Program-made: the position numbers and the translations under genes | The notes under the pieces: generated by a model | Told to the model about the DNA's origin: nothing | Database searches by the model: none | What the model saw: only the letters and a program-made list of their open reading frames with translations | Source of the DNA: Syntrophomonadaceae bacterium | Lineage (GTDB): Bacteria; Bacillota; Syntrophomonadia; Syntrophomonadales; Syntrophomonadaceae | NCBI GenBank assembly: GCA_012522955.1 | Contig: JAAYJK010000108.1 | Location: forward strand, 1-38,995 | Length of the DNA: 38,995 bases | Direction of reading: 5' to 3' | Shown: piece after piece, positions 1 through 38,995 of the stretch | How the letters are laid out: each line of letters begins with the position of its first letter | How positions within the stretch are numbered: the first letter of the stretch is position 1

Positions 1-66
1 ATCCAGCCATTCCTTGATTTGGAACTTAATGTCCCGGGTTTGATACAGATAATTATTATGTGGCAT
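1..66 (-). CDS. Acyl-CoA dehydrogenase, N-terminal fragment (runs off the window)
   Basis: Only the first 22 codons are present. They start at an ATG (64-66 on the complement) preceded by a strong GGAGGAG site 5-6 bases upstream. The peptide begins MPHNNYLYQTRDIKFQIKEW, which resembles the N-terminus of the acyl-CoA dehydrogenases of syntrophic fatty-acid oxidisers. It is the last visible gene of the leftward hbd-crt-cat-thl series, where the butyryl-CoA dehydrogenase step would otherwise be missing. Seen: start, ribosome site, peptide. Inferred: the identity, from the short N-terminus and the operon context. The enzyme would oxidise butyryl-CoA to crotonyl-CoA, passing electrons to an electron-transfer flavoprotein. 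Confidence 0.7.
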   Translation of the reverse strand, partial: MPHNNYLYQTRDIKFQIKEWLD

Positions 67-118
67 ATAATCTCCTCCAATTTTATTTTTTCATCATTAA
101 TGCTATTATTGGGCCTGC

Positions 119-145
119 CCAGGCCAGACACGTGGTCTGGCCTGG
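119..145. repeat. Perfect 11-bp stem-loop between thl and acd
   Basis: CCAGGCCAGAC (119-129) and GTCTGGCCTGG (135-145) pair perfectly around a 5-base loop. On the leftward transcript the hairpin lies between thl and the downstream dehydrogenase and is not followed by a T-run, so it does not look like an intrinsic terminator. It could be an mRNA stabiliser or processing element that sets the relative amounts of the two enzymes. The rest of 67-298 shows no gene. Confidence 0.6.
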
Positions 146-298
146 AAGACCATGTTTTATCGGTAAACTACCGTGGCAACCGTTTATTAATGCTCTCAGT
201 TTCGGCAAACTTCTTGCCTTTTCTTAGAATACAAACCAGTCTTAAGCTACCAGTCGTGCTCCAAAGCACTATCGGCCCGTTAAACTGCCTTTACAAGA

Positions 299-1498
299 TT
301 AAATATCTCTGGTCCACAATGAGGCCATGGAAGGTCCGGTTCCTACGCACAGGGAAGCTCCACCCACTTTAAGGTCTAGTCTTTCCATTTCATAAGCTAG
401 AGAAATGACAATTCTTAAACCGGTCATGCCGATAGGATGACCCAAAGCTATACCGGAACCATTGTGGTTAACCTTATCCAAATCCAAATTAATTCCATAT
501 TTTTCTTTTAAACGAGCGCCTACACCCAGGAATTGAGAGGCAAAGGCTTCATTGATTTCCCAATATTCAACATCCTCATACTTCATACCAGCTTGCTTGA
601 GAACCTTGGGAATGGATTCTGCCGGGCCTATACCCATAATTTCTGGTTCCACTCCACAGGCCCCAATGCTTATCAGCTTAACCATAGGTTTCAAGCCTAA
701 CTCCAGAGCCTTTTTCTTAGACATCACTATAGCCGCGCAAGCTCCATCATTAATACCGGAAGCATTACCAGCTGTTCCAACGCCATCTTTAGCAAAAGCA
801 GGTTTTAATTTACCCAGGCTCTCCATGCTGGCGCCTCTTATCATATGCTCATCCGTATTGAAGATGACCGTCCCCTTCTTGGTCTTGATTTCAAAGGGTA
901 TTTTTTCTCTATCGAATACACCGGCATCAGTAGCCGCAACAGCTCGGCTATGGCTAATGAGAGCCAGTTCATCACACTGCTCCCGGGTGATATTGTACAA
1001 CTTGGCTACATTCTCCGAAGTAACACCCATAACCCCACCGACCAGGGAATCAAACAATGCATCCCGGAACATGGAATCAACTAAAACTCCGTCGTTCATG
1101 CGATAGCCACCTCGCGCTTTAGGCAACATATAAGGTGCATTGGTCATGCTTTCTACCCCGACTACCAGAGCGATATCGGTTCTGCCCAGTTGAATGTTGG
1201 CACAGGCAATATCCAGGGCTCTCATGCCGGAAGTACAGTTCTGGTTTACTCCACAGGCATTACTTTCAATGGGAAGTCCACATTCGAGACCGATTTGACG
1301 GCAAACCATGGATCCCTGGTTATGCTGATAAACCTGACCTACTACGATTTCATCAACAATATTAGCTGGGATACCAGCTCGGTTTATGGCCTCTTTACCC
1401 ACGGCAACAGCCAGATCCTTGGCTGGAACGTCTTTAAGTCCTCCTTGAAATTTACCAATAGCTGTTCTACATCCTGATACGATTACAACTTCGTTCAT
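299..1498 (-). CDS. thlA: Acetyl-CoA acetyltransferase (thiolase)
   Basis: A 399-residue thiolase, the usual family length. It cleaves acetoacetyl-CoA to two acetyl-CoA in beta-oxidation, or makes it in the reverse direction. The nucleophilic Cys is C88 in NQNCTSGMRALD, the conserved NEAFA is present, His354 lies in GIALGHPIGMTGLR, and the second catalytic Cys is C384 in SLCVGTGPS. The C-terminal glycine motif is unusual: most thiolases read CxGGGxG, here it is CVGTGPS. The start is set by AAAGGAGAAATAGCA before the ATG. It lies 58 bp downstream of the CoA-transferase on the same strand and belongs to the butyrate operon. Its substrate range could extend beyond C4. Confidence 0.95.
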   Translation of the reverse strand: MNEVVIVSGCRTAIGKFQGGLKDVPAKDLAVAVGKEAINRAGIPANIVDEIVVGQVYQHNQGSMVCRQIGLECGLPIESNACGVNQNCTSGMRALDIACANIQLGRTDIALVVGVESMTNAPYMLPKARGGYRMNDGVLVDSMFRDALFDSLVGGVMGVTSENVAKLYNITREQCDELALISHSRAVAATDAGVFDREKIPFEIKTKKGTVIFNTDEHMIRGASMESLGKLKPAFAKDGVGTAGNASGINDGACAAIVMSKKKALELGLKPMVKLISIGACGVEPEIMGIGPAESIPKVLKQAGMKYEDVEYWEINEAFASQFLGVGARLKEKYGINLDLDKVNHNGSGIALGHPIGMTGLRIVISLAYEMERLDLKVGGASLCVGTGPSMASLWTRDI

Positions 1499-1556
1499 TG
1501 CTATTTCTCCTTTCGATACTATTATCCTTACGAAAACTTCAGCGACTACATGGATC

Positions 1557-2897
1557 CTATATCCGGTTGCTTCTCCGCCAGATTTTGAGTTGGTGGGCTT
1601 CCTTTATCAATTCATCTCTGAATTGGGGATGAGCGATGCTAATTAAACCTTCAGCTCGTTCCCAGGTACTCATACCTTTCAGATTGACTGCCCCATACTC
1701 GGTAATTATATAGGCCGCTAAAGACCGAGGCACGGTCACTATGGTCCCAGGGCCAATACCCGGAGTGATTCTGGATGTAAGTGTTCCATCAGCCTTCTTC
1801 GAAGTGGAACTTAGGGCAATAATGGGTTTGCCGTTTTTGGATCTAAAGGCTCCAAAAATGTAATCCAATTGCCCACCGGTTCCAGAAATGTTCCGACCAT
1901 TCAAAGCCTCCGAGGCTACCTGCCCGTACAGGTCCACTTCCAGGGCATTATTAATAGCCACGAAATTGTCATTCTGGGACAATACGAAGGGGTCATTACA
2001 GTAACTTACCGGATAACTGGCGCATACCGGATTATGATCCAGGAAGTTATAGAGCTTATCAGTGCCCATGGCGAAGGTATAGGCCATTTTCCCTTGATCT
2101 ATCTGCTTCCTTTTGCCGGTGATCCTGCCTGCTTCATACATATCCACGAAGGAATCAACCAGCATTTCCGTATGCACACCCAAATCCTTTAGATCGGATT
2201 GGGCAATCAATGCCCCTACGGTATTAGGCATGGCGCCAATTCCCAGCTGTATACAGGCTCCATCGCACATTTCTTTCATAACCAGATCAGCTATTTTTTT
2301 GTCAACATCGCTAACCGGCAGCGCAGGCAGATTGGTCAGTTTAGGATTGGTACTACTTTCCACGATATAGTCAACATCAGAGATGTGGATCCCTTCGTTA
2401 TTACCACCCAGACAATATGGTACTGAACTATTAACTTCTACCACCACAATTTTGGCCTTTTTAGTTACAAAAGAGGCCAAAGAATTGGAGGTAGAAAAAT
2501 TAAAGAAGCCATGGCTGTCCATTGATGCTACCGGCTGAAAACAGATATCTATGTCCTGGCATAATCCAATTAGTCTATCCGCCTCGTGATAGCAGAGGGG
2601 TATATAATTACATAGATTCTGATCCATCAGTTTGCGGGATACCCCGGAAAAATGCCAATCATTTAAATAAAAGTGTTCTCTTTCCGGATCTACCTCAACC
2701 ACTTTGGGAAGTACCGCAGTAGTAACCACTCTGATCTTAACATCGGTCAGTTCATCTTTGCGCTTGGCCAGAGCTGCATCACAGTCGATGGGTTGCTGTA
2801 CGAATTCACCGTACTGTACCCAATCTCCCGATTTAACCAATTTGGCAGCCTGGTCGGCGGTTATGTTTTTTTTATTGTATTCTGCTGCATAATTCAT
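1557..2897 (-). CDS. Butyryl-CoA:acetate / 4-hydroxybutyrate-type CoA-transferase
   Basis: 446 residues, matching the family I CoA-transferases of the 4-hydroxybutyrate/butyryl-CoA:acetate type (about 430-450). The presumed catalytic glutamate, which forms the glutamyl-CoA thioester, is E244 in VHTEMLVDSF. The glycine-rich SGTGGQLDYIFGA and EYGAVNLKGMS are the C-domain signatures. In a butyrate oxidiser it would activate butyrate with acetyl-CoA, so that no ATP is spent on activation. AAGGGAG lies 11 bases before the ATG. About 297 bp separate it from crt upstream; this gap holds no convincing gene. Whether its acceptor is acetate, butyrate or 4-hydroxybutyrate cannot be told from sequence. 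Confidence 0.92.
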   Translation of the reverse strand: MNYAAEYNKKNITADQAAKLVKSGDWVQYGEFVQQPIDCDAALAKRKDELTDVKIRVVTTAVLPKVVEVDPEREHFYLNDWHFSGVSRKLMDQNLCNYIPLCYHEADRLIGLCQDIDICFQPVASMDSHGFFNFSTSNSLASFVTKKAKIVVVEVNSSVPYCLGGNNEGIHISDVDYIVESSTNPKLTNLPALPVSDVDKKIADLVMKEMCDGACIQLGIGAMPNTVGALIAQSDLKDLGVHTEMLVDSFVDMYEAGRITGKRKQIDQGKMAYTFAMGTDKLYNFLDHNPVCASYPVSYCNDPFVLSQNDNFVAINNALEVDLYGQVASEALNGRNISGTGGQLDYIFGAFRSKNGKPIIALSSTSKKADGTLTSRITPGIGPGTIVTVPRSLAAYIITEYGAVNLKGMSTWERAEGLISIAHPQFRDELIKEAHQLKIWRRSNRI

Positions 2898-3194
2898 GTA
2901 CTATATCACTCCCTTAAATAATCGCCTGGGTGGGCTGGAATCGGTCGGGGTGCAATGCTTCAACTCTTTGCACACAGTCAGCATACCCGGCTCTGTTTTA
3001 CAAATTTTGAAAATGTGTGACCACAACTTCTTTCTGAGTCCTGACTGGGGCCATTGAAGTATATAGTAATAGTCATCGAATATTTCCTTGCTTGTTTTTC
3101 TAAGCATGTCTTTTCCAATATCCATCTAATTATTACCTGAGCTTTTTTCATTGGGGATTAAAGTCCCCACCTTATCAAAAAAGCAGCTTAAACT

Positions 3195-3971
3195 CTATTT
3201 AAAATTTGGTTTTCTTTTGTTTACAAAAGCGTTCATGCCCTCTTTTTGATCCTCTACGGAGAAACACATACCAAACATGCTTGATTCTATGCTCATGCCA
3301 GTATCAGTATCTACCTGCATTCCCTTATTGATAGAATACTTGGAGTACCCAACCGCCGTAGTTGCCTGCCGCCCAATCTTTTGCGCCATTTTCCTAGCTT
3401 CCGCCATCAATTCGGCAGCCGGATAAACGTGGTTTACCAAACCAATGCGGAAAGCTTCATCAGCTTTTATGGAAGCAGCGGTATAGGTTAGTTCTTTGGC
3501 CCGACCTTCACCGATCAATCGGGGCATTCTCTGGGTTCCGCCGAAACCCGGCGTTACTCCCAAACCAACCTCGGGTTGTCCAAAAACAGCATTTTCTGCC
3601 GCCAGCCTGATATCGCAAGCCATAGCCAATTCGCATCCGCCGCCCAAGGCGAATCCATTGATGGCAGCTATAACCGGTTTTTCCATCAGCTCAATGAAAC
3701 GGAATACCTCTTGTCCAAAGGCGGCAAATGCTCTGGCTTCCTGCACTGAAAAGTTCTGCATATAAGCAATATCTGCACCAGCCACGAAAGATTTGTCTCC
3801 TGCTCCGGTAATAATTGCCACTTTAATAGCTGCATCTTGCTCAATATCTTCCAGAGCGGCCTTAATATCGGCTAAAGTTTCTTTATTCAAAGCATTAAGG
3901 GCTTTGGGGCGGTTGACGATTAAGACCGCCAGAGAGCCCTCTTTTTCTAAAATTACATTTTCATATGGCAT
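3195..3971 (-). CDS. crt: Enoyl-CoA hydratase (crotonase)
   Basis: 258 residues, standard crotonase length. It hydrates crotonyl-CoA to (S)-3-hydroxybutyryl-CoA. The oxyanion-hole segment FVAGADI (62-68) and GFALGGGCELAMACD (107-120) are intact. Both catalytic glutamates are present, E114 in GGCELA and E134 in GQPEVGLG. The ATG at 3971 follows a GGGGG tract nine bases upstream. It lies 36 bp after hbd, so the two are almost certainly co-transcribed. Confidence 0.96.
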   Translation of the reverse strand: MPYENVILEKEGSLAVLIVNRPKALNALNKETLADIKAALEDIEQDAAIKVAIITGAGDKSFVAGADIAYMQNFSVQEARAFAAFGQEVFRFIELMEKPVIAAINGFALGGGCELAMACDIRLAAENAVFGQPEVGLGVTPGFGGTQRMPRLIGEGRAKELTYTAASIKADEAFRIGLVNHVYPAAELMAEARKMAQKIGRQATTAVGYSKYSINKGMQVDTDTGMSIESSMFGMCFSVEDQKEGMNAFVNKRKPNFK

Positions 3972-4006
3972 AACGGTTAACCCCCTATCACTATGACTAA
4001 AAGTTC

Positions 4007-4855
4007 TTAGTACTGGAAAAATCCTTTACCAGTCTTGCGACCCAACCATCCAGCCCGAACCTGTTGCTTTAACAAGGTGGAGGGACGATATTTGGGGTCT
4101 CCGGTTTCTCCATAGAGAGTGTTCATTACGGCCAAAGCTATATCGGCCCCAACCAGGTCGCACAGCTCCAAAGGACCCATGGGCCATCCAGCTCCCAGTT
4201 TCATGGCGGTATCGATGTCAGCTGCAGTGGCCAGGTTTTCGTACAGGATTTGGCTGCCTTCGTTAATAGCCGGAACCAGGATGCGATTCACCACAAAACC
4301 AGGACCTTCTTTAACTCTTACCGGCGTTTTACCAATCTCTGCGGATAATGCTGTTACAACGTCCAGGGTTGCTTCCGAGGTCTGCAGACACGGGATAACC
4401 TCAACCAATTTCATAACATTGGCTGGATTAAAGAAATGCATTCCTACTACCTTATCTGCTCTCTTGGTAAAAGCAGCAATTTCTGTAATAGGCAAGGAAG
4501 AAGTGTTGGTGGAAATGATGACTTCAGGCTTTAAAAGAGCATCCAAACGAGTATAAACATCTTTTTTAACATCCATGTTTTCAAAAACGCATTCCACTAT
4601 GAAATCCGCATCAGCCAGGTCTTCGAACTTTCCGGTAGGTATAATCTTGCTTACCACAGCGGCCTTGGTGCCAGCAGGTACTCTACCCTTCTGTTCTGAC
4701 TTTTCTAGACTCTTGCCGATAGCATTAAGGGCCCGGTCACAAAACTCCTGTTTGATGTCATAGAGAATGACTTCCTTGCCTGCTGCCGCAAAAGCCCAAG
4801 CAATTCCTTGACCCATGGTTCCTGCACCTAATAAACCGATCTTCTTAATAGTCAT
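4007..4855 (-). CDS. hbd: 3-hydroxybutyryl-CoA dehydrogenase
   Basis: 282 residues, the usual length for the short bacterial enzyme. The Rossmann motif GLLGAGTMGQG (7-17) binds NAD(P). H140 in VVGMHFFNPAN is the catalytic His, with the conserved E152 in KLVEVI and the STNTSSL segment (116-122). It oxidises 3-hydroxybutyryl-CoA to acetoacetyl-CoA. It is the first gene of the leftward beta-oxidation operon. The ATG follows AAAGGAGG with a 10-base gap. A sigma-54 promoter lies about 120 bp upstream of the start. Confidence 0.97.
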   Translation of the reverse strand: MTIKKIGLLGAGTMGQGIAWAFAAAGKEVILYDIKQEFCDRALNAIGKSLEKSEQKGRVPAGTKAAVVSKIIPTGKFEDLADADFIVECVFENMDVKKDVYTRLDALLKPEVIISTNTSSLPITEIAAFTKRADKVVGMHFFNPANVMKLVEVIPCLQTSEATLDVVTALSAEIGKTPVRVKEGPGFVVNRILVPAINEGSQILYENLATAADIDTAMKLGAGWPMGPLELCDLVGADIALAVMNTLYGETGDPKYRPSTLLKQQVRAGWLGRKTGKGFFQY

Positions 4856-4974
4856 ATGTCAATAACCTCCTTTAATGTAATATACGTAACAACAAAATTT
4901 GCATCTAACCCTCCTATCTTGGAATTAGCTTTTATGCCTTCTTTTTTAAGAGAGCTCTTATGTCTGTATAATAA

Positions 4975-4989
4975 GCAAGTTCTGTGCCA
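4975..4989 (-). promoter_or_regulatory. Sigma-54 (-24/-12) promoter for the hbd operon
   Basis: The complement strand reads TGGCACAGAACTTGC, a full match to the sigma-54 consensus TGGCAC-N5-TTGC with the invariant GG and GC doublets at correct spacing. Transcription would start near 4963 and leave a leader of about 105 bases before hbd. The upstream neighbour encodes a sigma-54 activator, which supports a functional link. Seen: the exact match. Inferred: that it is the main promoter of hbd-crt-cat-thl-acd. Confidence 0.88.
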
Positions 4990-5046
4990 ATGAATTTGGC
5001 TTAAATGAAAACCCCGATTTAAAGGCAAAATCTCTATTTACAGCTA

Positions 5047-5189
5047 TAATCGACTTATCTTGTGAAAGTACTATTTATCTCAAAACAGGAGAGTCCTTTT
5101 TGTCGATTAGGGTTAAGCAACCTGATATTTTAGGGGTTTATAGGTGTGTCGATTAATGTCTCTCAAAAACGAGGATATTTGTCGAATTA
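5047..5189. promoter_or_regulatory. Candidate enhancer sites (GTCGATTA repeats) for the sigma-54 activator
   Basis: The octamer GTCGATTA occurs at 5102-5109 and 5148-5155, in inverted orientation (TAATCGAC) at 5047-5054, and as the variant GTCGAATTA at 5181-5189. The copies lie about 58 to 200 bp upstream of the -24 element, the normal range for upstream activating sequences. I noticed no further copies elsewhere in the window on inspection. That they bind the neighbouring activator is inferred. Confidence 0.55.
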
Positions 5190-5316
5190 GATGAGATGTT
5201 TTTGCAAGAGCATAAGTACTTAGGAATATTTTTGCTTTTTTCTACAATATTCATAATTTATTTATGGTAATTTATGGCTTGCCGGAAAGAATTACTTGCT
5301 AATGACTAAGGGGTAA

Positions 5317-5499
5317 GGGGTAAGACCGCTTATTGATGCAGTTAAGATGGTGGCAGGATCATTACCATCTACATATGTGATGCAAGACAGTGATGGATAT
5401 TTCTTTTTACTAAGCAGAGAAATGCTGGACAGGTTTAAATCAACGGGGTGGTCGAAGTCCATGCCTTTTCCACTCCAACCGATTAGCACACACCGCTAG
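5317..5499 (+). pseudogene. Short protein remnant of unknown family
   Basis: This frame is open between two stops and encodes 60 residues with a protein-like run, LPSTYVMQDSDGYFFLLSRE, ending at TAG 5497-5499. There is no convincing ribosome site; the first ATG is at 5347. The pattern of alternating hydrophobic residues around a DG turn vaguely recalls a CBS or PAS strand-turn-strand. I do not recognise it. It lies between the activator and the sigma-54 promoter and is probably a decayed fragment. The remainder of 4856-5534 holds only the promoter and the repeats described separately. Confidence 0.25.
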
Positions 5500-5534
5500 T
5501 TGATGCTTCTGCTGCAGACCCTGGCCTTGTGGAG

Positions 5535-7646
5535 TTAACCCAAGCCGTATTTATTTAATTTTCTATATAATGCAGAGCTATGGATACCTAAGTATTGGGC
5601 TGCCTTAGTCTTGTTTTGACCTGCTTTCTCCAAAGCCTGAACTATCATATGTTTCTCTAGATCTTCTACCGTCTCCGTTAAATTAAGTGGGGCAAAATCA
5701 TCGTCGCCAGGCATATAGCTGGTATTATTATCCATCAAGGAGGGGAAATCTGCCCAGTCAATGCAATTGGTGTCCCTCATATGGGCTAGATTTATAGCTC
5801 TCTCCACTAGATTTTCCAATTCCCGCACATTACCCGGCCAGTGGTATTTCTTTAGTAACTCCATGGCCTGATCGGAGATTTTTTCAATGTTGATCTCTAG
5901 TTTCTCACTTATCCTGACTATCAGTACCTCCACCAAAGCAGGCAAATCTTCCATTCTTCTTCTCAAGGGAGGGATCCTTAATTGGACTACATTCAATCGG
6001 TAATATAAATCCTCCCTAAACTCATGACTGGCTACCATTTCCTCCAGCTTACGGTTGGTAGCTGCAATCACCCTTACATTAATAGGCAAGGGAGTAGTGC
6101 CTCCTACTCTTTCCACCACCCTTTCCTGCAGAACCGATAAGAGCTTGGTCTGCATAGTCAGGGGCATATCACCTATTTCGTCCAGAAATATGGTTCCCCC
6201 TTTGGCCAGTTCGAATTTACCCGGTTTACCACCTTTTTTAGCTCCGGTAAAGGCGCCTTCTTCATATCCGAATAACTCCGACTCCAACAGGTTCTCGGGC
6301 AGGGCAGCACAGTTTATCCTTATAAAAGGTCCTAATTTTCTGCTGCTGGCATTGTGAATGGCCTGGGCAAATAATTCTTTACCGGTGCCGCTTTCCCCGG
6401 TAATTAACAAGGTTGAAGAGGTCTGGGAGAACTGCTTGGCCATTGCTTTAACCGTTACAAACTCATGACTGTTTCCCTTAAGGTTATCAAAAGTCCACTT
6501 GGCATTATACATGGCGCGCACTTCATCTTTATAGAGATTCAATTCTCTTTCTGTCTCCTGCAATTTTTTTAATAAGATTTTGGCCCCAGATATATCCAAC
6601 ACCAAACTGTGTTCTATAGCCCCGATTATGTCCCCATCTTCCTTAATGGGCAAACGATTGACAATAATATCCCGTCCTTCTACAATGGGCCAAACATCAG
6701 CTGTTTCCATGCGTCCTGAACTCAAAGTTTCCAAGAGTTTGGAATGAGGCATAATTTCCAGTATGTGTTTACCTATTACTTCACTACGCCTCTTTTTGAT
6801 AATATCCAGGTAAGTATTATTCATGACGGTTATATAGCCTTCTTTATCTACAATAGTATAGGCAGCATAAGGGCTTTCAATCAAGCCCTGAAATATCACG
6901 TTAAATTCCAGATTGGTTTCCTGTAATTTATTTACCAGGAATTTTGGTACCGAAATATCAAGTACCAGTGTATGCCCAATAGCACCAATGACCTCATCGT
7001 TTTGCATAATAGGCAAACGATTTACTATCATGTTATTGCCGTTTACTGACCAGACATCCACCTTATCAGGCAAACCTGTTTCTATAACCCGGGGTAGTTT
7101 GGAATAAGGGGATACTTCCCTTATAGGCTTGCCAATAGCTTCTTCCAGTCCTTTGGCCAGAATATCCAGGTAGGTTTGGTTAACATGGGTCACCCTCATT
7201 TCCTTGTCAATAACAATATAGCCCATATTAGGGCTACCGATAACCTGGTCCAATATTCTATTGAACTTGGGCTTGTTCTTCTGATACTCTTTAATTAAAG
7301 ACTCTGCTCTGGAAATATCAAAGAATAGACTGTAAATAAATGCTCCTGCAACTTGCTGATTCTTTTTTATAGGTATCCTGGTCACGACTGTATCATGACC
7401 ATTTATACTTAAAGTATCAGCTTCATCAATATGTCCCGTTTTTAAGACTTCCAGAAGCTTCCCATCGGGGACAATATCCATAAAATATTTCCCCACCGCT
7501 TCTTCTTTTTGCAGCCCCAGCAGGTCCAGCAGAGTTTGGCTAATACTTTTTATATTCCTATTATTATCAACGGCCATAAAAAAAGCATTAGGATTCTGTT
7601 TCATTGAATCACATATATCAGAATAATCAAAATATAATTGCTGCAT
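5535..7646 (-). CDS. Sigma-54-dependent transcriptional activator with three PAS domains
   Basis: 703 residues. Three similar PAS-type domains occupy about 20-112, 135-232 and 253-353; each ends with a related ..G(A)..(Y/H)(S/T)L..DIS segment, so they look like internal duplications. The AAA+ domain follows, with Walker A GESGTGKE (417-424), the sigma-54-contacting loop GAFTGA (464-469) and Walker [12 protein letters not shown] (483-493). A Fis-type helix-turn-helix lies in the last 40 residues, which include the [20 protein letters not shown] run. No receiver domain is present, so it probably senses a small molecule or redox signal directly through the PAS domains. The next gene downstream on the same strand is hbd, behind a sigma-54 promoter, which makes this the likely activator of the butyrate operon. 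Confidence 0.93.
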
Positions 7647-7795
7647 ATAATACCTGCTTACTTCCTTTTTCCGACATTAAGTGACATATACATTGTACCA
7701 TCTTGAGTTAGAAAAATTAAATGGATAATACAAATCATATCCTCTTTCGTTCATTTTTCTAAAACATTTCTCAGGAGGTACAGGTTACAATTATG

Positions 7796-7869
7796 TATAA
7801 GGGTCTGCTCAGTCGCCATGGGGTAAAAGCAACCCTAATGTGAGGATTACAAAGACTAGCACCCTTATA
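7796..7869. other. Structured element with perfect terminal inverted repeat (possible RNA)
   Basis: TATAAGGGT (7796-7804) and ACCCTTATA (7861-7869) pair perfectly. The stem can be prolonged inward by GCTcAGTC against GACTAGC, and a GGGT/ACCC hairpin fits inside, giving a branched fold of about 74 bases. It matches no RNA family that I can name. It may be a regulatory RNA or a small inverted-repeat element. Confidence 0.4.
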
Positions 7870-8123
7870 AACTTATCCCATGAATTTCTTGTGAATATAA
7901 TAACAATAATATGCAAAATTTATGCCATTCAATTTTACGTTGTGCTGGCTTGTTTATGATGGTTGAATTCCCGTTGTTCAGGTATTATAGTTTTTGAAAT
8001 TGTTCCAACTAGGCAGCCCTTGCTAATACCCAGTATACACATTTGTTAACCTTTTTATTGATCTTGATTATCCATGCTTAAATGTGCTCGAAAGAATATG
8101 TGCTTACCTACAGAGGATTTATT

Positions 8124-8162
8124 ATAATATACTAAAGAGAAAATAGTTCAACTCTACTTTAC
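8124..8162. repeat. 39-bp direct repeat, copy 1, upstream of the siroheme protein gene
   Basis: ATAATATACTAAAG, then nine variable bases, then TTCAACTCTACTTTAC. The second copy lies 103 bp downstream with both conserved blocks identical (14 and 16 bases) and only the middle nine differing. Conserved flanks with a diverged middle suggest a protein-binding or promoter element rather than a random recent duplication. Confidence 0.8.
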
Positions 8163-8226
8163 TTCTTGCTTGTTTTAGTTGAAGAAATATCTGCATAATG
8201 CCCGAATGATTTGTTAGCAGGTAAAG

Positions 8227-8265
8227 ATAATATACTAAAGGCAAAAAAGTTCAACTCTACTTTAC
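8227..8265. repeat. 39-bp direct repeat, copy 2, abutting the ribosome site of the siroheme protein gene
   Basis: Same blocks as copy 1 (8124-8162). This copy ends five bases before the AGGAGG of the gene at 8285, so a bound protein could affect translation or early transcription. An AT-rich stretch including TATACT could act as a -10 element in each copy, but no good -35 fits. Confidence 0.8.
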
Positions 8266-8284
8266 ATTAGGAGGATGATAAAAA

Positions 8285-8947
8285 ATGACTGCCAAAGATT
8301 TATTGGACAAGGGTGCGGTGCTTCAGCGAGATAAGGAGAGTTATGCGGTAGTTCCTCATATGCCGGGCGGATTAGTAAGTCCGGATGCTTTGAGGAAAAT
8401 AGCCGATGTGGCTGAAAAATATAATGCCCAGGCCTTGAAGCTGACTTCGGCTCAGCGTTTGGCTATTGTGGGCTTAAAGGAAGAAGACCTGGATGATGTA
8501 TGGCGGGATCTGGATATGAAACCCAGTCATGCCATCGGTCTCTGTGTCCGCAGCATCAAGTTTTGCCCGGGGACTACTTTTTGCAAGAGAGGTCAGCAGG
8601 ATTCGGTGAGCCTGGGATTAAAATTGGATGAACGCTATCATGGGCTTGAATTGCCCAGTAAGTTCAAAATGGGCATAAGTGGCTGCGCCAACTCCTGCGG
8701 AGAAAACCACTTTCGGGACGTAGGAGTAATGGGCATGCCTAAGGGATTTAGGCTGATGGTGGGAGGCAATGGAGGGGTAACACCACGTATTGCCAAGACT
8801 ATTTATGATGGTCTGGATGAAGAACAGGTGCTGGAAAAAGTTGATCAGGTAGTGAAAATCTATGCCCAAGGAGCAAAAAAGCATGAGCGTTTAGGCAAAT
8901 ACATCGAGCGCATCGGTCTGGATGAATTTAAGAAGCAATTGGAATAA
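8285..8947 (+). CDS. Small siroheme-[4Fe-4S] sulfite/nitrite reductase-like protein
   Basis: 220 residues, about the size of the low-molecular-weight assimilatory-type sulfite reductases of anaerobes and far shorter than the two-repeat enzymes. An N-terminal ferredoxin-like half domain (about 1-75) precedes the cluster-binding region. The siroheme/[4Fe-4S] signature is complete: C94 and C100 in KFCPGTTFCKRG (C-x5-C), and C134 and C138 in GCANSCGEN (C-x3-C). It probably reduces sulfite or nitrite, or serves another siroheme-linked redox role, in the cytoplasm. AGGAGG lies 10 bases before the ATG. No electron-donor subunit adjoins it. A duplicated 39-bp element lies just upstream. Confidence 0.85.
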   Translation: MTAKDLLDKGAVLQRDKESYAVVPHMPGGLVSPDALRKIADVAEKYNAQALKLTSAQRLAIVGLKEEDLDDVWRDLDMKPSHAIGLCVRSIKFCPGTTFCKRGQQDSVSLGLKLDERYHGLELPSKFKMGISGCANSCGENHFRDVGVMGMPKGFRLMVGGNGGVTPRIAKTIYDGLDEEQVLEKVDQVVKIYAQGAKKHERLGKYIERIGLDEFKKQLE

Positions 8948-9010
8948 GTTCACACGAAAATGAATTATCCGCCGACTCTCACTGTTAATACGGATCTCAG
9001 GCGGGCATAT

Positions 9011-9040
9011 GTAAGGGCGGTCTTTGACCGCCCGTCGGGC
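9011..9040. repeat. REP-like palindrome
   Basis: GGGCGGTC (9015-9022) and GACCGCCC (9026-9033) form a perfect 8-bp stem with a TTT loop, followed by GTCGGGC. There is no T-run, so it is not a good terminator. A related sequence, GTAGGGACGACC-TGT-GGTCGCCCG plus CGCCCGGG, lies at 20375-20406. The two look like members of one dispersed palindrome family. Confidence 0.6.
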
Positions 9041-9131
9041 ATAGCCCCAAATTTTCTTACTCGCTTGTGTTCCCTGATCATGGGGGTTGATAAGTTTGCT
9101 TAGGAGCCTAGCTCAAAAGTTAACTTATGTT

Positions 9132-10766
9132 TTAACTCTGAGTTTGTGTGGCAACTATGCTGGCGGCCCCATATCTTTCCCGCAGACGAGGTTTTTCAAT
9201 CTTACCCGTGGGATTGCGGGGTATTTCATCGAAAACGATAACTCGTGGTCGTTTGTACCGAGGCATGGGAGCACAGTAGGATCTGATTTCTTCTTCGGTA
9301 CAGTAACTGCCCGGCTTTACTTCTATTATTGCTGCGGCTATCTCTCCCAGACGCTTGTCTGGCAAGCCAATGACCGCAACATCCTTAATAGCATCATGGG
9401 CCCGCAGGTAATCCTCTATCTGCACCGGATATATATTTTCTCCGCCACTTATAATTACATCTTTCTTCCGGTCTACCAGGTAAATAAAGCCGTCTTCATC
9501 CATCTGGGCCATATCTCCGGTATATAGCCAGTCTTCCTTAAGTACGGCCGCCGTGGCTTCGGGGTCGTTGTAGTAACAGTTCATAAGTCCAGGTCCCTTG
9601 ACCACCAATTCCCCTACCTGTCCCTGACTTACGGCACAGCCATTTTCATCACATATTTTGACTTCCCAGCTATGCCCCGGTATACCTATAGCACCGACTT
9701 TATGAATATTCTCGGTACCCAAATGGACACAACCCGGTCCAATGGCTTCACTAAGACCATAGTTGGTATCATAAAGATGATGGGGAAAATACTTCTTCCA
9801 CCTCTTGATCAGGCTGGGGGGAACCGGCTGAGCCCCGATATGCATTAATCTCCACTGGGACAGATTATAATCGCCCAGATTTACCGAACCTCTTTCAATA
9901 GCATCTAGAATGTCCTGAGCCCAAGGAACCAGAAGCCATACAATGGTAATCTGTTCTTCTGAAACTGCTTTGAGTATCCATTCCGGTTTAACTCCTCGCA
10001 GCAGTACTGCTTTGCTACCAGCCAATAAACTGCCGAACCAATGCATCTTGGCTCCGGTGTGATACAGCGGCGGGATGCACAAAAAGTTGTCTTCCCGGCT
10101 TTGCCCATGGTGTTCCCTTTCGGTATAAGTAGCAGCCATCAGACTTTGGTGATTATGCAGAATAGCTTTGGGAAAACCAGTAGTCCCGGAGGAAAAATAG
10201 ATAACCGCTTCATCCTGCTCTGACAGGGTTATGGAAGGAGCCTCGGAAGAACAATTTGCCGTCAGGCGATCATAGCTTTCGGCAAAGGCCGGACGGTTTT
10301 CCCCGGCATAGAATAGTATTCTTACTCCAGCTAGGTCCTGGTAAATGCTTTCCATCCGATCAACAAATTCCGGCCCAAAAATTAAGCCCACAGTTTCAGA
10401 AAGATTCAAGCAATACTTTATCTCTTCCGCAGTGTAGCGAAAATTCATGGGGACCGCTATAGCCCCAGTTTTTAATATGCCAAAATAAATGGGCAGCCAC
10501 TCCAGGCAATTCATTAGAAGAATAGCTACCTTATCCCCTTTTTTTATCCCTCGTTTTCGAAGCAAATTGGCAAATCGATTAGCTTTCTCATTAAATACTC
10601 GCCAAGTCATATCCCTTCTATATTCACCAGCGGGACTGTTTTCAATCAGCTCATATTCCAGCCAGGCTACATTATGACTTTCCTGAAGATCCATGTTAAT
10701 TTCGGTAAGGCAAACTTCCTCCCCGTACAACTCGGCATTACTCGCCAGTATTTCCGTGATAGGCAT
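9132..10766 (-). CDS. AMP-forming acyl-CoA synthetase
   Basis: 544 residues, typical of medium- and long-chain fatty acyl-CoA ligases of the ANL superfamily. All core motifs are visible: the P-loop YFSSGTTGFPK, NYGLSE, YTGDMAQMDEDG, DRKKDVIISGGENIYP, and the C-terminal PRNPTGKIEKP carrying the catalytic lysine. It activates a carboxylic acid with ATP and CoA, releasing AMP and pyrophosphate. GGGAGG lies before the ATG. It is followed by a short tail with no obvious domain. A large palindrome separates it from the acyl-CoA dehydrogenase upstream on the same strand, so the two may or may not be one unit. Chain-length preference cannot be read from the sequence. Confidence 0.93.
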   Translation of the reverse strand: MPITEILASNAELYGEEVCLTEINMDLQESHNVAWLEYELIENSPAGEYRRDMTWRVFNEKANRFANLLRKRGIKKGDKVAILLMNCLEWLPIYFGILKTGAIAVPMNFRYTAEEIKYCLNLSETVGLIFGPEFVDRMESIYQDLAGVRILFYAGENRPAFAESYDRLTANCSSEAPSITLSEQDEAVIYFSSGTTGFPKAILHNHQSLMAATYTEREHHGQSREDNFLCIPPLYHTGAKMHWFGSLLAGSKAVLLRGVKPEWILKAVSEEQITIVWLLVPWAQDILDAIERGSVNLGDYNLSQWRLMHIGAQPVPPSLIKRWKKYFPHHLYDTNYGLSEAIGPGCVHLGTENIHKVGAIGIPGHSWEVKICDENGCAVSQGQVGELVVKGPGLMNCYYNDPEATAAVLKEDWLYTGDMAQMDEDGFIYLVDRKKDVIISGGENIYPVQIEDYLRAHDAIKDVAVIGLPDKRLGEIAAAIIEVKPGSYCTEEEIRSYCAPMPRYKRPRVIVFDEIPRNPTGKIEKPRLRERYGAASIVATQTQS

Positions 10767-10895
10767 TATTTCTTTCCTCCCGTTCTACCTGTATAATATT
10801 TTTGCCTATATAATAAAAATCCGTACTTCGTAAATCCATTAAAAAGTACTACAAACAAATTATAAAGCCAGATCGAAAGTTTATCAATAGGTAAC

Positions 10896-10981
10896 AGTAG
10901 GACAGGGGGCTGGGGTAAGATATGGGGACATCAACACCTCCGTAAACGTAACCATATCTTACCCCAGCCCCCTGTCCTACT
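10896..10981. repeat. Large perfect palindrome, 30-bp arms
   Basis: The arms 10896-10925 and 10952-10981 are exact reverse complements, beginning AGTAGGACAGGGGGC, around a 26-base loop. It begins 14 bases after the stop of the acyl-CoA dehydrogenase gene. There is no T-run on either side. The G-rich arm resembles the palindromes mobilised by REP-associated transposases. It could end transcription or stabilise the mRNA 3' end simply through its strength. Confidence 0.9.
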
Positions 10982-10994
10982 TGTCAACTCCAGT

Positions 10995-12134
10995 CTAGCG
11001 CAGAACCGAACCTGCAATTATCATCCGCTGGGCTTCAGAAGTACCTTCCCCGATTTCAGCCAATTTTACGTCCCGATAGAAACGTTCTGCCCTGGACCCC
11101 TTAACGAAACCGTAACCGCCTAGAATCTGCACCGCCTTGGTAGCATGCCGGGCCGCGCATTCTGAGCAAAACAGTTTAGCTTTGGAGGCCGCTACGCTAA
11201 ATGGCCAGCCCTGGTCTTTGATCCAGGCTGCGTTCATATACAGGAAACGGGCGGCATCAATATCAACCGCCATGTTGGCGATAAACCACTGAATAGCTTG
11301 TTGACTGGCAATAGGCTTTTTAAACTGTACCCGTTCCTTGGAGTATTTAATCGATTCATCCAAACATCCCTGAGCCATGCCGGTGGACATGGCAGCAATC
11401 CCTATACGGCCAACATCCAAAGCGCTCATGGCGATCTTAAAACCTTGTCCCTCCTGGCCCAAGAGACTATCATCCGGTACCACGCAATCTTTGAACACCA
11501 CTTCCGAGGTCTGGGAACCCCTTACCCCCATTTTTTCAAAGTGCTGGCCCAATTCCAGACCCGGGGTTCCTTTAGGAATCAGGAAAGCGCTCATCCCTTT
11601 AGGGCCTGCCGAACGGTCGGTGTAGGCGAAAGCCACAAAGACATCGGCCAGAATAGCATTGGTGATAAAAGTCTTGGTTCCATTCAAGATATATTCATCG
11701 CCTTTTTTTACTGCGGTGGTGGTAGCAGAACTAACATCGGTCCCTGCTCCCGGTTCGGTCAATGCAAAGGCACCCACCACCTGGCCAGCCGCCAGCCCCG
11801 GCATCCACCTCTCTTTTTGTTCCTCATTAGCATAAGTTAAGATGGGATGTCCCACCAAGCCATAGCTATATGAATGGAGAAAACTGGTAGTAGCACAGGA
11901 GCGGCCCAACTCTTCAGTAACCAACATAGTAGTAAGGAATTCGGCTCCCCCACCACCGTATTGGGTGGGATAGGAGATACCCATCATGCCCAACTCTCCC
12001 AGCTTTTCTAATATTTCTGACGGTTGGCGACTGTTGGAGTCAATTTCTGCGGCCACCGGTTCGATGTACTTCAGGGCAAACTCGCGAACATTGGATCTAA
12101 TCAATTCCTGTTCTTCCGAAAGCTTGAAATCCAT
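10995..12134 (-). CDS. Acyl-CoA dehydrogenase
   Basis: 379 residues, the usual length of short/medium-chain acyl-CoA dehydrogenases. The FAD-binding signature region includes GAFALTEPGAGTDVSS. The catalytic base is E363 in AEIGEGTSEAQR, in the position used by short-chain and medium-chain enzymes. The RFYRDVKLAEIGEGTSE end is canonical. It oxidises an acyl-CoA to the trans-2-enoyl-CoA with electron-transfer flavoprotein as acceptor. GAAAGAGGTG precedes the ATG. Its N-terminus differs from the dehydrogenase fragment at 1-66. The divergently transcribed regulator at 12450 is a likely controller. Confidence 0.95.
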   Translation of the reverse strand: MDFKLSEEQELIRSNVREFALKYIEPVAAEIDSNSRQPSEILEKLGELGMMGISYPTQYGGGGAEFLTTMLVTEELGRSCATTSFLHSYSYGLVGHPILTYANEEQKERWMPGLAAGQVVGAFALTEPGAGTDVSSATTTAVKKGDEYILNGTKTFITNAILADVFVAFAYTDRSAGPKGMSAFLIPKGTPGLELGQHFEKMGVRGSQTSEVVFKDCVVPDDSLLGQEGQGFKIAMSALDVGRIGIAAMSTGMAQGCLDESIKYSKERVQFKKPIASQQAIQWFIANMAVDIDAARFLYMNAAWIKDQGWPFSVAASKAKLFCSECAARHATKAVQILGGYGFVKGSRAERFYRDVKLAEIGEGTSEAQRMIIAGSVLR

Positions 12135-12449
12135 AAATACACACCTCTTTCCACTTTAAAGCTATAGAAAAATATTCCATAAAGCCTGAGTAATTACAAA
12201 GTAGATAATATCTCCCAATACTAGTTTATCATGTACTACGGCCTTAAATCTAGAGCCAAAATCAGCGATCATCCTACAGCTTGGGCCAAAGTCTGCCTTC
12301 CCCTGGTCCAGCAGTCTTCGCCGCTCTAATTAGATTAGCGAATTATACAATTGTTGTTATGTTCAACCTAACATTCGTTATATATGTTGTCAACGTGTTA
12401 TTGCATGTGTTAATATTGGTCTGTAGATTTACGAAGGGATGAGGATAAT
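12135..12449. other. Divergent intergenic region between acyl-CoA dehydrogenase and regulator
   Basis: No gene is visible in these 315 bases. Near the regulator start there are loose inverted repeats such as AACAT-N9-ATGTT (12369-12387) and GTTGTCAAC, typical of an operator region, but no clean palindrome. I could not place a convincing promoter. Confidence 0.4.
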
Positions 12450-13526
12450 ATGAGTATCGGCCAACGGATTTTTAAACTGCGGAGAGAAAGGAATATGAGC
12501 CAGGCTGAACTGGCACAGCGGGCGGGATTGAAGGCCCCGGCTATCTCTCAGTATGAATCTGGCCAGCGTTCCCCCAGTTTTGAATCCCTACTCAAGCTCT
12601 CCAGTGCCCTGGGTATCCCCAGCGACTACCTGTTAAAGGGTGAGGAAATTGCCAGTTCTGAAGGAGGCGATGCCTTAAGCAAGCTGATTACTCATATTGC
12701 CGGCCTGTTGACCTTTGACAAACGGGAAGTGCTGCTGGATTATGCCCTTTTACTTTTGGAAGGGGGCAAGAAGCGTTTAAATGTTCCTTATTATACCGAT
12801 GTCCGCTCCTATGCCGATTATGCCTTTGGGCAAGAAAGTGATGGAGAGTTGCCCGTTAATCTGGACCGGATCTTGGAGCAATTTCAGGTCCAGGTCTATG
12901 AGGCTGAACTGGAACAGGGAGAAGGTCTCTTGGTTAAAGGGCAGCAGAGAATGATAATTCTGGATCCCAAGCAGCAGAATCTCCAACGGCGGCGCTTCAC
13001 CACAGCCACTTTAATCGGACATTTGCTTATTCCCTGGCATATGGATACGGTCTATTATGCCCGTTCCGGCTCCTCCTTTAAAACCCGTGATACCCTAGCC
13101 ATGGAAGCCACTCACTTTGCGGCCTGTCTACTCATGCCTCGGGATATATTGAAAAGAGACCTGCAGGCTTCCTCGGTATCATTGGAAGTCTTGCAGATAC
13201 TGGCGGTTGAGAAATATGACGTTTCCGTGTTCGCCATGGCCAACTCCTTAGTGGATCTCTATCCGGACCGCTTTGCGGTAGTACAGAGTGACGGCAACAA
13301 TATTATGAAGACCTTCCAGGGGCAAAGACCGATAAAAAAGGTGATCGATCCCAGAAGTCTGGCCGCCGGTTTTTATAGAACCCTGCCCAACAAAAGCGAA
13401 ATCCGCACCACCAAACTGGATGAATCCATCTGGTTTAAGGATGGCCGACCTGGTGCCTTTGTGCTGGAAGAATCTATCTATGATCCAACCCTGGGAACGG
13501 TTTTGACTTTGTTGACGGTGATATAA
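12450..13526 (+). CDS. XRE-family regulator with degenerate ImmA/IrrE domain
   Basis: 358 residues. An N-terminal helix-turn-helix (about 1-62; SQAELAQRAGLKAPAISQYE) is joined to a DUF955/IrrE-like domain (about 110-260). The family's zinc motif normally reads FTxAHELGH. Here it is FTTATLIGH (183-191), so the first His and the Glu are lost while H191 and the E219 ahead of the FAACLLMP signature remain. The domain is therefore probably a sensor rather than a protease. Known relatives with this layout are the short-chain fatty acyl-CoA regulators (ScfR/RamB/PrpR type). Its divergent position next to an acyl-CoA dehydrogenase supports an acyl-CoA-sensing role; this is inference. GAGGATAAT precedes the ATG. 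Confidence 0.85.
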   Translation: MSIGQRIFKLRRERNMSQAELAQRAGLKAPAISQYESGQRSPSFESLLKLSSALGIPSDYLLKGEEIASSEGGDALSKLITHIAGLLTFDKREVLLDYALLLLEGGKKRLNVPYYTDVRSYADYAFGQESDGELPVNLDRILEQFQVQVYEAELEQGEGLLVKGQQRMIILDPKQQNLQRRRFTTATLIGHLLIPWHMDTVYYARSGSSFKTRDTLAMEATHFAACLLMPRDILKRDLQASSVSLEVLQILAVEKYDVSVFAMANSLVDLYPDRFAVVQSDGNNIMKTFQGQRPIKKVIDPRSLAAGFYRTLPNKSEIRTTKLDESIWFKDGRPGAFVLEESIYDPTLGTVLTLLTVI

Positions 13527-13544
13527 TTGAATCGTTACAAAGAT

Positions 13545-13582
13545 ACCGGCCCCTAATTTGATAAACAAATTTGGAGGCCGGT
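13545..13582. terminator. Hairpin between convergent genes
   Basis: ACCGGCC (13545-13551) pairs with GGCCGGT (13576-13582), and AATTTG with CAAATT inside, with a small mismatched patch between the two helices. It lies between the ends of the regulator and the leftward MaoC-like gene. The T-run is weak, so termination is likely but not certain. Confidence 0.6.
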
Positions 13583-13597
13583 CTCACTTGAAAGTCT

Positions 13598-14056
13598 TTA
13601 CTCCTTTTTCTTGGCCAACATAGAGCTTTGGTACTCAATAACCTGCTGACCACGCTGATTAAAGCATTTGTTTTTATAAATGAACAAGTTCATATCAGGA
13701 TTCTTGGTGGGTCGAAAATCAACTACTTCTGCCTCGGCTGTGAGGGTATCACCGAACAGAACCGGGTTGGTGATTTTTACATTATCGACTCCTACATAAG
13801 CATAGATCTCATAGCCATCTGCTTCCAATAAATAAGCTATGGTATCGGCATGATGGATTAGACCATCTGCCACCACAAATATTACCGGAGCAGCCAGGGA
13901 CCGTTCTGTAAACCAGGTATTTTTTGCATACTCTGAGTTGCTGTGAACTGCCATATTGAACCAAGTTAGTTGATGCAAAATAGAAAAGTCCCCCACATCA
14001 AGTGTCCGGCTAACTCTACCAGGAATTTTGGTACCTGCTACAACAGTATTGCTCAT
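13598..14056 (-). CDS. MaoC-like hotdog-fold protein
   Basis: 152 residues, the size of a single-hotdog MaoC/FAS1-type hydratase. The second half (about 85-150) has the NPVLFGDTLTAEAEVVDF strand-turn typical of the fold. The hydratase motif, normally an Asp and His within DxNPxH, is not evident: the corresponding region reads HSNSEYAKNTWFTERSLAAP. It may therefore bind acyl-CoA without hydratase activity, or act as a thioesterase or subunit. AAAGGAGGGG lies 8 bases before the ATG. It stands alone, convergent with the XRE regulator. Confidence 0.7.
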   Translation of the reverse strand: MSNTVVAGTKIPGRVSRTLDVGDFSILHQLTWFNMAVHSNSEYAKNTWFTERSLAAPVIFVVADGLIHHADTIAYLLEADGYEIYAYVGVDNVKITNPVLFGDTLTAEAEVVDFRPTKNPDMNLFIYKNKCFNQRGQQVIEYQSSMLAKKKE

Positions 14057-14915
14057 AACCTAGACCCCTCCTTTTGCTAAATTCCCTCCCGCAGGAGATT
14101 TCATCATCAAACCTTTATGCTTCAACCTCTGCATTCATCAATTGAAACATTAAAAGGACCAAGTATTTATAAGTCTTCCACCATTGTTTCCAGAATTCAG
14201 CTGTCCGCCCATACACTCCTAAATTAGCAGTGTTTCAGCTATAGTTGAATATAGAAATCCCTTTTAGCTTACAGAGCAATAAGAAAGCTTTATTCCCCTT
14301 CTATTTTTATTACTAAAAACTAGTGTTTATTACGAAGAATTGAGAGCATTCACCTCTTTATGGCTTGATAATATAGTGACTTAGATAACTTATGAGCAAA
14401 GGAAGTGAATACCCACCATGATGATGGTTTAAAAAGTGGTAACTAGCGAAACAGAAGGCTGATAACAGAACTATGCCAGGTGTCAGCCAATTAGTCATAA
14501 CTACCATCCTATTCAAACGTAGTCAAGGCTATCCTTAATGAACCTAAAAAATACCATAAGGTGTTAATCTGTAAACAAATTACCGACCAGGTTTAAATAG
14601 ATAAACTGGCTAGCATAAAAAATGCCAATAAAGATGAGCTATTGATAGATTACCATATTGTTAAATTATAGTAAATATTATGCATTCCATGAAGACGATG
14701 GTATTGTGTTTATAGTATAATTCAGGGCTTTGATCATAGGGAGGCAGCTAAGCGAGCCAAGCCACTGAGGATAACCCGCAGTACCCTGACCGTCATTATA
14801 CTATGTTAGCAAATTAAACAGTAGAAGGAAAGGTGGTTTCGCCAGGTGATTTGACACCCCTGCACGGAGATGGAATGGGCAATATTTAGTGATTTAATGG
14901 ATTACCTTATATTCT
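14057..14915. other. Long intergenic region without a recognisable gene
   Basis: 859 bases with stops in all frames and no convincing coding stretch. The only notable structure is the inverted-repeat element at 14712-14804, listed separately. A short CTCC-CGCA-GGAG palindrome lies close to the MaoC-like gene (near 14086-14092). Confidence 0.5.
14712..14804. other. Structured element with terminal inverted repeat (possible RNA)
   Basis: ATAGTATAAT (14712-14721) is the exact reverse complement of ATTATACTAT (14795-14804). A second helix, CAGGG (14723-14727) with CCCTG (14784-14788), lies just inside, enclosing about 56 bases that can form further short stems. The middle carries CACTGAGGATAACC; the element at 7796-7869 carries TGTGAGGATTAC in a similar place. 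It matches no RNA family I can name. Confidence 0.45.
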
Positions 14916-15848
14916 TTACCGGTTATTATCACTGCCGGAGAAATCGTATACGCAATTCCGTGTTTTTTTGGCTTTATACATATTGTCATCGACCCGGGAT
15001 ATTAATGTATTAATATCTTCCTTGGAGCCCGGGTCATAAACTGCAATGCCCAAGCTGGCAGTTATTTTTATGGATATATCATTCAATTCAAAATCTATTT
15101 CTTCAATTTCTTTTCTTAGTCTTTCTGCTACTTCTTTAGCTTGATCATAATTGCTATGAGGCAAAGCAATAATAAATTCATCTCCGCCATATCTTCCCAG
15201 AAGATCGTATGACCGTAATTTAGTTGCTAATCTGTCAGCCAACAAGCTTAATATCTTATCCCCGTTTAAATGTCCATAAGTATCATTAATATCCTTAAAT
15301 CTATCAATGTCCAGCATAATCAGACTCAGACTGGCATTATTGCTTTTTACCCGCAGCATTTCAAGCTCCAGGTTGCCAATAAATCCTCTGCGATTCAGCG
15401 CTCCGGTTAGATAGTCATATGTGGCTATGTAAGCTGTTTCTTCTTGTAATAGCCTCAGAGCCTGTTCCGCGAGTTTTTCCTGGGTAATATCTCGGAATAT
15501 TATGGCTGTCCAAGTATTTCCTTGCTCATCTGTAAACAGGGCCGAGGTCAAACATACTGGAAATGTAGAGCCATCCTGGCGCAGCATTGATAATTCTGTT
15601 TTAATTATGCCCTTTTCCGCACGTTCTCTTAAAGCCGGTATCAGCCTGGGATCATCTACATCTACGATACCGTCTCTGCCTAGTTTAAGGATTTCTTCTT
15701 CGCTTCTTTGCAGGATTATGCATGCAGCAGGATTGGCTCTATAGATTTTCCCATCCGGGCTAGTCAGCAGTATAGCATCCAGACTTTTTTCAAATATAAA
15801 TCGATAGTATTCTTCTCGAATATCCCTATCCAAGAGCCCAGCCTCCAA
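14916..15848 (-). CDS. PAS-GGDEF diguanylate cyclase
   Basis: 310 residues: a PAS domain (about 14-125, SLDAILLTSPDGKIYRANPA) joined by a short coiled linker to a GGDEF domain (about 142-305). The active-site loop is intact, RYGGDEF with GGDEF at 221-225. A product-inhibition I-site RSYD (212-215) lies the expected five residues before it. It should make cyclic di-GMP from two GTP and be feedback-inhibited. No membrane segment is seen, so it is cytoplasmic. The start is a TTG at 15846-15848 (no ATG fits ahead of the PAS domain), with only a weak ribosome site. Single-gene unit. Confidence 0.92.
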   Translation of the reverse strand: MEAGLLDRDIREEYYRFIFEKSLDAILLTSPDGKIYRANPAACIILQRSEEEILKLGRDGIVDVDDPRLIPALRERAEKGIIKTELSMLRQDGSTFPVCLTSALFTDEQGNTWTAIIFRDITQEKLAEQALRLLQEETAYIATYDYLTGALNRRGFIGNLELEMLRVKSNNASLSLIMLDIDRFKDINDTYGHLNGDKILSLLADRLATKLRSYDLLGRYGGDEFIIALPHSNYDQAKEVAERLRKEIEEIDFELNDISIKITASLGIAVYDPGSKEDINTLISRVDDNMYKAKKTRNCVYDFSGSDNNR

Positions 15849-15898
15849 ATTACCCGTTTTTATTTTATTATATTGGGCGAGTGCTAAACGTAGTGTTT

Positions 15899-15922
15899 TT
15901 TAGTCATGCAACTTTGACTAAA
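15899..15922. terminator. Inverted repeat after the CobL-like gene
   Basis: TTTAGTCA (15899-15906) and TGACTAAA (15915-15922) pair perfectly around an 8-base loop, 34 bases after the stop of the CobL-like gene. The T-run is poor in the leftward direction, so it is a weak terminator at best, or an operator for the diguanylate cyclase. Confidence 0.4.
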
Positions 15923-15955
15923 TATTAAGCCTATTTATTAAGACCCTAAACTTTG

Positions 15956-16864
15956 TTATCTTTCCGCAGGGCGAGCAGAAATCAGCCAGGGAGCCGGAAA
16001 GGGCTCTACCATTTTCTTACTATTGACTCGCGATACCTCTATATGAATAGCTTCAGTTCGCTCCAAGCCATTTCTTTTTAACAAAGCAGGAAGTGAAGTC
16101 AGTACTTCAAAATCCAATGTATAGATTACAAAATCCATGGCCGGATTGATGGCCAAGAGAATCTTTATTTCACTTTCAATCCTTGGACTAGCTACTATAA
16201 AGGCCATGTCCGGAATCGGCAGAATATTCATGACCTCATCTTCCAGAGACTCCACGACACTTACGTTGTTCAGACCAAATTTCTCAACATTGCATTTCAT
16301 GGTATCCCTATCTCTGCGGTCGTATTCCACCGCTATTACATTGCCTTCAGCTGCAATTATGGCCGCCTCCACCGCTATACTCTCACCTGAGATTATACAT
16401 ATATTATCCTGGTCCCCCAGATTGAGCTTACTCATTATAATGGCTCGAACTTCCCGGCATACATACTGGACCGAACCGCAGGCGAAACGGCTGTTCTCCA
16501 TCCCTATCTGATAATTGGTGGCAGCAGTGGGATTTAAAATCAACATAGCAGACGAGGCATTGATATCGCGGTTGATCATGTCTGAAACCTTGTCGTGCTT
16601 GATGGGACCAGATGGTTCTGAGCCCTCATTATACCAAATGTCGCAGTCCCCCAGTTCCGCATTCCACATGTCATAAAAAATATCAGGATGCCCAGCGTCG
16701 GTAAATACCAGTACCGCTCGGTTGCTCATAACGCTGGGTATTAAATTCTTATTCTTACCTGTAATGTCCAGTATCTTGAGTTTTGCCAGCTTGATGGGGG
16801 CGTGGTTGGAAAAATACTGGAGCCAGGATAAAATCACCTCATTAGTAAATAGGGTCTGTTCCAT
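15956..16864 (-). CDS. Degenerate CobL/CbiE-CbiT-like methyltransferase homologue
   Basis: 302 residues from the ATG at 16864, chosen over an ATG at 16894 because AAAAGGAGG lies 8 bases before it. The C-terminal half (about 120-235) follows the precorrin-8W decarboxylase/methyltransferase (CbiT) pattern: VRAIIMSKLNLGDQDNICII, then IAVEAAIIAAEGNVIAVEYD and NVEKFGLNNVSVVES. The SAM-binding glycine loop, usually GxGxG, is replaced by SGESIA. The N-terminal half resembles a shortened CbiE. There are no other cobalamin genes nearby; it follows porB by about 70 bp on the same strand. It may bind SAM or a tetrapyrrole, or be an accessory protein of the oxidoreductase. The function is unknown. Confidence 0.6.
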   Translation of the reverse strand: MEQTLFTNEVILSWLQYFSNHAPIKLAKLKILDITGKNKNLIPSVMSNRAVLVFTDAGHPDIFYDMWNAELGDCDIWYNEGSEPSGPIKHDKVSDMINRDINASSAMLILNPTAATNYQIGMENSRFACGSVQYVCREVRAIIMSKLNLGDQDNICIISGESIAVEAAIIAAEGNVIAVEYDRRDRDTMKCNVEKFGLNNVSVVESLEDEVMNILPIPDMAFIVASPRIESEIKILLAINPAMDFVIYTLDFEVLTSLPALLKRNGLERTEAIHIEVSRVNSKKMVEPFPAPWLISARPAER

Positions 16865-16933
16865 TGGCAAAACCTCCTTTTCAAAATTTATCATAACATA
16901 TTTTTTGCTTCTATTCCCAATTTTTGCTTGAGT

Positions 16934-17872
16934 TTAAGCACCAGTATGCTCCAGCAAGCGTTCCCACTTCTGATCTACGTAGGCTTGGGCTTCTTCAATC
17001 ATCCATTCATTGCCTTTTTGGAACATATGGCTAAACCTGCCTTGAGGGCGTAGGAATTCATCCACCGCCAGCTTTTTCTTGGGTCTATAGCTGAGATGCC
17101 AGACCCCCTCCTCTACTTCGTAAAGGGGCCAAACACAGGTATCTACCGCAAGTTTAGTAATTTGGGCCAGCTTTTCCATAGGGTAGTCCCATCCCCGGGG
17201 ACAGGGGGACAATATGTTTAAAAAGCAAGGACCTTCGGTATAAATGGCTTTATGGGACTTGGTATGCAGATCCTTGAAATTGCCAATAGGTGCAGTCTGA
17301 GCCACATAAGGGATGTTATGGGCCACCAGAATCTCGGTCAAATCTTTTTTGTTTTGTTTTTTACCCTTTACTGCCGAACCTACCGGCGTGGTAGTGGTAC
17401 GAGCAAAGGCCGGGGTTGAAGAAGAACGCTGGATCCCGGTATTCATATAGGCCTCATTATCATAGCATACATAGACCATGTCATGACCACGTTCCATAGC
17501 ACCGGACAGGGATTGAAACCCTATATCATAGGTGCCGCCGTCACCGGCAAAAGTAATGAACTTCACCGTTCCTTCCACCTGGCCCCGCCGTTGCAGAGCC
17601 TTATAGGCTGCTTCCACCCCGGAACAAGTAGCTGCTGAGTTTTCGAAAGCAGAATGAATATAGCTGTCCATATAGGCAGTGTAAGGATACATAAAGGTGG
17701 AGACTTCCAGACAGCTGGTAGCGTTAACCACCACTGCCCGATCTTCTTGGTCCAGAGCTCGCAGAACTCCTGATACCACCACCCCGGCTCCGCAACCGGC
17801 ACAAAGCCGATGCCCTCCCGTAAGACGGGCCGGCTTTTCCACTTCCCTTTTTAGGTTATATACTTTGCTCAC
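16934..17872 (-). CDS. porB: 2-oxoacid:ferredoxin oxidoreductase, beta subunit
   Basis: 312 residues. The thiamine-diphosphate binding subunit: LCAGCGAGV near residue 24 supplies cluster cysteines, and GDGGTYDIGFQSLSGAMERG with the following YDNEAYMNTGIQRSS is the TPP/Mg site. It catalyses CoA-dependent oxidative decarboxylation of a 2-oxoacid with reduction of ferredoxin, or the reverse carboxylation. The start overlaps the porA stop by four bases (ATGA). The sequence resembles pyruvate and branched-chain (VOR) enzymes equally, so the substrate is open. See the T-box leader for an isoleucine link. Confidence 0.9.
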   Translation of the reverse strand: MSKVYNLKREVEKPARLTGGHRLCAGCGAGVVVSGVLRALDQEDRAVVVNATSCLEVSTFMYPYTAYMDSYIHSAFENSAATCSGVEAAYKALQRRGQVEGTVKFITFAGDGGTYDIGFQSLSGAMERGHDMVYVCYDNEAYMNTGIQRSSSTPAFARTTTTPVGSAVKGKKQNKKDLTEILVAHNIPYVAQTAPIGNFKDLHTKSHKAIYTEGPCFLNILSPCPRGWDYPMEKLAQITKLAVDTCVWPLYEVEEGVWHLSYRPKKKLAVDEFLRPQGRFSHMFQKGNEWMIEEAQAYVDQKWERLLEHTGA

Positions 17873-19059
17873 ACTGTCTCCTCCTTTGACCTTTGTCCCA
17901 TATGGGTATATACCGGTCCAATCTGGCTGCTGCTACTGATATGGGCCAGCCGGGAAAATACTGTCTCAATATCATCGGTTTTTACGTCACGGCCTCCCAG
18001 ACCGTAAACGATACTAATCAGATAGGGACGTTCCGGCAGATCATACAAAGCACTGCGGGTCTCGGCAAACAAGGGTCCCCCTCCTCCTGCCAAGCCTTCG
18101 GACTTATCCATAATCGCTACCGCCTTGGTGCCGGCCAGAACCTTAGCCAGCTCCTGGCCCGGGAAAGGACGAAATACCCTTATTTTAACCAAACCTGCTT
18201 TTTCTCCCTTGGCCCGCAGCTGATCGACAGCAGCTTTGGCAGTTCCAGCCGTGGATCCAATTAGAACCAGAGCCAGTTCTGCATCCTCCATCCTGTATTC
18301 TTCCAACAATCCATAGCGGCGGCCGGAAATTTTTTCGAAATCGGCTGCCACTTCCAATATACGATTTTTGGCCGCCTTCATGGCCTCAGCCTGCATGACC
18401 TTGTGTTCCATGTAATAGGCACTCACGTCATAAGGTCCCACTGCCAAGGGGTTTTCCTTTTTGAGCAGATAGTTTTCCGGCTGGTATTCCCCGATGAACC
18501 CCTGTACCACATCGCTGTCCAAAAGCTCTATGTTCTCCACCGCATGACTAGTAATGAAGCCATCCATACAGCTCATTACCGGCAAGCGAACTCCTGGTGT
18601 CTCGCCGATAGGCATGGCCATGATAATATTATCGTAGGCCTCCTGGTTATTTTCCGCATAGATTTGAATCCAGCCTGAATCACGAGCTCCCATAGAGTCA
18701 GAGTGGTCGTTGTTTATGTTTATGGGCCCGGTAAGAGCCCGGTTGACACAGGCCAGGGTAATGGGCAGTCGGCATGAAGCTGCTACATACAGAAGCTCAT
18801 ACATGAGTGCCAGCCCACAGGATGAAGTTGCACAGACGGATCTGGCTCCTGCCGCTTGGGCTGCAATGCACACGGACATGGAACTGTGTTCAGACTCTAC
18901 GGTTACAAACTCAGTATTTACCTGGCCATCCGCTACATACTGGGCAAAGTATTCCGGAATTTCTGTAGAGGGGGTGATTGGGAAAGCTCCCATAACATCA
19001 GGATTTAATTGCTGTAGGGCATAAGCTACCGCCTCATTGCCTGATAGCCGGCTTTTCAT
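17869..19059 (-). CDS. porA: 2-oxoacid:ferredoxin oxidoreductase, alpha subunit
   Basis: 396 residues from the ATG at 19059, chosen because GGAGGTG lies 9-10 bases upstream and the ATG overlaps the porD stop (ATGA); a longer upstream reading has no ribosome site. It has the domain I/II pattern of POR/VOR alpha subunits: GNEAVAYALQQLNPDVMGAF, PITPSTEIPE, ESEHSSM and NNDHSDSMGARDSGW. It shapes the active site with the beta subunit. Fourth subunit order C-D-A-B is the usual archaeal/clostridial arrangement. Confidence 0.92.
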   Translation of the reverse strand: MKSRLSGNEAVAYALQQLNPDVMGAFPITPSTEIPEYFAQYVADGQVNTEFVTVESEHSSMSVCIAAQAAGARSVCATSSCGLALMYELLYVAASCRLPITLACVNRALTGPININNDHSDSMGARDSGWIQIYAENNQEAYDNIIMAMPIGETPGVRLPVMSCMDGFITSHAVENIELLDSDVVQGFIGEYQPENYLLKKENPLAVGPYDVSAYYMEHKVMQAEAMKAAKNRILEVAADFEKISGRRYGLLEEYRMEDAELALVLIGSTAGTAKAAVDQLRAKGEKAGLVKIRVFRPFPGQELAKVLAGTKAVAIMDKSEGLAGGGGPLFAETRSALYDLPERPYLISIVYGLGGRDVKTDDIETVFSRLAHISSSSQIGPVYTHMGQRSKEETV

Positions 19060-19364
19060 TTGACCACACCTCCACTTACCATAGTTATGGCCGGAAAAGG
19101 ACACACTTCGGCACAGATACCGCAACCTTTACAATGCATATAATTGAAATCCAGCCTTTTCCCATTCTGCACCGGAATAGCACTGTCCGGGCAGAAGGGA
19201 ACACAAAGCATACAGTGTTTGCAAGCATCCGCATTAAGAATCGGGGTATTGGTCCGCCAGGCTCCAGTATTGAAAGCCCGTGCGGTTCCTCTTTCGTAGA
19301 TCTCCCCGCCCGGGGTCAAATCTTGCCAGGGAGTACTTTCGTTGATATCCTTGGCATAAATCAT
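19056..19364 (-). CDS. porD: 2-oxoacid:ferredoxin oxidoreductase, delta subunit (2[4Fe-4S] ferredoxin)
   Basis: 102 residues. Two complete 4Fe-4S motifs, CKHCMLCVPFCP and CKGCGICAEVCP, carry electrons from the TPP site to external ferredoxin. The N-terminal 40 residues (TPWQDLTPGGEI) are the usual extension that packs on the complex. It overlaps porC and porA by four bases each, indicating translational coupling. Confidence 0.94.
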   Translation of the reverse strand: MIYAKDINESTPWQDLTPGGEIYERGTARAFNTGAWRTNTPILNADACKHCMLCVPFCPDSAIPVQNGKRLDFNYMHCKGCGICAEVCPFPAITMVSGGVVK

Positions 19365-19945
19365 CCTAACTGCACCTCCTCCATGGATCTTTGTAAAGTT
19401 GCCATGTTGCCCTCAATAAGCTGAGGCTTGGCAGCAAACTTATTTTTAAAGGATTCTTCAATACTCGCTAAGAAACGATTGGGTTCCAAAACCCCGCTGA
19501 CCCTAACCGCCGCCGCCAGCATAGGGGTATTGGGAAAGTTGCGCCCCAGAATTTCTTCGGAAATCCGCCGGGCATCTATGGTACAGACCCTGCCCTGCCA
19601 GCCTCGCAGCCGGGGCACAATCTCCCGGGGAGAAAGGGGAGTGTTAATGATAATGGCCCCTCCCTCTCTCAGGCCTCCGGTAACATGGACGCTGTCCAAT
19701 AAGCTTTCATCCACCACCACCACATAATCCGGGTGATAGATATTGGAGTGAACAGTACAGCGTTTTTCACTAATTCGGTTATAAGCGGTTATGGGAGCTC
19801 CCATACGTTCCGGTCCGTATTCGGGGAATCCCTGGACAAATTTTCCTTCTAAAGCAGCCACATCCGCCAGCAACAGGCACGCCATCTTGGCTCCCTGTCC
19901 GCCTCGGCCATGCCAGCGAATTTCTACCATATTACTGCTTGGCAT
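19361..19945 (-). CDS. porC: 2-oxoacid:ferredoxin oxidoreductase, gamma subunit
   Basis: 194 residues from the ATG at 19945, preceded by GGAGG at 8 bases; a TTG 15 bases upstream overlaps that ribosome site and is rejected. The motif IRWHGRGGQGAK (8-19) and GFPEYGPERMGAP are characteristic of the gamma subunit, which binds CoA. It is the first gene of the four-gene unit and lies directly downstream of a T-box leader. Confidence 0.93.
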   Translation of the reverse strand: MPSSNMVEIRWHGRGGQGAKMACLLLADVAALEGKFVQGFPEYGPERMGAPITAYNRISEKRCTVHSNIYHPDYVVVVDESLLDSVHVTGGLREGGAIIINTPLSPREIVPRLRGWQGRVCTIDARRISEEILGRNFPNTPMLAAAVRVSGVLEPNRFLASIEESFKNKFAAKPQLIEGNMATLQRSMEEVQLG

Positions 19946-20003
19946 TGTTTTTTCCTCCAATCATTGTGAATTGATTGCGTTTTGATAAAAATATTTTCTT
20001 AAA

Positions 20004-20250
20004 GTAAAAAGGCTTTCATCCCATAAAGGGACGAAAGCCTGAAAAGACATTCGCTGTACCACCCGTTAATACAACATACCATCATATGCGTTCCCTATGA
20101 CGGGGGAAAACCGTCGAAGCCTACTGGATTGCTCGTTCGGTCCGCAGCTCAGGAGTGATTTTTGATTTCAGATTACTGATACCGGGCTTGCACCCTCCCC
20201 GGCTCGCTGGGACTTTCAGCTAAAACCTACTCTCTCCGTCAAGGCCTTTG
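20004..20250 (-). ncRNA. T-box leader of the porCDAB operon (probable isoleucine specifier)
   Basis: The leftward transcript carries the T-box sequence GGGTGGTACAGCG (20052-20064), followed by an intrinsic terminator: AGGCTTTCGTCCC pairs with GGGATGAAAGCC across 20011-20040, then a T-run (20004-20010). Upstream is a long stem I with the AGAGAGTAGGT start (near 20225-20236) and GGGTGCAAGCCC distal loop elements. In the usual specifier position, ahead of ACTCC-TGAG, stands ATC at 20157-20159, the isoleucine codon. A second ATC lies at 20164-20166. Uncharged tRNA-Ile would favour the antiterminator and switch the por genes on. T-box identity is certain from the motifs; the specifier reading is likely but not proved. 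Confidence 0.9.
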
Positions 20251-20268
20251 AATTTTAAATTATTAATA

Positions 20269-20297
20269 AATATAAACATTTCGCTGGGTTTTGTCAA
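20269..20297 (-). promoter_or_regulatory. Sigma-A promoter for the T-box/por operon
   Basis: On the complement strand TTGACA (20292-20297) and TATATT (20269-20274) are separated by exactly 17 bases, close to the full sigma-A consensus. It lies just upstream of the T-box leader. Confidence 0.8.
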
Positions 20298-20370
20298 TCA
20301 CTGGTTTATTCTTCAAACTCGCCTCCCACTTCAGCATCAGCCCATTTGCCTACTGCAGCCAAAAACTATG

Positions 20371-20410
20371 GCTCGTAGGGACGACCTGTGGTCGCCCGCG
20401 CCCGGGGTTT
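20371..20410. repeat. REP-like palindrome
   Basis: GTAGGGACGACC, TGT, GGTCGCCCG forms a stem with one bulged base and is followed by CGCCCGGGG. It shares its plan with the palindrome at 9011-9040. It lies in the gene-free stretch between the por promoter and dapA. Confidence 0.55.
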
Positions 20411-20453
20411 ACGGCTAAAAAGTACTGGCAGTAGTTAAAAAAGGCTAGGCCTG

Positions 20454-20473
20454 GACACAAGAGAACCGTTCCC
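20454..20473. repeat. Short REP-transposase-associated motif
   Basis: GACACAAGAGAACCGTTCCC resembles the conserved end found next to REP-associated Y1 transposase genes; a close relative (reverse complement) lies at 36106-36130 joined to a remnant of such a gene. No transposase coding trace is visible here. Confidence 0.5.
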
Positions 20474-20483
20474 ACTGTTTATG

Positions 20484-21368
20484 TTATATTAATCGGTAAT
20501 CAACCATGGCCTGCTTAAGGATGGCCAGATTATTTTCACTCATTTCTACCAAAGGCAGGCGGCAAATACCCACATTCATTCCGATTAAGTTAAGGGCTGC
20601 CTTAATGGGAATGGGGCTAACTTCAATAAAGAGAGCTTTGATTAGGTTCAGGGCACGAAGCTGAATTTTCCTGGCCCCTTCTACATTACCGGCTAAATAG
20701 CTTGCTGTCATTTCATGAAAATCCCGGGGAATCAAATTGGCGGTGGTTGAAATAACCCCTTGGGCCCCCAATGACATCATAGGTACCACAATTCCATCAT
20801 CACCGGAGTAAATGGTGAAATCTTTTTCACATAAATTTACAATATCTCCAACCTGACTGAAATTACATTCCTTTATGGCAACAATATTATCAATCAAAGA
20901 CAGATCTCGGATTGTCTCAGGATTTATATTAAGACTGGTTCGGCCGGGTACGTTATAGATAATTATGGGGATTTTAACACTGCCCGCTATAAGTCTATAG
21001 TGCTCGTAAAGCCCCTTTTGGGTAGTTTTGTTATAATAAGGAGTAACCGATAGAATACCATCAGCTCCAGCTGCTTCCACGGCCTGGGATAATTCAATGC
21101 CATGTTGGGTATGGTTGCTGCCAGCCCCTGCAATAACTGGCACTCTATGGCCTACTTTTTCAACCGCAAATTTTACCGCAGCTACATGTTCCTGGTCTGG
21201 CAAGGTACTAACCTCACCGGTAGTTCCGCAAATAACTATGGCATCACTGCCATTGGTGATCTGGAATTCAATAAGTTCTTCCAGTTTATCGAAATCTAAT
21301 GTATCATTTTTGAATGGTGTAATAATAGCTACCGCTGAACCGGTAAACAGAACGGGTTTACTCATCAT
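20484..21368 (-). CDS. dapA: 4-hydroxy-tetrahydrodipicolinate synthase
   Basis: About 294 residues from ATG 21368 (a second ATG follows directly; AAAGGAAGG is close upstream). An aldolase-type TIM barrel: the conserved threonines lie in CGTTGEVST, the catalytic tyrosine in SVTPYYNK and the Schiff-base lysine in NIVAIKECN. It condenses pyruvate with aspartate semialdehyde, the first step of lysine/diaminopimelate synthesis. It is a stand-alone gene upstream of the por leader on the same strand. Other members of the same fold (sialate or keto-sugar lyases) are less likely given the motif set. Confidence 0.93.
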   Translation of the reverse strand: MMSKPVLFTGSAVAIITPFKNDTLDFDKLEELIEFQITNGSDAIVICGTTGEVSTLPDQEHVAAVKFAVEKVGHRVPVIAGAGSNHTQHGIELSQAVEAAGADGILSVTPYYNKTTQKGLYEHYRLIAGSVKIPIIIYNVPGRTSLNINPETIRDLSLIDNIVAIKECNFSQVGDIVNLCEKDFTIYSGDDGIVVPMMSLGAQGVISTTANLIPRDFHEMTASYLAGNVEGARKIQLRALNLIKALFIEVSPIPIKAALNLIGMNVGICRLPLVEMSENNLAILKQAMVDYRLI

Positions 21369-21531
21369 AATCCTTCCTTTCATTGGAACCTTTATGTAGT
21401 ACTTAATTATTTTATGTTCGGCTTAGATGGGACTTAAACTTTTATTTACAGTATCATCAAATAATATCCAGTACAATAGATTGGGTTGATTGTAATCATT
21501 TTATCATAATTATTTTAAGGGATTTTTATGT

Positions 21532-21696
21532 ATCGCTAGTTCTGCCTATGCTGGCTTTAACAGCGGCGGTCAGTTATGTGTTACCGGTGAAAACGTTTCT
21601 CTATGGGCTGAATTCGGATTTGGAGTAGGTGCGTCGAAAAAAGCAAATCCTTTCCAGGGACTGGCTGAAAACAGCAGTGAAGTAATCCCCCTTTGA
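21532..21696 (+). pseudogene. Orphan C-terminal protein fragment
   Basis: An open frame ending at TGA 21694-21696 reads IASSAYAGFNSGGQLCVTGE, then VSLWAEFGFGVGASKKANPF and a few more residues. The composition is protein-like and the start looks like the end of a signal peptide, but no start codon is found upstream and an in-frame stop precedes it. I take it as the remnant of a small secreted protein of unknown family. The rest of 21369-21858 holds the trehalose operon promoter. Confidence 0.35.
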
Positions 21697-21807
21697 TTTC
21701 TTCACGGACAAATTGCGCTGTTTTTTGCTATATCCGCTTTTGAACCAGGCCCCAGGCTTTAGTAATCATAAAGCTATGCAACCCAAATACCCTTGCCCCC
21801 TTGATTG

Positions 21808-21836
21808 TTGACCTTTTGGGCCAGATTATCTAGAAT
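21808..21836 (+). promoter_or_regulatory. Sigma-A promoter of the trehalose operon
   Basis: TTGACC (21808-21813) and TAGAAT (21831-21836) stand 17 bases apart; ATAATAG just after gives an alternative -10. The GAGGTGAG ribosome site follows at 21844-21851. Confidence 0.65.
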
Positions 21837-21858
21837 ATAATAGTGAGGTGAGATTTAT

Positions 21859-24066
21859 ATGATGAATAGGATCATATTTATTTCCAATCGCTTACCAATA
21901 ACGGTTAAAACAGGAGAAAATGGCTTTGAGTATCATGAGAGTATAGGCGGACTGGCCACCGGCTTAAAAAACTATCACCAACAGTCGGGCAGTATTTGGA
22001 TCGGATGGATGGGTTTGGCCGATGATGAAATTACCCCCGAGGACAGCAAGCTTATTCACCAGCAGCTTAAAGATGAGTATAAATGCTTACCTGTTTTTAT
22101 ATCCAAGCAAGAAATTGATGAGTATTATTATGGATTCTGCAATAACACCATCTGGCCTCTTTTTCATTATTTCACCGATAAAAGCGAAAACGACATGCTA
22201 ACCTGGCAATCCTATCAGCAGGTTAACCAGAAATTCTTTGCAGTACTTGAAACTATTATTGAAGAAAACGACATCATTTGGATACATGATTATCAGTTGA
22301 TGTTATTACCTCAGCTGATTAAAGAAAAGTATCCCCAGACCCAAGTAGGCTTTTTTCTCCATATACCTTTCCCTTCTTTTGAAATCTTCAGATTATTGGT
22401 ATGGCGTGAAGAAATATTATTGGGCCTTTTAGGAGCAGATTTGATAGGTTTTCACACCTATGAATACGTACGTCACTTTTTGAGTAGTGTACGCAGACTA
22501 TTGGGATTGGAGCATAATTTTAATAAAATAGATTATGAGGGAAGATCCATTTTGGTTGATGCCTTTCCTATGGGCATTGATTATGACTATTTTACCCAGG
22601 ATTACACTGAATATGTGGGACATGAAATCGCAGAGATTGCCTTTCAATTAGATTCCAAAATAGTTTTGTCAGTGGATAGACTGGATTATACTAAAGGAAT
22701 TCGGGAAAGAATAAAAGCCTTTGGGGTTTTTCTCGAGCAGTATCCGGAGTATCATGAGAAAATAAGGTTTTATCTTATTGTGGCCCCATCCCGGGAAGAG
22801 GCGGATTCGTATATTGAATTACTAAAAGAAATTCAAGAATTGATTAGTAAGATAAATGGCAAATATGGAACCCTTAACTGGATGCCGATCTGGTTTTTCT
22901 TCCGCTCTTTCAGTCAAGAACACCTGATCTATTTTTATCGCCATGCCGATGTTATGTTGGTTACACCCCTGCGGGATGGCATGAATCTAGTGGCCAAAGA
23001 ATACATTGCATCCCGAACTGATTACCAGGGCATGCTGATAATCAGTGAAACTGCCGGGGCAGCCAGTGAATTATCTGAAGCCCTTATAGTCAATGTGCAT
23101 AATTTGGATGCTATAGCTGAGGCTATCAAAAATGCTCTGGAAATGCCTCCGGATGAAAAGAAGGCCAGAAACCAGATGATGCATAAACGTTTACAGCGTT
23201 ATAACGTAAAATTCTGGGCTCGTGAGTTTCTGAGCACCTTAAAGGCCATCGTAGCCGATTCGAATCAAAGTATATTGGCTAAGGATTTAGAAAGAGACAG
23301 TAATAGAATCGAGCATGCCTATCGATATTCGCAAAAGCGAGTCCTGTTTTTAGATTATGACGGTACTCTGGTGGGTTTTAAATCCATTCCTGATCAGGCC
23401 AAGCCAGATCAGGAACTACTAAAATTGCTGTCTGATTTGGCCAATGATCCGAAAAACACGGTGGTGATTGTTTCTGGACGGGATAAATATATCCTGGAAG
23501 AATGGTTTGGAGATCTTGATCTACATATTTTAGCCTCGCATGGATTGTGGCTGCGTCATCCCCAGGAGAAAGAGTGGATCATGACCACAGCTTTGGATAA
23601 TGACTGGAAAGAATCGGTTCGGCCTATATTAGCATTGTACACTGATCGCACCCCTGGTTCCTTTATTGAAGAAAAAGACTATTCCATGGCCTGGCATTAT
23701 CGAAAATGTGAACCGGATATGCTGGCAGTTAAATTGGGTGAGATAAGGGAGAATCTTATGGGTCTGACCCGTTCTACCACCCTGGGGCTTCAGGAAGGCA
23801 ACAAAGTGCTGGAAGTTAAAGACAGTCGGGTCAATAAGGGATATGTATCCTCCTTGTTTATTCAGCATAGTGATTTTGATTTTGTACTGGGAACTGGAGA
23901 CGATTATACCGATGAGGATTTGTTCTTATCCCTGCCCCCAGGTTCTTTTTCGATTAAAATTGGAATAAATAGTACCAACGCCAAATACCAGTTAAGATCC
24001 TGGCAGTCTATGCGCAGGCTGCTAAACAAATTGGTAAATATAAGTAAAATCAATCAGGTACAGTAG
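21859..24066 (+). CDS. Trehalose-6-phosphate synthase/phosphatase fusion
   Basis: 735 residues with two enzymes in one chain. Residues 1 to about 465 are a GT20 trehalose-6-phosphate synthase: GGLATGL (29-35), WIHDYQLMLLP, VDRLDYTKGI and PLRDGMNLVAKEY. Residues about 490-735 are a HAD-type trehalose-6-phosphate phosphatase: FLDYDGT with the nucleophile D499 and D501, IVSGR, and GDDYTDEDLF. Together they make trehalose from a nucleotide-glucose and glucose 6-phosphate. ATG ATG occurs at the start; either could be used. It is the first gene of a three-gene operon, 8 bp ahead of the GH65 gene. Such fusions are known but less common than separate otsA and otsB. Confidence 0.94.
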   Translation: MMNRIIFISNRLPITVKTGENGFEYHESIGGLATGLKNYHQQSGSIWIGWMGLADDEITPEDSKLIHQQLKDEYKCLPVFISKQEIDEYYYGFCNNTIWPLFHYFTDKSENDMLTWQSYQQVNQKFFAVLETIIEENDIIWIHDYQLMLLPQLIKEKYPQTQVGFFLHIPFPSFEIFRLLVWREEILLGLLGADLIGFHTYEYVRHFLSSVRRLLGLEHNFNKIDYEGRSILVDAFPMGIDYDYFTQDYTEYVGHEIAEIAFQLDSKIVLSVDRLDYTKGIRERIKAFGVFLEQYPEYHEKIRFYLIVAPSREEADSYIELLKEIQELISKINGKYGTLNWMPIWFFFRSFSQEHLIYFYRHADVMLVTPLRDGMNLVAKEYIASRTDYQGMLIISETAGAASELSEALIVNVHNLDAIAEAIKNALEMPPDEKKARNQMMHKRLQRYNVKFWAREFLSTLKAIVADSNQSILAKDLERDSNRIEHAYRYSQKRVLFLDYDGTLVGFKSIPDQAKPDQELLKLLSDLANDPKNTVVIVSGRDKYILEEWFGDLDLHILASHGLWLRHPQEKEWIMTTALDNDWKESVRPILALYTDRTPGSFIEEKDYSMAWHYRKCEPDMLAVKLGEIRENLMGLTRSTTLGLQEGNKVLEVKDSRVNKGYVSSLFIQHSDFDFVLGTGDDYTDEDLFLSLPPGSFSIKIGINSTNAKYQLRSWQSMRRLLNKLVNISKINQVQ

Positions 24067-24074
24067 GTGATTAT

Positions 24075-26381
24075 ATGCAAAATACAGCCTCGTTTTACGA
24101 GTTGGTCAATTACCCTTTAGATAGATATCACTTGAATCTAAATGAGGTCCTCTTCCACAATGCTAATGGTTATATAGGAATTCGATACGATTTCGAAGAA
24201 GGTTATCCGGAGGAATATAACTTTACCCCCAGTCAATATATTAATGGTTTTTATGACTATGCCATACTGCCCCAGGCCGAAAAATTATATGGTCTGGCCG
24301 ACGAAAAGCAAAGTATATTAAACATAGCCAATACCCAAACTATCAAGATAAGTTGGGCTGGGGAATATTTCAGCATGTTTAGCGGAACCTTATTGGAAAG
24401 CAAGCTTTCCCTGGATATGGAACGAGGCCTAACCCTGAGACAGGTCAAGTGGCGTTCTGAATCCGGGAAAGAAATAGCCTTAAGGGTTACTCGTATGACT
24501 TCTTTTCATCAACTTCCCCTGTTCACTATTGAATATGAAGTGGAACCTTTAAATTTTTCCGCTCCCTTAGTTATTGAATCGATTCATGATGGAGCGGTTC
24601 TAAACTATGTCAATCCTGCCGATCCTCGAATAGCTGATGAATGTATCCAGTATCTCACTCCGGTGAGCTGCGAAATCAAGGATGGAGCATCTTATATTAC
24701 CTCTAGAACCTCCAGCTCAGGCTTAGAGCTTTGCACTTGCGTGAAGAACCAGCTTTTTAATGAACACCAGCAAGAGTTTATAGTAAATAATGATGAAGCT
24801 GTTTGCAAATATGAAATCAAGGCCCAAGCAGGCAAAAAAATCAGGCTGGTAAAATATGCGGTATTCTGCGATTCTATTCGTTACCCCAACTGTAAACAAC
24901 AAGCAGAACTAGAGATAAAGCAAGCTCTTTCTATGCCGCTGGAATATCTGTATCAAAAACAAACCGACTATCTAAGCGCTTTTTGGCATAATTGCATGGT
25001 TGAAATCCAGGGTGATATAGCATTGAATAATGCTATTCACTTTAATTTATACCAATTGATTCAATCTGTAGGCAAAGACCCGTACAGTAATATTGCACCC
25101 AAGGGTTTAAGCGGAGATGGCTATGAGGGCCATTATTTCTGGGATTCCGAAATGTTTATTCATCCTTTTTTCACCATTACCAATCCTTCGATTTCCAGGG
25201 CCCTTATCCAATACCGTTATGCTACCCTGGATATGGCCCGGGAAAACGCTAGAATTATGGGGCATAAAAAGGGAGCCCTATATCCCTGGCGAACTATTAT
25301 GGGCCGTGAGTCTTCCGGCTTTTTCCCGGCCGGTTCAGCTCAATACCATATTAATGGCGATGTTGCTTATTCTATTATCGCTTATTATCTGGTCACCAAA
25401 GATATAGCTTTCATTGCGCAGGCTGGGGCGGAAATTATTTGGGAAACCGCTCGTTTGTGGCTGGATGTGGGCAATTTTCATAAAGGGCAATTCCATATTA
25501 ATGGAGTTACTGGGCCTGATGAATACACCTGTATCGTAAATAACAACTATTATACCAATGTTCTGGCCCAATACCACTTGAACTGGGCGGTAAAATTCTA
25601 TTATTTATTGGAAAGCTCCCAATGCTTAAGGGAATTGGAAGCGAAAATTCAAATAGAACTATGGGAAATTAAAGAATTCCAGCAGGCGGCCGAAAACATG
25701 TACCTGCCTTATGACCAAAACCTGAAAATCAATCCCCAGGATGATTCTTTTCTGCAGAAGAAGGTGTGGGACTTAGACAGCATTCCTAAAGATAATTTTC
25801 CTTTGCTCTTATATTACCATCCGCTGCATTTGTATCGTCATCAAATATGTAAACAGGCAGATACGGTTATGGCACATTTCATCCTAGAGGACGCTCAATC
25901 TGAGGAAACCATGCTAAACTCTTTTAAATATTATGATAAAATCACCACCCATGATTCTTCACTTTCCCCTTGCGTTTATAGTATTATGGCTGCTCGACTG
26001 GGAATGGAAGACCTGGCCTTCAATTATTTTAAAACTACCGCTCGATTGGATCTTGATAATATGCACAAAAACACTCCGGACGGTATTCATACCGCCAATA
26101 TGGGCGGCAGTTATATGGCCATAGTCTATGGTTTTGGAGGGTTTAGGCTTAAAGAAAAGGGAATATCCTTCGCCCCCATTATACCCCAACCATGGACTGC
26201 TTATAGTTTTAAGATATGCTTCGAAGACAGCCGCATATTAGTTCATGTTAATAAACAGCAATGTATTTTCACTCTGGAGTGCGGTAGTGAGAAAAATATA
26301 CTGGTATATGGAAAAGAATATCTATTAAATGATCAACTGCTTATACCGGAAAGCCTAATGAATGAAAGGAATCTGCAATGA
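24075..26381 (+). CDS. GH65 glycoside phosphorylase (trehalose or related alpha-disaccharide)
   Basis: 768 residues, typical of GH65 inverting phosphorylases (maltose, trehalose, kojibiose types). The general acid is E483 in VTGPDEYTCIVNNN. The phosphate-binding signature is THDSSLSP with the following SIMAARLG. An N-terminal beta-sandwich (about 1-260), helical linker, (alpha/alpha)6 barrel (about 310-690) and small C-terminal sheet fit the family. It releases beta-glucose 1-phosphate, the substrate of the beta-phosphoglucomutase encoded next. Given the otsAB fusion upstream, trehalose or trehalose 6-phosphate is the best guess for substrate; kojibiose or maltose cannot be excluded. Confidence 0.88.
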   Translation: MQNTASFYELVNYPLDRYHLNLNEVLFHNANGYIGIRYDFEEGYPEEYNFTPSQYINGFYDYAILPQAEKLYGLADEKQSILNIANTQTIKISWAGEYFSMFSGTLLESKLSLDMERGLTLRQVKWRSESGKEIALRVTRMTSFHQLPLFTIEYEVEPLNFSAPLVIESIHDGAVLNYVNPADPRIADECIQYLTPVSCEIKDGASYITSRTSSSGLELCTCVKNQLFNEHQQEFIVNNDEAVCKYEIKAQAGKKIRLVKYAVFCDSIRYPNCKQQAELEIKQALSMPLEYLYQKQTDYLSAFWHNCMVEIQGDIALNNAIHFNLYQLIQSVGKDPYSNIAPKGLSGDGYEGHYFWDSEMFIHPFFTITNPSISRALIQYRYATLDMARENARIMGHKKGALYPWRTIMGRESSGFFPAGSAQYHINGDVAYSIIAYYLVTKDIAFIAQAGAEIIWETARLWLDVGNFHKGQFHINGVTGPDEYTCIVNNNYYTNVLAQYHLNWAVKFYYLLESSQCLRELEAKIQIELWEIKEFQQAAENMYLPYDQNLKINPQDDSFLQKKVWDLDSIPKDNFPLLLYYHPLHLYRHQICKQADTVMAHFILEDAQSEETMLNSFKYYDKITTHDSSLSPCVYSIMAARLGMEDLAFNYFKTTARLDLDNMHKNTPDGIHTANMGGSYMAIVYGFGGFRLKEKGISFAPIIPQPWTAYSFKICFEDSRILVHVNKQQCIFTLECGSEKNILVYGKEYLLNDQLLIPESLMNERNLQ

Positions 26382-27025
26382 AATATAAAGCCATCTTATT
26401 TGATTTGGACGGAGTAATTTGTAATACCGATCAATTCCACTACTGGGCCTGGCAGCAAATAGCTGATGAAATTGGGGTTCACTTCGATGAGAATATTAAT
26501 AACCGCCTGCGGGGAGTTAGTCGCAAGGAGAGTCTGGATATAATTCTGGAATCCCATTCCCCGAAACTTAATGAGGCTGAAAAAGAGTATTATTTAAATA
26601 AAAAGAACGATTTATACCGGGGGCTGCTTAAGCAGATGTCACCTGCCGACCTGAGTGCCGAGGTAAAAGAGACTATGGATAGACTCAAATCTCAAGGCAT
26701 TCTTTTGGCTATAGGTTCCTCCAGTAAAAACGCTCGGCCTATCTTAAAGCAGCTGGGACTGGAGAATTATTTCCATGCAGTATCGGACGGAACCAACATA
26801 AGCCGCTCCAAACCAGATCCAGAAGTGTTTTTAAAAGCCAGTGAATATCTGGCTATTGCACCTGAATTCTGTCTAGTAGTCGAAGATGCCAAATCCGGTA
26901 TAGAAGCAGCCCTGGCCGCTAAAATGGATTGTGCGGCCTATGGAAACGGGACCAGCTATAATCTGGCTCATTATAATTTGGAAAAGATTACTGATTTGCT
27001 GCCCATTGTGCTTAGCAGGAATTAA
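26378..27025 (+). CDS. pgmB: Beta-phosphoglucomutase
   Basis: 215 residues, a HAD-family enzyme. The nucleophile motif FDLDGVICNTD (8-18) has the two aspartates and the DGV(I)xxT(D) typical of beta-phosphoglucomutase. GSSSKNARPIL and the VVEDAKSGIEAALAA motif complete the active site. It converts beta-glucose 1-phosphate to glucose 6-phosphate. It overlaps the GH65 stop by four bases (ATGA), so the two are coupled. Confidence 0.93.
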   Translation: MKYKAILFDLDGVICNTDQFHYWAWQQIADEIGVHFDENINNRLRGVSRKESLDIILESHSPKLNEAEKEYYLNKKNDLYRGLLKQMSPADLSAEVKETMDRLKSQGILLAIGSSSKNARPILKQLGLENYFHAVSDGTNISRSKPDPEVFLKASEYLAIAPEFCLVVEDAKSGIEAALAAKMDCAAYGNGTSYNLAHYNLEKITDLLPIVLSRN

Positions 27026-27028
27026 GGA

Positions 27029-27048
27029 GGGCCAATAGATTCTGGCCC
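27029..27048. terminator. Hairpin between pgmB and the convergent barstar gene
   Basis: GGGCCA (27029-27034) and TGGCCC (27043-27048) form a six-base stem a few bases after the pgmB stop. The T-run is absent, so it is weak. Confidence 0.4.
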
Positions 27049-27079
27049 AACGGATCTTCAATGCCATTAAATGCACTGT

Positions 27080-27349
27080 TTATAATACTTTAACAGAAAA
27101 CTTTTCGTTAACTAGCTCGGCCTCCAAAAAGACATTCAAGAGTGACTGGGCATATTCTCCAAGGTAGCCATCAAGCTGTTTTCTGTTGATTATGGTTACC
27201 TGAATAGGTTCACTTATGCTGCTCAGGATATCCCACAGAGCATCCAGGTTCCTCCCGTAATAATCAGGTAAATTTAGCTCCGAGGCTATATATATATGGC
27301 TTGTTTCCATGCTGGTCATTTTTTGGCCATCCAAAGTGATGATTCTCAT
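27080..27349 (-). CDS. Barstar-family ribonuclease inhibitor
   Basis: 89 residues, the length of barstar. The inhibitory helix is conserved: LPDYYGRNLDALWD (27-40). D36, W39 and D40 match barstar D35, W38 and D39, which plug the barnase active site. The VFLEAEL segment (73-79) matches the second contact helix. It should bind and neutralise the barnase encoded immediately upstream, whose stop lies only two bases before this ATG. No signal peptide, so it acts in the cytoplasm. Confidence 0.9.
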   Translation of the reverse strand: MRIITLDGQKMTSMETSHIYIASELNLPDYYGRNLDALWDILSSISEPIQVTIINRKQLDGYLGEYAQSLLNVFLEAELVNEKFSVKVL

Positions 27350-27351
27350 TA

Positions 27352-27828
27352 TTACTCCTCCGAGAAAGAAATTCGGGAAAACGTCTTGTAATGGTCCTGA
27401 GTGTAGTAAATTAGCCCGTCATTGGAAAAGACTAAGCGCTCTGCGCCTCTAAATCCCCCATCATAATTCACATCACATTCATACCAAATCCTCCCTTGGG
27501 CATTTGGTAGCTTACCCTCCCGGTTTCCGAAAATGTCTCCACCGATACTCATTTTATCACTTACATCCCACAGATTTCCCTCACTGCTTTCCCAACCCAG
27601 GTCTGAAGCTTCCTTTTTAGTTAAGTAGTTTTTAGGCAGCTGCTGGTACTTATTAATATACAGAGCTACCTCATCTGGCTTAGAGTATCTACCCTCTTTT
27701 TCAATCTGAATGGATCTGGTTTCTTCTGTTGAATTAGTATCATTTGGTGTACTTGAATTACCGCAACCATTTGTAATAAATAGTAGGGTTAATAAAAACA
27801 ACAGCAATAACAGAATTTTGTTTTTCAT
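27352..27828 (-). CDS. Barnase-family ribonuclease with lipoprotein signal
   Basis: 158 residues. An N-terminal hydrophobic segment (5-18) ends in ITNGCG with C22 as the probable lipidated cysteine (the -3 position is unusual), followed by a Ser/Thr/Asn-rich linker (23-45). Residues 48-158 are a full barnase domain. All active-site residues are present: K71, R103 (in NREGKLP), the general base E117, R127, R131 and the general acid H146 (in DHYKTF), matching barnase K27, R59, E73, R83, R87 and H102. It should cut RNA. It was probably meant to stay anchored to the outer face of the membrane. Barstar is the next gene, two bases away. Confidence 0.92.
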   Translation of the reverse strand: MKNKILLLLLFLLTLLFITNGCGNSSTPNDTNSTEETRSIQIEKEGRYSKPDEVALYINKYQQLPKNYLTKKEASDLGWESSEGNLWDVSDKMSIGGDIFGNREGKLPNAQGRIWYECDVNYDGGFRGAERLVFSNDGLIYYTQDHYKTFSRISFSEE

Positions 27829-28120
27829 TGTAACTCCTTATGATAATAGTAGTTTAGATAACTTGACCCAGAGTCTTCCAGTCCGGGCTTGCTTAATCCG
27901 GCACGGTCTTAATCCCAGCTGCTGTCAAGAGTTCTGCATATTCTACGGTAATACCTTTAAATCTGCATGCTTTAATATCTAATAATACAAAATTAGCATA
28001 CTTTATACTTGTTTATCAATATTATATTGGCAATAATGTATTCAGTAGGAATTTGTTATTAGATGTAGAAATCAAGTGTATATGCCTTAAATAATATCTA
28101 GGCGATGGGAGTGTTTGTAT

Positions 28121-29563
28121 TTGGATAATTCGATCTTAGTGGCCAAAGGGGATAAAGATCTATTTCTACTTCCCAAAATGGCTAACCGACACGGATTAAT
28201 AACAGGTGCTACAGGTACCGGGAAAACTGTAACCCTTCAAGGAATTGCGGAATCATTCAGTTCTTTGGGGGTCCCTGTTTTTTTGTCAGATATCAAAGGT
28301 GACCTTTCAGGTCTTTGTGAACCCGGCGGAAATAACTCCAAGATCCAAGATCGAGTGGAACAGCTAGATCTGAAGAACTTTGAGTACCAGTCATTTCCGG
28401 TACAGTTTTGGGATGTATTTGCGGAACAGGGCTTCCCCATAAGAACTACCGTATCTGAAATGGGTCCATTGCTTTTATCTCGTCTGATGGATTTAAATGA
28501 TACCCAAAGCGGGGTTCTTCATCTGGTCTTTCGGGTCGCTGATGACCAGGGTTTGCTCTTGCTGGATTTAAAAGACTTAAAGGCTATGCTGGTACATGTA
28601 GCGGAAAATTCCTCTCAGTATACAGTTGAGTATGGAAATGTTTCCAAGCAATCTGTAGGGGCAATACAGCGTAGGATCCTAGTCCTTGAGGAACAGGGCG
28701 GCGATCGCTTTTTTGGAGAGCCGGCACTGGATATAAAGGATTTCATTAGAACAGACTCCCGTGGTTTGTGTATGATCAACATACTGGCTTGTGAAAAATT
28801 ATTCCAAAATCCAGCCTTGTACTCAACCTTCTTGCTCTGGCTTCTGTCAGAGCTCTTCGAGGAACTTCCGGAGGTAGGCGATTTGGATCAGCCCAAAATG
28901 GTCTTCTTTTTTGATGAAGCCCATCTCCTGTTTGCTGATGCTCCAAAAGCTTTGCTGACTCAGGTAGAGCAGGTTGTTCGTCTCATAAGGTCAAAAGGAG
29001 TCGGAGTATACTTTATAACCCAAAACCCGGTGGATATCCCCGAGAATGTACTTGGTCAACTGGGCAACCGGGTTCAGCATGCTCTGCGGGCTTATACTCC
29101 CAAAGACCAAAAGGCTATCAAAGCAGCTGCCGAAACTTTTCGGCAAAACCCCCAATTTAAAGTGGAAGACGCCATCACTCAATTAGGTGTTGGAGAAGCC
29201 CTAATTTCCTTCCTGGATGAAAAAGGACGACCCAATGTAGTGGAACAAGCCTTTGTTCTTCCTCCTCGTAGCCATATAGGACCTGCATCAGCACCACGCA
29301 AAGAGGAGTTAATGAAACAATCTACCGTTGGCATTCATTATGAGAAGCTGGTAGATAGAGATTCTGCCTATGAGCAGTTACAGAAAAAAGTTGTTCAGCA
29401 AGATGAAGAAAGCAAGCAGGATAAACCTAGAACCCGCAAAAAACCTGGCCGACAACCCGATTCCCTTTTAACGTCAGTAACAAAAACTGCGGTTAATACG
29501 GTGGGAAGGCAAGTTGCTCGAGAACTAGTCCGGGGTGTTTTAGGGTCATTTCTACGGCGATGA
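28121..29563 (+). CDS. HerA-like ATPase, DUF853 (YjgR) family
   Basis: 480 residues from the TTG at 28121, chosen because GGGAG lies 9 bases before it; a TTG at 28115 would be only 3 bases away. The Walker A is GATGTGKT (29-36) and the Walker B VFFFDEAHLLF with D265 and E266. The LITGATGTGKTVTLQ start and the FITQNP sensor region place it in the HerA/FtsK-like DUF853 group. The tail (about 435-480) is basic (RTRKKPGRQP) and may bind DNA. Members of this group are predicted DNA-translocating ATPases; the exact role is unknown. Confidence 0.88.
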   Translation: MDNSILVAKGDKDLFLLPKMANRHGLITGATGTGKTVTLQGIAESFSSLGVPVFLSDIKGDLSGLCEPGGNNSKIQDRVEQLDLKNFEYQSFPVQFWDVFAEQGFPIRTTVSEMGPLLLSRLMDLNDTQSGVLHLVFRVADDQGLLLLDLKDLKAMLVHVAENSSQYTVEYGNVSKQSVGAIQRRILVLEEQGGDRFFGEPALDIKDFIRTDSRGLCMINILACEKLFQNPALYSTFLLWLLSELFEELPEVGDLDQPKMVFFFDEAHLLFADAPKALLTQVEQVVRLIRSKGVGVYFITQNPVDIPENVLGQLGNRVQHALRAYTPKDQKAIKAAAETFRQNPQFKVEDAITQLGVGEALISFLDEKGRPNVVEQAFVLPPRSHIGPASAPRKEELMKQSTVGIHYEKLVDRDSAYEQLQKKVVQQDEESKQDKPRTRKKPGRQPDSLLTSVTKTAVNTVGRQVARELVRGVLGSFLRR

Positions 29564-29587
29564 ATATTAATCCCGTTAAAATGAAGT

Positions 29588-29616
29588 AAAAGGCTGTCAG
29601 GCTATGACAGTCTTTT
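29588..29616 (+). terminator. Intrinsic terminator after the HerA-like gene
   Basis: GGCTGTCA (29592-29599) pairs with TGACAGTC (29605-29612, one wobble) around GGCTA, followed by TTTT and preceded by AAAA. It lies 28 bases after the gene. Confidence 0.8.
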
Positions 29617-29692
29617 ATACCTCTGTAGGTAGACGCCGATCTGGCCATGCGCCTATATGCTAGTTTGCTATGATATTTTTATGAGGTGAAAA

Positions 29693-30946
29693 ATGAGTAT
29701 TGGATATGCTTGTCTAACCGTTGGTGTGCCCAACACTGATATGAAAAACTGTTTGCTTAAAAACGCCGATGAAGAAAAACTAACCCAACTCATTGAGCAT
29801 AATTTATCGGCTCTACAACACATAATTAATTATAATGTTGCAAATGAAATCCTTCTTTTCCGGATCAGCTCCGACATCATACCCTTTGGTTCAAGCCCGG
29901 TCAATACCCTTCCATGGAAAAATCTCTTTCAGCAGGAGCTCCAAATCATTGGAGAAAGTGTCAAAAGAGCCGGTATTCGCGTTTCAATGCATCCAGGACA
30001 ATATACAGTGTTGAATTCTCCAGACCAAGGAGTGGCCAAGCGGGCAGTTGATGATTTGATGTATCATTCTGACTTTTTGGATTCTTTGGGAGTCGATGGA
30101 ACGAGTAAGATTATTCTCCACATCGGTGGAGCTTACGGCGACAAAAAAGTAGCCATAAAGCGCTTTGCCCAGCGCTATAAAGATCTGGATGAATGTATTC
30201 AGCGGCGACTGGTAATTGAAAACGACGATAAAACTTACCACATCGGAGATGTTCTGGAGCTGGGTTTCAGCCTTGGAGTCCCAGTGGTTTATGACAATCT
30301 TCACAACCAGATTAATTATTGCGATCAAAGAAAAGACGATTTTTATTGGATCTCACAATGCAGATCGTCATGGAAGCCAAGAGACGGCAAGCAAAAAGTG
30401 CATTATTCCCAGCAAAATCCATTAAAAAGCGCTGGTTCTCATTCCGAGAGTATTGCTATAGATGAATTTCTGGATTTTTACTTAAGGTTGGGCGAAAGTC
30501 AACCGGACATCATGCTGGAAGTCAAGGATAAGAACCTTTCGGCCCTTAAATGTATCAATTGCACGACACAAAAGAGAAATATAAAGGTTCTGGAGTTGGA
30601 GTGGAGCAAGTATAAATACGCTATTCTGGAGAAATCGCCCAAAGATTACAAAAACATCAGGGAACTGCTTAAAGATAAGTCCACTTACCCAGCAGTGGAC
30701 TTTTACCGTACTATCGACCATGCATATGGGCAAGGGCTTTTTCAAGGGAACATCGTCAATGCCGCCTTACATATTTGGGGATATTTTAAGAACCTGGCCA
30801 ATAATGAAGAAAGGAAACGTTTCTTTAGTCTATTGCAACGCTACCAAGAAAATGACGGGGCTATTGCTCCAGTAAAACGCTTCCTTTTTAGGTTAGCGGA
30901 GAAATATAAGCAGGAATATTTACTGATGTCTTATTACTTTTTGTAG
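29693..30946 (+). CDS. uvsE: UV damage endonuclease (UvsE/UVDE family)
   Basis: 417 residues. The N-terminal 290 residues are a UVDE TIM barrel: IGYACLTVGVP start, RISSDIIPFGS, SMHPGQYTVLNSP, IILHIGGAYGDK, VIENDDKTY and VVYDNLHNQI carry the His/Glu/Asp ligands of the three metals. The enzyme nicks DNA 5' to UV photoproducts and abasic sites, starting an alternative excision repair. The last ~120 residues (about 295-417) are longer than in minimal enzymes and look helical; their role is unknown. GAGGTG lies 5 bases before the ATG. Single-gene unit. Confidence 0.93.
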   Translation: MSIGYACLTVGVPNTDMKNCLLKNADEEKLTQLIEHNLSALQHIINYNVANEILLFRISSDIIPFGSSPVNTLPWKNLFQQELQIIGESVKRAGIRVSMHPGQYTVLNSPDQGVAKRAVDDLMYHSDFLDSLGVDGTSKIILHIGGAYGDKKVAIKRFAQRYKDLDECIQRRLVIENDDKTYHIGDVLELGFSLGVPVVYDNLHNQINYCDQRKDDFYWISQCRSSWKPRDGKQKVHYSQQNPLKSAGSHSESIAIDEFLDFYLRLGESQPDIMLEVKDKNLSALKCINCTTQKRNIKVLELEWSKYKYAILEKSPKDYKNIRELLKDKSTYPAVDFYRTIDHAYGQGLFQGNIVNAALHIWGYFKNLANNEERKRFFSLLQRYQENDGAIAPVKRFLFRLAEKYKQEYLLMSYYFL

Positions 30947-31057
30947 CAGCGACCCTGCATTCCCCGGTTGTAGTTATGCAAAGCATGTCCAAAGGCATAG
31001 CATCCTTGTTACCCACTTAATGATTTCTATAAATTATTTTTGTGATTATTGACCATA

Positions 31058-31552
31058 TTAGTATTTGATAAATTTTGTCCCCGGAACACCACAGATGCTA
31101 CATTTTTCTGGAACGAATTTTTCAATATTTCCGCAGACGGGGCAGAGATAATAGAATACTTCTTCACTCTGGTCAAGGTTGTCTAATGCCTCCTGATAAA
31201 GTCTCGCATGAACCTCTTCAGCTTTCATGGCAAATTTGAAAGACAGTGCTGCAGCTTTATTTCCTGCGGCTTCAGCTTCCTTGACAAAGTCAGGATACAT
31301 ATCCTTATACTCGTGGGTTTCTCCTGCAACTGCATCTTTAAGGTTATCCGCTGTTGAACCAGTTTTTCCTGCAACTTCAAAATGTTTTAAGGCATGCAGA
31401 GTTTCAGCATCAGATGCAGCCTTGAACAGTTTGGCTGCATTAATCTTTCCCTCTTTCTCTGCTTTCTTAGAATAAGCCAGATACTTTCTGTTTGCCTGAG
31501 ATTCTCCAGCAAATGCCTCCATCAAGTTTTCAAGTGTCTTGTTTTCACTCAT
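31058..31552 (-). CDS. rbr: Rubrerythrin
   Basis: 164 residues. The N-terminal four-helix di-iron domain shows FAGESQANRKY and AKAEEVHARLYQEAL-type helices with paired Glu/His ligands (AFAGE, KAEEVH). The C-terminal rubredoxin-like domain (about 131-164) has CPVCGN and CSICGVPG. It reduces hydrogen peroxide with electrons from rubredoxin or ferredoxin in anaerobes. AAAGGAGCG lies before the ATG. It is the last gene of the perR-katG cluster on the same strand. Confidence 0.95.
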   Translation of the reverse strand: MSENKTLENLMEAFAGESQANRKYLAYSKKAEKEGKINAAKLFKAASDAETLHALKHFEVAGKTGSTADNLKDAVAGETHEYKDMYPDFVKEAEAAGNKAAALSFKFAMKAEEVHARLYQEALDNLDQSEEVFYYLCPVCGNIEKFVPEKCSICGVPGTKFIKY

Positions 31553-31633
31553 TTTTTTCGCTCCTTTTTCTTGGCTTGATTAATTTGCACTACATTGCTT
31601 AATCTTATGCCTAATACTACATTTACTCCTAAT

Positions 31634-34445
<2,812 letters not shown>

Positions 34446-34478
34446 AAACTCACCACCTATTTATAAGTAATAAAAACA

Positions 34479-34513
34479 ATTTAATAATTATAACAAATCT
34501 GTAATCATTATAA
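34479..34513. promoter_or_regulatory. Two tandem Per boxes upstream of perR
   Basis: 34479-34493 (ATTTAATAATTATAA) and 34499-34513 (CTGTAATCATTATAA) each match 12 of the 14 defined positions of the Per box TTATAATNATTATAA. Their centres are 20 bp apart, two helical turns. They lie 34-70 bases upstream of the perR start. Confidence 0.75.
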
Positions 34514-34549
34514 ATCAATTATACTCTTAAACCATCTACAGTGCAATAA

Positions 34550-34684
34550 AAAATCGCAGATCAGGACGTTTTCCAATACCGTAAACTGGGGCAACAGGAA
34601 ATGGAACTGGAACAAAAAACGACCACTGTAGAAGTGATCGAGGTTTCACATAGTGGAGGCGGAGCATGGCTCGCCAAATATTGA
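34550..34684 (+). pseudogene. Protein remnant of unknown family
   Basis: An open frame between stops encodes 44 residues with a clearly protein-like composition: FQYRKLGQQEMELEQKTTTV and then EVIEVSHSGGGAWLAKY, ending at TGA 34682-34684. No ribosome site or suitable start is visible and an in-frame stop precedes it. It is probably the 3' end of a lost gene. I do not recognise the family. Confidence 0.35.
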
Positions 34685-34712
34685 CCTACATCCTAGTTTA
34701 ATGGGCCCAGCG

Positions 34713-36005
34713 TCACAGTGGCAGCACAATCCTCAGGGTAAATATCTCACCCATGACCTCAAAGGAGCAGTAGCCGTTATATTTTTCAGTAATCATGGCC
34801 ATGCTTTTAACCCCAAAGCCATGACCCTCCCGGAGGCTTTCCGGTAAGCCGTTCTCAATTTTCACCTCACCCGTGAAGCTGTTCTCTATAAAAATCAATA
34901 AATTGCCCTTGTGGGTTTGGCAGCTGATTCTTGCTTTTCTGAACTGTTCATCGACAGCCTGTGCAGCGGCCTCTATGGCGTTTTCCAAGCCATTTGACAG
35001 CAGGGCGCACAGCTCGGTTTCGGAAATGGAAAGAGCCTGTGGCAGCTGGGCATCCACTGAAAAAAGAACGCCATGTTTTTTCGCTTTCGACGCAAAGGAG
35101 GACAAAATCAGATTGACCGTGTTGTTCTCACAATAGCGATTGGGGGTGATATCCTCGATATCCGCCTGCGCAAGCCTTACATATTTATCCGCCTTTTCAA
35201 TGTCTCCATCAGTAAGATACCCGCCAATCAAAGCCAGATGATGCCTCATGTCGTGGCGATATACGACGGCTTGCTCCTGCGTAGCCTGCAGGGCGGACAA
35301 CTGACGTTCTGCACTCTCCAGCCGCAAGGATAAAGCTATCTTCACTCCCTGCAGGGCGTCCTTTTCACGAGCGGATTTTGCGATATCCAAAATCAGAACA
35401 TACGCGGTAAGGGTGATTATAAAAAAAAGTGTGCGCAGCGTAAAAACTCCTGCAGACTTGTCAACGGCATAGTTATATAGTCCCAGCCAATAGTTGATTA
35501 TATAATACGTTAACGGAAGCAGGCAAAGCTTTATAAGACTAGGTTCGCTATAATTTTTGATTAAATAGTTGAAATTTGTTTTGAAAAAGCGGTGAATAGC
35601 CAGCAGTATAACCGCGCACGCGGCAATGTATGAAATCAAAAATCCTGCCGGATCAAGCCATTTCGCAGTTTGTGAAACGATGGTCAGCACCACATTGGCC
35701 GGGTAAATCAAAAAAACTGCGGTAAATAAGGCAAAAATCACTTTTATAGCGGAGGTTTGGGCTGTAATCCAAAAAATAAAAAAGATAGGAACGTGAATGA
35801 CCAGTACATAGAGTTTCGTGTACTGATCCGTCGGCAAAACCAGAAAAAGTGCCGTATTCGCTGCCAGAACCAGCAGATTTCCCACCCCGAAAAATATGCG
35901 TCGGGTACCTTTGAGGTTTTTGAAACGGATATCTAAAAGAAGCATCTGGGCACAAATGCCAAACAGGATTGTTATGCCCAATAAAATGCTTGAAAAAACA
36001 GCCAT
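34713..36005 (-). CDS. AgrC/ComD-type sensor histidine kinase
   Basis: 430 residues from the ATG at 36005 (a GTG directly before it is an alternative start). About six transmembrane segments span residues 3-210. A coiled region (about 215-248) leads to the HK10-type phosphoacceptor box YRHDMRHHLALIGGY, with H251 the likely phosphorylated residue. The GHKL ATPase domain follows (N-box NGLENAIEAAA, G-box GHGFGVKSMAM). This architecture senses peptides or membrane signals and usually pairs with a LytTR response regulator. None lies next to it, so its partner must be elsewhere or lost. Confidence 0.9.
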   Translation of the reverse strand: MAVFSSILLGITILFGICAQMLLLDIRFKNLKGTRRIFFGVGNLLVLAANTALFLVLPTDQYTKLYVLVIHVPIFFIFWITAQTSAIKVIFALFTAVFLIYPANVVLTIVSQTAKWLDPAGFLISYIAACAVILLAIHRFFKTNFNYLIKNYSEPSLIKLCLLPLTYYIINYWLGLYNYAVDKSAGVFTLRTLFFIITLTAYVLILDIAKSAREKDALQGVKIALSLRLESAERQLSALQATQEQAVVYRHDMRHHLALIGGYLTDGDIEKADKYVRLAQADIEDITPNRYCENNTVNLILSSFASKAKKHGVLFSVDAQLPQALSISETELCALLSNGLENAIEAAAQAVDEQFRKARISCQTHKGNLLIFIENSFTGEVKIENGLPESLREGHGFGVKSMAMITEKYNGYCSFEVMGEIFTLRIVLPL

Positions 36006-36105
36006 CACTCCACCCCTTTTTACCCCTTTTTCCAGGAATAGATGCTAAAAACAACTTAAATTTACCATGAATAATCTTCTCTTGCCAGTAAGATTTAAGA
36101 TTTCA

Positions 36106-36248
36106 GGCACGGGGACGGTTCTTTTGCCTCTATTCCATCTAAAAACCGCTGTTTATACTCGTCATCTTGGAATACGTTCTTACGCTCATTCCCCCGAAAC
36201 ATGACGTGATAAACGCCTGTGTTACTTAATTGCCTGCCTTGCCATCAT
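36106..36248 (-). pseudogene. Truncated, frameshifted REP-associated Y1 transposase remnant
   Basis: The leftward strand starts with ATG at 36246-36248 (or 36243-36245) and reads MARQA. After a one-base shift it continues LSNTGVYHVMFRGNERK and NVFQDDEYKQRFLD, the classic N-terminus of TnpA_REP (RAYT) transposases. It stops abruptly and runs into GGCACGGGGACGGTTC (36106-36121), a REP-type sequence. The catalytic tyrosine and C-terminal domain are missing, so it is dead. It is a footprint of past REP-element activity. Confidence 0.8.
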
Positions 36249-36317
36249 TCCCACCCACGATACACTTATTGTATCTTTTTACCCGCCTCCCCCAAATTTT
36301 TAAAGGAAAATCTTTAA

Positions 36318-36665
36318 TTTAGTCGAAACATTCCGTCTTTAGAAATTTCAGTGGTCCGACAGGGTGGCACGCAGGGAAGAGTATCGGGTGATTTTAAAGC
36401 CATCAATGTCAGCGCAGAATACGGCAAGGATTATATCATCAGAGTTTATGAAAATTCCACAAAAAATGAAATGGCTAAGAATGAGGCGGCCTTCCCTCTT
36501 ATGCAGATGGTAGGAGAGAACGCTTCCATCAATATCAGTGAGCCAGACTCCGGTCTGTCAGCGCCTGCCCAGCCGGAACCAACCGAGGAAGAAAATCCTG
36601 GGGAAGGGGGGGCAGCAGAGAAATTCTACGGCCAACGCACTATATCAAAAGGGCGACTATCTTAG
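36318..36665 (+). pseudogene. Truncated ORF of unknown family
   Basis: An open frame of 116 codons without an ATG; the first possible start is GTG 36351, with no ribosome site. It reads LEISVVRQGGTQGRVSGDF, then INVSAEYGKDYIIRVYEN, then an acidic Pro/Glu-rich tail. It looks like the end of a larger surface or adhesion-like protein. A run of seven G (36606-36612) falls near the end; shifting frame there gives an alternative tail NSTANALYQKGDYLR, so a frameshift is possible. It ends inside the terminator hairpin. Confidence 0.4.
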
Positions 36666-36684
36666 ATAGCCGCCCTTTGTTTTA
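36648..36684 (+). terminator. Strong intrinsic terminator
   Basis: AAAGGGCG-A-CTATC pairs with GATAG-C-CGCCCTTT (stem 36648-36661 with 36665-36678) around a three-base loop, followed by GTTTTAC. It marks the end of the truncated gene before it. Confidence 0.85.
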
Positions 36685-37077
36685 CAATCAGAATACATTT
36701 TTTGATTTAATAAATTTCATATTTATTTCTCTAGTTTCTGACTAAGACCCATTAAAACCCCTATTCGCTCTTCTTCACTGTATATTTGTCATCGTCCCTC
36801 ACTCCTTATTGAAATGCATTTTATCATTTCCTTGCGATTTCAGACTGTACTTTTATCGTATCAATCCAGTTTTAAATATCTCTTTTCCAGAACAAATCTT
36901 GCAGTTGAGTTTTAGATGTGCCATTGGCCAAGATTCCGTTCCAGTGCAACAAAAAGGAATTTTTAATTGGGTGTCGAAGATGTAAGACACTTCCTAAAAA
37001 ATGTTTGATTATGGAAATAATTCGAAGCATTGCTAGTTGGCGATAAAACAGCGGAAATAGAAAGGCGGGAGATGGCA
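36685..37077. other. Gene-free stretch before the surface protein
   Basis: No full gene. At 36723-36792 on the complement, AAGGAGTGAGGGACG precedes ATG, but the frame stops after five codons; a one-base shift would give MTNI, then YSEEERIGVLMGLSQKLEK, suggesting a broken small gene. A hairpin GTGTC-N10-GACAC lies at 36971-36990. I could not identify a promoter for the downstream gene. Confidence 0.4.
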
Positions 37078-38995
37078 ATGAAAGGAAAGCTGTGGTTGTT
37101 GATCGGGTTGATGCTCTTGTTCTTGCTGCCGGCCAGCGTCGCCGGCGCCGAGACAATTACCGGCGATATCCTAGATCCCGGTGACAACCCTTTGTCGGCT
37201 GAGATGGAGCAGATGCTCTACCTGGAGTGCGAAAGCGAAGACTGGACTGTATCCGGGTATGGCACGATTTATTCGGACGAGATTGGTATTCACTATATGG
37301 TGGATACCTCAGGCCCGGGAACCTTTAAAATTTGGGTCGTCACGACGGATGAGTGCCCCTATACCAATTCCATTCCGCAAACCTTTACGATTTTTAGTGG
37401 CGATCTTACAGACCAATCTATTTGGTTGACCTATCCGGCGGTGACGGGCAAGATTCTGGCGCCGGACGGTCAGGACTATTTTCCTAATGAATATGAAGAT
37501 ATACAGATTATCGTAGAAAAACCCGGTGAGTTCGCTCCGGTGCAGGTGGCCTCTACCTCTGTGGCGGCGGACGGAACCTATCGCCTGGGCGGCATTGTGC
37601 CCGGCAACTATACCTTGAGAATCGAGTACAACCAAACAAATCAAACGTATTTTGCTCCTCCGCCGCTCCCCCTGGTGGTGACGGAAAATAATCCCCAAAC
37701 CATCGATCTGCAGTTAACCAACCCACAGCTAAAGGGATCCGTCAGGACGCCGGAGGGAGATACTTTTATTCCCACTTTAACGAACGGCGCCCGGGTGGTG
37801 TTGCTGGATGAGGAGAATTATGAGGCAGGTGAAGCTGACGTTGCGGAAGACGGCAGCTATGTGTTGGGCGGAATCGCGGAGGGCAGCTACCGGGTCAAAG
37901 TGGAGCCCAGCGGAGCAGACCATCCCTATACCGCTTCGATCCCGACGGTTATTGAGTTATCAAACGATGCTACCTTGGAAAAGGATCTCAGTCTGACCGA
38001 TCCCCAGCTGCAGGGCACGGTTTATCTGCCCGACGGTCAGACCCCGATTACGTCTTTGGTTCAGGGTTTTTACTGTGTGGTCTTGGGCGACAGCCAAGGA
38101 ATGGAAGTAACCAGCCTGAATTTGGCCTCAGACGGCAAATATAAGCTGGGCGGAATCGAGCCCGGGGACTATGTGATTCAAGTCGAAGTCAGCGACACCA
38201 ACCAGTATGTCAATTCATTACCCCAGGATGTCACCCTTACCACTGGGAGCAAGACTCTTGACCTCACGATTGCGACCCCGATGCTGCAGGGCAAGGTCAG
38301 CAATCCGGACGACAGCCACTTGAATAATTATTATTCAATCGAGGTCAAACTCACCGATCTGGATGGCAAACTTATCACTTCAGCCAGTGTAGATTACGAG
38401 GGAAATTACATTATCGGCGGGGTGCCGGCGGGAAGTTATCTGGTCAAAGCAGCGGTAATCAGCTTTGGCAATGACGGCTTTTTCGATTCCCCGACGGAAG
38501 AAGTTGCGTTGCTGACCGGGCAAACCGTCACCTGTGATTTGGTGCTGACGACATCAGTCATCCATGGAACGGTGCTGCAACCGGATGGCAAAACGCCTTT
38601 TGTCAATGACAACATTCATAACGTCGATGTGGTGCTGGCCACGCTGGACGGCAAGGAATTGGCCACCTACTACTGCTATGAAAATGCCGATTATTCTTTT
38701 GGCGGCATTGCTGACGGTGACTATCAGCTGCAGGCCCGGGTGTGGGCAACCGACATTCAGACCTACTTCGATTCTCGCTGGGTGGGAGTAAAGGTGGTCA
38801 ACCAGCAGATGACGAGCCCGCCCACCCTTGCGCTGGGCGGACCGGATATTGAGGGGTCGGTAAAAAAACCTGACAACAGTATCTGGACGTCAGCCCCCGA
38901 TATGGAGGTTCGGGTCATCGCCTTTGATGCGCATAATCAGGAAGTCGCCAGCTGCCCCTTGACATCCGATTCTGCTTACCGCCTGGGCGGCTTGG
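37078..38995 (+). CDS. Large secreted protein with tandem beta-sandwich repeats (runs off the window)
   Basis: At least 639 residues, open to the end of the window. The ATG at 37078 is chosen because GGGAG lies 6 bases before it; an ATG at 37072 overlaps that site. A signal peptide is clear: MKGK, hydrophobic core 5-19, then VAGA-ET with cleavage near residue 24. From residue 118 the chain consists of repeats of about 93-96 residues, each opening with a G(T/S/K)V..PDG strand and ending with the motif DGxYxLGGIxxGxYxVxV. This is the carboxypeptidase-regulatory/prealbumin-like fold used in surface and adhesion proteins. Its codons are richer in GC than those of neighbouring genes. The true length, anchor and binding partner are not visible. 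Confidence 0.9.
   Translation, partial: MKGKLWLLIGLMLLFLLPASVAGAETITGDILDPGDNPLSAEMEQMLYLECESEDWTVSGYGTIYSDEIGIHYMVDTSGPGTFKIWVVTTDECPYTNSIPQTFTIFSGDLTDQSIWLTYPAVTGKILAPDGQDYFPNEYEDIQIIVEKPGEFAPVQVASTSVAADGTYRLGGIVPGNYTLRIEYNQTNQTYFAPPPLPLVVTENNPQTIDLQLTNPQLKGSVRTPEGDTFIPTLTNGARVVLLDEENYEAGEADVAEDGSYVLGGIAEGSYRVKVEPSGADHPYTASIPTVIELSNDATLEKDLSLTDPQLQGTVYLPDGQTPITSLVQGFYCVVLGDSQGMEVTSLNLASDGKYKLGGIEPGDYVIQVEVSDTNQYVNSLPQDVTLTTGSKTLDLTIATPMLQGKVSNPDDSHLNNYYSIEVKLTDLDGKLITSASVDYEGNYIIGGVPAGSYLVKAAVISFGNDGFFDSPTEEVALLTGQTVTCDLVLTTSVIHGTVLQPDGKTPFVNDNIHNVDVVLATLDGKELATYYCYENADYSFGGIADGDYQLQARVWATDIQTYFDSRWVGVKVVNQQMTSPPTLALGGPDIEGSVKKPDNSIWTSAPDMEVRVIAFDAHNQEVASCPLTSDSAYRLGGL
37429..38995 (+). repeat. 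Coding repeats of the surface protein, five full units and the start of a sixth
   Basis: Units begin near 37429, 37715, 37995, 38272, 38548 and 38836, with periods of about 276-288 bp. The LGGI/IGGV/FGGI box recurs in all of them. The units differ in detail at DNA level, so the duplication is old. Confidence 0.85.

Follow-up and report, generated by a model that had tools for sequence, protein, structure and literature searches.

A barnase-family and a barstar-family gene side by side

The window, that is, the whole 38,995-nucleotide stretch of DNA that was analysed, carries on its minus strand a gene for a barnase-family ribonuclease of 158 amino acids plus stop (27352..27828), predicted to be a lipoprotein, and directly downstream on the same strand a gene for a barstar-family inhibitor of 89 amino acids that lacks a signal peptide (27080..27349). 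Both assignments come from Pfam, phmmer and structure models, and these are the sole copies of each gene in the genome. The ribonuclease gene is preceded by a directly readable ribosome-binding site, AAGGAG, which lies 5 nt before its ATG (27834..27839, minus strand). Its product begins with a signal peptide, residues 1–21 (MKNKILLLLLFLLTLLFITNG; 27766..27828, minus strand), delimited by direct reading and by alignment with the signal peptides of homologs. There follow Cys22, the predicted lipidated +1 residue of a TNGC lipobox (27763..27765, minus strand), a flexible linker of residues 23–51 that is rich in Ser, Thr and Asn at its start (27676..27762, minus strand), and the catalytic domain of residues 52–153, placed by alignment (27370..27675, minus strand). 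A prior sequence-only reading had recognized a barnase here, together with a hydrophobic segment ending in NGCG and a Ser/Thr/Asn linker, all of which can be read directly; the span it gave for the domain, 27352–27828, is that of the whole gene, and it left the minus strand unstated.

The similarity to the barnase family far exceeds what chance would give (PF00545, 73.8 bits; curated cut-off 24). Among solved structures the best phmmer match of the domain is binase (1buj, E = 1e-37, no gaps), and the alignment with barnase is likewise ungapped (E of about 1e-37). With an offset of 44, barnase residues K27, R59, E73, R83, R87 and H102 correspond to K71, R103, E117, R127, R131 and H146, so that the six active-site residues had been numbered correctly, and the equivalents of K27, E73, R83, R87 and H102 are invariant in 100 of 100 aligned barnase sequences. 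The structure model matches barnase 1bns in Foldseek with E = 1e-14, a TM score of 0.95 on target length and an rmsd of 1.2. Its confidence is low at residues 23–29 and at about 20–45, and linkers of a similar kind but of variable length occur in the homologs. Sequence, predicted fold and comparison with relatives thus support a probably active ribonuclease, as had been proposed, with a predicted preference for guanine.

The inhibitor is equally well placed in its family (PF01337, 71.7 bits, cut-off 23.4; phmmer against known barstar, 1.6e-9), and its model (pLDDT 97.6) superposes on barstar chains with a TM score of 0.9. Residues Y30, N34, D36, W39, D40 and E76 occupy the positions of the barstar contacts Y29, N33, D35, W38, D39 and E76; the inhibitory helix and its contacts are therefore present, including the DxxWD motif (D36, W39, D40) whose integrity the sequence-only reading had noted. 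It was also right that barstar is the next gene, since 2 nt separate the barnase stop from the barstar ATG. The barstar ribosome-binding site, GGAGGAG (27355..27361, minus strand, direct reading), lies inside the last barnase codons just before the stop, from which we infer that both genes are probably translated from one transcript. At this locus neither sigma-70 promoters nor PhoP-type boxes were found above chance.

A likely lipid anchor

The signal region has a basic start (K2, K4), a hydrophobic core from residue 5 and the residues TNG before Cys22, and it thus shows the basic n-region, hydrophobic core and cysteine at about position 15–35 that are expected of a lipoprotein. The published mean position of the cysteine is 21.4, against 22 here. 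Of the lipobox residues, Gly at −1, Thr at −3 and Ile at −4 are allowed by the published Gram-positive lipoprotein motif G+LPPv3 (PMC13068155), but Asn at −2 falls outside it. Because the motif fails, we call this barnase lipoprotein-like, and the assignment rests on its homologs. Cys22 shares an alignment column with the lipobox cysteine of 12 of 19 aligned homologs, and the four nearest (L027/L031, L028, L004 and L030), which belong to the same family, all have their lipobox cysteine in that column. A further relative (L032) has the lipobox MNGC. The genome was sampled as 40 stretches, and the 477 kb examined contain 14 other lipoprotein candidates. All of these have Gly at −1, whereas Thr at −3 and Asn at −2 occur in none of them; GCG is common among them at the lipobox site.

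The genome encodes both Lgt (PF01790, 214 bits) and LspA (PF01252, 129 bits), and the search found no Omp85. This combination makes an outer membrane unlikely, and a lipoprotein would then sit on the external side of the cytoplasmic membrane. Together with the cysteine column of the relatives, it backs the membrane anchoring that had been proposed and makes it likely that Cys22 is lipidated.

Distribution and form of the relatives

We surveyed relatives with one genome per species; at least 569 were found, and the best 80 named ones were examined. In 70 of these 80 the next gene downstream, on the same strand, is barstar; in two from Erysipelotrichaceae (L088, L105) the open reading frame after barnase encodes two barstar-like halves in one protein; in two the contig ends after barnase; and in six, whose active sites are intact, no barstar is adjacent. 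Barnases that have a lipobox and an intact active site but lack an adjoining barstar are found at L037, L067, L073, L081, L090 and L100; at the last two of these, the gene that follows codes for a large hydrophobic protein instead. A lipobox followed by a linker is present in about 54 of the best 80 relatives, 51 of which pass the G+LPPv3 tetrad. Some 20 of the 80 carry a hydrophobic membrane segment that lacks a cysteine, and in a few the cleavage site is of the AxA type, which argues that the family does not depend on lipidation; the membrane segment is kept in most relatives even where the cysteine has been lost. The nearest named relative is on a contig of a Syntrophomonas sp. (L031), in support of the placement made by the sequence-only reading. 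The sequence-only reading had regarded the arrangement as unusual, a view that does not survive this survey: a lipobox barnase with a directly downstream barstar is the commonest form among the best 80 of at least 569 relatives.

A PF00545 gene occurs in 19 of 398 sampled Bacillota genomes. A search of the Syntrophomonadaceae for the pair, which the sequence-only reading had recommended, found barnase in five of 54 genomes and barstar in the same five. All four other genomes of the window's genus lack both. A barstar without a barnase was not seen in the 54 family genomes except at a contig edge in a sixth genome (G018:C161:3-570), where two tandem barstars (L140, L142) stand and anything upstream is out of view.

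Covariation of the two partners

The barnase–barstar complex is a classic model of protein–protein recognition that is known mostly through the secreted enzymes of Bacillus. Across 88 linked pairs the divergence of barnase and that of barstar are correlated (Mantel r = 0.34; the largest value in 999 permutations was 0.16). In an unbiased scan of the linked pairs L003–L110, which ignores kinship, barnase position 59 with barstar position 38 ranks first of all column pairs, and barnase 59 with barstar 76, again with kinship ignored, ranks fourth. R59–E76 is a known barnase–barstar contact (PMC4207830). Among 100 sequences, 58 have Arg at barnase position 59 and 38 have Tyr there; Trp at barstar 38 goes mainly with Arg at barnase 59, the alternatives at barstar 38 being Tyr or His. 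This pattern suggests a natural re-specification of the inhibitor interface, although in a tree-corrected analysis of the 59–38 covariation too few branches were supported, and shared descent may also explain it. The window's own pair carries the Bacillus-type interface (R59, W38, E76), and inhibition like that of barnase by barstar would therefore be expected. The surveyed relatives supply many natural inhibitor pairs whose interface residues are altered.

Genomic context

No gene besides barstar is common to the 86 loci compared, and the third largest cluster of neighbors consists of antisense shadow open reading frames; a conserved gene neighborhood was thus rejected, as nothing beyond barstar recurs. 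Among the ten neighboring genes a Pfam scan found no delivery or defence genes. Carriage by phage was rejected, since barnase had no match in phage records or viral contigs, and so was carriage by plasmids, since the four records matched in the plasmid collection are 0.6 to 4.1 Mb long and three of them are chromosome-sized. A link to HerA-type ATPases was dropped as well: a HerA_C gene adjoins here, but a cluster of related ATPases is found at two distinct loci only. The adjacent HerA gene is also absent from the other four genomes of the genus, so that an empty site is not definable there.

Elsewhere in the window, a fused GT20 trehalose-phosphate synthase/phosphatase, a GH65 phosphorylase and a HAD phosphatase stand in a row on the plus strand (21859–27025) and likely form a trehalose or disaccharide cycle. 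A UvdE endonuclease fused to DUF1722, a rubrerythrin and a catalase-peroxidase are encoded at 29693–34044, in a presumed strict anaerobe.

Possible functions of the pair

We favor the hypothesis, with a probability of about 0.65, that the two genes form a minus-strand unit comprising a lipid-anchored barnase that acts on RNA outside the cell and a cytoplasmic inhibitor. The ribonuclease precursor would be exported by Sec, Lgt would lipidate Cys22 and LspA would remove the signal peptide, leaving the mature enzyme tethered to the outer face of the cytoplasmic membrane through a linker of some 30 residues. At that site it would cleave RNA after guanine, most likely RNA from other cells or from lysed kin. 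Translation of the shared transcript would yield barstar immediately after barnase; barstar would stay in the cytoplasm and would protect the producer by blocking any ribonuclease that folds before export or re-enters the cell. The biological use is the least certain part of this proposal. Judged from the sequence and the models, an extracellular RNA scavenger appears to fit the anatomy of the protein better than a contact weapon does, and we place RNA degradation or scavenging somewhat ahead of antagonism; the modest preference for extracellular RNA digestion arises because it needs nothing further.

A first alternative is a toxin–immunity pair for conflict between bacteria, in which the tethered ribonuclease would enter touching cells by delivery or by uptake, and barstar would be the immunity protein of the producer and its kin. 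The patchy presence of the pair (five of 54 family genomes, none of the four others of the genus) and the toxin-first gene order, which Zhang et al. 2012 regard as incipient polymorphic toxins (PMC3482391), keep such a reading alive. The two tandem barstars of the sixth family genome would also accord with it, as would two fusions in which the barnase domain follows a longer N-terminal part: a long hydrolase-like region in L010 and a long helical region in L025, each with an adjoining barstar. A contact weapon, however, needs a way into its target, and the 158-residue barnase consists of signal, linker and ribonuclease only, with no delivery, repeat or secretion-system domain; nor were secretion genes found among the ten neighbors. 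The lipid tether would limit its reach, no partner gene is common to the 86 loci, and the barnase-free genomes of the family, bar the one contig edge, contain no orphan barstar. Most relatives are, moreover, not syntrophs. The contact-dependent weapon suggested by the sequence-only reading thus found no support here, and we consider toxin–immunity a possible but rather unlikely explanation.

A second alternative concerns the anchor itself: the barnase might carry a plain signal peptide or an uncleaved anchor and be secreted or membrane-embedded without lipid. The off-consensus lipobox, with Asn at −2 and Thr at −3, and the related loci with non-lipidated membrane segments would be in keeping with this, but the exact placement of Cys22 in the lipobox column of its closest relatives and the frequency of GCG at the same spot in the genome's other lipoprotein candidates argue against it, and we regard it as distinctly improbable. 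Least likely of all is that the anchored ribonuclease guards the surface of the cell that makes it, with RNA phage as one conceivable target, or clears biofilm RNA, a role for which a tether that holds activity at the cell surface and a membrane segment retained in most relatives, even those without the cysteine, would be suited but near which the Pfam scan recognized no defence genes among the ten neighbors.

Returning to the anchored ribonuclease with its cytoplasmic inhibitor, the survey suggests that anchored barnases with linked inhibitors are common in gut and anaerobic Firmicutes. It is conceivable, if doubtful, that the tethered form with linked barstar is the main natural form in Bacillota and the secreted Bacillus enzymes a derived minority. 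Tethering itself would then be under selection, with several lineages having exchanged the cysteine for a membrane segment that stays uncleaved, and the partners would change at R59/W38 as in a surface weapon whose specificity evolves.

Comparison with known systems

Contact-dependent inhibition and polymorphic toxin systems place the immunity gene directly after the toxin, as does the window's pair with its 2-nt gap, but they also have either a trafficking or filamentous domain at the N terminus of the toxin or secretion machinery linked to it; the window's barnase has no such domain, and no delivery genes were found among the ten neighbors scanned. Zhang et al. 2012 report linked barnase–barstar pairs to be widely distributed (PMC3482391). 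Their simple pairs share the toxin-then-immunity order and the short stand-alone ribonuclease, and differ in that lipid anchoring is not mentioned in the searched parts of that text. We found no description of a lipid-anchored barnase in the open-access literature, which is weak evidence of absence.

Other linked pairs have been recorded. In Geobacter metallireducens the barnase and barstar genes are numbered adjacently (PMC2700814), and in Bacillus licheniformis balifase and the barstar ortholog YrdF are encoded in a single operon, an arrangement then considered unique (PMC5021464). The claim of the sequence-only reading that the genes are unlinked in Bacillus thus holds at two Bacillus-type loci (L018, L019), where there is no barstar within 1.5 kb of barnase, and is not general given the balifase–YrdF operon. 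That operon likewise joins a ribonuclease to a barstar-type inhibitor (PMC5021464), but balifase is soluble, secreted and induced by phosphate starvation, whereas the window's locus lacks PhoP-type boxes above chance. With barnase and binase, the guanyl-preferring N1/T1 ribonucleases of Bacillus (PF00545), the window's protein shares the ungapped domain, the catalytic residues and the predicted fold; it differs in having a lipobox and linker where they have a cleaved secretory signal and a propeptide.

Further counterparts are the lipobox barnases of other Bacillota, among them those of Syntrophomonas sp. (L031), Sedimentibacter saalensis (L049) and Paenibacillus xylanexedens (L086), which likewise have a lipobox signal, a linker, a barnase domain and a barstar directly downstream; the lipobox of these relatives is mostly more canonical, and their linkers differ widely in length. 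The window's pair is thus itself an ordinary example of an arrangement that is common in Firmicutes and of a gene pairing that has already been described.
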